A stretch of 64,000 bases of DNA from the NCBI RefSeq assembly GCF_032051675.1, contig NZ_CP116968.1, forward strand, positions 434,001 to 498,000, read 5' to 3'. Source of the DNA: Candidatus Nitrospira neomarina (lineage in GTDB: Bacteria; Nitrospirota; Nitrospiria; Nitrospirales; UBA8639). A model generated the notes under the pieces. It had not been told where the DNA came from. It ran no database searches and worked only from the letters and a program-made list of their open reading frames with translations. This document shows positions 1-64,000 of the stretch, piece by piece (positions within the stretch are counted from its first letter, which is position 1; each line of letters begins with the position of its first letter). Both the position numbers and the translations under genes were made by a program.

Positions 1-1908
1 ATCGAAGGTGAGCCGACGTCTGTGGTGCGTGTCGGGTTAAAAGGCCATACCCTTAGCGTCGGGACCGATCGGGGACTCGTCTATCTGGTCAAGATCATGT
101 ATCGCTCGGATTTCCAAGGGGACCAACGGACCATTCTCCCGAGTGTGAAGGTCAACGATCCTGTGCGGGTGGTGCCTGACGGAACGGGGATCATTCTCCA
201 TGCGCATGTCACTCGAGGAGATGAAATTCAAACAGTCGTGGCTCTCACCGGAAGCGGGGAGCTTTGGGTGACCAGGATTGAAGAACCAGGGGATTTTTCC
301 TTTTCGGATGACGTCGTTGTCACAACCAATCGGCTGGTCCTTCCGCCGGATGCTCATCTGAGGGCTTTGGCCCTGGATAGTGTGGGAAAACGATTGGTAG
401 CCGGGACGAACGATGGGCATCTCCTCGCATGGGAATGGGAACGGCAGGGATTTGATGCCCTGCCTCAATCCGTGCCTGTAGGTGCTGCCGGGGATGGCGT
501 GACTGCTCTCTCATATGTGTTAGGTGAACGAACGTTGGTGGCTGGCACCACTTCGGGCACCGTGAGTACATGGGCGTTCTCAGCCGATCAGTCAGGGCCG
601 TCCGGAAAAATCCTGAGAAAAGTCCATACCTTTACCCCTCATGCCCGGGCGGTGACAAGTCTCTCCGTGTCCCAACGGGATAAAGGATTTCTCACTGCCG
701 ACGAGCAGGGAACCGTGATGCTGCATTATTCCACAACTGGAGAAACGATTTTAGAAATTCCTGGTAGGGGCAAAGCCATCGAATCTCTGCGCTATGCTCC
801 AAAAGCCGATGGCGTGGTGTGGTTGGAGGAAGGTGGCACGCTTCAGACCTATGCTATTGATAATCCCCATCCGGAGGTGACGTTCCAATCCTTATTTTTT
901 CCGGTGACCTATGAAGGCTATGACCGTCCGGAGATGATTTGGCAATCCTCCAGCGGGTCGGATGAGTTTGAGCCGAAATTGGGACTCATCCCACTTATGT
1001 TTGGGACGTTGAAGGGGACGTTGTATGCCATGGTGTTGGCCATCCCTCTCGCCGTTATGGGAGCCATTTATACGGGGATGTTCATGCATCCCCATCTTCG
1101 ATCTGTGGTGAAGCCGTCTCTGGAATTAATGGCGGCTCTCCCGTCGGTGGTTTTGGGCTTTCTCGCGGGCCTCTGGTTTGCTCCTCTCTTAGAAAAGATT
1201 TTCCCTGCGGTGGTGGCTATTGTAGGATTGCTGCCTCTGGTAATTGCCGTCTGTTGTCTGGCTTGGCAATTTCTCCCTATTCGGGTCAAGCGCTTTGAGG
1301 CGTATGGCCTTGATCTGATGGTCATGATGGTCGCCATTGTTCTCACGGTGAGTGCCTGTTTGATGGCCAATCAGTCGATTGAGGGCTGGTTGTTTGGAGG
1401 AAATTTCAAACAATGGTTAATACAAAATTTGGGGTTAACGTATGATCAGCGTAATGCCATTGTTATTAGTTTTGCGATGGGCTTTGCGGTGATTCCGATT
1501 ATTTTCAGTATTGCTGAAGATGCCATTGCCAATGTGCCGAAGCAACTTGTCGCCGGATCTCTGGCCCTGGGAGCGACACGTTGGCAGACCTTGACCCGGT
1601 TAGTTCTCATCTCGGCCAGTCCGGGGATCTTCTCGGCATTGATGATCGGATTTGGGCGTGCGATAGGCGAAACGATGATTGTCCTGATGGCCACCGGAAA
1701 TACCCCGATCATGGATTGGAGTATGTTCAATGGATTTCGTACGCTCTCGGCCAACATTGCAGTGGAAATGCCTGAAGCTCCTCACGGCGGGACCTTGTAT
1801 CGTGTGTTGTTCCTGTCCGGTCTGATTTTGTTTGGCTTCACCTTTACGGTTAATACGATTGCCGAAATCGTCCGGCAACGCCTCCGTCAAAAATATTCTC
1901 AGTTTTAA
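1..1908 (+). CDS. pstC: Phosphate ABC transporter permease PstC, long form (5' end outside window)
   Basis: Inner-membrane permease half of the high-affinity phosphate importer PstSCAB. The frame is open to base 1, so the true start lies upstream. The first ~310 visible residues are soluble, with repeating beta-strand patterns like a WD/propeller domain. They are followed by several hydrophobic segments and the permease coupling loop (visible residues ~510-550, LVAGSLALGATRWQTL) typical of PstC. Long PstC proteins with a large periplasmic insert are known in Proteobacteria, so the extra domain is probably periplasmic. The stop is 11 bases before pstA, so the two are co-transcribed. pstS is not visible and should lie upstream. 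The family is clear; the propeller fold is inferred from the pattern only. Confidence 0.93.
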   Translation: MEGEPTSVVRVGLKGHTLSVGTDRGLVYLVKIMYRSDFQGDQRTILPSVKVNDPVRVVPDGTGIILHAHVTRGDEIQTVVALTGSGELWVTRIEEPGDFSFSDDVVVTTNRLVLPPDAHLRALALDSVGKRLVAGTNDGHLLAWEWERQGFDALPQSVPVGAAGDGVTALSYVLGERTLVAGTTSGTVSTWAFSADQSGPSGKILRKVHTFTPHARAVTSLSVSQRDKGFLTADEQGTVMLHYSTTGETILEIPGRGKAIESLRYAPKADGVVWLEEGGTLQTYAIDNPHPEVTFQSLFFPVTYEGYDRPEMIWQSSSGSDEFEPKLGLIPLMFGTLKGTLYAMVLAIPLAVMGAIYTGMFMHPHLRSVVKPSLELMAALPSVVLGFLAGLWFAPLLEKIFPAVVAIVGLLPLVIAVCCLAWQFLPIRVKRFEAYGLDLMVMMVAIVLTVSACLMANQSIEGWLFGGNFKQWLIQNLGLTYDQRNAIVISFAMGFAVIPIIFSIAEDAIANVPKQLVAGSLALGATRWQTLTRLVLISASPGIFSALMIGFGRAIGETMIVLMATGNTPIMDWSMFNGFRTLSANIAVEMPEAPHGGTLYRVLFLSGLILFGFTFTVNTIAEIVRQRLRQKYSQF

Positions 1909-1919
1909 GTCGAGCAGCC

Positions 1920-3551
1920 ATGAAATTTTTCCAACGGTTTTTTGCATCCGGCACATTATTTATCTGGTTGGCAGGTGGTGCCTTAGCCTGTTCTCTGCTT
2001 CTGATCGGCGGCCTCCTGGCGCTTATTTTCGTAAATGGTATGGGCTATTTTTGGCCGAAAGATCTCGTGCAGTTCACGCTCAAGGATGACACCCGGGTGC
2101 TCGGGGAAATCGTGGATACCCAGCGCATTCCGGAAACCGTCAGCGCAGATTTTCCCGATGGACAGTCTCGCATCCAACTGAAGGTGGGCAACCGGGATGT
2201 GTACGGACTGGATTTCCGATGGGTTGATGAAGCCGACATTGCCCAACGGACCTGGCCTCAGGATGTCATCGCATTTGAACGACGGGAGTGGGGAAACTTT
2301 TATGGCTGGGTCACGGAAGTGTGGGACGGGGAGACCCGTCTAGCTCAGGGCCGGGATATTGGATGGGACATCTGGTATCCCTTCTTGGAGCAGGCCGAAG
2401 CTCTTCACCAGGAAATTCATCATATTGAACACGATGTGATTGGCGCCATAAACGCTGACATGGAGCGGGCGCGTCTGAATTTGAAGGTTTTGGAATCAAA
2501 AGGGGAAATTTCTCAGGATTCAGCCGACATTCTTCAACGGGAGATTCAACAACGGGAAGCGGCATATCAGGAGCAGATCGAACGATTGGTGGGGTTGTAT
2601 GAGCGATTGAACCGGTATCGTGTCACCCTCATGGATGTCACTGGCGAAGAAAAAACATTTCCGGTTGGCGGCATTGTCAAGGCGTGGCGTCCGAATGCCA
2701 TGACTGTGGCGGACAAAATCCTGATGTATATGGAAAACTTCTGGAACGTGTTAACCGAAGAGCCACGGGAAGCAAATACCGAAGGTGGGATCTTCCCTGC
2801 GATTTTCGGGACGGTCATGATGGTCTTGGTGATGAGTGTGGTGGTGGTGCCGTTCGGGGTCCTGGCTGCCGTGTATTTAAAGGAATATGCCAAACAAGGC
2901 CCATTGACCCGAATGATCCGGATTGCGGTGAATAATCTTGCAGGGGTTCCGTCAATTGTCTTTGGTGTATTCGGTCTGGGGTTCTTTGTGTATGCGGTGG
3001 GGGGAACCATTGATCAATTATTTTTTTCGGCCTCCTTGCCGAATCCGACATTTGGAACCGGGGGAATGTTATGGGCTTCACTGACTTTAGCCCTCATGAC
3101 TGTTCCAGTCGTGATTGTGGCGACGGAAGAAGGATTATCGGCGGTTCCCAGGGAGTATCGGGAAGGGTCGTTGGGATTGGGGGCGACAAAATTTGAATCC
3201 CTCATGCGGGTTGTCCTGCCGTGTGCCATGCCGGGGATTTTAACCGGGTTGATTCTCGCGGTATCCAGGGCGACCGGCGAAGTGGCGCCACTCATGTTAA
3301 CCGGCGTGGTCAAACTTGCTCCGGCCCTGCCGGTTGATAGTCAGTTTCCTTTTCTGCATCTTGATCGAAAATTTATGCATTTGGGCTTTCATATCTATGA
3401 TGTGGGTTTTCAATCCCCTAATGTGGAGGCGGCAAAGCCAATGGTTTACGTCACGACCCTGGTCCTGGTTCTGGTCGTCCTCCTCTTGAACATGACCGCC
3501 ATTGCGCTCCGCACCCGGATGCGGAAGCGCTATGCTGGCGCTTCGGTCTAA
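1920..3551 (+). CDS. pstA: Phosphate ABC transporter permease PstA, long form
   Basis: Second permease subunit of the phosphate importer. At 543 residues it is almost twice the usual short PstA (~300). After one N-terminal membrane helix (residues ~10-40) comes a ~230-residue soluble segment. This includes a charged heptad-like stretch at ~165-225 that reads as a coiled coil, presumably periplasmic. The remaining helices carry the coupling loop around residues 405-430 (REYREGSLGLGATKF). The start ATG follows the pstC stop closely. The long form pairs with the long PstC upstream, so the two extra domains may work together. The transporter assignment is secure; the role of the insert is unknown. 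Confidence 0.94.
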   Translation: MKFFQRFFASGTLFIWLAGGALACSLLLIGGLLALIFVNGMGYFWPKDLVQFTLKDDTRVLGEIVDTQRIPETVSADFPDGQSRIQLKVGNRDVYGLDFRWVDEADIAQRTWPQDVIAFERREWGNFYGWVTEVWDGETRLAQGRDIGWDIWYPFLEQAEALHQEIHHIEHDVIGAINADMERARLNLKVLESKGEISQDSADILQREIQQREAAYQEQIERLVGLYERLNRYRVTLMDVTGEEKTFPVGGIVKAWRPNAMTVADKILMYMENFWNVLTEEPREANTEGGIFPAIFGTVMMVLVMSVVVVPFGVLAAVYLKEYAKQGPLTRMIRIAVNNLAGVPSIVFGVFGLGFFVYAVGGTIDQLFFSASLPNPTFGTGGMLWASLTLALMTVPVVIVATEEGLSAVPREYREGSLGLGATKFESLMRVVLPCAMPGILTGLILAVSRATGEVAPLMLTGVVKLAPALPVDSQFPFLHLDRKFMHLGFHIYDVGFQSPNVEAAKPMVYVTTLVLVLVVLLLNMTAIALRTRMRKRYAGASV

Positions 3552-3564
3552 ATGAGGTACAATT

Positions 3565-4470
3565 ATGGAAAGCGAGCAGAATCTTTTGGAACAATCTATG
3601 TCTCCGTTCAAGACCTCCGATGCAAAATCTCTGAGATTGGTAGTTGAAACAAGGCATGATCCCATGAAGAAGACGTTTGTAGAATCTGAAACGGCCCAAC
3701 ATTCAGTAACGGAGGGACCTGCGAAAATCGTCATTCAAGATATGAACTTTTACTATGGAACCGTTCAGGCGCTCAAATGTGTGAATATGACCGTTCCCGC
3801 CAATAAAGTGACGGCATTTATCGGACCTTCAGGTTGCGGAAAATCGACTCTTTTGCGCTGTCTCAATCGTCTCAATGATCTGGTCGATGGCGCCAGGGTC
3901 GAAGGAACCATTCTCCTGGATGAGGAAAATATTTATCGACCTGAAGTCGATGCGACCGATCTTCGAACCCGGGTTGGGATGGTCTTTCAAAAGATTAATC
4001 CGTTTCCCAAAACCGTCTGGCAGAATGTGGCGTATGGTCCGCAATTGCAGAAGATCCGCAAACGTGCCATTCTTGACGAAATCGTTGAAACAAGTCTCCA
4101 GGGGGCGGGATTGTGGGATGAGGTTAAAGACCGGTTGCATGCCAGCGCTTTGGGCTTGTCGGGAGGTCAACAACAACGACTCTGTATTGCGAGGGCACTT
4201 GCGGTGAATCCAGAAGTGTTGTTGATGGATGAACCGTGTTCCGCTCTGGATCCGATCTCCACCGGGAGGATTGAGGAACTTCTGCATACGTTAAAAGAGC
4301 GGCTCACAGTGGTAATCGTGACACATAACATGCAACAGGCTGCCCGAGTCTCTGATTTGACGGGATTCTTCTTGTTAGGGGAATTAATCGAATTCGATGG
4401 CACCAAGAAAATTTTCACCAATCCGGGCGATTCCCGAACGGAAGATTATGTGACGGGGCGGTTCGGCTGA
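3565..4470 (+). CDS. pstB: Phosphate ABC transporter ATP-binding protein PstB
   Basis: ATPase subunit of the phosphate importer. Walker [10 protein letters not shown] lies at residues 87-95, the ABC signature LSGGQQQR at 198-205 and Walker B VLLMDEP at 218-224. The body matches PstB in length, but ~45 extra polar residues precede the domain. The start at 3565 is supported by GAGG seven bases upstream; an internal ATG at 3664 would give the usual length and remains possible. It lies 13 bases after pstA and 29 before phoU, in one operon. Confidence 0.95.
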
Positions 4471-4499
4471 TTTCCGGTAGACCAGAATAAAGGATCACG

Positions 4500-5159
4500 A
4501 TGAAACGACATTTTGATGATTCGTTAGCGGATCTCAGGCAGAGGATTTTGCGCATGGGTGCGCTCGTTGAGGGCCAAATTCGTCAAGCGCTGACCGCGCT
4601 TGTGGATCGTGATGATGTCGTGGCGAATCAGGTCATTCAGAATGATCGTCAGGTGAATACGATGGATGTGGTCATTGACGAACTCTGTCTCGAATTGTTG
4701 GCGCTCCACCAACCCGCGGCGAAAGACCTTCGGTTTGTCACGACCGCGATGAAAATTTCCACCGAATTGGAGCGCATGAGCGATTTGGCCGAAAATATCT
4801 GTGAGCGTGCCATCGAATTGCATGCCGAACCTCAATTAAAGCCGTATATTGATATTCCGCTTATGGCCGAGCGTGCCATTAAAATGGTGGGAGAAGCCTT
4901 GGATGCGTTTGTACGAGGTGATTCGGTCCTTGCCAGACAGGTCCTTAATGAGGATGACTACGTGGATGAACTGAATGAACAAATATTTCGCGAACTGTTG
5001 TCTTTTATGATGGAAAATCCCCAAACAATTTCGCGTGCGATCCGGTTGTCGTTTATCTCCAAATACATTGAACGCATCGCCGATCATGCGACCAATGTGG
5101 CGGAACTGGTTGTGTATATGGTTGAAGGGAAAATTATCCGTCATATGAATCCAACCTGA
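4500..5159 (+). CDS. phoU: Phosphate signalling protein PhoU
   Basis: Cytoplasmic regulator that links the Pst transporter to the PhoR/PhoB two-component system and restrains phosphate uptake. The 219-residue length and the two repeated three-helix PhoU units (about 10-100 and 115-210, each with the acidic, metal-binding pattern around ELERMSDLAENI and YIERIADHATNV) match the family. AAAGGA precedes the ATG. As the last gene of the pst operon it has the classical position. No phoB or phoR is visible in the window. Confidence 0.95.
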   Translation: MKRHFDDSLADLRQRILRMGALVEGQIRQALTALVDRDDVVANQVIQNDRQVNTMDVVIDELCLELLALHQPAAKDLRFVTTAMKISTELERMSDLAENICERAIELHAEPQLKPYIDIPLMAERAIKMVGEALDAFVRGDSVLARQVLNEDDYVDELNEQIFRELLSFMMENPQTISRAIRLSFISKYIERIADHATNVAELVVYMVEGKIIRHMNPT

Positions 5160-5236
5160 CACGTCGTCTCCCTGCCTGCTGTTTTCTCCTCGTCATTTTC
5201 TTCTGTTGGTATGTTCCTGCTCCAGCCTCTTCGCGT

Positions 5237-5275
5237 CTGTCACAAAAAATTTACCTGTCTGTGACAGGGGTGTCA
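5237..5275. promoter_or_regulatory. Cluster of three TGTCA elements upstream of the nucleotidyltransferase gene
   Basis: CTGTCAC at 5237-5243 and GTGACAG at 5261-5267 form perfect 7-base inverted arms. A shorter dyad CTGTC-TGT-GACAG sits at 5255-5267 and a further TGTCA at 5271-5275. Half-sites of this type resemble PhoB boxes (CTGTCAT), but the spacing is not the standard 11-base direct repeat, so the factor is uncertain. Confidence 0.35.
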
Positions 5276-5344
5276 TTTCTCAAACGTATAGTGGGGGTAT
5301 GAAGAATCATCAACATACACCAGCGCATGCGGAAGGAGAATGGT

Positions 5345-6412
5345 ATGCAAAAATGGATTGACACCCGCGGAAGTTCCTCACGGTATTCTCAAGGTCAGGC
5401 TACGCCGCTACCTCCACAGGGCCCAGTTTCGCTGTGGTCTCTGGTTCTGGCAGGTGGACATGGAGAGCGCCTTCGGGAATATACCGAGCAGCGTTTCGGT
5501 GCGTATCGACCGAAGCAATATTGTGCGTTTATGGGAAAACGATCGATGATTCAACATACGTGGAGGCGGGCGAAAGCCCTTTGCCTTCCTCATCGGGTTG
5601 TAACGGTGATGGACCAATCACACTGGGGCTATGTACGGACACAATTGATCCAGGAATCCCTTGGACGGGTGGTCTGGCAACCTGATAATCGAGGAACCGG
5701 TCCCGGTGTGTTTTTGCCGCTCTCCTATATTCGAGCGCATGATCCTCATGCCACGGTGGTTCTGTGGCCTTCTGATCATTTCATTTTCCCCGTTGAGCCG
5801 CTGATTCAAGTGCTGCGTGATGCGGCGGCCCTGGTCCAGGAGCACCCGCACCGTATGGTGTTGTTGACCGTTCCTCCTCAATCGCGGGAGCAGGACTATG
5901 GATGGGTAATTCCAGGTCATTGTCTTCCAAATTCTGGAGTGAGCCGGGTCAGGGAAGTGCGAAGATTTGTGGAGAAACCCCAGGGGGCCCAGCTTGAGGA
6001 TATTGCCCTAAGTGGAGGGCAATGGAATACGTTGGTGTTGATTGCCAATATCCAGACCTTATGGGAAGCCGGGCGTCAGTGTATCCCGGAAGTCGTCATT
6101 CCTTTTGAAGAACATGCGGGCGGGATTGGGACCTCAAGCGAACATCAACAATTACTGCACCTCTATCGAACGATGCCCACGAGAAATTTCTCGAGCGATC
6201 TCTTATCGCTGATTCCTCAGCAACTCCACATGATGGATCTGACCGGAGTCTATTGGAGTGATTGGGGAAGGCCTGAGCGCATTGAGGAGACCATCGCGTG
6301 TATGAGACGACGTGAACTCTGTGGAGTAGATAGCGAATCGGTTGACCAGGCCTGGATGACGTCCCGTCAGAAGGAAACAGTTCAGGAGGAATTCACTGGT
6401 GTCATGGGATAA
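5345..6412 (+). CDS. Nucleotidyltransferase, mannose-1-phosphate guanylyltransferase-like
   Basis: Probably couples a sugar 1-phosphate to a nucleotide, as GDP-mannose pyrophosphorylase does. The glycine-rich nucleotide loop LAGGHGERL lies near residue 36, followed by PKQYCAF, the metal-site region VVLWPSDHF and the EKPQ motif. The ~355-residue length fits the catalytic domain alone, without the phosphomannose isomerase half found in bifunctional ManC enzymes. GGAAGGAG six bases before 5345 decides the start over the ATG at 5327. It stands alone between phoU and a small gene, possibly under the TGTCA elements just upstream. Sugar specificity cannot be read from sequence. Confidence 0.75.
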   Translation: MQKWIDTRGSSSRYSQGQATPLPPQGPVSLWSLVLAGGHGERLREYTEQRFGAYRPKQYCAFMGKRSMIQHTWRRAKALCLPHRVVTVMDQSHWGYVRTQLIQESLGRVVWQPDNRGTGPGVFLPLSYIRAHDPHATVVLWPSDHFIFPVEPLIQVLRDAAALVQEHPHRMVLLTVPPQSREQDYGWVIPGHCLPNSGVSRVREVRRFVEKPQGAQLEDIALSGGQWNTLVLIANIQTLWEAGRQCIPEVVIPFEEHAGGIGTSSEHQQLLHLYRTMPTRNFSSDLLSLIPQQLHMMDLTGVYWSDWGRPERIEETIACMRRRELCGVDSESVDQAWMTSRQKETVQEEFTGVMG

Positions 6413-6568
6413 AAATTTACGCATTAAATGCGATGTAAGTGGTGACTGGATAGTTGTCTATGGTTTTCGGTTGAAAAATATCCTGATGGCCCGGATTAGG
6501 GTGAAGTGCCAGCCTCGGTTATCGGGGCTTGGTTGATAAAGATGTTCCAAGAAAAGAGGAGGAAATAT

Positions 6569-6775
6569 ATGAGCAGAGTGAGATTGGAAGGTCAGGGAGA
6601 CTGTGCCCCAAATGCGTCGTTTCAGGACCGATCCGGTACGATCCAATTGCGGTGCCGTAGTTGTGGTCTGGAGTGGGAGCCCGCTTATTATCAAGAGGGA
6701 TGTCCGCTGAGGGAGTTGGAAACAGTATTTCTTTCTGAAAATTGGTTTTTGGTGCCTAGCGAAGCCACCAGTTAA
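6569..6775 (+). CDS. Small conserved-looking protein with a CxxC pair, unknown function
   Basis: 68 residues. The start at 6569 is chosen because a strong AGAGGAGGAAA lies just upstream. A CRSC pair near residue 30 and single cysteines on either side (DCAP near 12, GCPL near 45) could form a small zinc ribbon. There is no signal peptide or membrane segment. It lies between the nucleotidyltransferase gene and the convergent ppk1. I do not recognise the family. Confidence 0.55.
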   Translation: MSRVRLEGQGDCAPNASFQDRSGTIQLRCRSCGLEWEPAYYQEGCPLRELETVFLSENWFLVPSEATS

Positions 6776-6842
6776 GTTTGGCAGAGGCGCAAAGATGTGT
6801 TGGCATAGCTGAAAAAAACAGACAACTTCTCATTCACCGTCT

Positions 6843-9002
6843 TCAGGAGGAAGGCGGCTTGGTGTGCTTCCCCTTCCAGTTTGCAATAAACCAATCCTGG
6901 GCCTGAAATGGTGCTTCATGCTCCAAAGGCTTGACGCGGGTATAGGTTCCATCGGCTTGGAGTTGTCGCGTGTGCATGTTGTCTTTCAGGTAGGGACGTA
7001 AAACGGTCTCAACAATGAAGGTTCTGAGTGTGGGATTCTCAATCGGAAACAAAATTTCAACGCGCCGGTCCATATTGCGGGGCATGAGATCCGCACTTCC
7101 CAGAAATAATTCATCCTGCCCTCCGTTCCGAAAATAATAACAGCGGGAATGCTCCAGGAATCGTCCGACGAGAGACGTGACCGTGATGGTCTGGCTGAGC
7201 CCAGGAATCCCAGGGCGGAGCCCGCACATCCCACGGACCATAAGTTCAATCTTGACTCCTGCTTGAGAGGCTCGATACAAAGCCTGAATTGAGGCTTTGT
7301 CGACGAGAGAATTTACCTTGAATGCGAGGTAGCCGTCTCCATGTTGTTGTTGGCGGGAAATTTCCCGATTGATTCGGTCGATGATATTCGTTCGAATCCC
7401 GACCGGCGCAATCAAAAGTTTCGCGTAGGAGTCTTTTTTGGAATATCCGGTCAAGGCATTGAACAGATCGGTGACATCTTCGCCAAATACCGGATGACAG
7501 GTAAATAAACTAAAATCTGTATAGAATTTGCTGGTGATGGGGTTGTAATTGCCGGTTCCGAGATGCAGATAGCGACGAATGCCATCTGATTCACGACGAA
7601 CAACCATGCAGACCTTGGCATGTGTTTTCAGGCCCAGGACACCATACACCACATGGACACCTTCATCTTCTAATTTTCTTGCCCATTCAATATTGTTTTC
7701 CTCATCGAACCGGGCTTTGAGTTCCAGGAGTACGGCAACCTGCTTGTCATTTTGGCGGGCTTCCATGAGGGCGTCTACCACAGGGGAGTTAATGCCTACT
7801 CGATAGAGTGTCTGCTTAATGGCTAACACTTTCGGATCCAGCGCGGCTTGTCGAATGAAATCCACGACTGGTGAGAAGCTGTCGTAGGGATGATGAAGGA
7901 AGATGTCTTCCCGTTTGATGAGTGAAAATAATGACTCCTTCGAAGTGGGGTCCTGCAGAATATTGGGGAAATGGGGTGAAAATTTCAAATCCGGTCGGTC
8001 AATGGCTGTGAGTTCAAGAAGATTCGAAAGGCCAAGACGGAAATCATAGGTATAAACTTGATAGGGCGCTAAACTCAGATTTCTGACCAGGATATCTTTG
8101 ATGGAATCCGGCATATGCCGGTCCAGTTCCAATCGCACCACCGAACCGAATTGGCGTAAATCAATTTGTTCCTCAATGGCAGCCAGCAGATCGCCGGCTT
8201 CATCTTCTTCGATTTCAAAGTCGGCATCCCTGGTAATGCGAAAATAATAGGAGGCCTGAATCGTCAGGCCGGGAAACAATAAGTCCAGATTGGCGGCGAT
8301 GATGTCCTCCAGCCACACAAAGTTGGTGCTTTCCGCTCCGGTGGCTAACCCCAATTGTTCATCGTCTGATACCTGCGATTCGTCTGGAATTCTGATCAAT
8401 CTTGGGAACAACGACGGAACCTTAATGCGTGCAAAGCATTCTCCACGCTCGGGGTCGTTCGCCACCACAGCCAGGTTGACCGTGAGGTTGGAGATATGGG
8501 GAAAAGGATGGCTGGGGTCAAAGGCCAAGGGCGTCAGGGCGGGAAAAATTTCTTTTCGAAAATATCTGCGGAGCAGAGATCGTTGTTTGGGTTTGAGGTC
8601 TTGATAGGCCAGAATGCGAATATGTGCTTGGGCCAGACGCGTCAGAAGGTCATCCTGCCAACATTGGGTGACACGGGCGAAATTCCGAAGAAGGGCGTCC
8701 CGTATTTGCCCCAATTGATCGGAAGGACTCATCCCATCCAGAGCGGCTTCCAGGACCCCGCTGGACAATTGTTCGCGTAATCCGGAAATCCGGATCATGA
8801 AAAACTCGTCAAGATTATTGAAGAAAATCGAAAGGAATTTGACTCGTTCCAGCAAGGGATGGCTCGGATCTTCTGCCTCTTCCAGTACCCGTTTATTGAA
8901 CTCCAGCCAACTCAGTTCCCGGTTCAGATATAGCTTGGGGTCGTCAAGATTATCGATGACCTCAGGTAGATTGGGCGCCTTCGGTTTTTGCTGATGAGTC
9001 AT
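6843..9002 (-). CDS. ppk1: Polyphosphate kinase 1
   Basis: Reversibly transfers the terminal phosphate of ATP to inorganic polyphosphate. At 719 residues it is a full-length Ppk1. It has the N-terminal domain (LYLNRELSWLEFN near 25-37), the head domain, and the two phospholipase-D-like catalytic domains. The THAK motif at ~460-463 holds the histidine expected to be autophosphorylated (His435 in E. coli), followed by HLGTGNYN at ~480. GGAG lies eight bases before the ATG. The neighbours are phosphate genes, including a CHAD-domain protein upstream on the same strand. A T-rich stretch lies just past the stop but no strong hairpin is evident. Confidence 0.96.
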   Translation of the reverse strand: MTHQQKPKAPNLPEVIDNLDDPKLYLNRELSWLEFNKRVLEEAEDPSHPLLERVKFLSIFFNNLDEFFMIRISGLREQLSSGVLEAALDGMSPSDQLGQIRDALLRNFARVTQCWQDDLLTRLAQAHIRILAYQDLKPKQRSLLRRYFRKEIFPALTPLAFDPSHPFPHISNLTVNLAVVANDPERGECFARIKVPSLFPRLIRIPDESQVSDDEQLGLATGAESTNFVWLEDIIAANLDLLFPGLTIQASYYFRITRDADFEIEEDEAGDLLAAIEEQIDLRQFGSVVRLELDRHMPDSIKDILVRNLSLAPYQVYTYDFRLGLSNLLELTAIDRPDLKFSPHFPNILQDPTSKESLFSLIKREDIFLHHPYDSFSPVVDFIRQAALDPKVLAIKQTLYRVGINSPVVDALMEARQNDKQVAVLLELKARFDEENNIEWARKLEDEGVHVVYGVLGLKTHAKVCMVVRRESDGIRRYLHLGTGNYNPITSKFYTDFSLFTCHPVFGEDVTDLFNALTGYSKKDSYAKLLIAPVGIRTNIIDRINREISRQQQHGDGYLAFKVNSLVDKASIQALYRASQAGVKIELMVRGMCGLRPGIPGLSQTITVTSLVGRFLEHSRCYYFRNGGQDELFLGSADLMPRNMDRRVEILFPIENPTLRTFIVETVLRPYLKDNMHTRQLQADGTYTRVKPLEHEAPFQAQDWFIANWKGKHTKPPSS

Positions 9003-9142
9003 GACCGGATCTCCTATTATCCCTGTTATGGATGAAGAGTCATTCTACCTGATTGAGCCTATTCAGGCCCATCAGCATCAGTCCAATAAAAAGGGGCCTA
9101 TGACGACGTAAAGGGAGCAAGGTGGATTTGTTCCATAAGGCT

Positions 9143-10585
9143 TTAGAGTTTTTTCCCACGTTTCTGAAGCTTTTGCCACAGTTTCGGGAGATGTTGATAT
9201 GCCTGGGATTGCTGGTTCCGAAACCGTTCAACCATCAGTCCGGTGACATAGGCTATGCCGGTTGACCGGGAGTGTTGTTTGATGGCGAGGAGCCGTTGCT
9301 CAGCAACTACCGCATCCTGATGGTGTCCCAGAAGTTCCTGCGTGCATTTCGCCTGTTTAAGAAACCGTTTGGTCTGCTTGCCAAGCATGGGCTCGGCGAG
9401 TTCAAGGGCATACCGCGCACGTTTCAAGAGTATTCGAGTGCGATGCAGTTCAGTCTTCGGGAAAGAGCCGTTTGAGGCATTCACAAAATCCTGAACTTTA
9501 CGAAAGGCGTTTCTCGCTAATTCCGTAATCGTCAGTGGAGATGGCTGAAATGGTAAACGGGTTAGTGAGTCCTCAAAATGATTCAGGAGATTGAGATACC
9601 GGTCACTACGCAATCCCTCCAGAAGTTTGGCACGGGCCACAGACCTCTGATCTTCAAATTTCTTGAGAATCGATTGAAATGCAGGCTGTTCTTGTATGGA
9701 GAGGTCATGGAAATTTTGACGAAATGATTCCAAAAGGACATCCCCGTCCCTGACTTCGCCCAACAAAGAACCAACCCAGCCCAGCTCTTGGCAAACATGC
9801 TCTGTCCATTCCGGGGCGAGAAAAGTACGCACCGCCCGAACGATGGCTCTCATGCGGCGGGTCGCGACTCGCATGCGATGGAGTGCTTCGCTATCCCGAC
9901 CCAAACGGGTTCCGGGATCATGTTGCAACATCTGGAAAAATTGGGAATGAAGCCTATCCCGGATATGTTCTGTCGCGGGTGCTGAAGGATCACTGAACTC
10001 GAGGGTAAGCGGATAGGGAAATTGTAGTGCCTGAAAAATCTTGGGTTGTAATGGTGTCTCCTCTGCCCCGGCATGAACTAAGATCGTGCGGATAGGCTTG
10101 AGTTGAGCGGCTGTACCTTCCTGTAATTCAACCTCTAATTCCTGGAATGAATGCACAATTTTTTTGTCTCTGAGGAGGGCGACGGAGTCCAGGACGACTT
10201 CAGCGATGATCTGGCTGTCTTTCTGAATGCGAACCCCTTTTCTCTTTGTCCGGAGTTTTCCGAGGTGAATGGCCCCCTGTTTTCTAAAAAAAGCCGTCAA
10301 TAAGTCCTGAAATTCCCAGGGAATGCTGCGACTGCCGGAATCAATGCTCAACTCCAGTCGAACGGCACCGCTGGGTATTTTTAATTGCCAGACCCCATGG
10401 GCTTGTTCCACTCGTTTTCGGAGTGTCAGCCCCAATTGACCGAGTCGATGGTGCTCGCTATCAAAATAGGTGGATGTGAAGACGCGGGTGGGGATCGGTT
10501 CGCCCATGTCGGGAGGGATGTGGAAGCCGGGTGGAATCCGAAACTTAATTTCGTCTTCAATCGTCTGGTGAATTTTCCATGGCAT
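9143..10585 (-). CDS. CYTH and CHAD domain protein
   Basis: 480 residues with two domains. The N-terminal CYTH domain carries the EDEIK form of the ExExK signature at residues 10-14, which in this family binds triphosphate-type substrates and metals. The CHAD domain (about 215-475) is helical and rich in His/Arg (for example RMRVATRRMRAIVRA). CHAD proteins bind polyphosphate and localise to polyphosphate granules. Its place directly upstream of ppk1 on the same strand (140 bases apart) supports a role in polyphosphate handling. Whether the CYTH part is an active triphosphatase cannot be judged here. No clear ribosome-binding site is seen. Confidence 0.9.
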   Translation of the reverse strand: MPWKIHQTIEDEIKFRIPPGFHIPPDMGEPIPTRVFTSTYFDSEHHRLGQLGLTLRKRVEQAHGVWQLKIPSGAVRLELSIDSGSRSIPWEFQDLLTAFFRKQGAIHLGKLRTKRKGVRIQKDSQIIAEVVLDSVALLRDKKIVHSFQELEVELQEGTAAQLKPIRTILVHAGAEETPLQPKIFQALQFPYPLTLEFSDPSAPATEHIRDRLHSQFFQMLQHDPGTRLGRDSEALHRMRVATRRMRAIVRAVRTFLAPEWTEHVCQELGWVGSLLGEVRDGDVLLESFRQNFHDLSIQEQPAFQSILKKFEDQRSVARAKLLEGLRSDRYLNLLNHFEDSLTRLPFQPSPLTITELARNAFRKVQDFVNASNGSFPKTELHRTRILLKRARYALELAEPMLGKQTKRFLKQAKCTQELLGHHQDAVVAEQRLLAIKQHSRSTGIAYVTGLMVERFRNQQSQAYQHLPKLWQKLQKRGKKL

Positions 10586-11052
10586 AAAAATTCTATTTGC
10601 AATATTCAGTGTGCCGTGGGTCGTGGAAATGCAAATTTCACGGTATTGGGTTGAGTTCCAAACATAAGAACGTGCTACTTTCTCAGAAAACTGTCAATGA
10701 AGAAAAGAAAATAATCGGTTTGATTTTACTTGAATGGATCACAAGAAAGTGTGAAGTTTTCGTGTAACTGCTTGTCTTTACATGGTAAATGTCGCGTTAT
10801 TCCCCTCAGGCCCTATACGGCCACCTTTATGCTCCGGTGATAACGGGACGCTTTTCTTGAGGGCACTTAATCCAAGTACACGGATATCTCTTTCCTGCAA
10901 GCTCTGTTGCACGCGATGAGAGATCGAGTCGGAACCTGGGTATTAGAAACATATTGTGATCCGGCATTCGAGAGAAGCTGTGTCACCAAAAAATGAATTT
11001 CGATATACTACCAGGCGAAACGAGGGGTTCAAAACACAGAGGAGAATAATTG
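10586..11052. other. Intergenic region between divergent CHAD and phosphatase genes
   Basis: 467 bases that should hold both divergent promoters. I see no convincing -35/-10 pair, terminator or RNA. A 41-codon open stretch on the plus strand (10871-10996) lacks a start with a ribosome-binding site and is not called. Confidence 0.4.
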
Positions 11053-11850
11053 ATGTATAAAGGTTTGCCCGATCATCAACTGACTCAATTGTTGCAAACT
11101 GCTGTCCAGGCGGCCCACGTTGCCGCTGTTCCGATTCGAGCCTATTTCGAAAAGCAGGATTTCCGTATCAGAGAAAAAAGCGATGGTTCACCTGTGACTC
11201 AAGCCGATCAAGAGGGGGAAGCACTTATCCGCAGTCACTTGCTTTCCAACGCCGCAATCGGGCCTCTCGATATTCTTGGTGAAGAAGAAGGGTTACAGGG
11301 GACGGGAACAGGATGGCAATGGGTTGTGGATCCTATCGATGGAACACGATCCTTTATCCATGGGATCCCGTTATTCGGTACCATTATCGCCTTGGTTGAC
11401 ACTCGGGAACAATTTCCTGTCCTTGGAGTGATTCACCTTCCCATGCTCGGCCTCACCTATGCCGCCGCCAGGGGACAAGGGGCCACTCGACAAGGAAAAA
11501 CCTTGCACCTTCCTGAAGATCTTTCCATTGAAAAGGCAATTATCGGAGTGGGCGATTTTGCTCAGTTTTCCAGTGTGGATCGGGAGGCAGATTATCATCA
11601 ACTGTTAGGGATGTCCGGGTATGTGCGAGGGTATACCGATTGTTTTGGGCATGGCCTGGTGATCAGTGGAGCCCTTGGCGCAATGGTGGACCCAGCTTTG
11701 AACCCGTGGGATATCCTGGCTACTCAGGTATTAATTGAGGAGGCCGGAGGGACGGCAATCCTTCGTCCCTCAAAGGATTCCGGAAAGGTTGATGCCATAT
11801 TTGGGAACCGTTTGCTCGTTCAACATCTTGCTCGTGAACTCTCCTTTTAA
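11053..11850 (+). CDS. Inositol monophosphatase family phosphatase, histidinol-phosphatase-like
   Basis: Mg-dependent phosphatase of the FIG superfamily. Metal and substrate motifs are intact: GEEEG at residues 76-80, DPIDGTRS at 93-100 and NPWDILATQVLIEEAGG near 217. The wording of these motifs is closer to HisN-type histidinol-phosphate phosphatases than to CysQ, but the substrate could also be inositol phosphate or PAP. The ATG at 11053 has AGGAG eight bases upstream. It stands alone, with no his genes nearby. The phosphate island around it is the only hint from context. Confidence 0.8.
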   Translation: MYKGLPDHQLTQLLQTAVQAAHVAAVPIRAYFEKQDFRIREKSDGSPVTQADQEGEALIRSHLLSNAAIGPLDILGEEEGLQGTGTGWQWVVDPIDGTRSFIHGIPLFGTIIALVDTREQFPVLGVIHLPMLGLTYAAARGQGATRQGKTLHLPEDLSIEKAIIGVGDFAQFSSVDREADYHQLLGMSGYVRGYTDCFGHGLVISGALGAMVDPALNPWDILATQVLIEEAGGTAILRPSKDSGKVDAIFGNRLLVQHLARELSF

Positions 11851-11890
11851 AATTTTCGGGACTTTGCCGGCAGATGTTTTTCTCCGTGGA

Positions 11891-12138
11891 GCATCTCTGA
11901 CGTGTCGCATGGAATGCCTATCGCATGAATGCCTCCAATGTTTCAAATCCTTATTTCGGGCAACCGGCAGAGATTTATCCGTTTGTCACATTCCCATAAC
12001 GGGGAAGAAATGTTGGTCAGATACCGTTGCCGTCAGACTGGATACCAGATATTGGGCGATCATGGCCCCACTATTGAAACTGTCTGGGGTGTGGGGTATC
12101 GTATTTCTATGATTCATGATAGTTCTGTCCCTTCCTGA
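11891..12138 (+). pseudogene. Remnant of an OmpR/PhoB-type response-regulator DNA-binding domain
   Basis: No intact gene fits here, but two reading frames together resemble the winged-helix effector domain. One frame from 11891 reads ASLTCRMECL and then LFRATGRDLS (to 11980), matching the LTxxE...LLRxxGRxLS pattern. A second frame ends with GPTIETVWGVGYRI (to 12105), the hallmark C-terminus of PhoB/OmpR proteins, then stops at 12138. The frame change lies between about 11981 and 12040. No receiver domain or start codon is visible. I read it as a decayed response regulator lying in the phosphate island. A chance match of GVGYR-type sequence is the alternative. Confidence 0.5.
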
Positions 12139-12238
12139 AGGATTTCCTTCTTGCAAAATTTGATGCCTGTATTGCCCACGGAATCTTTGTGGGCATGAAC
12201 GGGTAGAACCGAATCTATTTTTGAAGGAGTTCAGCCAC

Positions 12239-13798
12239 ATGAAAAGGCTCGCGGTTATTGATATTGGAACGAATTCCATTCACATGGTTCTAGCCGAAAT
12301 TGGAAAAGGATTCTCTTACAAAATTGTCGACCGTATTAAGGAAATGGCCAGATTGGGTGATGGAACCTTTACGTCTCAGCGGTTGTCTCCAGAGGCCATG
12401 GACCGTGGGTTGACCGTCCTAAAACGGTTTTCCATGCTGGCAAAGAATAAGGGATTTGATCCTATTGTACCGATTGCCACCAGTGCGGTCCGCGAGGCAA
12501 AAAATGGAGGGGATTTTTTAAAGCTGGTACGCAAGGAACTTGGGCTTAGAGTGCGGGTCATCACCGGTGAGGAAGAGGCCCGCCTCATCTATTTAGGCGT
12601 CAGGAATACTATGGATCTCGACCATTTTCCCGCCATGATTGTGGATATCGGGGGCGGGTCCGTGGAGTTGATGGCTTGTACACAAAAGCGTTTAAAATTC
12701 GTGAGAAGTCTCAAGTTAGGTGCGATTAGGTTAAAGGATCAATTCCTCAAGGCAGACATACCTGATAAAAAAATGATCAGACGTTTGGAAAATCAGGTTA
12801 GTCAAACCTTGAAGAAATCCTTAACATCAAAGAAACATGACTCTCAATTTAATCAACTTGTGGCCACATCGGGGATGGCGGGAAACCTCGCGGAAATCAT
12901 TTATTTGTCTAGGACGGGACGGCCGCTCTCTCAAATTGATATGGCCACGATTGAGTTAGATGAAGTTCGAGAGGTTGAACGACTGCTGCGGACAAAAGAT
13001 ACACAGACGCGATTGAATATACCCGGCCTGGACCCCAGGCGTGTGGATACGCTCTATTCCGGTGTGTTGGTGTTGCGGATACTGATGGAACGTATCGGAG
13101 TCAAGCAAGCGCGTATCAGTGATAAGGCGATTCGGGAAGGGGTTATTTATGATTTCATTCAACAACATCAGGAAGGGTTGCGGGCGGAACAAGAAATTCC
13201 CCATATTCGCCGGCGTCAGGTCCTTTTGTTGGCCAGACGATACCAATATCCCAAAAACCATGCGCATCATGTGGCGAAGTTGGCATTAAGTTTGTTCGAT
13301 CAGACTCAAACGTTGCATCAACTTGGCGACAGGGAACGGGAGTGGTTGGAATATGCGGCTTTACTTCACGATATTGGGCATCATATTAGAGAGAACAAAC
13401 ACCACAAGCACACCTACTATTTGATCACCCATGCCGATCTTCCCGGGTTTTCGTCTGAAGAATTAGGCATTATGGCCAACGTGGCGCGATATCATCGACG
13501 GGGCCAACCAACGATCAGGCATAAAGGATTTCGACTCTTAAATCGCGACCAGAAAAAAGTTGTCCCATGTCTCAGTGCGATTTTACGAATTGCCGATGGC
13601 CTGGATCGGAGTCATTTTTCTGTGATCAGGAAAATTTCCATAGAACCCGGGAAGCCTCTGCGGCTCCATGTATTTTTTCGCTATGATCCGGAGTTGGAAT
13701 TATGGACAACGGAACGAAGGATGAAACTCTTTGAGAAAACCTTCCATTGCCGGATTGAATTGAAGCCGGCTCCCATTGCCATGAAAACAGTTGCCTAG
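12239..13798 (+). CDS. ppx: Ppx/GppA family exopolyphosphatase with HD-type C-terminal domain
   Basis: Releases phosphate from polyphosphate or hydrolyses pppGpp. The N-terminal actin-like fold begins with AVIDIGTNSIHMV at residues 4-16. It continues with ATSAVREAKNG and the DIGGGSVEL nucleotide loop near 140. The C-terminal part contains an HD-like cluster (LLHDIGHHI near 380, then HKHTYYLI). A length near 519 residues matches E. coli Ppx/GppA. The start at 12239 is set by AAGGAG. It acts opposite to ppk1 in polyphosphate turnover. The sequence does not separate Ppx from GppA activity. Confidence 0.9.
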   Translation: MKRLAVIDIGTNSIHMVLAEIGKGFSYKIVDRIKEMARLGDGTFTSQRLSPEAMDRGLTVLKRFSMLAKNKGFDPIVPIATSAVREAKNGGDFLKLVRKELGLRVRVITGEEEARLIYLGVRNTMDLDHFPAMIVDIGGGSVELMACTQKRLKFVRSLKLGAIRLKDQFLKADIPDKKMIRRLENQVSQTLKKSLTSKKHDSQFNQLVATSGMAGNLAEIIYLSRTGRPLSQIDMATIELDEVREVERLLRTKDTQTRLNIPGLDPRRVDTLYSGVLVLRILMERIGVKQARISDKAIREGVIYDFIQQHQEGLRAEQEIPHIRRRQVLLLARRYQYPKNHAHHVAKLALSLFDQTQTLHQLGDREREWLEYAALLHDIGHHIRENKHHKHTYYLITHADLPGFSSEELGIMANVARYHRRGQPTIRHKGFRLLNRDQKKVVPCLSAILRIADGLDRSHFSVIRKISIEPGKPLRLHVFFRYDPELELWTTERRMKLFEKTFHCRIELKPAPIAMKTVA

Positions 13799-14081
13799 CG
13801 GGTCATCCTATGCGTGAACCCTTCTCTGGAAATGATTCTGGCATTTGTGGGATACTTGCGCATTTTGGAGTCCCAGCATAGGTTAAAATGTAGAGCCGGG
13901 GTTTGAGTGTGTCGCCTTCTCCTTGTAGATCATGGCGGGTCATTCCATCATTACTGCTCACCCAAAGAAAGCATATCCGGTAGACTAACCTGGTTTCGGC
14001 TTGGAAATTGAGATTTCTGGCCTGCAAAGTCCAAAGGCGAGATGCGACCATTCTGCGCTTTCCAGTTTAAGGAGACACCGT

Positions 14082-14699
14082 ATGTTTAGTTTTATGCCTC
14101 GGGAAAGCGGGTTTTTTGATTTATTCGAGCAAGCATCTCAAAACGTCGTGGAAGCAGGACAGTGCTTGAAAGCATTAATGAAGTCCTTTGATGAACCGCA
14201 TACACAAATTCAACACATCAAAAATTTGGAGCACAAGGGTGACGATCTCACTCGTGACATCGTGTATAAACTCAATAAAACATTTATTACCCCGTTAGAT
14301 CGGGAAGATATTCACGCATTGGCCAGCGCGCTCGATGATATTCTGGACGAAATTGATGCGGTGGCCGAATTGTTCATGGTGTTTAAAATAGACCACCCGA
14401 CGCCCATGGCACTCAGGTTGTCCGAAATCCTTCATGATGCCGTTTTAGAGGTCGGGAAAGGGATTGATCTTCTTCGTCATCAAAACTGGGATATGAAGGA
14501 CTGTGCCATTCGAGTGCATAGCTTGGAAAACGAAGCTGACCGGGTGAGCCTAGAAGCGATTTCCCGGTTATTTGAAGAGGAAGCGGATCCCAAGACGGTG
14601 ATGAAGTGGAAAGAGATCTATGAGAATTTTGAGATGGGCACCGATTCGTGTGAGGATGTTGTGAATGTCCTGGAACGGATCGCACTCAAGCATGGATAA
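14082..14699 (+). CDS. DUF47 PhoU-like protein, Pit accessory
   Basis: 205 residues, all helical and acidic. It has the PhoU-like pattern of DUF47 (FFDLFEQASQNVVEAG at the N-terminus, LEHKGDDLTRDIVYKLNKTF near 47, LENEADRVS near 150). Members are usually encoded next to Pit phosphate transporters and are thought to control them. Here the Pit gene begins 56 bases downstream. The ATG at 14082 follows AAGGAG and is preferred to the upstream start at 14001. Confidence 0.9.
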   Translation: MFSFMPRESGFFDLFEQASQNVVEAGQCLKALMKSFDEPHTQIQHIKNLEHKGDDLTRDIVYKLNKTFITPLDREDIHALASALDDILDEIDAVAELFMVFKIDHPTPMALRLSEILHDAVLEVGKGIDLLRHQNWDMKDCAIRVHSLENEADRVSLEAISRLFEEEADPKTVMKWKEIYENFEMGTDSCEDVVNVLERIALKHG

Positions 14700-14755
14700 T
14701 GAAGTGGTAGCCGAATCCTTTCGATTTTTCTGATACTCCTCCCCAAAGCACCTCC

Positions 14756-15748
14756 GTGGCCGAATTCAGCATACTTCTAATTTTAATTATTGTCCTCGCA
14801 CTTCTATTTGATTTTTCAAATGGTTGGCATGATAGTGCCAATGCCGTGGCCACCGTCGTGTCCACTCGGGTCCTGAGCCCCACCTTAGCGGTTCTTTTTG
14901 CCGGTGTTTTGAATGTGGTCGGGGCCTTTATGTCTACCGCGGTAGCCAAGATGGTAGGAAGCGGAATCATCGATCCTGCCGCGATCAATGATGTGGTCAT
15001 TATTTCGGCATTGGGGGGAGCTATCGTTTGGAATTTTATTACCTTACATATGGGGTTGCCTTCCAGTTCCTCCCATGCCTTGATTGGAGCCATGGTTGGT
15101 GCAGGTTTTATTCATGGTGGTGTCGAGGTGTTGCAGGGTGCCGGATTGATAAAGGTTATGGAAGCGATGGTCTCTTCCCCGTTATTGGGTTTTCTTGTGG
15201 CCTTTGTACTCATGATTGGGTTGAGCTGGGCGTTTTTTCGGGCTTCGCGAGGAAGGGCTATGAGGTTGTTTCGACGTCTTCAATTGGTGTCAGCGGGGTT
15301 TATGGCGTTGAGTCATGGAGCCAATGATGCACAAAAAGCGATGGGAATTATTACCTTGGCTTTGCTTTCTGCCGGACATATTCCTTCTGCGGAAGTGCCC
15401 AAATGGGTTATTATTTCCTGTGCCCTCTCTATGGGCCTGGGGACGGCTTTAGGAGGGTGGAAGATCATTCGAACTCTGGGGATGCGAATTGCCAAGTTGG
15501 ATCCTATCCATGGGTTCGCCGCCGAAACCGGAGCCGGTGTAGTGTTGATGGTTACGGCCCATATTGGATTGCCTGTCAGCACGACTCACACGATTACATC
15601 TTCAGTCATGGGCGTGGGGGCGGTCAATCGATTGTCGGCGGTTCGTTGGGGTGTCACCAGGAGAATTGCCTATGCGTGGGTTTTTACCCTTCCCGGTTCG
15701 GCATGCTTAGCCGTCGCTTTTTATCTCCTGCTGTCCGCATTTTTCTAA
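14756..15748 (+). CDS. pit: Inorganic phosphate transporter, Pit family
   Basis: Low-affinity phosphate symporter of the inner membrane. Both conserved family repeats are visible: GWHDSANAVATVVSTR near residues 23-38 and SHGANDAQKAMGI near 184-196. About ten hydrophobic segments and a length of 330 residues fit the short bacterial form. The start is a GTG at 14756 with no strong ribosome-binding site, so translation may depend on the DUF47 gene just upstream. The cell thus has both Pst and Pit uptake in one region. Confidence 0.92.
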   Translation: MAEFSILLILIIVLALLFDFSNGWHDSANAVATVVSTRVLSPTLAVLFAGVLNVVGAFMSTAVAKMVGSGIIDPAAINDVVIISALGGAIVWNFITLHMGLPSSSSHALIGAMVGAGFIHGGVEVLQGAGLIKVMEAMVSSPLLGFLVAFVLMIGLSWAFFRASRGRAMRLFRRLQLVSAGFMALSHGANDAQKAMGIITLALLSAGHIPSAEVPKWVIISCALSMGLGTALGGWKIIRTLGMRIAKLDPIHGFAAETGAGVVLMVTAHIGLPVSTTHTITSSVMGVGAVNRLSAVRWGVTRRIAYAWVFTLPGSACLAVAFYLLLSAFF

Positions 15749-16110
15749 TTGTTCGGTGTTCCTTCATTTTCTGTGATTCTCAAGAAGCTGTTGGCGCGTC
15801 GCATCAGGAATCTGTTTTTGCTGAATTGATAGTTTGAGAGTTCATGTTCCTTGAATCTTGACATTTAGTCATATCTCCTTTTCTTCTCTCCTCTGTTTGT
15901 TCTTCTTTGGTAGAACCATTGACCTGCCCGGTTTTGTGGATACCGTCACATCGATTCCGTCTCAGAGAATTAGTTGTCTGAAGTTGTCTCTACGGTCCCT
16001 CCATTTGGGGATGGTTCCTTCTCATTGCCGCCTTTAGTCTGACGTGTTCAAAGATTGAGTCGCGGGTCCCTTTCACACAATACGCGGCATTGTAACCAAA
16101 AGGAGGAGTT
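15749..16110. other. Intergenic region before the bactofilin gene
   Basis: 362 bases, pyrimidine-rich on the plus strand in the middle. A TTGACA occurs at about 15857 but has no good -10 partner. No gene, terminator or RNA recognised. Confidence 0.4.
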
Positions 16111-16503
16111 ATGGCAGAATCGTATCAAACAGGCGCCCTGGAAGTTTCAACGGTTGGACTTGAAGAGGAAGGGTATCAAATGTATTTGGGCCAAAAGTGT
16201 CGATTGAGCGGCGTATTGAAAGTCCAGGGAATGGCGCGAATCGATGGATTTGTTGAAGGAGAGATTTATGGTAGCGATCTGATTCAAGTGGGAAAAGATG
16301 GAAAGCTTGAAGCCACCGTTAAGGCTAAAGACATTGTCGCACAGGGTCCTCTTCGTGGGGACTTCGTCGCTCTGCAGAAGATACAGTTGCTGGCCCCAGC
16401 GACATTGGAAGGGAAAATCGATGCCCCGGTTTTTCTGCTAGAAGAAGGCGTCTTTGTCAATGGACTGGTGAAAATGGGAATCGTGCGCCCTGCGGGCTCA
16501 TAA
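16111..16503 (+). CDS. Bactofilin-like polymer-forming protein
   Basis: 130 residues built of short glycine/hydrophobic repeats (LSGVLKVQGMARIDGFVEGEIYGSDLIQV, residues ~33-60, shown in part as LKVQGMARIDGFVEGEIYG) typical of the beta-helical bactofilin domain (DUF583). Bactofilins self-assemble into cytoskeletal filaments and often scaffold cell-wall enzymes. It has a very good AGGAGGAG before the ATG, no signal peptide and short polar ends. No peptidase or cell-wall partner is adjacent. Confidence 0.85.
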   Translation: MAESYQTGALEVSTVGLEEEGYQMYLGQKCRLSGVLKVQGMARIDGFVEGEIYGSDLIQVGKDGKLEATVKAKDIVAQGPLRGDFVALQKIQLLAPATLEGKIDAPVFLLEEGVFVNGLVKMGIVRPAGS

Positions 16504-16617
16504 GCCAAGGGGACGTATTTAGCCAATGCACCGAGTGAAAGTCGTGGCATCGAAAGCCGATTGATCTATTGGTGATAAGGTTGACGAGTGGTAAACATTG
16601 TGTCGTGCACAAGGCCC

Positions 16618-17115
16618 TTAGCGTAGCGCTCTGAGCTGCGCAGGGGCCATCCACCATTCTAAATTTCCCCGTCCTACTCCGACGTTTCCATCAAAAGAAA
16701 TAAGGCAGCCTCCGGCCTTTTTGACCGAAAGACCTGAGCTGTTCTTTCCAAAAATCATCAAGGCGGCTGTTTGGCCAAGATGAGGTTCATGCCCGACGCA
16801 CATGACGAAGGCATCCGTTGAAAATTTTTGGAATAGAGGGAATAACAGCATGGGGGATTGGTCATACACCAGCTCAGGGCACAGCTGAATCGTTGCTGTG
16901 ATCTGTAGCGTCTCTTTGGTAATCTCAGCCGTCTGTTGAGTACGGATTAATGGACTGCACAAGAGGTGTGTGGGCTTCACTCCAATACGTTTGAGCCCTG
17001 CAGCGACCTGTTCAGTTTTGGCAATACCTTCTTTGGTCAGAGGGCGTTCGCGTTCAGAGTGGTCCCATTCATGTGGGTTAACAGCAATGCCATGGCGCAA
17101 TAAAAGACAATTCAT
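16618..17115 (-). CDS. sixA: Phosphohistidine phosphatase SixA
   Basis: Histidine-phosphatase superfamily enzyme that dephosphorylates phosphohistidine proteins such as phosphorelay HPt domains. The catalytic RHG is at residues 7-9, the second arginine motif SPLIRTQQTAE at ~55-65 and the second histidine in VGHEPHLG at ~106. A length of 165 residues fits SixA. It converges on the bactofilin gene. Its neighbours suggest general phosphate metabolism, but no partner protein is visible. Confidence 0.88.
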   Translation of the reverse strand: MNCLLLRHGIAVNPHEWDHSERERPLTKEGIAKTEQVAAGLKRIGVKPTHLLCSPLIRTQQTAEITKETLQITATIQLCPELVYDQSPMLLFPLFQKFSTDAFVMCVGHEPHLGQTAALMIFGKNSSGLSVKKAGGCLISFDGNVGVGRGNLEWWMAPAQLRALR

Positions 17116-17240
17116 ATAGACATCTCCTTATGTTGACCCATTTAGAGCGACTTTGCCGGTTATCATACCTCAAAATTAACATCCTCTACAGTCTCTGCAA
17201 AAGTTAAAAAATGCCAAGGTGAAACTGAAGACCAGGATGC

Positions 17241-17274
17241 CCCAATGAGCACTTCACAGAAAGTGTTCACTGGG
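17241..17274. repeat. Imperfect 14-bp inverted repeat
   Basis: Bases 17241-17254 pair with 17261-17274 with one mismatch and one G-T pair across a 6-base loop. No T-tract follows on either strand, so a simple terminator is unlikely. Only one copy was noticed. Confidence 0.5.
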
Positions 17275-17684
17275 AATTAAAATTGGGCAACGAAGGCAAC
17301 ATTAGAATGGGGCAATGCAACGTCATGGCATTTCTCTGCCGATCAACCAATTATTTGTCTGTGTAAGGCCAACCTAAGTATCCATGGAGGATGGGCTGAC
17401 CTAAGCCAACGCAGCATACTTATTGCCAAAGATGCTGAAGGGTCGCCTGGGTACCAAAGAGACAGGCTTGTGCAATAGACCTCTCATGATCAGAGAGCAT
17501 CATAATCAGGGGAAGAAAGTAAACAAGTCATAGCCCAAGAATACGGGCACCGTATGCTTCGGCGATGGTTGCTATAGGAAAGAATTCTTAATGGCGAGAT
17601 GACCTGATTTCGTTTGGTGTTCCCCACTCTTACGCATGCGACGTGTAATGACCATCTTGACAATTAGGGAATTTGCGCTAATAG

Positions 17685-17712
17685 TATCGAAAATCGATAT
17701 CGATAAACGATA
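17685..17712. promoter_or_regulatory. Operator-like dyad in front of the PadR-family gene
   Basis: The layout is TATCG, AAA, ATCGATATCGAT, AAA, CGATA. The 12-base core is a perfect palindrome and the outer 5-base arms are inverted repeats of each other. It lies 31 bases before the padR-type start and overlaps the expected -10 region of a TTGACA at 17657-17662. It probably binds the PadR-family regulator encoded next to it. Confidence 0.65.
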
Positions 17713-17743
17713 ACAGAATCTTATTTCCCTAACTGAAGTTTTT

Positions 17744-18085
17744 ATGCCCACCAGTAATCACGAGCCTACTCGGCGCATGGTGCGCCAATTTTTCTTGGGT
17801 TTCGTCAAAATCCATATCTTGCACCATGCCGCTGAGGAGCCCGTCTGTGGAGTTGATTTGGCTCAGGAATTGGCTAGCCATGGTTACCAGCTGAGTCCAG
17901 GCACCCTTTATCCAACATTGCACGGTCTGGAAGCGGCAGGATATCTCCGATGCCAACTGGAACTTCAATCGGGACGCCGCCGAAGAACCTACACCATCAC
18001 CAGATCCGGCCGACAGGCCTTGGTTCAAGCCAGACAGCAAATACGAGAACTAACAGAAGAGGTCATGAATCCAGAAACCAGTTGA
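17744..18085 (+). CDS. PadR-family transcriptional regulator
   Basis: 113 residues with the PadR winged helix. The visible pattern is FFLGFVKIHILHHAAEE, then the recognition region GYQLSPGTLYPTLHGLEAAGYL (~47-68, key residues S-PGTLYP-L--LE--GYL), then the wing with RRRTYTIT. PadR proteins usually repress nearby efflux or detoxification genes and respond to small ligands. The RND efflux genes downstream on the same strand and the dyad upstream support autoregulation and control of efflux. The start ATG at 17744 has no strong ribosome-binding site. Confidence 0.88.
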   Translation: MPTSNHEPTRRMVRQFFLGFVKIHILHHAAEEPVCGVDLAQELASHGYQLSPGTLYPTLHGLEAAGYLRCQLELQSGRRRRTYTITRSGRQALVQARQQIRELTEEVMNPETS

Positions 18086-18259
18086 CGAAAGGAGACTGCT
18101 GGGAACAGTTACTCATCAATTCCGTGATATGAATTAGGGTGTACAAGAAGGATGAGAAGAGAAAAAAGTGTTTCAAATGGATCTAGCCCCATGCTGGGAC
18201 ATTCTTCAACACATAACTGGTGAATGGTCACCATAATGATAAATACGAAGGACCCCTCA

Positions 18260-19678
18260 ATGAATCTGTTGCCAACTTTCCTGGCAATCTTTTTTTGTCT
18301 TCATGTGGCCATAGAAGCTTGTCATGCTCAACAGCCTGAACCGTTGTCCACTCACCTGACCTTACTGCAAGCCATTGAATATGGCTTGCAGCATTATCCT
18401 GCAGTGCGGGAATCCTTAGCCAAGCAAAAGGAAGCTCAATCCGGCATTGATTTGGCAGAGACAAACTATCTCCCACGGGTGGAAATCGGCGTTCAAGGGA
18501 CTCGTTCGACCTTTAATAATGTTTCCGGGATGTTTTTCCCGAATGCTTTTTTTCAACCGATTTCCGGTCCTGATCTAGGACGAAGTGCTTATAGTAGTAG
18601 CTGGGGCAGCGCCGCCGGTATTCTGCTGGCATGGGAACCCTTTGACTTTGGTTTGCGTTCGGCCCAGGTGAGTACCGCCCGGACCATGGAACGTCATTCG
18701 AAAGCCTTTATCACCCTTACCCAGCTTGAAGTGGCGTTGGCTGTCGGAGACGCCTATATCGATGTCATCATGGCCCAAGAGTCTCGCCAGGCCCTACAAG
18801 CCAATTTGGAACGTCGGGTGGTCTTTGCTAAGACCGTCGAGGTTCTCGTCCGTAATCAATTGCGGCCGGGAGTTGATGGATCCCGTGCTCAAGCCGAGAC
18901 GGCGGTTGCACGCACTCACCTATTGGAAGCAGAGCAGGTTGAACGATCACGAATGGCCACATTAGCTCAGGTGCTCGGGATAGCCGGTGGTCGAATTTCG
19001 ATCGGAGATCCGGTGCTAAAAGCCTTCCCTCAAGGATCTGTCGCCGATAAAAAGGATCCCTCACAACATCCCTTGGCATTAGTCCAAAAGGCTGCAGCTG
19101 ATATTCCCAAAAATCGGGAAGAAGCCTTGGCGCAGGCCTGGGTGCCGAAATTCAACCTGCAGAGCAGCTTTTTCGGCCGTGGCAGCGGATGGGATAATCA
19201 GGGGAACCGAGGTGGCGGAGGGGACGGGTTATTACCGGATGTGCCGAATTGGGCGGTTGGTCTGACAGCGACCTTTTCCCTGTTGGATTTTTCAGCCATC
19301 CGGGCGCAAAAACAACAGGCGCATTTTCACAATCTGGCGGAAATGGCTCGCTACGATCGTGTGATTCAAGAGCTGACGGCGCAACAGGTGAAAGCTCGAT
19401 CGCTGGTGGAGAGTACCAAACTCATTGCCGAAAACACACCCATCCAATTTCAAGCCGCCCGCTTGACAGAAGCCCAAGCCGCCGCACAATTTAAGGTCGG
19501 CCTCGCCACAGTCGTGGACGTCTCTGAGGCGCAACGGCTGGTTGTTCAGGCGGCCGTGGATGATGCGCGCGCGCGGCTTGGGGTGTGGAAAGCCTTGTTG
19601 GCCTTATCCGGGGTTCAGGGCGAGCTATCAGAAATTTTACGGCTTGCGCGCCCCTCCGCTTCTTCACCCGGCCATTAA
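18260..19678 (+). CDS. TolC-family outer-membrane efflux protein
   Basis: Outer-membrane channel of a tripartite efflux system. The signal peptide is MNLLPTFLAIFFCLHVAIEA with cleavage after CHA. GAAGGA seven bases before 18260 decides this start over 18224. Two long helical repeats with alanine- and glutamine-rich heptads (about 75-250 and 300-450) and LTLLQAIEYGL at the mature N-terminus fit TolC/OEP proteins. It abuts the RND pump gene with no gap (TAA then ATG). The substrate is unknown. Confidence 0.88.
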   Translation: MNLLPTFLAIFFCLHVAIEACHAQQPEPLSTHLTLLQAIEYGLQHYPAVRESLAKQKEAQSGIDLAETNYLPRVEIGVQGTRSTFNNVSGMFFPNAFFQPISGPDLGRSAYSSSWGSAAGILLAWEPFDFGLRSAQVSTARTMERHSKAFITLTQLEVALAVGDAYIDVIMAQESRQALQANLERRVVFAKTVEVLVRNQLRPGVDGSRAQAETAVARTHLLEAEQVERSRMATLAQVLGIAGGRISIGDPVLKAFPQGSVADKKDPSQHPLALVQKAAADIPKNREEALAQAWVPKFNLQSSFFGRGSGWDNQGNRGGGGDGLLPDVPNWAVGLTATFSLLDFSAIRAQKQQAHFHNLAEMARYDRVIQELTAQQVKARSLVESTKLIAENTPIQFQAARLTEAQAAAQFKVGLATVVDVSEAQRLVVQAAVDDARARLGVWKALLALSGVQGELSEILRLARPSASSPGH

Positions 19679-22600
19679 ATGAAGCTGCTTCTCTTTGCCC
19701 TTCGGCGACCTCTGACCATTATGGTGCTGGTCGCGTCCATGGCCTTATTTTCCTATCTGGTAGTCAAACGGATGGCCATCGACATTTTCCCGAATCTGGG
19801 GCTTCCTGCCATATATGTCGCCCAACCCTATGGTGGCATGGATCCGGCCCAAATGGAGGCACACCTGGTCTCGTTCTATGAATATCATTTCCTCTATATC
19901 ACCGGGATTGAGCATGTCGAATCCAAATCCATCCAGGGTGCAGCCTTGATGAAATTGTTTTTTCATCCGGATACGGATATGGATCAGGCTCTGGCGCAGA
20001 CAGTCGCCTATGTGAATCGATCCCGCGCGTTTATGCCTCCCGGCACGGTGCCGCCTTTTATTTCGAGATTTGATGCCGGAAGCGTACCGGTGGGCTATTT
20101 GGTTTTTAAGAGTCAGTCTCGGAGCCTGAAAGAAATTCAAGATCTCGCCTTGTTCAGAGTGCGACCGATGTTTTCCGCGGTCCCTGGGGTGTCTGCCCCT
20201 CCGCCATTTGGAGGGACAGCTCGAACCATTGTGATTAAGGTGAACCCGGAACGGTTGCGGGCATTTGGCATGTCTCCGGAGGAAGTGGTTCAGGCCGTGC
20301 GAACGGGTAATATGCTCATGCCGGCGGGAAATGTCCGCATAGGAGAGTTGGCCTATTTGACCCCTGTGAATTCTGTTGTCGAAAACATTACAGAATTGGA
20401 ACATCTGCCTATTCGATTGGGGGCCGGGCCCACGGTCTTTTTGAAAGACGTGGGAACCGTGGAAGATGGAGAGGACATTGTCACCAGTTATGCCATGGTG
20501 AATGGGCGACGCACCGTCTACATCCCGGTCACCAAACGGGCTGATGCCTCCACCATGGCTGTCGTGGATCGCATTAAAGCCTCGCTCCCGACTTTTCGGG
20601 ACTCGGTGCCTGACGATATTCAGATTAGTTTTGAATTCGATCAATCAACCTATGTTACGAATGCGGTAAAGGCTGTCGTCGTGGAAAGTGTGCTGGGAGC
20701 GGTCTTAACGGGATTAGTGGTGTGGCTCTTCCTCCGGAGTTGGCGGAGTTCGGTGATAGTCGTCATGACCATTCCATTTGCTCTCTTATCAGCCGTGGTG
20801 GCTTTGTGGGCAACAGGACAGACCATTAATATTATGACGTTAGGGGGCTTGGCCCTGGCAGTGGGTATTTTGGTGGATGAATCCACGGTCACGATTGAAA
20901 ATGTGCATGCCCATTTGTCTCGTGGGAAGAGTCTGGGGAGGGCCGTCAAGGATTCACGTGGTGAAGTGGTGATGCCTCTTCTCCTGTCTATGTTGAGTAT
21001 TTTAGCCGTGTTTCTTCCGTCCTTTTTCATGAGTGGCGTGGCGAAAGCCTTGTTTGTGCCGTTGGCATTGGCCGTGGGCTTTGCCATGGCAGCTTCTTAC
21101 ATTCTGTCCACGACTTTAGTGCCCGTCTTGGCTGTGTGGCTGTTGGGTGGGCATCCCAAGGCAGAGGGGAGAGGAGGTCCGACCATGCCGGCCTGGTACA
21201 TCAATGCCTTGAACTGGACATTGAGCCATAAGGGGCTGGTCCTCATCGGCTATATGCTGCTCAGTATGGCAATCGTCGTGGGTTTTGGTTCCAGGCTGGG
21301 ATTGGATATCTTTCCTCGGGTCGATACCGGACAATTTCAATTGCGAATTCTGGCTCCGGATGGAACCCGTGTCGAACGAACGGAGCTGTTGACGAAGGAA
21401 ATACTAGAAACGATCAAACAGGAAATTGGCCCTGAGCGGATAAATATTAGCCTGGGGTTTGTGGGAGTTCATCCGTCGAGTTATCCGGTGAATACCCTGT
21501 ATATGTGGAGCAGCGGACCTCATGAAGCAGTCTTGTTGGTGGCGCTGAAACGGGGTTCCGATGTTTCCCTGGAGCAGGTGAAAGAACGATTGAGGGAAAT
21601 TTTACCCAAGCGATTTCCCGGGACGCGTTATACCTTTGAGAGCGGCGATATCGTCACGCAGGTCATGAGCATGGGATCTCCAACCCCGATTGAAATCGCG
21701 ATGAGCGGACCGAATATGGAGGCTAACCGGGCGTATGCGGAACGAGTGCGAGAGGAGCTCTCGCATCTATCTGCCATCCGAGATCTGCGCTTCGGGCAAC
21801 CCCTGGACTATCCCACCCTGGCAGTGCGCGTGGATCGAGTGCGAGCGGGCCAGCTTGGTGTGACGGCCGGTGAAGTAGCCAGGGCGGTGGTCTCGGCGAC
21901 TTCCTCAACTCGTTTTGTGGAACCGATTTATTGGCATGATCCCCAATCTGGAAGAGCCTATCAGGTGCAGGTGGAAATTCCCCAATCGGAATTTCAGTCC
22001 GTACAGGATATGCTCAATTTACCGGTGATGTTGGAAGGGGGACGTGGACCCTTGCTTCGTGACGTGGCGGAGGTTATTCCCGGAACCTCTATTGGAGAGT
22101 ATGCGCGGTATAACATGCAACGAATGGTCACGATTGTGGCTAATGTGACGGGAGAAGATTTAGGACGGGCAGCGGAACATATAGAGGTCGCGTTAAATCG
22201 GGTCGGCCCACCTCCGAAAGGGGTCCGGGTGGACGTTCGAGGGCAAATCGCCCCGATGAAGGAGATGTTCGTTAACCTCCAACTTGGATTAGCTCTGGCA
22301 TTGCTGACGATTTTTCTGCTCTTAGCCGCAAGTTTTCAGTCCTGGCGAAGCGCCTTGGTGGTTTTGCTGACGACGCCTGCCGTCTTGATGGGAGTCGTGC
22401 TTGGATTGGAACTTTTTGGGACCACACTGAATATTCAGTCGTTTTTGGGAGCAATTATGGCCACGGGCGTGGCTGTGGCGAATGCGATTCTTTTGGTGTC
22501 GTTTGCCGAACATCATCGGAGACAAGGGCTCTCCTCGCTCGAAGCTGCTCGGGAAGGGGCTGGCAGCCGGGCTCGTCCGATTCTCATGACGGGATTGGCT

Positions 22601-22837
22601 ATGATGGCTGGCATGTTGCCAATGGCATTGGGGGTCATGGAAGGAGGGGAACAGGTGGCCCCTCTCGGACAGGCAGTGATTGGTGGGTTGTTGTTCGCCA
22701 CCGTCTCCAGTTTGCTGATCTTGCCGGCCGTGTATGCAATTCTGGAAAAGCGGGGAGGCATCCAGTCTCCTTCATTAGATCCAGATGATCCAACGAGTAT
22801 CCACTATGAACCTTCGCACGTCACGGTTCCCAGTTAA
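19679..22837 (+). CDS. RND-family efflux pump, inner-membrane subunit
   Basis: Proton-driven efflux pump, 1052 residues, with twelve membrane helices in two halves and two large periplasmic loops as in AcrB/MdtC/CzcA. The TM4 proton-relay region reads [14 protein letters not shown] (~400), where the usual Asp-Asp pair is Asp-Glu. The N-terminus [18 protein letters not shown] is typical. It begins directly after the tolC-like stop and is followed 12 bases later by its adaptor. No strong metal or drug signature was identified, so the substrate is open. Confidence 0.92.
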
Positions 22838-22849
22838 CCCGGAGTCACG

Positions 22850-23995
22850 ATGTCACGCAAGATAATCGGAATCGGGCTGGTATTACTCGGACTTATTGCG
22901 GGAGTTGTCATGGTCATGAGCAACGATGGCCGTGTGGCTCAGAACCCATCGGTCCCTTCTTCTATAATCTCCACATCGGAAATACCAGAATCCCCCGCGA
23001 GCCGTACTCAACCGGTTTCGATCGAAGTGGTTGCCGTTTCCAGCCAATATTTGGAAGAGGCGATCCCCCTGTCCGGGGAACTGCTTCCTTTTTTGAGCGT
23101 CGACCTTTCCCCAAAGATCACGGGAATCGTGGAATCCGTCAGCGTGGATCGTGGTGCAACCGTAAAGAAAGGGGATATTCTCATCCAATTACGCGCGCCA
23201 GAGTTGCAAGCGCAGAGGAGGGAAGCGGAAGCCCAACTTCGTGCGGCAAACATCACGTATACCCGTCTTCAAGCCGCGGCCTCTACCCCAGGTGTCGTGG
23301 CTGGAAACGATGTGGAATTGGCCCAGCACCACCAGGAAGCCTTGACAGCCCGTCTCGAATCCTTACAAGAAATGGAAAAGTATTTGCGGGTGAAGGCGCC
23401 ATTCGATGGAGTGATCACACAACGGAATATTCATCCTGGAGCGATGGTGGGACCGGATGGGGTAAGCGGTCGGACTTCATCGCTGTTACGGTTGGAGCAG
23501 ATTGTTCACTTACGATTGATCGTTCCGGTTCCGGAAGCGTATGCCGGATCAATTGATAAAAGGGCAACTGTTCCGTTTACCGTGCCGGCCTATCCGGAAG
23601 AAACTTTTCGGGGAGTGGTGTCTCGTATTGCTCAATCGGTCGATCCTAAAACTCGGTCCATGCCCGTGGAAATGGATGTAGATAACCAGGCTCGGCGGCT
23701 GGCTGCCGGAATGTTTTCGGAAGTCCGCTGGCCGATTCGCCGTTCTCGTCCGACCCTCTTTGTTCCGGCCACGGCCGTTGTCACCACGACGGAAAACGTC
23801 TTTGTGCTGTTGGTCAAAGAAAACCTGGTGGAATGGATCCCGGTTCGAAAGGGGTCAAAGAGTGGTTCAATGGTTGAAGTGTTCGGCGCTCTCCAATCTG
23901 GTGATCTCGTAATGTTTAGAGGTACTGACGAAATCAGGCCAGGCACAGAAATTATTCCGGTTCTAAAGGAAGTACCTCCCAACACCAGCACGTAA
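22850..23995 (+). CDS. RND efflux membrane-fusion (periplasmic adaptor) protein
   Basis: Links the RND pump to the outer-membrane channel. It has an N-terminal membrane anchor (residues 5-25), then a biotinyl/lipoyl-like half (SVDRGATVKKGDILIQL near 105), a short helical hairpin, the second lipoyl half (VKAPFDGVITQRNIHPG near 183) and a beta-barrel domain. GGAG lies five bases before the ATG. The adaptor as last gene of the operon (channel, pump, adaptor) is less common than adaptor first. Confidence 0.9.
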   Translation: MSRKIIGIGLVLLGLIAGVVMVMSNDGRVAQNPSVPSSIISTSEIPESPASRTQPVSIEVVAVSSQYLEEAIPLSGELLPFLSVDLSPKITGIVESVSVDRGATVKKGDILIQLRAPELQAQRREAEAQLRAANITYTRLQAAASTPGVVAGNDVELAQHHQEALTARLESLQEMEKYLRVKAPFDGVITQRNIHPGAMVGPDGVSGRTSSLLRLEQIVHLRLIVPVPEAYAGSIDKRATVPFTVPAYPEETFRGVVSRIAQSVDPKTRSMPVEMDVDNQARRLAAGMFSEVRWPIRRSRPTLFVPATAVVTTTENVFVLLVKENLVEWIPVRKGSKSGSMVEVFGALQSGDLVMFRGTDEIRPGTEIIPVLKEVPPNTST

Positions 23996-24374
23996 CTCAG
24001 CTTCCTTTAGAAAGGTTCTCATTATTAGCAATGAAAGTTGGCATGCCGTGAGGAGCAGTGGGTAAACTCAGGATGTCCCTTATCATGACAAATAGGGTAG
24101 GGCCCATTTTCAAAAAAGGGGTACAATTATTCGAATAGGTCTCCTTCGCCTGCACAAGTGCCTGTCTCTTCTTGTTTCTTCTTCTCAATTCTTGAATTTT
24201 CCGGGATGTGTTTCCCCCCTGCGTAACAAGATCTCCTGGATTCTTTGATATTTCCACCATCGAGGGAGTCTCTCCGTTGTCCCTTCCCCAAAATGATGAT
24301 TTTCCCGATCTCATAGAAGGGTTCCCAGCATTTTAAAATTGTCCATGTCATTTATAACTTAGGAAGGTAAACAA
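23996..24374. other. Intergenic region after the efflux operon
   Basis: 379 bases. Short minus-strand open frames (for example 24127-24351) have no homologous look and no ribosome-binding site. No hairpin with a T-tract was seen. Confidence 0.4.
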
Positions 24375-24419
24375 TTGATGTCAATTAAACTTGACATAAA
24401 TAATGTTTAAAATTACATT
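24375..24419 (+). promoter_or_regulatory. Promoter with FNR-like box before the porin-modABC operon
   Basis: TTGAT-N4-ATTAA at 24375-24388 matches the FNR/CRP-type box at nine of ten positions. Overlapping it, ATGTCAA (24378-24384) and TTGACAT (24391-24397) form a perfect dyad. TTGACA (24391-24396) with TACATT (24414-24419) at 17-base spacing is a good sigma-70 promoter. The FNR-like box is centred about 44 bases before the predicted transcript start, near the class II activator position. Confidence 0.5.
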
Positions 24420-24515
24420 ACGTATGATCGTATTTTACGAAGAGGTGACCTCGTTTTTATGGATCATTCTGACACAAAAGGAAGGATGTGTCGTAATGAG
24501 TAAAAGGCAAATAAT

Positions 24516-26015
24516 GTGAAAGTCTGGGGGATGGCTGGATTAGGAATGGCCATGGTGATGAATTGCCTTGCGGTTTTGGCGGCCGAACCGGCATCTCCCA
24601 GTTCCTCTTCCTTAGGCATGGAAAAGGGTTCAGCTTTTCGTGATTTTTTTAAAGAGAACAAAGTTCGGGCGGAAGCACAGAATGGAAAAAATTGGAAGGA
24701 AACGGCTGATGCCGTCTTGATCCGAAACAAAGAGACTCAATGGAATCGGTATCTGAAAGCGGCGTTGGGTCTGCCGGATTTCGTTGACTTAGGGATTGAA
24801 AACCGTACGCGCTTTGAAAGTGTCAGTCATCCCTGGCGATCCACTGCGGCAGTTGGAGGCGGGCGAACGGATTCTCAGTGGGTTCTCCGGTCCAGGGTGC
24901 GCTTCGGATTGGGTAATGGCCCTCTCCGGCTTCTCTTTGAAGGACAGGATTCTCGCGAATACGGGGCCCAAAATGGGGGGTTTGTCAATAATTCAACCGT
25001 CGATGAATGGGATATTTTACAATTATTCGGATCATTGACCATAGACAACGTTGCAGGAAGCGGGTTGCGAACCGACCTGCATGTCGGCCGCATGACCCTG
25101 GACCTGGGAGGACGTCGATATGTCGCTCGCAATAACTTCCGGAATACTTCAAATGCCTTCGACGGTTTCCATTGGCAGATTGGGAAACCAGATACTTGGC
25201 GACTCCGTGCGTTTATCACTGAACCGGTCATCCGGGACCAGGATCAGCTAGACGAGCAGAATAAGAAATTTTTGTTTTGGGGTGCGTATGTGGAAAACCT
25301 TCAGATTCCATGGATGAATGTCAATGCCTTTTATTATGGACTCAACGATCAACGACAACAAAATAAAAATTTTCATCGTACGTATGGTACCTACGGATTT
25401 CGCCTCTTCAAAAATCCTGCAATTGGTGAATTCGATTATGAATTGGAGGGGGCGGTTCAAGTCGGGCAATTAGGGCAGGTCGATCATTTTGCCTATAATC
25501 CCAATGCCCAAGTTGGCTATACGTTTAATGTGCCCTGGACCCCTCAATTTTTGGTGCAGTATTCCTATTCCAGTGGAACCAGGACACCGGGAGGAAGCCA
25601 AAGCGGAACCTTTGATATATTGTTCGGGGCTCGTCGATGGGATTTCATGCCTACGGGAATTTTCGGACCATTTCTCCGATCCAACGTCAGTTCTCCCGGT
25701 TGGAGGCTGGTTGTGAAGCCTGCCAAAAGCGTCAGGATGCAAATCAAGCATCGGTTCTGGTACTTAGCCCAAGGCAGCGCTGTGAATGGAGGAATCCTTT
25801 TAGAAGATCCCACAGGAGGGGCAGGAAATTATTTAGGGCATGACCTGGAATTACGCGTGTCATGGACCGTCAGCCAAAATCTGGACTTTGATGCCGGGTA
25901 CGATCATTGGTTTAAAGGATCGTATTTTGAGCGGCTTCCGGCTTCGGCGAATTTACCTCAGGGTGGGAACAAGGATACGGATTATTTTTATCTTTCTATG
26001 CGCATCAGATTATGA
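24516..26015 (+). CDS. Alginate-export-family outer-membrane porin
   Basis: 499-residue beta-barrel. The GTG start at 24516 has AAAAGG eight bases upstream and gives the signal peptide MKVWGMAGLGMAMVMNCLAV...AA. The mature part has amphipathic strands with many aromatic residues (RTRFESVSHPW near 95, DFDAGYDHWFKGSYF near the end) and ends in MRIRL, as barrel proteins do. The family name comes from AlgE, but members occur in many non-alginate organisms. Here no alginate genes are near, and modA follows 82 bases later on the same strand, so a role in anion or molybdate entry is more likely (inference). Confidence 0.82.
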   Translation: MKVWGMAGLGMAMVMNCLAVLAAEPASPSSSSLGMEKGSAFRDFFKENKVRAEAQNGKNWKETADAVLIRNKETQWNRYLKAALGLPDFVDLGIENRTRFESVSHPWRSTAAVGGGRTDSQWVLRSRVRFGLGNGPLRLLFEGQDSREYGAQNGGFVNNSTVDEWDILQLFGSLTIDNVAGSGLRTDLHVGRMTLDLGGRRYVARNNFRNTSNAFDGFHWQIGKPDTWRLRAFITEPVIRDQDQLDEQNKKFLFWGAYVENLQIPWMNVNAFYYGLNDQRQQNKNFHRTYGTYGFRLFKNPAIGEFDYELEGAVQVGQLGQVDHFAYNPNAQVGYTFNVPWTPQFLVQYSYSSGTRTPGGSQSGTFDILFGARRWDFMPTGIFGPFLRSNVSSPGWRLVVKPAKSVRMQIKHRFWYLAQGSAVNGGILLEDPTGGAGNYLGHDLELRVSWTVSQNLDFDAGYDHWFKGSYFERLPASANLPQGGNKDTDYFYLSMRIRL

Positions 26016-26097
26016 ACAGGCTCTCAATCGTTAATCGGAGTCAGCCTGTTCTTACAATGAGCCATCTGGCGGCACTTATGATGTTGGGAGATGCATG

Positions 26098-26859
26098 ATG
26101 TTTGTTCGAATCTGTGTTTTGGCTTTTATGGTCTTTTGTTCAGGTTTCGTCTCCGTAGCAGTAGCCGATGAAGTGCGGGTGGCCGTTGGGTCAAATTTTT
26201 TGACCACCCTTAACGAAATTGTCACCAATTTTCAGAAAGACACGAGACATACGGTTGTGATCAGTTCCGGATCGAGTGGAAAATTGTATGCACAAATCAA
26301 AAACGGTGCCCCGTTCGATGTCTTCCTTTCAGCAGATGCTGAGCGCCCGGAATTGTTGGAAGCAGAAGGACTGGCGGTCAAGGGTAGCCGTTTTGTCTAT
26401 GCCGTTGGACGTCTAACCCTATGGAGTCCTGATTCGAACGTGGTGAATGGGGATGGACAAATCGTCCTGTCGACGGGCCACTTCGATCATCTGGCCATTG
26501 CCAATCCGAAAACCGCGCCCTATGGCAGGGCTGCTCAACAAACACTTAAGAAGATGGGTCTTTGGGAATCCCTCACGGATCGGATCGTTCAGGGGGAAAA
26601 CATCGGACAGGCGTTTCAGTTTGTGTATTCGAGAAACGCTCAGCTCGGATTTGTGGCGCTTTCCCAAGTGTTGGATCCCAAAATCAACGGGAGCGGCAGC
26701 CGGTGGGATGTGCCAACGTCCTTTCACGAATCACTTGAACAAGAAGCGGTCCTGTTAGGGACTGGACAGCATCATGCCGGTGCCCGAACATTTCTAGATT
26801 TTGTCAAAGGAGATAAAAGCCGGGCTATTATTGAACGATTCGGCTATGGATTGCCATAA
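26098..26859 (+). CDS. modA: Molybdate ABC transporter substrate-binding protein ModA
   Basis: Periplasmic molybdate/tungstate receptor. The signal peptide ends at VAVA-DE. The anion-binding motifs VAVGSNFLTTL, SSGSSGKLYAQIKNGAPFD (Ser and Asn contacts) and DVFLSADAERP follow, then NPKTAPYGRAAQ near 140. The length of ~253 residues is typical. GGGAG fits the second ATG (26098, seven bases) better than the first (26095). It is followed by modB and modC. Molybdate supply matters for molybdopterin enzymes such as nitrite oxidoreductase. Confidence 0.95.
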   Translation: MFVRICVLAFMVFCSGFVSVAVADEVRVAVGSNFLTTLNEIVTNFQKDTRHTVVISSGSSGKLYAQIKNGAPFDVFLSADAERPELLEAEGLAVKGSRFVYAVGRLTLWSPDSNVVNGDGQIVLSTGHFDHLAIANPKTAPYGRAAQQTLKKMGLWESLTDRIVQGENIGQAFQFVYSRNAQLGFVALSQVLDPKINGSGSRWDVPTSFHESLEQEAVLLGTGQHHAGARTFLDFVKGDKSRAIIERFGYGLP

Positions 26860-26926
26860 TCACTTACATATCGACCCTTGAGAAAAGACCTTCCATTCGA
26901 TAGGCGATAATGCTACATAAGAAGCC

Positions 26927-27610
26927 ATGACACTATCTGAGGTGGATTTAGGACCTCTCTGGCTGACTTTGCGTCTGGCCGGGGTGACAGTGATGGTGCT
27001 TCTGATCATTGGAACTCCGCTTGCCTGGTGGCTTGCACATACCCGATCCCGAGTCCGGACGGCGATTGAGGCAATTGTTGCCATGCCTCTCGTCTTGCCG
27101 CCCACCGTGCTCGGATTTTATTTGCTGGTCTTATTGGGTCCTCATGGATGGATCGGGAGCGCCTCCCAGGCGGTAACCGGATCCGCGCTTTCGTTTACAT
27201 TCACCGGACTCGTCATTGCTTCGGCGTTATATTCCCTTCCTTTCGTCGTTCAACCCTTGCATAGCGCCTTTGAGTCAATTGGGCGAAAGCCGTTAGAGGC
27301 CGCCTGGTCGCTCAGAGCCTCAAAGGTCGACACATTTCTTACCGTAGTTTCCCCCATGGCCTCTCGCGGCTATCTCACGGCGATTGTCCTTGGATTCGCT
27401 CATACCCTTGGCGAATTTGGTGTGGTCTTGATGGTGGGAGGGAATATTCCAGGAAGAACAAAAGTACTCTCTATTGCCATCTACGATCATGTGGAAGTAT
27501 TGGAATATAGCCAGGCTCATGTCCTGTCGGCAGGACTTCTCGTCTTTTCATTTCTGGTCCTCCTTATGGTCTATACGGTGAACCGCCGTTTGCCTATCCA
27601 CGTCTCATGA
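26927..27610 (+). CDS. modB: Molybdate ABC transporter permease ModB
   Basis: 227-residue inner-membrane permease with about five or six helices. The ABC coupling loop EAAWSLRASKVDTFLTVVSPM lies at residues ~125-145 (EAA at its start) and the family signature LGEFGVVLMVGGNIPG at ~163. Its stop overlaps the modC start by four bases (ATGA), showing translational coupling. The start ATG at 26927 lacks a strong ribosome-binding site. Confidence 0.95.
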   Translation: MTLSEVDLGPLWLTLRLAGVTVMVLLIIGTPLAWWLAHTRSRVRTAIEAIVAMPLVLPPTVLGFYLLVLLGPHGWIGSASQAVTGSALSFTFTGLVIASALYSLPFVVQPLHSAFESIGRKPLEAAWSLRASKVDTFLTVVSPMASRGYLTAIVLGFAHTLGEFGVVLMVGGNIPGRTKVLSIAIYDHVEVLEYSQAHVLSAGLLVFSFLVLLMVYTVNRRLPIHVS

Positions 27611-28704
27611 GCGAGTTGACAGCCAGATTCGAGGTGGTGTTTCACTCATTTCGCTTGCAGGTGAAGGCGAGTGTACCCGCCGAAGGGATCACGGTCGTCT
27701 TCGGTCCTTCCGGATGTGGTAAGACCACCCTCTTGCGCTGTCTCGCCGGATTGGAGCGATCCCCGGATGGCTTTCTCGCCCTCGGAGAACAAGTTTGGCA
27801 GGATGAAACTCACAATATTTTTCTTCCACTCTCCCAACGTCCGGTTGGCTATGTATTTCAAGAGCCCCGTTTATTTCCCCATCAGAGCGTCCGATCGAAC
27901 TTATTGTACGGATGGAAGCGGATACCGAAATCGGAGCGCCGCATTTCACTTGATCAGGTCGTCGAGATCCTGGGTTTAAACTCGTTGTTGGAGCGCCGTC
28001 CAACCCACCTGTCTGGCGGAGAACAGCAACGAGTGGCCATTGGGCGTGCTTTATTAACCAGCCCGCGACTGCTCCTCATGGATGAACCGCTCAGCTCCCT
28101 TGATATCCAACGAAAGCGGGAAATCATGACATTTATCCAACGGCTGGATAAGGAATTCAGGATACCCATTATTTATGTGAGTCATGCTTTGCATGAAGTG
28201 GTGCAACTCGCCAGGACTCTCATCCTGCTGAAGGAGGGGAGCGTGGCCGCTATCGGGCCACTTGCTGAAGTGTTTTCTCAAGTAGGCAGTCGCCGCGTCA
28301 TTCCGGACAGCCACATTGGTGCAGTCATTGACACTCGTGTGGCGGAGCATGATGTAGAATTCGGGCTCACCACTCTCAATTTTTCCGGAGGTCAACTGTC
28401 AGTGCCCCATCAACATTCATCCATAGGAGAATTATTACGCGTGCAAATCCTTGCCCGGGATGTCAGTCTTGTGGCAAGCCCTCCTGCATTCCAAACCAGT
28501 GTGCTGAATGTGTTACAGGCGACGGTCCTGGAAATCGGCCCCATCGAGTCTGGTCAACCCTTTGTCGATATCAAACTGGATATTGGTTGTCCCTTGCTGG
28601 CCACCATTACCCGAAAATCATTAGCGACCCTCCAACTCCATCCAGGGCAGAAAGTTCATGCTCAAATCAAAGCTGTGGCCCTTACCCACGATTCCCTGGA
28701 ATAA
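27607..28704 (+). CDS. modC: Molybdate ABC transporter ATP-binding protein ModC
   Basis: 365 residues. Walker A GPSGCGKTT is at ~36-44, the signature LSGGEQQRVAIGRALL at ~137 and Walker B LLLMDEPLSSLD just after. The C-terminal ~70 residues form a TOBE/Mop-like domain (LLRVQILARDVSL, KSLATLQLHPGQKVHAQIKAVAL in part) that binds molybdate in ModC proteins and can give feedback inhibition. It completes the modABC transporter. Confidence 0.95.
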   Translation: MSELTARFEVVFHSFRLQVKASVPAEGITVVFGPSGCGKTTLLRCLAGLERSPDGFLALGEQVWQDETHNIFLPLSQRPVGYVFQEPRLFPHQSVRSNLLYGWKRIPKSERRISLDQVVEILGLNSLLERRPTHLSGGEQQRVAIGRALLTSPRLLLMDEPLSSLDIQRKREIMTFIQRLDKEFRIPIIYVSHALHEVVQLARTLILLKEGSVAAIGPLAEVFSQVGSRRVIPDSHIGAVIDTRVAEHDVEFGLTTLNFSGGQLSVPHQHSSIGELLRVQILARDVSLVASPPAFQTSVLNVLQATVLEIGPIESGQPFVDIKLDIGCPLLATITRKSLATLQLHPGQKVHAQIKAVALTHDSLE

Positions 28705-29117
28705 ATATCTATTCTCCCTAAATTCTTTCTGGATGCGAAAGGCAACACGTTTATTTCTTGGTTGTGGGTGCAACCCAGAATGCCAAAGTGGCATCCAGAC
28801 TGTTTCGACGCACGATTGCAATGGGTTGTAGTTAATGATCACCAGGATATGTATAAGGTGCTGGAGGATCGGCTGACGGTCTTGGGTATGGCACGTTGAA
28901 AGCCAACAATGGGACCATTGTGGTCCTTCCAGTTGTCACATGTGCAATGTCGTGGGATTGTGAAGTCACGGGAATGAATGGACTCTCTCTGGTGAGTGAA
29001 CAGCACATCAATTTTTGTAACACTTTTTACGGAGACAAGACTTAAGCGAAAAAATCTGGTTCTTGTGTGGACTTACATGATTTGTGATCGTATGAAATTT
29101 ATGTATGTGGAGGCTCT
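28705..29117. other. Intergenic region after modC with structured elements
   Basis: 413 bases with no gene that I can support. It holds a nested set of inverted repeats (28728-28799, listed separately) and a 16-base interrupted palindrome ACAATGG-GA-CCATTGT at 28906-28921. GGAGG at its end serves the next gene. Confidence 0.45.
28728..28799 (+). other. Nested inverted repeats, possible structured RNA or 3' element of the mod operon
   Basis: TCTGGATGC (28728-28736) and GCATCCAGA (28791-28799) are perfect 9-base arms. They enclose GGTTG/CAACC (28760-28764, 28771-28775) and TGCCA/TGGCA (28781-28785, 28789-28793), the last sharing bases with the outer arm. There is no clear T-tract, so it is not a plain terminator. 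Confidence 0.35.
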
Positions 29118-30329
29118 ATGAGTTTTTGGCCCATTCCTATTGACCATCTTGAGGTCTATCTCTTTTTGGCCTCAGCGCTTTCCCTGGTAACCTGGCTCTA
29201 CCTCTCGTTTGGGCATGGTCGCTTCTGGTATGCCGACCAGCGACTTGGTAGCGAGGGGTTAATGACTTTCAACACCACACAATGGCCAACCATCGTTGTC
29301 GTAGTTCCCGCCCGGAATGAGGCGGATGTCATTGAGCGGACGTTGCGGTCTCTCTTAGAGCAAGACTACCCAGGGGAGTTTCACGTTGTGATGGTGGATG
29401 ATCAAAGTGAGGATGGTACCGGCGACATTGCACGTCAGCTTGCTATCGAACACCCAGGGGGAGCACGCCTTACTGTGAACGTCGCTGAGGATCGGCCCTC
29501 TGGATGGCTGGGAAAGGTCTGGGCCCTCCATACCGGATTGCAATACGCTGAGCAACACTGGCCCAATGCCGCCTATCGATATTTGACGGATGCGGACATC
29601 GAGCACAGCCGGGGAAATCTGCGTGAGCTGGTTTCCAAGGCCGAATTCGAGGAACTTGATCTGGTATCGCTCATGGTCCGATTGCATTGTGAACATGCCT
29701 GGGAGAAGCTGCTGATTCCAGCATTTGTGTATTTTTTTCAAAAACTCTATCCCTTTCCCCTCATTAACGATCACAAATCAACTGTGGGAGGTGCAGCTGG
29801 AGGTTGCATCCTTGTGAGGAATCGTGCACTGCTTCAAATTGGAGGGATCGAGGTCATTCGTGGTGAAGTAATTGATGATTGTGCCCTTGGGACGGCAATG
29901 AAGCGAATAGGAAAAATTTGGGTGGGTCTTACGGATTCAGAGCACAGCATTCGCCCCTATTTAAGGCTTCATGACATCTGGACCATGGTAAAACGGACGG
30001 CTTACACGCAACTGAGATATTCCCCTTTGATGCTTGCGGGTACCGTCATGGGTCTGGTGGTTGTCTATCTTCTCCCACCGCTTGTTGCTTTGACCTGGCC
30101 ACTTCACGGAAGTGCTTTGGCGGGAGGGCTGGCGGTCTTCGCTTGGCTGATCATGATGTATACGTTTCAACCCACCTTGCGATTATACGCACTGGCTCCA
30201 ACCTATGGTTTGGTATTGCCCATAGCCGCCTTCCTTTACCTGGGAATGACTGTAGACTCGGCTTACCGATATTGGTTAAAGATCGGGGGACAATGGAAAG
30301 GACGGACTGGAATTGGCTGCACTGATTGA
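29118..30329 (+). CDS. hpnB: Glycosyltransferase family 2, HpnB-like
   Basis: 403 residues. An N-terminal membrane helix is followed by a GT-A domain: VVVPARNEADVIERTLRSLL near 55, DDQSEDGT near 93 and the DADI metal motif near 160. There is a family-typical GWLGKVWALHTG near 130 and three C-terminal helices. This combination matches the hopanoid-associated glycosyltransferase HpnB, thought to modify hopanoid lipids. No squalene-hopene cyclase or other hpn gene is in the window, so the symbol is by family resemblance. GGAGG lies five bases before the ATG. Confidence 0.75.
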   Translation: MSFWPIPIDHLEVYLFLASALSLVTWLYLSFGHGRFWYADQRLGSEGLMTFNTTQWPTIVVVVPARNEADVIERTLRSLLEQDYPGEFHVVMVDDQSEDGTGDIARQLAIEHPGGARLTVNVAEDRPSGWLGKVWALHTGLQYAEQHWPNAAYRYLTDADIEHSRGNLRELVSKAEFEELDLVSLMVRLHCEHAWEKLLIPAFVYFFQKLYPFPLINDHKSTVGGAAGGCILVRNRALLQIGGIEVIRGEVIDDCALGTAMKRIGKIWVGLTDSEHSIRPYLRLHDIWTMVKRTAYTQLRYSPLMLAGTVMGLVVVYLLPPLVALTWPLHGSALAGGLAVFAWLIMMYTFQPTLRLYALAPTYGLVLPIAAFLYLGMTVDSAYRYWLKIGGQWKGRTGIGCTD

Positions 30330-30772
30330 GTTTTGGTTTTCTTTCAGGATAGTTGGCTGCCAGGGAACACTCAGGATGCCAGTCGCCACGTTTTTCAACC
30401 TGCCAATTTTTCCAAAAATTTTTCAATATTCAATAATGGTTAGATGGATAATGGTATAGGAAAACCAACAAAGGAAAAGGACCACTGAAGGGTCAAGAAT
30501 ACGGATTTCGGCCAGTTTCCGCTATAAGTTCATGGCGGATTTTTTATAGAACAAGGAGCCTGCTGGCCCCAGCACTCTGCTGATCATAACTCCAGCACAC
30601 TTCGATTTCCTGATATGGAGTTGGACGCACCGGTTCAACGGTATCCGTGTGCGTCCATCTCTCGGTTTCAACGCTTTTGAAGTGCAACGCGCCGGTTCCA
30701 CGTTCCAATAACATTCAACAACGGTTATCCTTGATTCAATATCTTGCCTTCATCCAATCCGGGGAGAGAGCT
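30330..30772. other. Convergent intergenic region
   Basis: 443 bases between two genes that end towards each other. It holds the terminator at 30518-30545 and a 14-base palindrome TGCTGG-CC-CCAGCA at 30561-30574. No gene recognised. Confidence 0.45.
30518..30545 (+). terminator. Intrinsic terminator downstream of the glycosyltransferase
   Basis: TCCGC (30518-30522) pairs with GCGGA (30535-30539), with an inner AT/AT pair, followed at once by six T. It lies about 190 bases after the stop. Confidence 0.5.
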
Positions 30773-31612
30773 TTAATCTTTCTCTACAAAAGCCACATCG
30801 GTGACCTTATCTTCATCATCGACAAATAGGACGACTTCTTGCCCTGAAGAAAGCTTTTTGAGCTTTTCCTGAATCAGAGGACGCACTTCATACTGGTGTT
30901 CCTTTCCCCCATCCGGTTGAACGGCAATCATGTTATTTTTCAGGGGTTGCTTCAGAACTCCTGAAACCTTTTTGAAATTCCCTTTCAGAGGAGACTTTTT
31001 TTCCCCGAGATGTTGGGCTTTGTCCACTGTTGTCTGATTCTCGAATGTGACATCCACGATCTGATCCATTTCATCAATAAGGAAAGTGGCTTCCGCGCCA
31101 ACCGGAATGGACGCCACTTTGCTCCTGGCCATTGAAATGATCTTATGCGATTCCTGCTGTCCCTCCTTCAACTGAATGACGGCCTTTTCGTGGCCGGTCA
31201 CCAGTGGCTGGGCCAAAACACCATGGACCGTTCGATGATGTGACTCCTCTCCTGGCAGATGAACATCGACAATGAGGTTTTGGTCGTTGACGGTTATTTC
31301 AACGCGATCCCCATTTTTTAGAGGGGGGAGCCCTTTCTCCTCACGGAGATTCATGGGCAGATATCGAGGTTGCCCTTCCCCTGTGTTCACCTTGGCCTGC
31401 TCCCCTCTGATTTCTTCCACAGTCCCAATTAAGACACGCTCCCCGGACAGGGATTCACTACCTTTCGTGTTGTTTCCTTCATGGGCAATAACCGCACCGG
31501 GAATAACCAGACATCCAGTCAAAAAGCACAATCCAACCAGACCTAAGCGTCTCATTGAACCTTGTGCCGGTGGCGTCTTTGACGGTTGTTGCAATACGTT
31601 TGTGAAAGGCAT
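30773..31612 (-). CDS. Exported protein of unknown function with repeated small beta domains
   Basis: 279 residues. AAAGGAG seven bases upstream supports the start at 31612, leaving a long N-region before the hydrophobic stretch LGLVGLCFLTGCLVIPGAV (~23-41). The Cys in LTGC could be a lipobox, so it may be a lipoprotein. The rest is charged, with three similar beta segments ending in V(D/E)V or VTDV (LIVDVHLPG, QIVDVTF, KVTDVAF), each after a 'GDRVE' or 'G.EV.F' turn. This resembles small OB-like repeats. I do not recognise the family. It is convergent with the glycosyltransferase gene. Confidence 0.6.
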   Translation of the reverse strand: MPFTNVLQQPSKTPPAQGSMRRLGLVGLCFLTGCLVIPGAVIAHEGNNTKGSESLSGERVLIGTVEEIRGEQAKVNTGEGQPRYLPMNLREEKGLPPLKNGDRVEITVNDQNLIVDVHLPGEESHHRTVHGVLAQPLVTGHEKAVIQLKEGQQESHKIISMARSKVASIPVGAEATFLIDEMDQIVDVTFENQTTVDKAQHLGEKKSPLKGNFKKVSGVLKQPLKNNMIAVQPDGGKEHQYEVRPLIQEKLKKLSSGQEVVLFVDDEDKVTDVAFVEKD

Positions 31613-31700
31613 GAAACGCTCCTTTGTTAATTTTTAAATGTTAAGAGATAGTACAACGTCTGAAATATACTCAATTGTTCCTCCCGGGAGACCTGAGGAA

Positions 31701-31709
31701 AACCCTGGG
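31701..31709 (-). promoter_or_regulatory. CCAGGGTTT motif copy
   Basis: On the minus strand this reads CCAGGGTTT, about 90 bases before the exported-protein gene starting at 31612. It is part of a 13-base palindrome (AAACCC-T-GGGTTT). See the finding on the dispersed motif. Confidence 0.3.
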
Positions 31710-31782
31710 TTTGCACCTCACGATGTTAAAGGGAGAGAAAATAGCCTGGGAGGACACAAGGAGAGGGGACTCTAAGCTATCG

Positions 31783-33144
31783 CTATGAGGGCCGTTTCCC
31801 ATTGGGCGTTTGAGTTGATTTCGATAACAGGAGTAAGCCAAGACAGGCAGAGAGGCAGGATGCGATTAAAATAGCTAATTTGGCCGTTTGCAGATCGGAA
31901 GATCCCTGAAAAGCTAACGTTCCAATGAAAATAGCCATGGTAAACCCAATACCCCCCATAAATCCCAAACCAATAATTTGAGGCCAATGAAGGTGAGATG
32001 GAAGATCAGAGCTACCAAATCGGACCACCAACCAGGCTCCAAGGCAAATGCCCAAGGGCTTGCCGAATAATAATCCCAGACCAATTCCTAGTGAGAGGGT
32101 ATTGCTGAAGAGTGAAGAGTCGGTGGTCATTACCACTCCCGCATTAGCCAGAGCAAAGATAGGCATGATGGCAAATGTGACCCACGGGTAGAGAACATGT
32201 TCGAGTTTTTGCAGAGGGGGTTGGATTAAATCGTTGGCCGTTTCAAGTGCATGGACGGCTTGTGCCTGTTCTTTATTTTCCAGAATTGAAACCCCAGGAA
32301 CTTCAGCTCTTTGGAATTCCTGACTGAACTTTTCGCTTTTATGCGCAAATTCTTTTTTGGTCATGGCGGAGGTGGCTGGAATAGTAAAAGCCGCAAGCAC
32401 ACCGGCAATCGTGGGGTGAAGACCAGAAAAAAGAAACGCCAACCATAGGCCACCAATGCCGAATAGGCCATAAATAAATGGAGAACGGATTCCCAACCGG
32501 TTTGCACTCATCAAGATTACTAAAAATCCTAAGCCAGTCCCAAGACTGATCCATGAAATATCCGAGGTATAAAAAAAGGCAATTACGAGAACAGCTCCTA
32601 GATCGTCAACGATAGCCAGAGTCGTTAAGAAAATTTTAGCCGAAAAAGGAATTTTTGAGCCCAATAGACCCAACAGGCCAATGGCAAAAGCAATATCGGT
32701 GGCCATGGGAATTCCCCAACCTGAGCTGTAAGGGGTTTGAAAATTAAGCAGAAGATACACCATTGCGGGAAGAACCATTCCGCCAACAGCCGCCGCAATG
32801 GGAAGTATGGCTTGACGGGGTTCGGATAATTCTCCGACCAATATTTCCCGTTTAATTTCGAGTCCAATGACAAAAAAGAAAATGGCCATCAATCCGTCAT
32901 TGATCCACAGTAATAGGGGTTTTTCCAATAAAAAAGGACCAAAGCCAATGGTAAACGGTAGTTCCCAAAATGCCGAAAAATGAGAGCCATAGGCTGAATT
33001 GGCGAGAACCAGGGCGATTGCGGTGCAAATCAAAAGCACGATACCACCGGAGGCATTTTGTTTGGTGAATTCCTCCAAGGGCGAAAGGAGTTTTTCCACT
33101 GGGCGGCTTTTAACGGATTGTTTGGCTTCTTTTACAAGATCCAT
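31783..33144 (-). CDS. nhaA: Na+/H+ antiporter NhaA
   Basis: Electrogenic inner-membrane antiporter exporting Na+ for H+. At 453 residues with about twelve helices it is longer than E. coli NhaA (388). The TM5 pair of aspartates is intact in LAIVDDLGAVLVIAFFYT, and FAIGLLGLLGSKIP and MATDIAFAIG are conserved. A hydrophilic loop around residues 245-290 accounts for the extra length. A second sodium-linked exchanger lies at 44.8 kb, so sodium homeostasis is prominent here. Confidence 0.95.
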   Translation of the reverse strand: MDLVKEAKQSVKSRPVEKLLSPLEEFTKQNASGGIVLLICTAIALVLANSAYGSHFSAFWELPFTIGFGPFLLEKPLLLWINDGLMAIFFFVIGLEIKREILVGELSEPRQAILPIAAAVGGMVLPAMVYLLLNFQTPYSSGWGIPMATDIAFAIGLLGLLGSKIPFSAKIFLTTLAIVDDLGAVLVIAFFYTSDISWISLGTGLGFLVILMSANRLGIRSPFIYGLFGIGGLWLAFLFSGLHPTIAGVLAAFTIPATSAMTKKEFAHKSEKFSQEFQRAEVPGVSILENKEQAQAVHALETANDLIQPPLQKLEHVLYPWVTFAIMPIFALANAGVVMTTDSSLFSNTLSLGIGLGLLFGKPLGICLGAWLVVRFGSSDLPSHLHWPQIIGLGFMGGIGFTMAIFIGTLAFQGSSDLQTAKLAILIASCLSACLGLLLLSKSTQTPNGKRPS

Positions 33145-33563
33145 GGAATGAAAAGTCCTGGAATAATGTTGTTGCTCACAATTGGGGATAAATCTGCGGA
33201 CTCCATGAAAATTTGCCTTCCCACCATTTCGTGTAACACGTTCAATAATGTTGGCATACGTTTTTTGCTTGTTGAGATCGGACGGATTCGTCTGTGTTGC
33301 GGGGATGCTTTCTTCCCAGAATCGGAGTGAGGCGATACCAAAAGCCCGGATGTAAACACCTGAAGATTATCGAGTTCCCATTCGCGATATTGCTTATGAT
33401 ACTGCGCGTTAAAAATGAAAATCTAAGACAAAAGTTTAAGAAAGGAGGTAGTTTTGTCTCTTGAGGTGTATCTGCTCCCATCTAGTAGGATGAGTGATAT
33501 TTATTATGTGAGAACACCATGCAAGGTTCTATGTATGGCAACAATTATTAGAGGAGGCAGGCC
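33145..33563. other. Divergent intergenic region between nhaA and a BON gene
   Basis: 419 bases expected to carry both promoters. The weak open frames across it look like chance. AGAGGAGG at the end serves the BON gene. Nothing else recognised. Confidence 0.4.
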
Positions 33564-33875
33564 ATGTTGAAAACCGTTCAAACTTTTTTAAAGATTGCGG
33601 TGGTAATGGGATTGTTGGTGGGGTGCCAATCTATGACCGGACAGTCCACTGGAGATTACGTTGATGATGCCAGTGTCACTGCCGCAGTGAAAACCAAACT
33701 CGCGAATCAACAACCCACTTCATTGTCTCGGGTAGAGGTTGAAACCGTAAAGGGTGTGGTTCATCTTATGGGTGTAGCCAAAACTGAAGAGGACAAAGCG
33801 GAAGCGGGCCGTCTGACCAAGCAAGTCAAAGGCGTCAAGCGAGTCGACAATGATCTGAAGGTACAATCCCCTTAG
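33564..33875 (+). CDS. BON-domain lipoprotein
   Basis: 103 residues. The signal ends in the lipobox LLVGC (Cys near 21), and a single BON domain spans ~34-100 (DASVTAAVKTKL..., VHLMGVAKTEEDKAEA, VKGVKRVDNDLKV). BON domains bind phospholipid or stabilise the envelope, as in OsmY. A very good AGGAGG precedes the ATG. It is one of three BON proteins in this part of the window. Confidence 0.88.
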   Translation: MLKTVQTFLKIAVVMGLLVGCQSMTGQSTGDYVDDASVTAAVKTKLANQQPTSLSRVEVETVKGVVHLMGVAKTEEDKAEAGRLTKQVKGVKRVDNDLKVQSP

Positions 33876-33896
33876 TCAGATCCGTCATGAACCGGA

Positions 33897-33926
33897 AATC
33901 CCCGCCTCGGAGGAGGGGCGGGGATT
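33897..33926 (+). terminator. Hairpin after the BON lipoprotein gene
   Basis: AATCCCCGCC (33897-33906) pairs perfectly with GGCGGGGATT (33917-33926) around a 10-base loop, 22 bases after the stop. Only a weak T-rich tail follows, so it may act as a terminator or as a 3' stabiliser. Confidence 0.65.
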
Positions 33927-34058
33927 ATTCATCTAAAGAAAGAATAAAAACGGAATCTTCAGTCTCAAACCAAACGGCCTCCGAAATTTCGAATCCAGGG
34001 ATGTGGCCTGACTTACAAATACCACGATAGGGATGACGGGTAGGACGATCATTGAAAA

Positions 34059-35660
34059 ATGGGATCTCAGAAAATACGACCATGGTGGATGCGTGCCCTT
34101 ATCCTCACCTCGGGGATTATGGGTTTCATCCTACTGCTCTTGGTGGTCACCTCATTTTTTATTGATGAATCGTTGCGGGCCTACATTGAAACCAATCTCA
34201 ATACACAACTCAAAGGCTATACGGTTGAGTTAGAGACCGTTGATTTTCATCCACTTGGTTTCTCCATTGACTTTGAAAATTTGACGTTACGACAAGAAAC
34301 AAACCCAGAGCCTCCCCTACTCATCATTCCATTCTGGAGCGCGAGTATTCAGTGGACGCAATTATTCAAAATGGAGATTGTCAGTGATCACCTTATTAAA
34401 AATGCCAAAGTGGTCTTTGCCTACCCTCAGGCCGAAAAAGAGGTTAAAGATATAACAGACGTCAAAGACAAAGGTTGGCAAGAGGCCTTATACGCATTGT
34501 ATCCCGTCACCATTAATACTTTTCGAGTTGAAGATAGTTCATTGTCATACCGGGATCAGTCTGACCATCCTCCTTTGGAACTGACAAACCTGCAATTAAA
34601 TATTGAAAATATACAGAATATTCGTTCAAAAAAGGGAGAATATCCCACGACCGTCCATCTGGAAGGATCTCTTCCCCAAGCAGGGCTTGTGAGTATTTCG
34701 GGAAAAGGCAATTTCTTGGCTGAACCGTTTCCAGGAATAGCCGTAGATTTTGATATGAAAAATGTCCAACTCCAATCGTTTCTTCCTGTCTCCACCCTTG
34801 TCAATGTGGAAATACATTCCGGAACGTTGAACGGACATGGACATATCGAATACTCCCCTTGGGCAAACATGGCTCAAATTGTCAGGTTGGAAATAGAAAA
34901 TCCCTATATTCACTATGTGGAGAAAGATTCTCCTACCAAAGCACAAAAGGCCAAGCGGGAGTCCTCAACGCCAGACACGGATGATTCAAAAAAATCCCAA
35001 GACCCCTTCAAGGTGGCGATAGACTCCGCATCGGTGAAAAATGGCGAATTTGGGTATAAGAACCAAACAACGACCCCCCCGTATACGATTTTTGTTAATC
35101 ATGTGGACATCCAGGTAACCGGGGTGGGAGTTCCAAAAGTTACCCAAAAAGGAGAATTAGAACTTTTCGGGAAATTTATGGGAAAGGGGAAGACGTCAAT
35201 CAAAGGAGGATTCCGGCCGGAGGTGAAACATCCTGATTTTGATATAAAAGTGAAAATAGATAAAACAGATATGACCACCTTAAACGACGCATTCAAAGCC
35301 TTTGCAGGATTTGATGTTAAAAGCGGGGAATTTTCGTTAATTTCTGAATTACATACTGATGGTGGCCGGGTCCAGGGGTATATTAAGCCATTTTTCGATA
35401 AACCTGAAATTTACGATCTTTCACAGGACAAAACCGACAATATCTTTCAACAGTTATATGAGGGTGTGGTGAGTGCGGTAGCTTCTCTATTGGAAAATGT
35501 GCCGAGGGATCAGGTGGCCACGAAAACCGATATTACCGGAAACCTGGACAATATCAAGATAGGGACATGGGAACTGATATGGAATCTTTTCAGAAATGCG
35601 TTTGTTGATGCTATGACACCCGCCTTTGAAAATTTAAAAACCCTTGGAAAGAAGAATTAG
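34059..35660 (+). CDS. DUF748 / AsmA-like envelope protein
   Basis: 533 residues. One N-terminal membrane helix (residues ~12-34, LILTSGIMGFILLLLVV) is followed by a long periplasmic beta-rich part with the family opening YIETNLNTQLKGYTVELETV...FHPLGFSIDFENLTL (key: Q-KGY, HPLG). Proteins of this type belong to the AsmA-like group thought to bridge the inner and outer membranes and move lipids. There is a Lys/Ser-rich linker near 290-315. The start lacks a strong ribosome-binding site; an in-frame ATG at 34089 is an alternative. Confidence 0.75.
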   Translation: MGSQKIRPWWMRALILTSGIMGFILLLLVVTSFFIDESLRAYIETNLNTQLKGYTVELETVDFHPLGFSIDFENLTLRQETNPEPPLLIIPFWSASIQWTQLFKMEIVSDHLIKNAKVVFAYPQAEKEVKDITDVKDKGWQEALYALYPVTINTFRVEDSSLSYRDQSDHPPLELTNLQLNIENIQNIRSKKGEYPTTVHLEGSLPQAGLVSISGKGNFLAEPFPGIAVDFDMKNVQLQSFLPVSTLVNVEIHSGTLNGHGHIEYSPWANMAQIVRLEIENPYIHYVEKDSPTKAQKAKRESSTPDTDDSKKSQDPFKVAIDSASVKNGEFGYKNQTTTPPYTIFVNHVDIQVTGVGVPKVTQKGELELFGKFMGKGKTSIKGGFRPEVKHPDFDIKVKIDKTDMTTLNDAFKAFAGFDVKSGEFSLISELHTDGGRVQGYIKPFFDKPEIYDLSQDKTDNIFQQLYEGVVSAVASLLENVPRDQVATKTDITGNLDNIKIGTWELIWNLFRNAFVDAMTPAFENLKTLGKKN

Positions 35661-35792
35661 GCAATGAGGAATGTTTATTCCACCAAAAACAAAAAAAAAG
35701 ACTGGGGTTATATGTGGGGAAGTATGATTCCTCATTTCGGCTGTTCAATGGAAATGGTTCTCGAATTTTCTTAACCACAAAGGAGGCGAAAA

Positions 35793-35924
35793 ATGAATAT
35801 TAACCATTATGTGTGGGTAGTGTTTTTGATCACGTTGTTGGCGATAACCGGATGTAATACTATGGAGGGTGCCGGCGAGGATGTGCAAAAAGCAGGCAAA
35901 TCAATTGAAAAGGCAGCCGATTAA
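35793..35924 (+). CDS. Entericidin-like small lipoprotein
   Basis: 43 residues. The sequence has a hydrophobic signal, a lipobox AITGC (Cys21), then a short Gly/Glu/Lys-rich mature tail ending KAGKSIEKAAD. This pattern of N-T-x-x-GAGxDVxxAGxxIExAA is that of EcnA/EcnB entericidins, small stress-linked membrane lipoproteins. AGGAGG six bases before the ATG is strong, and a 15-bp terminator follows 17 bases after the stop. No paired antidote gene is visible. Confidence 0.85.
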   Translation: MNINHYVWVVFLITLLAITGCNTMEGAGEDVQKAGKSIEKAAD

Positions 35925-36353
35925 AATCCATTCCTAAATAGAAGGCGGAATTTCCTAATCCAAAATTGGGAAATTCCGCCTTCTTCTCTCGAAAATATCT
36001 TCCCCCTTCCCAAGCCTAACACCTGAGGCAATCCTGCATGAGCACGTGTCTGGATTCCTTTCCGCATCTCGCCTCAACCCTCCTATGGAAACGAACGAGC
36101 TGGCCTCTGTAGTCGTCTGAAAATAAACATCTGGATAAAAAAGAGTGAGTAGAAAACCAATTTATACGTTGGTGAAGAGGGGTTTGTCTTGATATTAAAT
36201 AGTAAATAAGAATGAAGAAGTGGGTGGTCCGCCCACAGGATTTTTAAGGTGTAGGAAATCCCATTAAAGGAGGTGGATAAAAAAAGCGAAGGAAATGGTT
36301 GTAGAAGCAGTTTGAAAATTTTTCATATTTACACAACATTCAAGGAGAACAAC
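35925..36353. other. Intergenic region between entericidin-like and csbD genes
   Basis: 429 bases beginning with the terminator at 35941-35984. An AAAGGAGG near 36267 is not followed by a usable start at the right distance. Nothing else recognised. Confidence 0.4.
35941..35990 (+). terminator. Strong hairpin terminator
   Basis: GAAGGCGGAATTTCC (35941-35955) pairs perfectly with 35969-35983 across a 13-base loop, followed by a T/C-rich tail. It ends the entericidin-like transcript. Confidence 0.85.
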
Positions 36354-36563
36354 ATGAACAAGGATCAATTCAAAGGAAATTGGAACCAGTTTAAGGGCGA
36401 AGTGAAAAAAAAGTGGGGAAAGTTTACCGACGATGAATTAACTCAAATCGAAGGTGATTACGATAAATTTAAGGGAAGGGCTCAAGAATTATATGGAGAT
36501 CAAAAAGACGAAGTAAATAAATGGACTGAGGATTGGCAGGCGAAAAACCAACCAGTCCGATAA
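36354..36563 (+). CDS. CsbD-family stress protein (cytosolic)
   Basis: 69 residues, the usual CsbD length. It carries the repeated pattern DQFKGNWNQFKGEVKKKWG, FTDDEL, IEGDYDKFKGRAQELYG. There is no signal peptide. CsbD/YjbJ proteins are abundant under osmotic, acid or stationary-phase stress, but their molecular role is unknown. AAGGAG precedes the ATG at 36354; longer upstream starts lack one. A related exported copy lies 184 bases downstream. Confidence 0.9.
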   Translation: MNKDQFKGNWNQFKGEVKKKWGKFTDDELTQIEGDYDKFKGRAQELYGDQKDEVNKWTEDWQAKNQPVR

Positions 36564-36607
36564 TCCTATTCACTTCACTTATAGTGAAGATCAGGATACC
36601 CATCATC

Positions 36608-36642
36608 CCCAGGAGACGGGAGATTACAGCCCCGCTCCTGGG
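36608..36642. other. Stable hairpin between the two CsbD genes
   Basis: CCCAGGAG (36608-36615), one unpaired A, CGGG, a 10-base loop, then CCCG and CTCCTGGG (36635-36642): twelve pairs. No T-tract follows, so it may tune read-through or mRNA stability. Confidence 0.55.
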
Positions 36643-36746
36643 TAAATGAGAATGCCTTCGGTGATAGTAAGTGCCTCCACTATTCATTCTGGAATGTTCT
36701 GTTCCACCTTGATTTACCCAAGATACGCGGACGAAGGAGTAAAACA

Positions 36747-37121
36747 ATGAATATGACGCCAGATATATTAAAAAATAACATAGCCGCAACCGTGGCAGCC
36801 GTTTTTCTCATGAGTGCTCATGCTTGGGGGGCAAACGGGATGGATTATTCTGTTACCGCGGAAGAAGGAGTTGAAAAGGGGTATATCCATAAGGTGTATA
36901 ATGAGGACCAATTCTATGGTAATTGGAAGCAGCTCAAGGGAGCGCTCAAGGAAAACTGGGGAGAGTTTACGGATGATGATCTGCTGGCAATTGAAGGGCG
37001 CACAGACCGTTTCGAAGGGAAACTTCAGGAGCGATATGGAGAACGAAAAGAAGAAGTCAGGGCATGGGTGGATGAATGGTTGGAAAACCATCCTTATGAT
37101 GCCCGCGATCAGAAGAATTAA
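36747..37121 (+). CDS. Exported CsbD-like protein
   Basis: 124 residues. The N-terminal signal peptide (residues ~1-30, VAAVFLMSAHAWGA) is followed by a CsbD-like domain from ~52 (DQFYGNWKQLKGALKENWG, FTDDDLLAIEGR, FEGKLQERYGERKEEV). The domain aligns along its length with the neighbouring cytosolic CsbD. An exported CsbD domain is unusual. AAGGAG precedes the ATG and a textbook terminator follows. Confidence 0.8.
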   Translation: MNMTPDILKNNIAATVAAVFLMSAHAWGANGMDYSVTAEEGVEKGYIHKVYNEDQFYGNWKQLKGALKENWGEFTDDDLLAIEGRTDRFEGKLQERYGERKEEVRAWVDEWLENHPYDARDQKN

Positions 37122-37150
37122 TCATAGGGAATCTGAAAGACCGAATTGAT

Positions 37151-37191
37151 TCCGGCGCGAGAGGGCTTTCCCGTTGCGCCGGATTTTTTTT
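37151..37191 (+). terminator. Intrinsic terminator after the exported CsbD-like gene
   Basis: TCCGGCGC (37151-37158) pairs with GCGCCGGA (37176-37183), followed by eight T (37184-37191). Confidence 0.9.
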
Positions 37192-37298
37192 GCCACCTCA
37201 AGAAAAAAATACTGTTGTGATTACTCTCAAACTTTCCCTTTAATCCACTATGCCGTTTATTCCTGCCTATAACAGATTTGAGTGTACCTGAAATAGTA

Positions 37299-37715
37299 TT
37301 AAGTCCCCCGTACCTTTCGAATAGCGGTGGGTTTTTCCTCTGCCGAATAACGGATTTCCGCTGTGTCGCCCACTTCAATTCCTTCATCTACCAACGTCAT
37401 GGAGGTAGTCTCTACACGAATTTCCTTATTTTCGGAGTCCTTGATCATATAAGTTTTGTCATCAATAGACATGACTTCGCCTACAACTAATCTGGCATGT
37501 TCGGAAGGTTGGTCGGTGGAGGAGGGGTTCGCAGTATTGGAATCCACGGGCGGAGGGGGAATTTCCTGCGAATTACCGGAAACCGTGGGTTCAACCGGTG
37601 GATTATTAACGGGTGCGGTTTCATCCTGACAACCAACCATAGCCAAAAAAAGTAACGGCACATACCATCGGAAATTTTTATTAGACTGTTGTTGGTTCTT
37701 ATGGTGTCGTCTCAT
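37299..37715 (-). CDS. Lipoprotein of unknown function
   Basis: 138 residues. The signal peptide has the lipobox LAMVGC (Cys29). A Pro/Ser/Thr/Asn-rich linker (~33-70) leads to a small beta domain (VVGEVMSIDDKTYMIKDSENKEIRV; shown in part as GEVMSIDDKTYMIKD) like those in the exported protein at 31 kb. AAAGGTAGG precedes the ATG. I do not recognise the family. It probably sits in the outer membrane as a stress-induced accessory. Confidence 0.65.
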   Translation of the reverse strand: MRRHHKNQQQSNKNFRWYVPLLFLAMVGCQDETAPVNNPPVEPTVSGNSQEIPPPPVDSNTANPSSTDQPSEHARLVVGEVMSIDDKTYMIKDSENKEIRVETTSMTLVDEGIEVGDTAEIRYSAEEKPTAIRKVRGT

Positions 37716-37838
37716 TGGTTGTTCCTACCTTTCTTGTTTTAAAACTTGCATAATTGATACTTCGAATCGCTTGATAATTTGAAAACCTTGTGATTCTTCA
37801 TAGTATGGTTAATAAGTCGGGACTTGCGAAACTGTTGA

Positions 37839-37847
37839 AAACCCTGG
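37839..37847 (-). promoter_or_regulatory. CCAGGGTTT motif copy
   Basis: Reads CCAGGGTTT on the minus strand, about 124 bases before the lipoprotein gene starting at 37715. CCCTG and CAGGG around it (37842-37846, 37853-37857) form a small dyad. Confidence 0.3.
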
Positions 37848-37969
37848 AAATGCAGGGATTTTCTTGCGGGGTTGAAGGGGAAAACCCTAGCCAAGACGGC
37901 GTGCTGGCTGTGAAATCTTACCTACGATGGTAGGAGTGATAGGGTACGCCTCTGTATTCTTTCGGTTTC

Positions 37970-39157
37970 TCAGCTCAGGAGAGGATTTGTGTTTTCAACC
38001 AAGAGAGATGAAAAGAAAAATCCCCTCCCTGAAAATGGAGTGGAGCACATTTTTGTAAAATCCGGAAAATTCTTGTCTGATCCCTTTTTCAGTTGGTTCC
38101 ATTCTTGTGAAATCATTGTAATGGGAAGAGATACGTAACCTCGATTCTTCAAGAAGGCTTGGCCCTGTTGACTATAGAGGAACTTGAATAATTCAATTGC
38201 CGCCTCGTCCGGATGTGTTTGCGGATTTAGGTTCAGATACCCGTACAGGTACTGTGTAAAAGCATATGCCGTGTTCAACCTGGAATTTTTGTCAATAGGT
38301 AATTGTTTGGAACTTTCCCGTAATGGAACAATTCCTACCTGCGGCGTAACCGAGCTGAGTTTCGTAAATCCAAGAGCCCCTTTTTCTTTCCCCACAGCAA
38401 AAACGACCTGACCGGAACTGGGATGTCGATGAACGCGATTATGAAAGTCCTTCCCCTGAAGGGCCTGAAATTTGAAGAAATCATGCAAGCTGACTGATGC
38501 ATCATAGCCATGCAGAATTATTGACCGGGAACGCCAATCTCCTTTGAGATCCAGATCACTCCATGTCTTCATTGGGGGAATTTCTCGTGAAGGGGTTTGA
38601 GAAAAGATAGCATCTATTTCCTTTTGAGATATTCCCCGCTGAATAAGCGGATTTGAAAGATGAACAATGAGTACGACCGGATCAGCGGCAATCTTCAATT
38701 GGGTTGGCTCGTATCCCCAGTAGTCCATGAACCCCAGGCGCTCATGGTCGTTCATTGGTTCACTCATTATGGCAATCGATGAGTGTTGAGAGATCTGCCA
38801 CCACGGCGGAGTTTGGGTCGTCTCAATACTTCGTGCCTTCACGGTCAGAAGCTTTTGCACGTTCGAAAAAGAATGTTCGATATCCTCAGCAAGAGAGAGT
38901 GTTTCATTTTCTCCGAGAACAAACAATTTTTCCGGAGAGAGTAGTGGTGCGGGTGTGTAATGAAGGCAGCTTTCTATGCCCGCCCTGCCTGTTCGGGTTG
39001 GAAATGTGGGTGACAGGCCGGATGGGCGAGTAATGGAAAATTTGGCATTTGCCAAAATTTGGGAGAGAGGCTTGAACTTGGACTCCGCTCCTGCCAGTTC
39101 CTGGAGAAGGAGTATCATTGTGCCCACAAAGAAAATGACCCATGACATTCGTTTCAT
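37970..39157 (-). CDS. PstS-like periplasmic phosphate-binding protein
   Basis: 395 residues with an N-terminal signal (MSWVIFFVGTMILLLQELAGA). The PBP-like fold has recognisable PstS features: LSNPLIQRGISQKEIDAIF near 170, a ligand-loop region around SVSLHDFFKF, an 'ALGFTKLSSV' segment, and the C-terminal AYAFTQYLYGYLNL...YSQQGQAFLKNRGYVSLP. It is unlinked to the pst operon and has no permease neighbours. It may be a second receptor for Pst or have a sensing or adhesion role. No strong ribosome-binding site is visible. Confidence 0.72.
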   Translation of the reverse strand: MKRMSWVIFFVGTMILLLQELAGAESKFKPLSQILANAKFSITRPSGLSPTFPTRTGRAGIESCLHYTPAPLLSPEKLFVLGENETLSLAEDIEHSFSNVQKLLTVKARSIETTQTPPWWQISQHSSIAIMSEPMNDHERLGFMDYWGYEPTQLKIAADPVVLIVHLSNPLIQRGISQKEIDAIFSQTPSREIPPMKTWSDLDLKGDWRSRSIILHGYDASVSLHDFFKFQALQGKDFHNRVHRHPSSGQVVFAVGKEKGALGFTKLSSVTPQVGIVPLRESSKQLPIDKNSRLNTAYAFTQYLYGYLNLNPQTHPDEAAIELFKFLYSQQGQAFLKNRGYVSLPITMISQEWNQLKKGSDKNFPDFTKMCSTPFSGRGFFFSSLLVENTNPLLS

Positions 39158-39255
39158 AGAAATGTGCCAAGAATAACCCTTCCTGGGGAATTGCGACCGT
39201 TGGCGGCTTGTAAATTAGTTCCCCGAAGAGCATTGCGGAGAAAGGCAAGAATGTC

Positions 39256-39798
39256 TTATTGCACCTCATGCTCCACACGATGAATTTTCGATGTAAGAAA
39301 ACTTTGTAATTTGGCTTCGTCTTCGGTGGATAATGATGTTTGCAAAATCGTTCCCTCCACGCCTTTCCGTTTCAATTCATTAATCACTTTATCCCGTGTC
39401 ACTTTTTTCAGAAGAAGGAATAAAGCGGAATGTCCCGGTTGAATAGTGTTTCCTAATTCTTTGATGAAATTATCGTCAATGCCAATGTCCGTTAACCACC
39501 CGGTAATACTTCCTGCTGTGGCTCCTGCCAGTCCTCCCGCGGCCCACCCGAGTATGGGATTAAAAAACAGCACGCCAATTAATAGACCCCATAAACCTCC
39601 GTAGAGCACTCCTCCTACCGTCCCGGAGGCAACCAAATTGTAAGTTTGATTGATGGTGACTTTCCCGTTCTGATTTTTCACGACCACGACTGCATCTTCT
39701 AAATCAAGAAGGTATTGCTTCTGCATGGTAAAAAGTAGTTTCCGTACTTCTTCCGCTTTTGTCTCATCAGCAAAAGCCACGACGATTAATTCGCTCAT
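39256..39798 (-). CDS. DUF1269 membrane protein
   Basis: 180 residues. An N-terminal ferredoxin-like alpha/beta part starts SELIVVAFADETKAEEV. A glycine-rich double membrane segment spans ~57-100 (GGVLYGGLWGLLIGVLFFNP, GWAAGGLAGATAGSITGWL), and a C-terminal part contains HSALFLLLKK. This is the DUF1269 layout, found in stress-related proteins of unknown role. GGGAGAAAGA precedes the ATG. Confidence 0.85.
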   Translation of the reverse strand: MSELIVVAFADETKAEEVRKLLFTMQKQYLLDLEDAVVVVKNQNGKVTINQTYNLVASGTVGGVLYGGLWGLLIGVLFFNPILGWAAGGLAGATAGSITGWLTDIGIDDNFIKELGNTIQPGHSALFLLLKKVTRDKVINELKRKGVEGTILQTSLSTEDEAKLQSFLTSKIHRVEHEVQ

Positions 39799-39843
39799 TC
39801 TTTCTCCCTTCTTGTCTGCTTAATTTGTTTTTTGCTTGCATCG

Positions 39844-39850
39844 AACCCGG
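39844..39850 (-). promoter_or_regulatory. Variant CCGGGTT motif copy
   Basis: On the minus strand reads GCATTTCCGGGTTC, a one-base-shorter variant of the CCAGGGTT motif, 46 bases before the DUF1269 gene. The flank GCATTTCC is shared with the copy at 37.8 kb. Confidence 0.25.
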
Positions 39851-39944
39851 AAATGCGTGAGACATCCCCTCGTGGGGCAAGGCGTCGAGTAGATGCCTTG
39901 CCCCAATGGAGAACTTCTCCCTTTCCAGAGTAAGGACCTACCTC

Positions 39945-40610
39945 TTACGAAACGTCCGGATCAACCCACAAACGGCTTTTAACCCGCTTTGCGCCGGCTT
40001 CATACGCATTTTCTACTGCGTCCGCAATTTCACCTTTATTCTCGACCCCACCATACAGTGTGGCTACTCCGTTTCTTACTCCGACCGAGATATTGTCTGA
40101 ATTGACAAATGGACTGCTCCACAGCTCATCCTCAATCTCCTTTTTTAGTTCTCTGTCTCCCATGTCGGCCCATGGGCGCTCTTCAGTCTCACGTTGAGAA
40201 AGTTTATTCCGAACCTTCCAGGCTCCCGAATCATACGCAATTTCCTGAGCATCGATCATGGCGCTCCGATCTTCCACTGAGCCGGAAAGCGTAGCGACCC
40301 CACGATTAACGGATACCCGAACATTGTCATCATCAACAAAAGGGCTCATGGCAAAATTTAACTTGATACGTTGACGAAGTTCCGAATCCGTCAAAACGTA
40401 GTCATCATAATCGTATCCGTAATCATAATCGTACCCAAAACGATCATCGAGATATGGATCATAGTCATAATATGGGTCGTACTCATAGTAGGGATTCATG
40501 TCGTAATCGTCATGGACGACTTGGCTTTGGGCAAGGCCTGGTGCTCCGCCTACACCCATCAGAAATGCTATGGCTAAAGATGTTCGATGTAACGTATGTA
40601 ACAATTTCAT
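39945..40610 (-). CDS. Two-BON-domain exported protein with Tyr/Asp-rich linker
   Basis: 221 residues. The signal peptide is cleaved near GLAQS. Residues ~35-75 are almost only Tyr, Asp, Glu, Gly and Pro, with DPYYDYDPYLDD and YDYDYGYDYDDY repeats. Two BON domains follow (~80-145, SELRQRIKLNF...; ~155-220, DRELKKEIEDELW...). The linker is highly acidic and aromatic and could bind cations, lipids or surfaces. AGGAA lies eight bases before the ATG. Confidence 0.88.
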   Translation of the reverse strand: MKLLHTLHRTSLAIAFLMGVGGAPGLAQSQVVHDDYDMNPYYEYDPYYDYDPYLDDRFGYDYDYGYDYDDYVLTDSELRQRIKLNFAMSPFVDDDNVRVSVNRGVATLSGSVEDRSAMIDAQEIAYDSGAWKVRNKLSQRETEERPWADMGDRELKKEIEDELWSSPFVNSDNISVGVRNGVATLYGGVENKGEIADAVENAYEAGAKRVKSRLWVDPDVS

Positions 40611-40648
40611 CGTGAGGTTCCTCCTTGACTTAACTAAAGTGGTAAAGG

Positions 40649-41674
40649 TTAGCGATTGAATCCCCTGGACTGGGTTCTGGTGGTCGATTCAAAATATTCA
40701 TCCTGTCCGGGTCCACGGTCATAGGGTCTTTGTTGTCCGCGGTCCATAGACTGTTCGCTGTAAAACCTCTCCTTTCCACGGGCATGGGCACGTCGATCCT
40801 GTTCCATTGACCAAGGCATCTTGTCTCTATGGGAATCACGGTAGGAATCACGGTCACGTCTTGAAGATTCGCCCCTTCTCCCACGATCTTCCCAAGGGTA
40901 ATCCGAATAATAAAAATCGTCAGAATAGTATCGCTGGGTGCCTCCGCGTTCCATTCGGCGATTTTCATCCTGATTTCTTACATTGTGTTCCCTGTCCCGG
41001 AACGAAGATTTCGATGTGCGATTTCGGGTACGATCAAAATTCTGCGTATTTTGCCGGATATTCCGTTTTTGAACCCGGTCGTAGCTGCCTCCGCTTCCTT
41101 GCCAATGATCGCTGGTGTACCCATCCCACCGGTTGGCGGAAAAATTCGGTTCATCCGGATTAAATAATCTTACGCCATCATCCTGTGACCGATTGGAAGA
41201 CATCTCCCTATTCGACCTATTTCGGGATTGCCAATTCTGATCTGCCTCAGAAAAACCCCGTTTGGCATATTTTAAAATCATGGCCTGGATAGGTTGAATG
41301 TCCGATTCCGTATACCACCCTCGTCCTGCACTTCGATCCAGCACGTCGACCGCTTTGCGAACCAGGTGACGTGCATAACCGGGCTCCCCATTCTCCAATC
41401 CCACAGCCGCTTCATTTAATAAATCCAAAATTGTGGATTGAGGGGACCCCCCTGGGATGTTCATAAAAATGTTACGAATTTGTGGTTTACGAAACTCACG
41501 GGCAACATCCTGAACCCATTGTGCGGACAATTCCTGCTGCGGGGCAGGCGCGATCCAGGGGGCGGCATGGACGGTGGATATCTTTGATATCTCATGGTCA
41601 TTGCCTCCCCACGGCATTCCCAACAACGATAGTACTCCTGCAACTAAAAATGGTCGTGCATAAGACCGGTTCAT
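40649..41674 (-). CDS. Exported Arg/Asp/Ser-rich protein of unknown function
   Basis: 341 residues from the ATG at 41674, chosen because AAAGGAGG lies eight bases upstream; a longer frame to 41875 lacks one. A signal peptide (PFLVAGVLSLLGMPW) leads to a helical part (~35-130) with EAAVGLENGEPGYARHLVRKAV. About 200 residues of low-complexity Arg, Asp, Ser, Tyr, Asn and Gln follow (RDRDSYRDSHRD, MDRGQQRPYDRGPG). The C-terminal half looks disordered. I do not recognise it. It lies 38 bases before the BON gene on the same strand and may share its transcript. Confidence 0.65.
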   Translation of the reverse strand: MNRSYARPFLVAGVLSLLGMPWGGNDHEISKISTVHAAPWIAPAPQQELSAQWVQDVAREFRKPQIRNIFMNIPGGSPQSTILDLLNEAAVGLENGEPGYARHLVRKAVDVLDRSAGRGWYTESDIQPIQAMILKYAKRGFSEADQNWQSRNRSNREMSSNRSQDDGVRLFNPDEPNFSANRWDGYTSDHWQGSGGSYDRVQKRNIRQNTQNFDRTRNRTSKSSFRDREHNVRNQDENRRMERGGTQRYYSDDFYYSDYPWEDRGRRGESSRRDRDSYRDSHRDKMPWSMEQDRRAHARGKERFYSEQSMDRGQQRPYDRGPGQDEYFESTTRTQSRGFNR

Positions 41675-41784
41675 CACAAACCTCCTTTCTGGAATTGGAT
41701 GTGTAAATTGTGAATGCGATGAGACTGCCTCATCGCTGTGATGGTTGGAAATTAACTCTGAAATATCCGATGGCAAACCCTCAA

Positions 41785-41793
41785 AAACCCTGG
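41785..41793 (-). promoter_or_regulatory. CCAGGGTTT motif copy
   Basis: Reads CATTTCCAGGGTTT on the minus strand, about 111 bases before the gene starting at 41674. Confidence 0.3.
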
Positions 41794-41930
41794 AAATGGT
41801 CAGAAAAAGAAGCTGATCGTATTGAAATTGACTATTGGTGTGGAGCTGGGCAGAGGGGCTCTGCGTTCTGTCCAAGTTGGCGGTCAGGAGGCTGGGTGGA
41901 TGCGGAATTAGGGGATCAAGAAGATATCCT

Positions 41931-41939
41931 CCAGGGTTA
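41931..41939 (+). promoter_or_regulatory. CCAGGGTTA motif copy
   Basis: Plus-strand copy 43 bases before the L,D-transpeptidase start, in gene sense. Confidence 0.3.
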
Positions 41940-41981
41940 ATGCCAGTGTGTGACGTTCGAGTGATACCGTAAAGTGGGGAA

Positions 41982-43643
41982 ATGAAGCGTGGGAAAATCT
42001 CGGTTTTATCAAGTATAAGTTTATCTGTGTTCCTTGGATTAGGAATGGTGGGAAGTGCCCAAGGTCAAGAAATTGCCATCCCCCATGTTCTGGAAGACCT
42101 AATTGATGACATGCCGGAACGCTACCGGACGGAGTTAACTGAGATATATGATGACCGGCAGTATGAGCCGTTGTGGCTCTCGCAATCACAAAAGCTGAAT
42201 GCAGAGGGACAAACGCTACTTCAGATTCTAAAGGGAGCCGAACAATTAGGATTAAACCCGACCGACTATGATTATTCTGAACTCCAGTGGTTACAACGAA
42301 CCAACCAATTGTTCTCTGAAGAACGTCCGGTATTCCGAACGAATGTTCTTGCCAGATTGGAAGTCGTCCTTTCGAAAAAATTTTTGAAAATGTTGGATCA
42401 CGTCACGTCGGGACGTTTAACCCCGGGCCAAACCAACGAAAAGTGGTATTTGCAAGATGAGAGACCACTCCTCACTCGCATAATGCTGCAAACCCTTGAA
42501 ACGGGGGTTACGGCAACCTTGGATTCCTTAGCTGGGGCCCATGAAGGTTATAAGCCCTTACTGCATGCGCTTGAAGAATATCTCACAATTAAGGCCGAGG
42601 GCGGGTGGCCGGCTATTCCCGATGGACCGTTGCTTCTCAAAGGGACAAACAGTGAACGAGTAAAAGTTCTACGAAGGCGATTGGCTGCGACAGGAGATAT
42701 GAAAGAAGGGGCCGATCATACGAAAATTTTCGATCAGGAAGTGATGGAGGGAGTAGAAAAATTTCAATCCCGACATGGTCTAGCCGTAGACGGAATAGTC
42801 GGACCCACCACATTACATACGTTGAATATCCCGGTCGAGTCACGTATTCAACAGCTGTTGGTGAATTTGGAGCGGCGCCGTTGGATGCCGAGAACATTGG
42901 GTCCGGACTATATAGTAGTGAATATTCCGGATTTTCGACTCATGGCCTATCGTGACGGAACATCACAATTGGAGATGCCGGTCATCGTAGGAAAGCCGAT
43001 GACCCAAACTCCCATTTTCACTGACATTCTGGAATATCTGGTATTCAATCCATATTGGAATGTCCCGATCAGCATTGTCCGGGATGAAATCCTTCCAAAA
43101 TTTCAAGAAGATCCAACCTATCTCGCTGAAAGAAATTTTGAAGTGGTAGACGTGGATGAACAGCCCATGGACATTGCTCACCTGACTTCCGAAAACATTC
43201 AAAACGGCACAATACGTATTCGGCAGAAACCGGGCCCGAATAATGCGCTAGGATTGGTTAAGTTCATGTTTCCCAATGATCATGCCATTTATCTTCACGA
43301 TACACCTGCCGATCATTTGTTCGATGCGTCCGAACGGGATTTTAGCCATGGTTGTATCCGCGTTGAACGACCGACGGATTTGGCGGCATTTCTTTTGAAT
43401 GAACAGTGGAATCAAAAGGATATCGTGCTTGCACTCGAAAGTTCAGAGCGGCGTGTCATTAAACTTTCTCAAGCTATACCGGTGTATATTTTGTATTTTA
43501 CGGTCTGGGTGGCTCAGGACGGAACGCTTCAATTCCGTCATGATCCTTACGGTCACGACGATCGTTTATGGGCTGCCTTGCGGCCCCTCCTATCTCTGGC
43601 CAAGAATCCAATCAATCTATTTCGTCAACATTCTGCAGGGTAA
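41982..43643 (+). CDS. L,D-transpeptidase with peptidoglycan-binding domain (YcbB/LdtD type)
   Basis: Periplasmic cross-linking enzyme, 553 residues. It has a signal peptide (SISLSVFLGLGMVGSAQG), a scaffold region, a peptidoglycan-binding helix domain near 205-270 (FQSRHGLAVDGIVGPTTLHTL) and a YkuD catalytic domain near 300-480. The catalytic motif HGCIRVERPTDLA has the nucleophilic Cys near residue 455. The layout is that of E. coli LdtD. The M15 peptidase gene starts four bases after the stop, so the two form a cell-wall operon. Confidence 0.93.
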   Translation: MKRGKISVLSSISLSVFLGLGMVGSAQGQEIAIPHVLEDLIDDMPERYRTELTEIYDDRQYEPLWLSQSQKLNAEGQTLLQILKGAEQLGLNPTDYDYSELQWLQRTNQLFSEERPVFRTNVLARLEVVLSKKFLKMLDHVTSGRLTPGQTNEKWYLQDERPLLTRIMLQTLETGVTATLDSLAGAHEGYKPLLHALEEYLTIKAEGGWPAIPDGPLLLKGTNSERVKVLRRRLAATGDMKEGADHTKIFDQEVMEGVEKFQSRHGLAVDGIVGPTTLHTLNIPVESRIQQLLVNLERRRWMPRTLGPDYIVVNIPDFRLMAYRDGTSQLEMPVIVGKPMTQTPIFTDILEYLVFNPYWNVPISIVRDEILPKFQEDPTYLAERNFEVVDVDEQPMDIAHLTSENIQNGTIRIRQKPGPNNALGLVKFMFPNDHAIYLHDTPADHLFDASERDFSHGCIRVERPTDLAAFLLNEQWNQKDIVLALESSERRVIKLSQAIPVYILYFTVWVAQDGTLQFRHDPYGHDDRLWAALRPLLSLAKNPINLFRQHSAG

Positions 43644-43647
43644 TGAT

Positions 43648-44637
43648 ATGTCTGTATGGTTAAGTCGTATCTTCATGATGATGTGGTGCGGAGGAGGAAT
43701 TATGGTGGTCATGCTGTCTCATGATCCTGCAGCCGCCACACAGGGTTCGCCATACGATTCGGAACGTCTATCGTTTTCCGTCAAGGTTAAAGACGAAGTG
43801 AATCCTTATCGGGTCTTGGGAATTTATGTCATGCCATCCCAAACTATCGAGTTAGAATGCGTCTTTACTCATCCGCAAAGCTCTTTTGCGGTCTCCAGTG
43901 AGGCTGGGGTCCTTGAGGGATATGCGAGAGAACGATGGAAATGGAAGGCCCCCCAGGAACAGGGAATGTACCCCATCATGATTACCGACACGACCACCAA
44001 TTCCATCATGACATTGAATGTGTTTGTCATGGTGCCGTTTGCTCATGATAGTGAAAAGTTGAACGGCTATCGAATCGGTCGTTATCAGCACAAGCCATTA
44101 AAAGATAATCCGACGTACAATCGGCCTCAGGGCTTTATTGAGGTGACGCAGAACAATCGGAATGTACCCGTTTCCCCCCATTTTACGCTAGGGCAATTTT
44201 TGGGAAAACAACCCAGCGGCTTTCCGAAATATCTGCTGGTAAGAGAGCGACTGTTGCTCAAATTGGAAATGATGCTCGAAGCCTTCAATCAAGAAGGGAT
44301 TTCAACGTCGACGCTTCATATTATGAGCGGTTTCCGCACCCCGTTTTATAACCACTCCATTGGAAACCGGACCAAATACAGTCGTCATCTTTATGGTGGC
44401 GCAGCCGATTTTTTTGTGGATGTGGATGAGGACAGCTATATGGATGATGTCAACCATGACGGTAAAGCCACGATCACTGATGCCATTGTCCTGGCCGATA
44501 TTGTAAAGAAGAAGGCTCGTGAAACTTGGTATCGACCCTTTATCGGGGGATTAGGAATTTATGGACCCAAACCACATCGAGGGCCATTCGTTCATGTTGA
44601 TGTTCGAGGATTCCCGGCACGATGGACTCAGCCGTAA
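43648..44637 (+). CDS. M15-type (DUF882-like) peptidoglycan peptidase with EF-hand-like insert
   Basis: 329 residues. A signal peptide (MVVMLSHDPAAA) and an N-terminal Ig-like part precede a C-terminal M15 domain. SGFRTPFYNHSIG, YSRHLYGGAADFFVD and FVHVDVRG supply the expected zinc ligands (His, Asp, His). Inside the catalytic domain the loop DVNHDGKATITD (44446-44481) has the spacing of an EF-hand calcium loop. The start at 43648 lies four bases after the L,D-transpeptidase stop. The pair probably remodels cell wall; DD- or LD-carboxypeptidase activity is likely. Confidence 0.8.
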   Translation: MSVWLSRIFMMMWCGGGIMVVMLSHDPAAATQGSPYDSERLSFSVKVKDEVNPYRVLGIYVMPSQTIELECVFTHPQSSFAVSSEAGVLEGYARERWKWKAPQEQGMYPIMITDTTTNSIMTLNVFVMVPFAHDSEKLNGYRIGRYQHKPLKDNPTYNRPQGFIEVTQNNRNVPVSPHFTLGQFLGKQPSGFPKYLLVRERLLLKLEMMLEAFNQEGISTSTLHIMSGFRTPFYNHSIGNRTKYSRHLYGGAADFFVDVDEDSYMDDVNHDGKATITDAIVLADIVKKKARETWYRPFIGGLGIYGPKPHRGPFVHVDVRGFPARWTQP

Positions 44638-44825
44638 GGTTCAGAGGCATTAAATTTCTTGAGTGATGTTGAACCTGACCTCTGTCGAGACAACTAATTT
44701 GGTGAACAATACCCTTCACTATTCACATATCTCAGGTATCACTGTAGTTCAGAAGTGCCTGGAACCTATCAACGGAAGCGGTATTGGTCTCAATTCCAAA
44801 CTTTTAACCCAATAGGATCTTATCA

Positions 44826-45854
44826 CTGGAATCGGAGCGTTGGTCTCTCACTCTTAGCCTGGCTCTTTTTTTCTTGTCCACAGCGGTCATCGGACTGGTC
44901 GGCTGGAAACTCACTCAATTGGTAGACCGGCTGGCTGATCGAACAGGAATTGGCGAGGCGCTTGCGGGCGCCGTTTTTCTGGGGGCCAGTACATCCTTGC
45001 CGGGCATTGTTACTTCCATGACAACCGCATGGGGTGGTCATGCTGAATTTGCGGTGAGTCATGCCCTGGGAGGCATTGCCATACAAACGGCATTTCTGGC
45101 CATTGCCGACATGACCTATCGGCATGCCAATCTGGAGCATGCCGCCGCGTCCTCCGCCAATCTCATGAACGGGGTGCTCCTCATGAGCATGCTCTCGCTC
45201 ATTTTACTCGCCATCGTGGGGCCTGAATTCAGCCTGTGGAATGTGCATCCGGTCACTCCCTGTGTCGTCGGGATATATCTTTTTGGTCTTCGGCTGGTGC
45301 ATCATTCCCATGTTGAGCCCTTATGGAGTCCCAAGTTAACTCCCCACACGAAACCCGATGAACCGGAGACAGGCAACCGTCATGAAAATCTTCCGAAATT
45401 ATTGATGGCGTTCACGGCTTCTGCCGTGCTCATTGGAACGGCCGGGTGGGTTCTTGCCCGTTCAGCCGTCTCTCTTGTGACTCATACCGGACTTTCTGAA
45501 ACGCTTGTGGGGGGAGTCTTCACGACCATGAGTACTTCTATGCCGGAATTGATCACCTCACTTGCCGCGGTGCGTAGGGGAGCGCTGACGCTTGCCGTAG
45601 GAGGAATTATAGGAGGCAATACCTTTGACACGCTGCTGGTCGCGTTTTCCGATTTCGCGTTTCAAGACGGTTCGATTTATCATGCTACGACGAATCAGCA
45701 AGTCTATCTGATCGCCTTAACTATGCTCATGAACGGTATTTTACTGCTTGGATTGCTGCGTCGGGAGGAACATGGCATCGCCAATATCGGATTCGAAAGT
45801 TTTTGTATTTTGCTTGTCTATTTGGGAGGAATCACTATTCTTTTCCTTACTTGA
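44826..45854 (+). CDS. Na+/Ca2+-exchanger-type membrane protein, probable CTG start
   Basis: Cation/Ca2+ exchanger family protein with about ten helices in two inverted repeats. Alpha-1 reads LGASTSLPGIVTS and alpha-2 MSTSMPELITS...GGNTFDTLLV. The expected glutamate of the first repeat (SLPE) is glycine, while the second is intact. The frame is open back to 44808 but has no ATG, GTG or TTG before 44874, and a TTG start there would cut the first helix (WSLTLSLALFFLSTAVIGL). AGGA at 44814 lies eight bases before a CTG at 44826, which I take as the start. A terminator follows. Confidence 0.72.
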   Translation: MESERWSLTLSLALFFLSTAVIGLVGWKLTQLVDRLADRTGIGEALAGAVFLGASTSLPGIVTSMTTAWGGHAEFAVSHALGGIAIQTAFLAIADMTYRHANLEHAAASSANLMNGVLLMSMLSLILLAIVGPEFSLWNVHPVTPCVVGIYLFGLRLVHHSHVEPLWSPKLTPHTKPDEPETGNRHENLPKLLMAFTASAVLIGTAGWVLARSAVSLVTHTGLSETLVGGVFTTMSTSMPELITSLAAVRRGALTLAVGGIIGGNTFDTLLVAFSDFAFQDGSIYHATTNQQVYLIALTMLMNGILLLGLLRREEHGIANIGFESFCILLVYLGGITILFLT

Positions 45855-45861
45855 ACTTTTT

Positions 45862-45881
45862 AAACCCGCTAAAGGTTTTTT
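45862..45881 (+). terminator. Intrinsic terminator after the exchanger gene
   Basis: AAACC (45862-45866) pairs with GGTTT (45874-45878) around a 7-base loop, followed by more T, eight bases after the stop. Confidence 0.6.
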
Positions 45882-46243
45882 AATCAGCCGGATCATCGGG
45901 CATGAAGGGAGATATCAATGTGAAGATACTGGCACGTCCTTCATTCCCGATTCCCCGGCCTAAAACTATTCAGAATAGTAAGTTTTTTTAAGGCGACATA
46001 TTAATTGAAATCGCGCTCCTTCTGTCAAAATCACAGCAGCGCCAAGGAGATTTTGATGGATATGAGTGAGAGCACCTTCCAGTCCCAAACCCTTCCTTCA
46101 CAACGTCAGCGTCCATTCCATTCATTGTAGCAACCGATGGAGACTTTTTCGCCACCAAGGTAGAATTTTGATAGCCTCTGTTCATTCCTTCTTCTCCTGA
46201 TGCCGCAGCAAACTGGGTTTGAGAAACGGCATCTTGGAGGTAT
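45882..46243. other. Convergent intergenic region
   Basis: 362 bases. A 24-codon plus-strand frame at 46056-46130 has AAGGAG six bases upstream but no recognisable product. A minus-strand frame (45988-46257) overlaps the next gene's end and looks like chance. Confidence 0.4.
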
Positions 46244-46687
46244 CTAGTTTGGACCATTCAGGAGCGGCGATGTTTTGTTGTATGTGACTTCCAAATCCGC
46301 TAGCACCGCATCCATTTCTGTTTTGTTCCTCTGCCACCCTTTGGGATCACTGACATTGAGATTTTCAGCAACACGTTCCGCATGCTCCAATTCTTTTGTC
46401 AGCTTCATCACGGGAGCATAGAGTTCCTCTTTTCTCTCTTCGCTAGTGGCATGCGTCCGCATTTTTGCTAGGTCATTTAGAAGCTTACGTGATTTCTCTA
46501 TTTTTTGGTGGACATCTTTAATATAGGGTTCGTGATTCTGCTGAACATCCTTTATCAGAGCCACGGGAGGAATAGGTGTCTGTTGAAAATTCATGGTCTT
46601 CCCGAATGATATATTCAAAAAAGAGAAAACACAAAGGATCGTGGTGATGAAGAAGATGAATGATTTTTGTGAAAAGTTCTGTTGCAT
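46244..46687 (-). CDS. Small exported helical protein, unknown function
   Basis: 147 residues. The signal peptide (FIFFITTILCVFSFLNISFG) is cleaved near residue 29. The mature part is charged and helical (KDVHQKIEKSRKLLNDLAKM, KLTKELEHAERVAENL), which suggests a coiled coil. AAAGGAG precedes the ATG. It follows the six-BON gene on the same strand, 54 bases after its end, so the two may be co-transcribed. I do not recognise the family. Confidence 0.6.
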   Translation of the reverse strand: MQQNFSQKSFIFFITTILCVFSFLNISFGKTMNFQQTPIPPVALIKDVQQNHEPYIKDVHQKIEKSRKLLNDLAKMRTHATSEERKEELYAPVMKLTKELEHAERVAENLNVSDPKGWQRNKTEMDAVLADLEVTYNKTSPLLNGPN

Positions 46688-46741
46688 ACATACTCTCCTT
46701 TCTTAATACTCCTTTTTGAGTGGGTGAAAAAATAATGCACC

Positions 46742-48202
46742 TTAGGTAGAATGAAAATCAGGACCATACCGCACTCTTAAACGATTACGAATCCGTTCGG
46801 CTCCCGAATTCCTGGCGACTTCTCTAGCTCGTCTCCATTCCACGATAGTAGGAACGGTTCCCTTGAGGGTGACGGTGCCATTGGAGACGGTAACCCTAAT
46901 ATCCTGCTCAAAAAGACCCGGATCCCACCAAAATGCACGTCTGATCTCTTCCCAAATTTCCTCATCCAATTTATCAGGCGATTGGATTTGGAGGTAATTC
47001 ACGACATTGATGACGCCCTTTACTCTTGCCGCGGCGCGAAGGGTTTGGGAAACTTCGGTAGGAGAATTCAGGTATCCCTCGAGAGATACTTTTCCACTAT
47101 TGGCTGAAATCTTAATTTCGTAGCGATCGATGAGAGGATGCTGATTGAACGCTTCCCGGACCCGTTTTTCCAGATCGCGATCAGTAAGTCGCACGGGAGG
47201 ACGAACTTTAATGAAACTGCGTACCCGCCAAATGCCTTCCGTATTCCGTGTCGTCTCTTCCGCAGCGTATTTAGCGGCCAGGTTATCCACAATTCCGGTA
47301 AGGAAAGCCGTGCCTTCGACAACACGCACGTCGATGTCAACATCCTGAAGGCGGGGTTCATATGTGAAGGCTGTCCGTATCGCCTCTGCTGTATGGGTGT
47401 TTGATGTGAATACATCTTTGCGATGACGAAGCATTTTGTCCCGTGCCCACCATTCAACTTTGAGTGGGGCCACATTGACGTCTTTAACCCCACCCACCCA
47501 GGCATCTCTATAGGCGCTATTCTTTTCAGCCAGGCTCCCCACCGTACCGGTTAACGTCACATGCCCCTGGTCGACCATGATGCCGATGAGGCTTTCATGG
47601 ACCCAGACGTCGGATTGAAGGCGGCGGAAAATTTCCGCTTCGATTTCTGAGTCGGGACGAAAAGCCGGCGGGTTCACGGTAATCCGGCTTCTGAGAGATT
47701 GAACACCTTTTACCGATTTGACTACTTCCTCAGTCAATTGCTTTTCCTGCCAACTTTCTACTGTTCCAGTCAGCATGACGCGACCCTGCCTCACCTGTAC
47801 GGTAATTTCATAAGAGTCTGATGCCGGATCTGAGGCCAAGGCGGCATACACCTTGAATCGCAGTTCTTCGTTGCCAATCCGGCTGGTAGGGCTCACGGCG
47901 ATGGTATTGATAAGCGCTTGAACTCCTCGAATGCTGGAAACAACTTTTCCTGCACGCTCCCTGGCCAGCATTGTAGGGACCTCACCCGACAGCATAACGA
48001 CTCCATTATCTGTATGGACATCAATGCCATTTGAGGGGACCGTCTGATCGACGAGTAAACGACTTTCAATAGCGACGGTAATATCCTTGTCCGTAATGAT
48101 AGTCTGGTGCACTGCGGCCAAACCAACTGATGGCAAGGCCAACATTAATAACATTACCCTTACAGGAAGAGTTATGAAGCCTTGTCGAAAAATGTTTTTC
48201 AT
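46742..48202 (-). CDS. Exported protein with six BON domains
   Basis: 486 residues. A signal peptide (VMLLMLALPSVGLAA) is followed by six consecutive BON units of ~65-75 residues. Each has the same layout: a helix, then V-xxGxVxLxGxV, a second helix and a V-xNxIxV-type end. Examples are NGVVMLSGEV, QGRVMLTGTV, QGHVTLTGTV, EGTAFLTGIV, SGKVSLEGYL and NGTVTLKGTV. Most BON proteins have one to three units. A periplasmic lipid- or envelope-binding role is likely. No strong ribosome-binding site is seen. Confidence 0.9.
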   Translation of the reverse strand: MKNIFRQGFITLPVRVMLLMLALPSVGLAAVHQTIITDKDITVAIESRLLVDQTVPSNGIDVHTDNGVVMLSGEVPTMLARERAGKVVSSIRGVQALINTIAVSPTSRIGNEELRFKVYAALASDPASDSYEITVQVRQGRVMLTGTVESWQEKQLTEEVVKSVKGVQSLRSRITVNPPAFRPDSEIEAEIFRRLQSDVWVHESLIGIMVDQGHVTLTGTVGSLAEKNSAYRDAWVGGVKDVNVAPLKVEWWARDKMLRHRKDVFTSNTHTAEAIRTAFTYEPRLQDVDIDVRVVEGTAFLTGIVDNLAAKYAAEETTRNTEGIWRVRSFIKVRPPVRLTDRDLEKRVREAFNQHPLIDRYEIKISANSGKVSLEGYLNSPTEVSQTLRAAARVKGVINVVNYLQIQSPDKLDEEIWEEIRRAFWWDPGLFEQDIRVTVSNGTVTLKGTVPTIVEWRRAREVARNSGAERIRNRLRVRYGPDFHST

Positions 48203-48582
48203 CTGGATTAACCGAGGGTGTTGAAATTATCCCAATATCCCGATTTCTCTCTCAGGCCAAACATTGACCTCGACCGGTGTTTACATCCGTCTAACCCCAT
48301 TTAGGAGAAGACCACTGGAATACATCTATTGAAATGATGGGAAACGCGTAGCTTTTTCGTTCTGTATACACGAAATTGGAGGAAAAGGGTCCTATGCGAA
48401 ACCCTGGAATTCCGGGATGCGAAGGGTAGTTTTAGGCTAGGCGCCTCATGCCGGAGGGATTTATGGAAAAGTCATTGTGAGAGTGCACATGAATTTAACA
48501 GACCTCAATCAACAGCATATGCGGAGAGAGCATTGGCAATACGACGAGACATTAAAATGTATGCCAATTGGCATGTATTCCT
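48203..48582. other. Intergenic region upstream of the six-BON gene
   Basis: 380 bases. It contains a CCAGGGTTT copy next to an EcoRI-type palindrome GGAATTCC (48399-48413). A 43-codon plus-strand frame from 48489 runs into the creA-like gene end and is not called. Confidence 0.4.
48399..48407 (-). promoter_or_regulatory. CCAGGGTTT motif copy
   Basis: Reads CCAGGGTTT on the minus strand, about 197 bases before the six-BON gene starting at 48202. CCCTGGAATTCCGGG here is a nearly perfect palindrome. Confidence 0.3.
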
Positions 48583-49056
48583 TTATCGTTGTTGTGGATT
48601 TGACCACGAACTGATCGGCACGGTCGAGATCGAATTTTTGGGTGAGCCTTCGATCACTTTATCGCTGTATACGAGATAGATGAATGTCTGACGCTTCTTG
48701 TCAAAGAATCGGACCACCTGCAGTTTTTTAAAAATCAGTGATCGACTCTCGTGAAACACCTTCTCTCCTTCTTCAAGCTCACCAACAATGCGAATGGGAC
48801 CGACCTGGCGGCAGGCAATTGAGGCATCTGAAGTGTCCTCAGCGACACCAACCATGCCTTTCAATCCTCCTGTCTTCGCTCGACTCAGATGGCAGGTGAC
48901 TCCTTCAATCTTGGGATCATCAAATGCTTCAATCACAATTTTGTGATCAGGACCCAAAAAATTGAATTTTGTATCCACACTTCCGATTTCCTCCGCATAA
49001 CTCGAAGGGACGATCAGAGCGGAAAAGAACAGAACCTTTAAGAAAAATTTCAGCAT
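48583..49056 (-). CDS. creA: CreA-like exported protein
   Basis: 157 residues. The ATG at 49056 is preferred to 49095 because it begins a clean signal peptide ([21 protein letters not shown]) and has GAAGG upstream. The mature part starts [24 protein letters not shown], then [31 protein letters not shown] and [20 protein letters not shown] (each partly shown), matching the CreA family. CreA is a periplasmic protein of unknown function. It stands alone on the minus strand. Confidence 0.85.
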
Positions 49057-49243
49057 GTACGCCTTCTCCCTTAACCGGTGTTTGGCCTTATCCAAGATGA
49101 ATAATTCGATGGGCTTTACTTTACTCTATAGTCCTTATAACTCAAAACTGGACAAATTCGGAACCTCTTCATCCAGAACGTCCACGGCTAGACGCTCCAG
49201 GACACAGGGTGTTCTTGTTCCTTGCTCCGCGGGGGTGCGACCA

Positions 49244-50593
49244 TTACATTCCCACTCCTTGCAGTTTATCGATTACCAACCGGACAATAGAAAAATATAG
49301 GATAAGACTCGTCACATCCGTGGTAGATGTGACCATGGGGCTACTAGCGACGGCAGGGTCGATATCTAATTTGGTCAAGAGGACAGGAAATAATACTCCG
49401 AGGAGATTGGAGACTACAACGACGGCAACCATTGCTAATCCCACACCGACGCCCACAACTATCCCTCCCCATGCATAACCGATACAACCCGCACCGATTC
49501 CCATTGTTAAGCCCAGAGTGCTCCCTACGGCTAGCTCTTTCCAGGCTGTGTTCAACCATTGTGAGGCTTTCAGGTCCTCAATGGCCAGGGATCGAACCAT
49601 CAGCATGGCGGCTTGTGCGCCGGTGTTCCCCCCGCTTCCCATTAACATGGGAATAAAGAATGTTAAGACGAGTGTGGAAGCTAGGATTTCCTCATACACG
49701 GCGATGACACTGGAAGCAGTGAGATTGACCAGAATTAATGCCATCAGCCAGGGAATGCGTTTGCGATAGAGCATCCATATGCCCGATTCCCGGTAACTGG
49801 TTTTCAACGGTTCGACGGCTGCTCCTTTTTGAATGTCTTCCGTGGCTTCTTCTTCGGCCACATCCAACACATCATCGGCCGTCACGATTCCGAGTAGGGT
49901 GCCGTTGGTGTCAACGACAGGAAGGGCAAACAGATCATATTTTTGCATCATGCGGACGGCTTCCTCCCGATCGTCCCAGGCCGAGAGTGAGGTAAAGGAT
50001 TGGTCCATGATGCTCTCGACTGTCTCCAAAGGATCGGCTAATACAAATTGGTGTAACTCTAACGCATCTAATAATTTCCCATTTTCATCTGTGATATAGA
50101 TGGTAGAAATTGTCTCGCAATCACTGCCTTTCCACCGTATATGGGTCAGGGCTCGTTGGATGCTCCAGGCGGGAAGCACAGATACATAGTCGGGAGTCAT
50201 TAATCGACCGACACTTTCATCGGGATACCCCAAGAGCTGTTCTGCTTCCTGCCGGTCTTCAGGACCTAAAAGGGTGAGTAAGTGGCTGATGGCGAGGGCG
50301 GGCAATTCCTCTAGCACTCCTGTCCGATCGTCAGGCCTCAGTTTGGCCAACAATTCACCCGCTTCCCTGTCGGTGAGTTCGGTCAATAACGAAGCTTGAA
50401 TTTCCGGCGTCAGGTATGAAAACAGTTCACCGGAATCAGTACGAGAAAGGAAATTGAATACGAGGACGCGGGCCGCTTTGGGGGTATTCGACAGGGCCTC
50501 AGCTACCTCTGGAAGCGGAAGGCCGTTCAACAGCTCTCGCAATTCAGTCCACTTTTGTTGTGCAATCAACTCCTCTACCGTAGATAGCTCCAT
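49244..50593 (-). CDS. mgtE: Magnesium transporter MgtE
   Basis: 449 residues. The N-terminal helical domain holds repeated LL...L(T/P)DREAGELLAKL motifs. Two CBS domains follow (~130-250, with DENGKLLDALELHQ and DTNGTLLGIVTADD). Five membrane helices from ~285 include the pore signature MLMGSGGNTGAQAAMLMVRSLA (~330). In MgtE the CBS domains sense Mg2+ and gate the channel. GGAGGAG precedes the ATG. It is divergent from a stand-alone CBS protein. Confidence 0.94.
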   Translation of the reverse strand: MELSTVEELIAQQKWTELRELLNGLPLPEVAEALSNTPKAARVLVFNFLSRTDSGELFSYLTPEIQASLLTELTDREAGELLAKLRPDDRTGVLEELPALAISHLLTLLGPEDRQEAEQLLGYPDESVGRLMTPDYVSVLPAWSIQRALTHIRWKGSDCETISTIYITDENGKLLDALELHQFVLADPLETVESIMDQSFTSLSAWDDREEAVRMMQKYDLFALPVVDTNGTLLGIVTADDVLDVAEEEATEDIQKGAAVEPLKTSYRESGIWMLYRKRIPWLMALILVNLTASSVIAVYEEILASTLVLTFFIPMLMGSGGNTGAQAAMLMVRSLAIEDLKASQWLNTAWKELAVGSTLGLTMGIGAGCIGYAWGGIVVGVGVGLAMVAVVVVSNLLGVLFPVLLTKLDIDPAVASSPMVTSTTDVTSLILYFSIVRLVIDKLQGVGM

Positions 50594-50755
50594 TTATGAC
50601 TCCTCCCATCCGGTATAGCGAATGACTGACGAGCTTACCTTATTCGACTTTGTATAAATAAAAGAATAGATCATTCTTCCAGAACCCCCGCGGTTAGTGC
50701 CCAGTGAGGCAGAGGGGGAATTTTAGTTTGAGGATTATAGACAACAAAGTAAACA

Positions 50756-50764
50756 CCAGGGTTC
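50756..50764 (+). promoter_or_regulatory. CCAGGGTTC motif copy
   Basis: Plus-strand copy about 115 bases before the CBS gene starting at 50880, in gene sense. Confidence 0.25.
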
Positions 50765-50879
50765 TTAATAGGGTCGTTTTGTCACGTATTCGTGGTAAGG
50801 TCCACCGGTGAAAGGTGATGGAAAGAAGTACTAAGTTAGACATAAGAAGCATGTTTATAAAATACGAAGGAGGAGTAGG

Positions 50880-51251
50880 ATGATCGTCAAGGATATTATG
50901 ACCCCCGTGGCAGAGGTCTTAAACGGCTATGAATATTTAGATCGGGCCGTCCTGTCTATGAAACGACTCGGTTTAAGCCGTTTGCCTGTCGTTGATCACA
51001 ACCGGATCGTGGGAATTCTCACTCACCAGAACATTGATATAGAAAGTACTCTTGGTGGTTGGGATCTCACGGAGACTCAGGTTCGAAATGCCATGATGGC
51101 CGGAGACATGACCTGTTCCGAATATCTCACGGTCGATGAGATGACCCGACTTCTGAAACGAATGCAGAAGAGTTGTCTGGTCGTATTAAATAATGAGGGG
51201 CACGCTGTCGGGATTGTTTCGGAGGAAAATATTTCAGGAAGTTCGGTTTAA
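50880..51251 (+). CDS. Stand-alone CBS-pair protein
   Basis: 123 residues made of two CBS motifs (~1-60, VKDIMTPVAEVL...LSRLPVVDHNRIVGILTHQ; ~65-122, LTVDEMTRLLKRMQKSCLVVLN...AVGIVSEENI). CBS pairs bind adenosine nucleotides and regulate partners. It has no fused enzyme, so it probably acts as a small sensor. GGAGGAG precedes the ATG. It is divergent from mgtE, whose product also carries CBS domains. Confidence 0.87.
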   Translation: MIVKDIMTPVAEVLNGYEYLDRAVLSMKRLGLSRLPVVDHNRIVGILTHQNIDIESTLGGWDLTETQVRNAMMAGDMTCSEYLTVDEMTRLLKRMQKSCLVVLNNEGHAVGIVSEENISGSSV

Positions 51252-51474
51252 AGAAGTCATGCCCCATACGGAAAATACTGGCGAAGACTTGAAGTGCGGA
51301 AACACATAAAGTCGACGGATTCCGTGATGTTCCGGCCAACGCCCGTTCCCCAACTTCCGATGATTCTTTCATTTTCAATTGATGTATAACGATTTGAAGT
51401 CTCTTCACACGCCAATGTCAGACTTGCATTCGGCAAAAAACTCTGCCCTTCCCGCGGCAAATGGAGGATTTGGA

Positions 51475-52836
51475 TCATTGCTCAAAGGAATCGTAAGGAA
51501 TCTTTTGGGGAAAAGTTCCATTGTCGGAAGGGGAGGCTTGATACGTTGATTTTTCGTCCTCCAACCGCATCTCACCATAAATGAGGTACCCGTTGACTGC
51601 TCGTGCGGATTCGCGTACCCATCCCATGGCTAAGAGAATGATCACCGTCAACCCTGCCAACGTCACCAACATACCCGCCATCCTTCGCGGAGCTTCTGAC
51701 GCGGATCTCGAAACGGTGGCGGGGGGCATTCGCCCAAACACCCGCAAAGAGTACAGCCAATGTCCGAATCCAAAGACCACAAGGCTTGAAAGCGCAAAAT
51801 ATTTATACGGTTGCATCTTCCCCAAAGAATTAATTTCCTGATCGGTCAACCGATTAAGAAGAGGGATATGCTGCAATTGATAGGGCATCGCCAACATCAT
51901 TGCGGCGATCACGATGACCGTGAGTGACAATGGGATGAATCCGATGAAAGATGGAGGCGGTTTTGACTGGGACCGAACCATCTGCATGACATACAGAGAA
52001 CCGACCAGTATTAATAATCCATACAATAACGCCACGACATCAAAAAGCCACGAACGTTCTCCTAGCATCACGGTATAAAAGGCCTGGGGTTGTCCATATC
52101 GCAAATGAAGCAAATATTGATACCCCACCACCGGCATGACCAGCAGAGCTCCATAGCCAATGACAAAACAGTAACTTCCTCCCTTTTGGAAAAAGTTGCG
52201 ATCTGTATCGGTTGTAGATTTCAGATAACGTACGGCACAGATCCCACCAAGGGCAAAGCCCGCCCACGTCAGATTGCCAAACCACCGGTGAAGATCCAAA
52301 TGAATCATCGTGGGATTGAACACATTCTCCCATGCCGAATGAATGGGATCCGGCGTCAGCATATAGGAAGCGGTAATATCGATCATAAACATGGCACTTA
52401 AGGCACAGCCTGCGGCAAGCCATATAAAGGCCAAGTGCACCTTTTGTCTCCACCCATGCCGTCCCCACTCCCAAAGGTAATACCAGGCATAGGCAAAAAT
52501 CGCTTCTCCCAAAAACAATGCGGCCTCTCCCAAAAACGGCCAAAACATGATGTGAAACAGACGGTGCCAGAATTGAGGCCAATAGATGTTCAGAGCAAAC
52601 ACCAGAACGACGCCAAAGAATGAAATGCTCGCAGTGGAAATCACCAATGCAAATGCAATCAGCTTGGCCAACCGGTGGAACCATTCTTTTTCCGTGACAT
52701 AGCTGAATGTTGCCGTCACGGCTCCGATCAAGGATGAACCCACAATGAAGGTGGCAAATAAACTATGAGTCAGGGCAGAAGCGGCAATGGCCACACGCCC
52801 GACGGTAAGAGAAATTTCCAGTGGCTCAAGAGTCAT
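51475..52836 (-). CDS. Cytochrome bd oxidase subunit I-like protein (first paralogue)
   Basis: 453 residues with about nine helices and the CydA layout. His24 (ASALTHSLFATF) aligns with the haem b595 ligand of CydA. Glu104 and Glu111 (LGEAALFLGEAIFA) resemble the acidic pair near haem d. His179 and His183 (IHLDLHRWFGNLTWAG) cover the haem b558 position. The GRQPW quinol-site motif of classical CydA is absent and no long Q-loop is seen. Its start overlaps the previous gene's stop by four bases (ATGA). It is the last gene of the complex-III-like operon. There is no CydB. Confidence 0.82.
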   Translation of the reverse strand: MTLEPLEISLTVGRVAIAASALTHSLFATFIVGSSLIGAVTATFSYVTEKEWFHRLAKLIAFALVISTASISFFGVVLVFALNIYWPQFWHRLFHIMFWPFLGEAALFLGEAIFAYAWYYLWEWGRHGWRQKVHLAFIWLAAGCALSAMFMIDITASYMLTPDPIHSAWENVFNPTMIHLDLHRWFGNLTWAGFALGGICAVRYLKSTTDTDRNFFQKGGSYCFVIGYGALLVMPVVGYQYLLHLRYGQPQAFYTVMLGERSWLFDVVALLYGLLILVGSLYVMQMVRSQSKPPPSFIGFIPLSLTVIVIAAMMLAMPYQLQHIPLLNRLTDQEINSLGKMQPYKYFALSSLVVFGFGHWLYSLRVFGRMPPATVSRSASEAPRRMAGMLVTLAGLTVIILLAMGWVRESARAVNGYLIYGEMRLEDEKSTYQASPSDNGTFPQKIPYDSFEQ

Positions 52837-54005
52837 GGGAATGTTTGGCTTCTAAACGTCGATTCCATCTGATTGTTGATAATTCCATGAATGGTATCGG
52901 GTCCTCTTGCCACTTCCCGGATGGTTCCCATTGTCAAATAGAGGACCAGCGCGGCCAGACCAAGGGCCATGGCGATGAAATGAATGAACGGCTTGTTGAG
53001 TGAGGGCGTTGAGCCACGCATCCAAACAGGAAACACATACCGAAGGTACCAACCCGTTTGAAACAGCACGATAAAATTCACGATACGCCGATACAAAGGA
53101 TACGGCGCCAGAACGACCATCAACACGATTGTCAGCACATAAAATACCTCAGCCCGGTAGGAATGTCCCCGCTCCAGATGAACCGAGCGAAAAATGAGAT
53201 GGCTGCCTAACAGGAGTAGGGCCAGGAGGGTAAATTGCCCTATCACGAGCAGAACCGTTTGGCCTTCATAGAGGTTCTGCAGAATATCCGGCTGTGCATT
53301 CTGTATGTGTTGCGCGAAGACGAAACCGGAGACCGGCTGAATCATCAGGCTCACAATGCCGATGGCCATGCCTGTTTTGATGAGTGTGAGGTAATAGGCA
53401 TCATTCTTTGTTTGACCGGAATGGTTCCAAAGACGCCATCCGGCATACGCCGCCATGACATATCCGGCGATGACCAGGTTTCCAAAGAATCGATGGACCA
53501 TCAAGGGGACCCATGTCGGGTTCCAGAGCCTTGCCCATCCATTATCGCCCTGAACAGGAGTCATCATAAATGAACCGATCCCGTCAAGAATTCCACCCCA
53601 TATCAGAATGAGTACGGCGGCGACCGTTCCCAACGTGATATGCCAGGTGATACTTTTCGAACGAAGCCGATCCCAAAAATGATAATAGGGATACAGGCAC
53701 AACACTTGAATGAAAAACACGATCAAAGCCAGATGCAAAGGATAGCGGAAGTGGTTAAACAGGTAGCTATTTGTGAGAGGGAAAAGTCCGATGAATAATT
53801 CCAGCATAAAGACAGCCAACACGATGCTGGTGGTATACGTCACCAGCGTAAATCGTGTGGCCAGATACGCAAAATCCGTGAAATAAGGGCGACTGCGTCC
53901 CAATCCTTCCGCGATGGGAGCCAGAACCATGAATCCCACACCAAGACTCGCGAGGGTAATATGGGCCAAACTGAAAAAGCCGATCCAAAAGCTTGAACTC
54001 GTCAT
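52833..54005 (-). CDS. Cytochrome bd oxidase subunit I-like protein (second paralogue)
   Basis: 390 residues from the ATG at 54005, which gives a clean first helix and avoids overlap with the cytochrome c gene; the frame is open to 54122. The fold follows CydA: His15 (LAHITLAS), and His171 in MVHRFFGNLVIAG aligned with His183 of its neighbour. The shared block D-x4-(S/T)-x-M-x-TP then NPT-x5-7-H(R)-x-FGNL shows the two are related. The acidic pair is missing, with PLHLALIVFFIQVLC in its place. GRQPW is also missing. It may be structural or bind fewer haems. Confidence 0.8.
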   Translation of the reverse strand: MTSSSFWIGFFSLAHITLASLGVGFMVLAPIAEGLGRSRPYFTDFAYLATRFTLVTYTTSIVLAVFMLELFIGLFPLTNSYLFNHFRYPLHLALIVFFIQVLCLYPYYHFWDRLRSKSITWHITLGTVAAVLILIWGGILDGIGSFMMTPVQGDNGWARLWNPTWVPLMVHRFFGNLVIAGYVMAAYAGWRLWNHSGQTKNDAYYLTLIKTGMAIGIVSLMIQPVSGFVFAQHIQNAQPDILQNLYEGQTVLLVIGQFTLLALLLLGSHLIFRSVHLERGHSYRAEVFYVLTIVLMVVLAPYPLYRRIVNFIVLFQTGWYLRYVFPVWMRGSTPSLNKPFIHFIAMALGLAALVLYLTMGTIREVARGPDTIHGIINNQMESTFRSQTFP

Positions 54006-54034
54006 TCTGTTTACCACATTTCCAAAGACGCTAA

Positions 54035-54550
54035 TTAACTCGGCGGATTCCGTTTCTGCATCAAGAGACTGGCGGATGGCGCATGATCCGAAAAAGTCCG
54101 AAGAAATGCCACTAAGGCCCATCTTTCTTCCTGAGAAAGAAATGGTTCAAACGCGGGCATCACATGTTCTCCATGAGTGACAATGGTATACAGCCCCTCA
54201 TCCGGTTTCTGTTGTACCGCCGAAGCGTGAAGATTGGGCGGCAGGTCCGGCAGATACCCGGCAACCGGTCCGTCACCCATTCCCTGTTGTCCATGACAAT
54301 GGGCGCAATTGATTGCAAAGAGCCGTGCGCCATCGAGCGGATTGTTTGTCTGTTCCAGCGGAGATGTCGCAAGGGAAAATGGCGTCTTATTCGGAGAGCT
54401 TTCCGGCGGTGAATGTACCCGTGGAGCTTCTTGATGAGAAAACGACGGTTGTTCTTCCATATCTTCCGAGCATCCCCATAGAAATAGTCCAGCCAACAGA
54501 ATCCAACTCAGGAAACGGTACGAGCGGTTCCAATCAACATGGTTCAGCAT
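54035..54550 (-). CDS. Monohaem cytochrome c lipoprotein (ActE-like)
   Basis: 171 residues. The N-terminal membrane segment ends at Cys27 (FLWGC), a probable lipid anchor. A Pro/Ser-rich linker follows, then a class I cytochrome c domain with CAHCH at 82-86 and a likely distal Met131 (EHVMPAF). In alternative complex III, ActE is such a lipid-anchored monohaem cytochrome that passes electrons on. Here it is encoded between ActD and the two bd-like proteins, so it could hand electrons to or from them. Confidence 0.87.
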   Translation of the reverse strand: MLNHVDWNRSYRFLSWILLAGLFLWGCSEDMEEQPSFSHQEAPRVHSPPESSPNKTPFSLATSPLEQTNNPLDGARLFAINCAHCHGQQGMGDGPVAGYLPDLPPNLHASAVQQKPDEGLYTIVTHGEHVMPAFEPFLSQEERWALVAFLRTFSDHAPSASLLMQKRNPPS

Positions 54551-54564
54551 CTTTCCTCGGTCCT

Positions 54565-55110
54565 TCAGTTACCCGCTATGGTCAGGATTTCCACTTCAGA
54601 AGCCCCGGCTTTTTGAAGCAGGCGGAAAATAGAGTGAGCCTTGGTTGTGTCGTTCCCAACCTGTATTGATAGACCTACCGACCCCTCATCAATGCGCGGA
54701 TCATTTCGAAGGCCCGACTGTTGCACGAAGGCAATTTTGATCGCCGCCGCAAAAAAGGTCACGACAATTGCCATCAGCATCATAGTTTCATAAGAGATAA
54801 TTCCTACTATCGGAATACTCACAATGGGTTTTCCGCCCGTCATTAAGGGATACAACAGCGCGGTTCCTGCGGCGAAAAAAAGGCCGATTCCAATTCCCAC
54901 AATCCCTCCGATAATGGTCAGGCGATGGAGCGGAATGCGAACCGGTTTATTGAGCAGCGAGGATTCCAGCGGAAGAGGGGAGAGAATTTCCATAAGGATA
55001 TCGGGAATGCCCTGGCGTCGTAATTGATCAAGCACAGGAGGGAGAGAAATCGCCGGATCGAATAATCCCAGCACCACCTGTCTGTCTGCCGTCTCAGTGT
55101 TCTTGGGCAT
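54565..55110 (-). CDS. actD: DUF3341 membrane subunit (ActD-like)
   Basis: 181 residues. A soluble N-terminal part (VVLGLFDPAISLPPVLDQLRRQGI, shown in part) is followed by two helices (~65-90, IIGGIVGIGIGLFFAAGTAL; ~110-135) and a C-terminal ferredoxin-like tail. This is the ActD layout of alternative complex III. The start lies inside the end of the NrfD-type gene (17-base overlap), indicating translational coupling. Confidence 0.88.
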   Translation of the reverse strand: MPKNTETADRQVVLGLFDPAISLPPVLDQLRRQGIPDILMEILSPLPLESSLLNKPVRIPLHRLTIIGGIVGIGIGLFFAAGTALLYPLMTGGKPIVSIPIVGIISYETMMLMAIVVTFFAAAIKIAFVQQSGLRNDPRIDEGSVGLSIQVGNDTTKAHSIFRLLQKAGASEVEILTIAGN

Positions 55111-56422
55111 GTTTTTTTCCCAGTTTTTCTTCCCAGATTGAAATCACCGGAACGAATTTCACCGCAAGGGAATACAACAAGAGAGCCAGGGCCAACGTTC
55201 CAACCAGAATGGCGAGTTCGATCAGCGAAGGGAAATACTCATCCCACTGAAATGACAGTCTCGGATGGGCGAGGGGAGGGACAATGATCAGCATGCGCTC
55301 TATATACATACCGAGATTGATGATCAACCCCACCATCATGAGTCCTACCGGCCATTGTCGAAAACGAGGCCATACCAGCGTTAGCAGAGGAACGACATAA
55401 ATACAACTCACCATGAACCAGAACGGGACGGCATAGGCTCCGTAGAGGAGAGAATTCTGCACGGCAATATGATCCGGCACCTTGCCATACCAGATCGTTA
55501 ACTGCTCAGCAAAATACATATAGGCCAGGACCAGGGTCGTGACGAGCAACAATTTCCCGAGTTTCTCAAAATGTTCGGTTCGAACATAATTTTGCAAATG
55601 ATACACTTTCCGCAGAACGTAGAGACCAATCAACACCATCGCGAGGCCTGAATGCACCGCGCCGACCACAAAATAGGGAGCGAAAATAGTCGAATGCCAT
55701 GCCGGCACGAGAGCCATGCTGAAATCAAAACCAACAATGGAATGCACCGAAATCATGACCATCACGATCAGGGGCGTGATAATGCGTATGGCCATTTCCA
55801 ATGTGCGCCACTGCGCTTGAGATCCATGCCATCCGATCGCCAACCAGCGATACACCGTTTTTCTCCAACCGTGAATTCGATCCCGGGCCAGCGCAAAGTC
55901 GGGAATTAAGGGCAGATAAATATAGATGGTGCTTGCCGTCGCATACGTAAAAATGGCTGTCGCATCCCACATCAGCGGAGATCGAAAGTTCGGCCAGAGT
56001 TCCCGTTGATTGGGGTATGGAATCAGGTAATAAAACCGCCAGACCCGACCCAGGTGATAGAACACGAATAACGCGGTGACGAGAAGGGCCACAACGGTCA
56101 TGAGCTCAGCTATGCGCGTGATAGGGCGACGCCATTCCGCATTGGTTAACCGCAAGACACCGGAAATAAACGTTCCGGAATGGCTGACGCCGATCCAGAA
56201 AACGAACGAGGCAATATAGGAACCCCAGAAAATGGGATGATGCAAATCGGTTTGTCCGATTCCGGTTTGAATTTGGTAGGTCCAGGCTCCTGCGCCCGCT
56301 GCGACAAAGCAGGACAGCACGCCTACCCAGAGATAATAGGTCCAGGTCGTGGTCTGAAGCGGCGAGAGAAGGTCCCGGTTGATCTTGGGCATTTCCTCCC
56401 ACACCGTTGGTCGGTCGGTCAT
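55094..56422 (-). CDS. actC: NrfD/PsrC-type quinone-interacting membrane subunit (ActC-like)
   Basis: 442 residues with about ten helices. Family signatures are GVSHSGTFISGVLRL near 80, WPNFRSPLMWDATAIFTYA near 145 and HSIVGFDFSMALVPAWHSTIFAPYF (shown in part) near 230. The N-terminus is cytoplasmic and polar. In alternative complex III, ActC and ActF hold quinone and form the proton path. Only one NrfD-type gene is in this operon, so the usual ActF is absent. The start overlaps the ferredoxin gene stop (ATGA). Confidence 0.9.
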   Translation of the reverse strand: MTDRPTVWEEMPKINRDLLSPLQTTTWTYYLWVGVLSCFVAAGAGAWTYQIQTGIGQTDLHHPIFWGSYIASFVFWIGVSHSGTFISGVLRLTNAEWRRPITRIAELMTVVALLVTALFVFYHLGRVWRFYYLIPYPNQRELWPNFRSPLMWDATAIFTYATASTIYIYLPLIPDFALARDRIHGWRKTVYRWLAIGWHGSQAQWRTLEMAIRIITPLIVMVMISVHSIVGFDFSMALVPAWHSTIFAPYFVVGAVHSGLAMVLIGLYVLRKVYHLQNYVRTEHFEKLGKLLLVTTLVLAYMYFAEQLTIWYGKVPDHIAVQNSLLYGAYAVPFWFMVSCIYVVPLLTLVWPRFRQWPVGLMMVGLIINLGMYIERMLIIVPPLAHPRLSFQWDEYFPSLIELAILVGTLALALLLYSLAVKFVPVISIWEEKLGKKHAQEH

Positions 56423-57156
56423 TCCGACAGCCTCCGCAAATACGTCACGGCCGGATGCGTACCCAGAGATTCCATCAGATGAAATCCCCTCCGGCTCTTC
56501 TTCAAGTGAGACACCCGGCTGTCGGGATCATTCTGATCACCAAATATCAGGGCGGATGTGGGGCAGGATTGCACACAGGCGGGTGTGATTTCTCCATCCC
56601 TGACCCGGCGGCCTTCTTTATGAGCCGCTTCCTTTCCACTTCGAATTCGTTGCACGCAAAACGTGCATTTTTCCATCACACCACCGGATCGAACGGACAC
56701 ATCCGGATTCAACTGCTCCGCCAACGGCTCGTCCCAACTGGGGTCGAACCAATTGAATTGACGGGCGACATAGGGACAGTTATTCCCGCAGTATCGAACA
56801 CCGATACAACGATTATAGACCTGAGCATTTAAACCCTCAGGGGTGTGATACGAAGCATAGACGGGACAGACGGGTTCGCATGGAGCATCGTCACAATGCT
56901 GGCACATGACCGGAAGGAATTTGGCTTTGACGTTGGGATAGTCTCCTTCCCAATATCGCTCAATGCGAATCCAATTGATCGCTCGCCCTTCGGCCGCTTC
57001 CTCCTCCCCGGAAATGCGGATATTGTTTTCGGCATGACACGCCACCACACAGGCTTCACATCCGGAGCACCGGTCCAGATCGACGACCATTTCCCACTTA
57101 TAGGGGGATGCCGCCTGTTTTGAGTATTCATTTGTTGCTTGAGGATCTTGACTCAT
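56419..57156 (-). CDS. Iron-sulphur ferredoxin subunit (ActB2-like)
   Basis: 245 residues with four cysteine groups: CSGCEACVVAC (~33-43), CQHCDDAPCEPVC (~90), CIGVRYCGNNC (~117) and CTFC...CVQSC (~164 and ~195). This is the DmsB/PsrB arrangement, binding four Fe-S clusters that form a wire. In alternative complex III this unit is fused to the large subunit as ActB; here it is a separate gene. The start overlaps the stop of the large subunit by one base (TAATG). Confidence 0.92.
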   Translation of the reverse strand: MSQDPQATNEYSKQAASPYKWEMVVDLDRCSGCEACVVACHAENNIRISGEEEAAEGRAINWIRIERYWEGDYPNVKAKFLPVMCQHCDDAPCEPVCPVYASYHTPEGLNAQVYNRCIGVRYCGNNCPYVARQFNWFDPSWDEPLAEQLNPDVSVRSGGVMEKCTFCVQRIRSGKEAAHKEGRRVRDGEITPACVQSCPTSALIFGDQNDPDSRVSHLKKSRRGFHLMESLGTHPAVTYLRRLSE

Positions 57157-59351
57157 TACAAACCTCCCGTTTCCTGTATACGCCCGAAGACAGGGTTCTT
57201 TCCGGACTGCTCCAACATCGGCAACCGCGATCCGCCTTTGATACGCTCAACACGCACGCGCGTCCCCCCTGTGGCCAGAGATCCTGATTGCTGATCAAAA
57301 CTTGGACCAAGCAAGACCATGGGATTCATTCCGCGCCCCTGGGCATATCGTCCGTACGCACGGTGCCCCTGGCCCATGGGAACGGCAATCATGTCGGGAT
57401 GCAGACCTGGAAACACCATGACGGACGCTTCGATCGATCCATAATCCGATGTGACTCGAACCCGGTCGCCAGGATGTATTCCTAACGCCTGGGCCGTGGT
57501 TGGATTGAGTTCAATCCAACTTCCCCACATGCCGGTGGTCAAAGGATCCGGCAATTCTTGAAGCCAGGGACGATTGGCCCCACGCCCGTCATGCAATCCC
57601 AGGGACGGATAGGGATAACAATACAGAGGGTAGTCGGAGGAGTTCCCCAGGAATTGCGGCGGTTCATAGGTGACGGAGGGTAGGACCGGGTTCATCTGAC
57701 GCATGGGGATGTTGGAAGGCCACAACCCGCCTTTCTGCAAAGTCTCTCTCCATCGGGTATCAACTGACTGTGGCGAATCATGCTTCGTAAGGACAGTCTG
57801 CCACCGGCTCTTCAGCATATCGTGATGGGTATTCCAGGGGACCCGTTCACGGAGAGATCCGCCCAATCGATGAGCGGCCTCCAACCACACATCACCGATG
57901 GGCCTTGTGTCATAGAGAGCACGCACCACAGGCTGCGAGGCACTCCAGATCGGCACGGGGGTCGTATCCTGTTGAACAACATCACCCCACGATTCCAGCG
58001 GGTCATGATCCGGCAGAATCAGATCAGCCATCAGCGTCGAGTCATCCAGGAAGGAACTGAAGCTCACGATGAACTGCGCATGGTCAAACACCCGCTCAAA
58101 CTTCAGTGACGGTGGAAGGGTGAACAGAGGATCCGCGCGATACAGATGAAGCAGCGTGCGGGAACCTTGCTCAAATTCCCGGGCCAAATCCAGGAGCGTG
58201 CGCTCACTGGCCAATCCGGGTCGGGCGAGGTCCACCGGCGAGTCAGGAGGTTCCATCCATTGGAGTCCGCCGCGTCGCCCAATAGCGCCGATCATCACGT
58301 TGAGTGCATTAATGAGGATAAGCGTTGATGTGCCGTTGGTCTGGGCCGCAGCCGGACCTCCACCCAGAACAAGCGGAGCATTCGCTGATGCCAGTTCATG
58401 GGCCACTTGAGTCATGACCTCTTGCGAGACTTCTGTGTTGGCCGAAATATCTTCCAATGAGAAAGCAGAAAAGGTGTGGTGAAAAGATGGCCGGTGAAAA
58501 GAAGAAAGTCCTGTCAGGCCATCCCGTAATAAAACCTGTCCAATGCCCATCGCCAATAACCCTTCGGTTCCCGGCCTAAGAGGAATCCATTGATCCGCAT
58601 TCGACGCGGTGAGCGATAGACGTGGCTCCACCTGAATGAAACGACCTCGAACCAACGGACGACCCTGCCGGAATTTTCCATAGGCCACACCAAAGGATAC
58701 TGGTGAGAGCCAGTGTTCTAGGAATGGGGCACCGAATGACAAGAGGTAATCCGCATTTGCCAGGTCATAATATGGAAGGGCATGGGTTCCAAAGCTGAGA
58801 TGGTTGGCTGTTCTGAGAGTCTGTTCCCCCGTGGATTCATACATCACGAGACGACCGGATAGGGAATCCATCATCGTGGTCAACAGGCTGGCTAATGTGC
58901 CTGACATCGGACGGGCAACCATGGCGGACTTTCCGGCATGGGTTCCGAGTTGCTCCACCCATTCTGCTAGGCCTTCTTCCCAGGTGATCGGACGGAATTG
59001 GCCTTGACCTCTTTTGCCTTCACGTCTGAGAGGCCCTTGAAGGCGGTCGGGATTGTACAGACCCTGAAGAGCGGCTTGTCCTCGGGCACAGAGTTTTCCC
59101 TCATTGACCGGATGTTTGGGATTGCCTTCAATTTTTTTTGCGCGCCCTTCCATGACGCGAACCATGGTCCCGCAACCGGCTTCGCATTCCTGACATGTGG
59201 AGGCATACCAATTCGCCACTCCGGGAACAATATCCTCGTCCGGCAACAGATAGGGCACCAGGTTATGCACCTCTCGCTCACATCCCGGCAGAGATGACCC
59301 GGCTGCTGTCAGTCCAAGAATCTTAAATAAAGTCCGGCGGTATAGGTCCAT
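57156..59351 (-). CDS. Molybdopterin-oxidoreductase-like large subunit (ActB1-like)
   Basis: 731 residues. An N-terminal Arg-Arg signal-like segment (YRRTLFKILGLTAAG) may be a Tat signal. It is followed by a complete CX2CX3CX27C set (Cys53, 56, 60, 88) able to bind a 4Fe-4S cluster, then the CISM large-subunit fold. No Cys, Sec or Ser is evident at the usual molybdenum-ligand position; the region reads STGEQTLRTANHLSFGTH. In studied alternative complex III the equivalent domain carries no molybdenum. ActB is normally one fused chain; here it is split. Confidence 0.87.
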   Translation of the reverse strand: MDLYRRTLFKILGLTAAGSSLPGCEREVHNLVPYLLPDEDIVPGVANWYASTCQECEAGCGTMVRVMEGRAKKIEGNPKHPVNEGKLCARGQAALQGLYNPDRLQGPLRREGKRGQGQFRPITWEEGLAEWVEQLGTHAGKSAMVARPMSGTLASLLTTMMDSLSGRLVMYESTGEQTLRTANHLSFGTHALPYYDLANADYLLSFGAPFLEHWLSPVSFGVAYGKFRQGRPLVRGRFIQVEPRLSLTASNADQWIPLRPGTEGLLAMGIGQVLLRDGLTGLSSFHRPSFHHTFSAFSLEDISANTEVSQEVMTQVAHELASANAPLVLGGGPAAAQTNGTSTLILINALNVMIGAIGRRGGLQWMEPPDSPVDLARPGLASERTLLDLAREFEQGSRTLLHLYRADPLFTLPPSLKFERVFDHAQFIVSFSSFLDDSTLMADLILPDHDPLESWGDVVQQDTTPVPIWSASQPVVRALYDTRPIGDVWLEAAHRLGGSLRERVPWNTHHDMLKSRWQTVLTKHDSPQSVDTRWRETLQKGGLWPSNIPMRQMNPVLPSVTYEPPQFLGNSSDYPLYCYPYPSLGLHDGRGANRPWLQELPDPLTTGMWGSWIELNPTTAQALGIHPGDRVRVTSDYGSIEASVMVFPGLHPDMIAVPMGQGHRAYGRYAQGRGMNPMVLLGPSFDQQSGSLATGGTRVRVERIKGGSRLPMLEQSGKNPVFGRIQETGGL

Positions 59352-59363
59352 GGCCGTGTCCTT

Positions 59364-59882
59364 TTACTTGTGACAGGTCCAACAATCGTGAGAGGCTCCT
59401 CGTTGTTCATGGCAGGTCAAACACCAGCCCATTTCATAGGTGGGAGCTCTCGGGGTGCTCGACATGCGGGCAACATTTCCATGGCATGAGGTGCAGGACA
59501 GGCCCGCGAACAGATGCATTTCATGCGTGAAGTAGACATGATCCGGAAGGCGCTGCAGTCTGACCCAAGGGATCGGCCGTTTTACTTTCCAATAAATCTG
59601 CAGCATTTTCATATCCGGTGTCGTTTCAGAAAGGGACTCATGACATGTCTGGCACAAAGCCATGGAAGGGACACCGGCCACTGGAGATTGTGTGGCATAC
59701 CGGTGACAAAATTGACAATGGATATTCAACGTTCCCGCATGTTGTCGATGACTGAAACGTACAGGTTGCTGATCTTGAACAGGCAGGTCGGCACTTCCGA
59801 TGGAATAGAGTGCACCGATCCCCATGGCAAAACCTCCGGCTAATAACGCCAAGATGACTCCTTTTATTCTTCCAGACTTCAT
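59364..59882 (-). CDS. actA: Pentahaem cytochrome c subunit (ActA-like)
   Basis: 172 residues. A single N-terminal helix (VILALLAGGFAMGIGALYSI) anchors the protein. Five CxxCH motifs start at Cys56, 77, 130, 154 and 167, with extra histidines (FSHRQH, FTHEMHLF) as sixth ligands. This is the ActA pattern of alternative complex III, which relays electrons between the Fe-S subunit and the outer cytochrome. It is the first gene of the operon, 12 bases ahead of the large subunit. Confidence 0.92.
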   Translation of the reverse strand: MKSGRIKGVILALLAGGFAMGIGALYSIGSADLPVQDQQPVRFSHRQHAGTLNIHCQFCHRYATQSPVAGVPSMALCQTCHESLSETTPDMKMLQIYWKVKRPIPWVRLQRLPDHVYFTHEMHLFAGLSCTSCHGNVARMSSTPRAPTYEMGWCLTCHEQRGASHDCWTCHK

Positions 59883-59967
59883 TCTTGTACAGATGTGAGG
59901 ATGATAAGTGACCTATGGCTGATGTCCCTTCATTCTTGTCCGCTTCGGCCCATGGCCCCCCACAGGC

Positions 59968-60411
59968 TTACCGGGCCTTGAAATTCTGAGGGATTTGATC
60001 CGTCGTTGAGTAGAATTCCCATATGAGGAATTTCCACTTTTCATCCTTCATGTCCGGCCAATCATTTTTATTAAAGCCTGGGGCCTTTTCTAATTTTTTC
60101 GGCTGAATATCCAGAGTCAAATACTCGCGATCCGGTTGGTGGGCAAGCGAGGCCCAGGGGACAGCAAAGAGCTTATCTCCCATACCTAAAAACCCTCCAA
60201 AGGATAAAACTGCATACCCGACTTCTCCATTGCTTCCAATGACCAGTTCCTCAATCTGCCCAATATCCTCACCTTGCAAATTCTTGACTGATTTTCCAAC
60301 CAGCTCACTCGCTTTGTAGGAGCCCTGGTTAGGGGAAAAAGCCATAGCTTGGGAACAGGGCTCAGGGATGAAGATGAAAGCGAAAAAAGTCATTAAAAAG
60401 GATACCGGCAT
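59968..60411 (-). CDS. Exported PRC-barrel protein
   Basis: 147 residues from the ATG at 60411; GGAGG five bases upstream rules out the ATG at 60423, which overlaps it. A signal peptide (PVSFLMTFFAFIFIPEPCSQAMA, shown in part) precedes a PRC-barrel domain (~25-100, KASELVGKSVKNLQGEDIGQIEELVI, shown in part). PRC barrels bind partner proteins or RNA; exported ones are common in stress sets. It lies 85 bases upstream of the actA-like gene on the same strand. Confidence 0.85.
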   Translation of the reverse strand: MPVSFLMTFFAFIFIPEPCSQAMAFSPNQGSYKASELVGKSVKNLQGEDIGQIEELVIGSNGEVGYAVLSFGGFLGMGDKLFAVPWASLAHQPDREYLTLDIQPKKLEKAPGFNKNDWPDMKDEKWKFLIWEFYSTTDQIPQNFKAR

Positions 60412-60702
60412 AGAGACCTCCATCGTGCGGCGGATTCATAGGTCCTTTTTACTAACATTCACTTAAGAAGCAGGGTACTCTGTTCAATGTAGATTCCTAT
60501 TCCACTCACTAAAATAGATAAAATGTGTTGGTCCATCAGCACTTTGTCTAGCATCCTCTAAAGACCCCTCTGTAAACGTAGGTTAACTATGAAGGAATCA
60601 CGAAATTGGCACAGTCAAGGGTTTTTGATAGTGGCGGATCCCATCGAAATCCACTAAAAGGCAGCAGGCTGATTTTGTCATACATGGATGAAGGAGGCGC
60701 AG

Positions 60703-61110
60703 ATGATTTTCCTTGTGACAGAGGACCAAAAATTTGTAGAGATGATGACAGGCCGGTTGCGAAAAATGGGAAAAGGTGCGATGGGAATTTCCCCGACTCA
60801 AAATTTGCGGATGCACCTTCGACAAACCCCTCCAGATATCATCATCCTGGATGGTAATTGCCCGTATATTGATACGATAGAAATTTTACGGGATCTGAAA
60901 TCTGCCGGGTTTAAAGGCCAAACGATTGTGTTGGGAGGCGGAACTTCTGAACCATTCGTTCCTGAGGTGTCCCGTTTTGGTGCTATTCAAACGGCTGGTC
61001 GTCCTCTGGCCGTCAATCGGGTCATGGGTGCTATCCGAATTGCCCAAGAGCATTTGAATTTGGATTTATGTTATTCCTCGGCAAACAGGCAGGCAGAGTC
61101 CTGGGCATGA
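60703..61110 (+). CDS. Degenerate response-regulator receiver domain, no output domain
   Basis: 135 residues. GAAGGAGG before 60703 decides this start over 60688. The CheY-like fold is readable: LVTEDQ at the acidic pocket, IIILDG with the likely phospho-Asp near residue 49, IVLGGG where a Thr/Ser is expected, and GRPL where the conserved Lys-Pro is expected. Asp is kept but Thr/Ser and Lys are changed, so phosphorylation may be impaired. There is no histidine kinase nearby. Confidence 0.65.
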   Translation: MIFLVTEDQKFVEMMTGRLRKMGKGAMGISPTQNLRMHLRQTPPDIIILDGNCPYIDTIEILRDLKSAGFKGQTIVLGGGTSEPFVPEVSRFGAIQTAGRPLAVNRVMGAIRIAQEHLNLDLCYSSANRQAESWA

Positions 61111-61193
61111 GGCCGGAATTGTTAAAGGCGGACTTGAATTCAAAAATTTATTCAATGTAAAAAATCCGACCTAATCGAAGGGAGTATGTTGTT

Positions 61194-61583
61194 ATGCCAA
61201 ACACCAATGCATCATTTTCTGCCTTTTCCCGGGTAGATCAATTGAAACAGCAATTGAAAAAGTTGGAGAACCTGAGTGAATCCCCGGTCGATACCAAAGT
61301 GTTGGACCAGTTTGATCGTGAGACTGAGGAGATATTGAAACGGGTAGACGGAAGAGAAGGCAAAATGGCTGCCTATAATTTTGCTACCATGGCAGAAGCC
61401 GAAGCCTTGGTCAATCTTCCTGAGTCTGCTCAAGAACCCACCTCCCGTGACCTTTTACAAAAGTCCCTGCAGCAAAGACGACAGGTGTTATTGGGATTGG
61501 TCAGTGAAATGGAAAGCCTGGAAGAAACAGAAGCCGAAGTTCTTACCGGAGAAGATCGAGAAGATCCTCCGCTCATGGGATAA
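61194..61583 (+). CDS. Small acidic coiled-coil protein, unknown function
   Basis: 129 residues, rich in Glu, Leu and Gln, with heptad patterns (RVDQLKQQLKKLENL near 12-26, QLRQ-like stretches near 90 and EMESLEETEAEVL near the end). No signal peptide or membrane segment. GGGAG lies upstream of the ATG. It follows the receiver-like gene on the same strand by 83 bases and may be co-transcribed. I do not recognise it. Confidence 0.5.
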   Translation: MPNTNASFSAFSRVDQLKQQLKKLENLSESPVDTKVLDQFDRETEEILKRVDGREGKMAAYNFATMAEAEALVNLPESAQEPTSRDLLQKSLQQRRQVLLGLVSEMESLEETEAEVLTGEDREDPPLMG

Positions 61584-61935
61584 TCCAGAAAACCAGGTGA
61601 CAAAATGGGTCTGAGGGAATATCGTCTGAATGATCCCTGCCTGTTTTACCGCGGGCTTATCCCTTCAATCATTTGGCCAGTTAAGAGAATCCCATTGCCC
61701 GTGCCAATAGAGGGCAAATCTGCCTGGTCATCATGAGTGGCAGAGCCATATCTGCTGCAGCCAACCAATAATATAGTCTAATATAGCCTGCTCAAGTCGC
61801 CATCAAGCGGCGCGAGTACAGAGGGCTAACAAGCATCAGAGATGCTCGTGCGTCGGTTTTGTTTTGAGTGGTCTATCAATCTCCTCTTCTCTCAAGAAAT
61901 TCTGTAAATGTCATGTTCGATCAACCTGACGCGAC
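61584..61935. other. Convergent intergenic region
   Basis: 352 bases. Notable items are a tandem repeat TAATATAGTC/TAATATAGCC (61769-61788) and a hairpin AGCATC-AGA-GATGCT (61832-61846) followed by a T-rich stretch, a weak terminator candidate. No gene recognised. Confidence 0.4.
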
Positions 61936-62541
61936 TTAGGTAAGCGATTGTGTTGAACTCTCACTTCGAGGGCAAGGGTCGGCCCTGGCCTGTTTGAGGG
62001 CATACGCATACCATTCCAGTTCTTCAAAAAACTCTCGGGCCTTTTGATAAAAACGTTGATCAACAGGCGTGCCATCTTCCTGAAAGGCGTCTTGAACATG
62101 GGAGATGGGGAACAAAGATGGAATACTGGACATTCCCAATTCAGCCAACATGGCCCTGAGGGTCATGGCGGCACGGACTCCGCCGAACGCACCTGCTGAA
62201 TAACAGACGATGGCGGAAGGTTTCCGAAAGTATTCCTCAAGAAAATGGTCTAATATGTTCGAGAGGGCAGGAGGAATGGTATGATTGTACTCGCCCGACA
62301 CAACAATATACCCGTCAGCCGGAATAATCAGGTCAGCCACCTGTTGGAGAGATTGAGGAGCCTGACCAGGCTTGAATTCCTTATACATTTTATCCAACAG
62401 CGGGAGGGAGTAGAGAAGGGGATCAATGAGTGTTGCGACATGGCCGCGGGTATGGCAGGTGTTCAGCATAAAACGAGCGGCCTTGATACCCTGCCGGTCG
62501 GTTCTGACCGATCCATAAATTATAGCCAAATTTAGTGGCAT
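61936..62541 (-). CDS. NADPH-dependent FMN reductase family protein
   Basis: 201 residues. AGGAGG abuts the ATG at 62550, so the ATG at 62541 (nine bases away) is the real start. The flavodoxin-like fold begins NLAIIYGSVRTDRQG, the FMN phosphate loop, with SGEYNHTIPPALSNILDHF near 90 and YSAGAFGGVRAA near 115. The family reduces flavins, quinones or chromate-like oxidants with NAD(P)H. The physiological substrate is unknown. Confidence 0.88.
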   Translation of the reverse strand: MPLNLAIIYGSVRTDRQGIKAARFMLNTCHTRGHVATLIDPLLYSLPLLDKMYKEFKPGQAPQSLQQVADLIIPADGYIVVSGEYNHTIPPALSNILDHFLEEYFRKPSAIVCYSAGAFGGVRAAMTLRAMLAELGMSSIPSLFPISHVQDAFQEDGTPVDQRFYQKAREFFEELEWYAYALKQARADPCPRSESSTQSLT

Positions 62542-62854
62542 GGAAATCATCCTCCTAATCGAACGAATTTCACCGCAGCATCACTCGTTGATAAGGGATA
62601 AACCGCGCAATATTTTCCCCAACTAAAACCTTCATCTCGGCAGTATAAAACGTGTGTTCAGCCGCAGAGTGTGGACAAATCTTATATGAGCCTTTAAAAA
62701 AGATCTATTGAGCGCCACCATAATTAACCATAATCTGCTCTATACAATCCATCCAGTGTATGGTTCCGGAAAAAGGTGTAGTAGTAAGAATTGGCCTGGC
62801 CTACCTCTCGGTGTGAAAAGAGAAGCCCTTGAGAAGTCGGAATGTGGAAAGGTC

Positions 62855-63487
62855 ATGATACCTAATTGGATTGATATCTCAATGCCTCTGTATCCGGGAA
62901 TGGTTCAAAGACCCGAAGACCCACCTTTTCAGATGGAACGGGTGAGGGACAGGAAAAATGGGGAAAAATTTCATATCTCCAAAATCTCAATGAGTTCTCA
63001 TGCCGGAACGCACATTGGTGCTCCGGTGACATGTGGAAATTCTTTTCACGATAATGAACAAACAGAGTTCTCAGCAACAATCGGTCTGGCCAAAGTGATT
63101 GAGATTCAAGATAAGAATTCTATAAAAGCGGAAGAACTCAAAAAACACCGGATCTATTCGCATGATCGGATTCTCCTGAAAATACGAAATTCGGCATCTG
63201 ACTGGGACTCTGGACATCCCCATGAAAATACGATTTTTCTTGACCGAACTGCCGCGGCATGGCTTGCCGAACGGCGGGTGAGCACCGTCGGAATTGATGC
63301 GCTGTTCATTGGAGGGAAACACGAAAGTGAGATTGCACGCCTGCTTATTCAAGCCGGGATTGTCATCATTGAGGGACTCGAATTTTCCCGAGTGAAACCG
63401 GGCGAGTATATGCTCATCTGTTTACCCTTAAAAATTCCAAAGGGAGATGGTGCTCCAGCCAGGGCCATTCTCCAACCGGTTCGGTGA
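62855..63487 (+). CDS. Cyclase-family (kynurenine-formamidase-like) protein with altered metal motif
   Basis: About 210 residues from the ATG at 62855; an upstream ATG at 62708 is open but gives an unlikely N-terminus. The family pattern is present: WIDISMPLYPGM, SSHAGTHIGAP, TVGIDALFIGG, HESEIARLLIQAGIVIIEGL, LICLPLKIPKGDGAPARA. The canonical metal motif is HxGTHxDxP; here the Asp is Gly (codon GGT at 63017-63019). This could weaken zinc binding. The substrate is unknown. Confidence 0.75.
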   Translation: MIPNWIDISMPLYPGMVQRPEDPPFQMERVRDRKNGEKFHISKISMSSHAGTHIGAPVTCGNSFHDNEQTEFSATIGLAKVIEIQDKNSIKAEELKKHRIYSHDRILLKIRNSASDWDSGHPHENTIFLDRTAAAWLAERRVSTVGIDALFIGGKHESEIARLLIQAGIVIIEGLEFSRVKPGEYMLICLPLKIPKGDGAPARAILQPVR

Positions 63488-63638
63488 GGGTGAGGAAGGT
63501 TTTTGAGTAAGTGGCTCATGCCGATGAAGGGTTATCCATTCCTGAAGAACGGAAGGATCAGGATGTTTATGAATGGCTTCTGTGACACATATGTAAGTTC
63601 GGTGCCTCCACCCCTTTTGCCGAACTTGGCTCCCTCCG

Positions 63639-64000
63639 ATGCCTGACATCCAACAGAAGGTACCCTCGGAATCCGAACATGAGGGTTCCTCTCCACCTCT
63701 TTCATCCACATTCGAAGCTGGCCATCTATCCCAATTATTTCAGGGACCGATCAATATCCGGTCCATTGCCCTCACCGGATTGTTTCTGTATGCCTCACTC
63801 ATGGTGATGTATGTGGCCAAAGCCATTATGCTCCCTGTGTTCGTGGCTTTATTTCTGAATCTCTTGTTAGCTCCTCTTGTGCGGGGAGTTGAAAAAATTT
63901 ATATTCCCGCGCCCCTGGCGGCTGGGGGGATCCTTCTCGTATTAATCAGTACTCTGACGTTTGGAATTATCCAGTTGTCGACTCCTGCTTCTCTCTGGCT
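63639..64000 (+). CDS. AI-2E-family (PerM) transporter, 3' end outside window
   Basis: The first 120 residues of a membrane protein that runs off the window. A polar N-terminus is followed by hydrophobic helices (SIALTGLFLYASLMVMYVAKA, MLPVFVALFLNLLLAPLV) and GVEKIYIPAPLAAGGILLVL, the opening pattern of AI-2E/PerM permeases. The start ATG at 63639 lacks a clear ribosome-binding site, so it could lie elsewhere. Function in this family ranges from signal export to Na+/H+ exchange. Confidence 0.72.
   Translation, partial: MPDIQQKVPSESEHEGSSPPLSSTFEAGHLSQLFQGPINIRSIALTGLFLYASLMVMYVAKAIMLPVFVALFLNLLLAPLVRGVEKIYIPAPLAAGGILLVLISTLTFGIIQLSTPASLW

Follow-up and report, generated by a model that had tools for sequence, protein, structure and literature searches.

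In Candidatus Nitrospira neomarina, the two genes at 51475-54005 of the 64,000-nucleotide stretch analysed here (the window) close an eight-gene minus-strand operon whose first six genes encode alternative complex III (ACIII), and together they probably encode an oxygen reductase of the OR-N5 CydAA' type that draws its electrons from quinol by way of ACIII. In the Nitrospirales, two adjacent CydA paralogues that directly follow ACIII and have no CydB make up the OR-N5 arrangement reported from comparative genomics in 2025 (PMC12342949, ISME J), and we assign the pair to OR-N5 from the gene position described there. Bacterial order, pair, place after actAB1B2CDE and the absence of ActF, ActG and CydB are all the same as in that description, with no difference found; the CydAA'-ACIII arrangement is a correct rediscovery of what had already been published. 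Beyond that paper and PMC10839748, our analysis contributes a residue-level contrast of the two halves, a co-occurrence count, a measure of their co-divergence and a comparison with related pairs that accompany Rieske and cytochrome b genes.

The eight operon genes, ActA, B1, B2, C, D, E, CydA' and CydA, run head to tail on the minus strand; they overlap slightly or lie no more than 29 bases apart. ActA (59364-59882) is a penta-haem c7-type cytochrome with five CxxCH motifs, while ActB is split into a molybdopterin-oxidoreductase-like subunit, ActB1 (57156-59351), and an iron-sulphur subunit, ActB2 (56419-57156), whose 15 cysteines fit three [4Fe-4S] clusters and one [3Fe-4S] cluster. ActC (55094-56422) is the NrfD-type quinol-binding membrane subunit, ActD (54565-55110) carries PF11821, and ActE (54035-54550) is a mono-haem c-type cytochrome with a lipobox-like start and one CxxCH. 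The reading frames of CydA' (52833-54005) and CydA (51475-52836) overlap by 4 bases. Close homologues of CydA' begin at 54005, which is therefore probably its true start and was the one chosen in an earlier, sequence-only reading of this DNA; a longer open reading frame, up to 54122, is probably spurious. Just past the last gene of the operon lies a terminator-like hairpin (51442-51461, minus strand), a consensus match alone in a region where the hairpin count is at chance level, and the next gene downstream is convergent and encodes a CBS-domain protein. Elsewhere in the window, the gene for a PRC-barrel protein immediately precedes actA on the same strand (59968-60423, minus strand), and 46742-48202 (minus strand) encodes a secreted-looking protein of 486 residues with six BON domains. 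The source genome comprises 4.8 Mb in a single contig, and its relatives are Nitrospirales.

Both reading frames of the pair, taken for CydA-like paralogues in the sequence-only reading, are real, and the CydA fold of their products is confirmed by profiles and by structural models. In Pfam, CydA matches Cyt_bd_oxida_I (E 1.1e-19), restricted to its first ~240 residues, and CydA' matches no family; the family profiles of CydA and CydA' match the G. thermodenitrificans CydA chain 5doq_A with E-values of 1e-10 and 2e-7, respectively. AlphaFold models (mean pLDDT 87.0 for CydA' and a middling 76.6 for CydA, low beyond residue 415) superpose on 7ose_A with a VIA Z of 28.8 over 317 residues (rmsd 3.3) for CydA and of 32.5 over 325 residues (rmsd 2.8) for CydA'. 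For both proteins the best structural matches are CydA chains from ten bd oxidase structures, at Z 25-29 for CydA and 29-32.5 for CydA', followed by the NrfD-like chains of ACIII at Z ~18-19, the ACIII structure 6btm being among the matches. Aligned to each other, the two halves share 25% identity over 371 columns. A recent local duplication is ruled out by this identity of about 25% together with the separate groups that the two halves form, distant Manganitrophaceae versions included.

Residue correspondences come from alignments to 5doq_A and to the two canonical CydA proteins of this genome. Profile alignments place H24 and H183 of CydA, and H15 and H171 of CydA', on H21 and H186 of 5doq_A. 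We take H24 and H15 to be equivalent to E. coli H19, H183 and H171 to H186, E104 and E111 of CydA to the E99/E107 pair, and E409 of CydA and E364 of CydA' to E445. The haem-binding histidine positions are kept in both proteins, as had been proposed: H24, E104, E111, H183, M341, K345 and E409 are invariant across 19 homologues of CydA, and H15, H171 and E364 across 18 homologues of CydA'. CydA thus has all three counterparts of the Glu pair and E445 and retains every canonical haem- and oxygen-site residue bar the Met ligand of the low-spin haem, whereas CydA' keeps E364 alone of these glutamates. That the Glu pair is confined to one half holds, but the claim that hydrophobic residues replace it in the other is only nearly right, since the positions in CydA' are A93 and Q100, and among its relatives both vary with no conserved Glu, the second being Gln, Met, Leu or His.

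As we read the alignment, the canonical MxxxG motif, which supplies the Met ligand of the low-spin haem (M393), matches L352-G356 of CydA, with Leu (L352) at the Met position, better than it matches an invariant GKMQPxKY motif. The latter contains M341, eleven residues from L352; it might simply provide the M393 equivalent, but that M341 or K345 serves as the replacement ligand is a guess. CydA' has no residue aligned to the canonical Met ligand. Because it retains H15, H171 and E364, it may nonetheless bind haem and need not be the purely structural subunit that had been considered. The other role suggested for it, that of an electron-entry half, finds no footing, given that CydA' lacks both the Met-ligand equivalent and the Glu pair and that CydA holds the fuller set. 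Five more bd-like CydA paralogues are encoded near 4.05, 2.62 and 2.95 Mb of the genome (L003, L004, L006, L007 and L008). They probably include the OR-N1 and OR-N2 types and, unlike the OR-N5 pair, have a Ser in place of E445 and just one of the two glutamates of the pair; CydA is the most canonical-looking of the non-canonical bd-like paralogues in this genome.

What sets the pair apart from canonical CydAB is the lack of CydB, of the Q-loop and of GRQPW, together with a Met ligand that is not at its usual position; with canonical enzymes (5doq, 6rko, 7ose) CydA shares the fold, the two His ligands, the Glu pair and the C-terminal Glu. The GRQPW quinol motif is indeed contained in neither protein, although the segment is homologous and degenerate, the canonical ExGRQPW corresponding to E409-SAR-AVNGY in CydA and to E364-VAR-GPDT in CydA'. 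The only two CydB matches in the genome adjoin its two canonical CydA genes, and no CydX-like open reading frame was seen in the gap 3' of CydA. A heterodimer of CydA and CydA', with one oxygen-reducing and one altered half, as the sequence-only reading had proposed, fits all of this evidence as well as the published view of OR-N enzymes, in which the OR-N1 and OR-N2 CydA proteins are hypothesised to form CydAA' (PMC10839748).

The immediate electron donor was suggested to be the adjacent cytochrome c rather than quinol, and OR-N enzymes in general have been considered likely to oxidise cytochrome c (PMC10839748). This part of the proposal is plausible in view of the lipoprotein-like ActE encoded just upstream. 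For the cluster as a whole it does not carry over: since the same operon encodes the quinol-oxidising ACIII, the complete unit is probably a quinol oxidase. The haem counts of ActA (five haems c) and ActE (one) match those listed for ACIII, and H123, S148 and D153 of ActC are spaced like the quinol-site residues H139, S164 and D169 of R. marinus ActC (PMC8076601). In the mechanism we propose, quinol would be oxidised at ActC, and electrons would pass through the iron-sulphur clusters of ActB to the five haems of ActA, from there to the mono-haem ActE, on to the low-spin haem of CydA (H183) and finally to a putative oxygen-reducing di-haem site (H24, E409). E104 and E111 of CydA would serve the proton path, and CydA' would be the paralogous partner in the place of CydB.

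Alternatively, CydAA' could itself oxidise quinol at a remodelled site, standing beside ACIII but not fed by it. Other proteins of the CydA fold are quinol oxidases, and CydA is the best structural match of both halves; we nevertheless regard direct quinol oxidation as unlikely, given the degenerated GRQPW segment, the extra helices that occupy the expected place of the Q-loop in the model of CydA, and the position of the genes at the end of an operon for ACIII, which should itself oxidise quinol.

The linkage to ACIII extends beyond this genome. Loci from relatives were collected by a contig scan with two short peptide patterns, and the resulting records are labelled as Nitrospirota-type, save one that is labelled uncultured Nitrosospira sp., isolate NOB2. 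Those Nitrospirota loci that cover the whole set preserve the order ActA-B1-B2-C-D-E-CydA'-CydA, and partial loci agree as far as their sequence extends. ActD and ActE are merged into one stop-to-stop frame in several loci, and in L079 and L084 the ActB1, ActB2, ActC or ActE frames are broken into overlapping pieces, possibly through sequencing or assembly errors. Of 59 related genomes, 10 contain ActD, and precisely these 10 are also the ones with close CydA orthologues, an identity of sets with a chance of 1/C(59,10)=1.6e-11 if phylogeny is ignored. In a tree, CydA and CydA' each occupy one side of a branch, and their distances correlate over 18 loci (r=0.92), a value reached in 0 of 5000 permutations. 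A CydB-like partner that regularly co-occurs with the pair, the outcome named beforehand as counting against a CydA-CydA' heterodimer, was looked for and not found; with CydB confined to canonical CydA and the linkage to ACIII conserved, that question is answered in favour of the pair.

The gene for ActF usually lies directly after that for ActE. Here CydA' sits directly after ActE, and ActF is absent from the operon, which has a single NrfD-type gene among its genes. ActF and ActG are likewise missing from the ACIII of Nitrospirales (PMC12342949). CydA', with CydA, might therefore mainly stand in for ActF, ACIII's second membrane subunit, in proton translocation or docking, with oxygen reduction secondary or absent. 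The models of both halves do match ActF, at a Z of about 18-19, but they match CydA much better (Z 25-32), and CydA has invariant residues at the haem sites, as in part does CydA', whereas ActF is a haem-free relative of NrfD; we consider such a substitution quite improbable. A role in acting on another small molecule such as NO, or in defence against oxygen or nitric oxide instead of energy-conserving respiration, is very unlikely: bd oxidases are known to handle NO, and Nitrospirales have several bd-like paralogues of unknown role, but the steady linkage to ACIII speaks for electron transfer that conserves energy.

A second genomic context bears on how the OR-N5-type reductase would receive its electrons. 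In three more distant loci, L086, L087 and L088 (isolate nzgw269 and Manganitrophaceae), CydA' and CydA are set apart from each other, and in two of them (L086:2859-7119 and L087:297-4558) the gene order is CydA' - Rieske - cytochrome b - CydA, as assigned with Pfam on the L086 genes. No CxxCH-bearing frame of at least 80 residues occurs in L086, L087 or L088, the first two being short and the frames of the third broken. The order in L086 and L087 points to a bc-type module that lacks cytochrome c1 and is connected to a CydAA' pair of the same kind. Because this distant pair adjoins Rieske and cytochrome b genes with no CxxCH protein nearby, ActE is, as judged from these loci, not a universal donor to such pairs, and on the same gene-order evidence the constant partner of CydAA' is a quinol-oxidising module, not any particular cytochrome c. 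The Rieske/cytochrome b loci fit the remark that TO_3 and TO_4 of Candidatus Manganitrophus, which like the present cluster combine bd-like proteins with such components, contain complex III or ACIII components (PMC9040806); L079 and L088 are themselves loci from a Candidatus Manganitrophus genome. The cluster described here is of the ACIII kind, and the Rieske/cytochrome b kind of L086 and L087 is a separate, more distant clade.

Tentatively, CydAA' might be an oxygen-reducing plug-in that assembles into a physical supercomplex with the quinol-oxidising complex encoded beside it, of whatever type. That complex would be ACIII here, with CydA' replacing ActF; for the distant clade it would be a Rieske/cytochrome b module without cytochrome c, the Rieske protein passing electrons directly to a bd-like haem. 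A supercomplex in which ACIII feeds its own haem-copper oxidase is known from Flavobacterium; there, as here, ACIII is encoded with a terminal oxidase, but here the oxidase is bd-like and ActF is missing. Among bd-like enzymes, OR-N1 and OR-N2 of Nitrospira and Nitrospinota resemble the present pair in being paired CydA paralogues without CydB that are thought to oxidise cytochrome c (PMC10839748). Our literature search turned up no biochemical study of an OR-N5 enzyme.

The two halves differ in a conserved way, CydA being complete and CydA' altered, and this pinpoints the exact residues to mutate. To our knowledge, the nitrite oxidisers of this order for the most part have no haem-copper oxidase and rely on bd-like enzymes that are biochemically uncharacterised. 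An ACIII-CydAA' unit would work as a quinol oxidase that adds one more coupling site, perhaps used with donors of lower potential, for instance hydrogen or formate.
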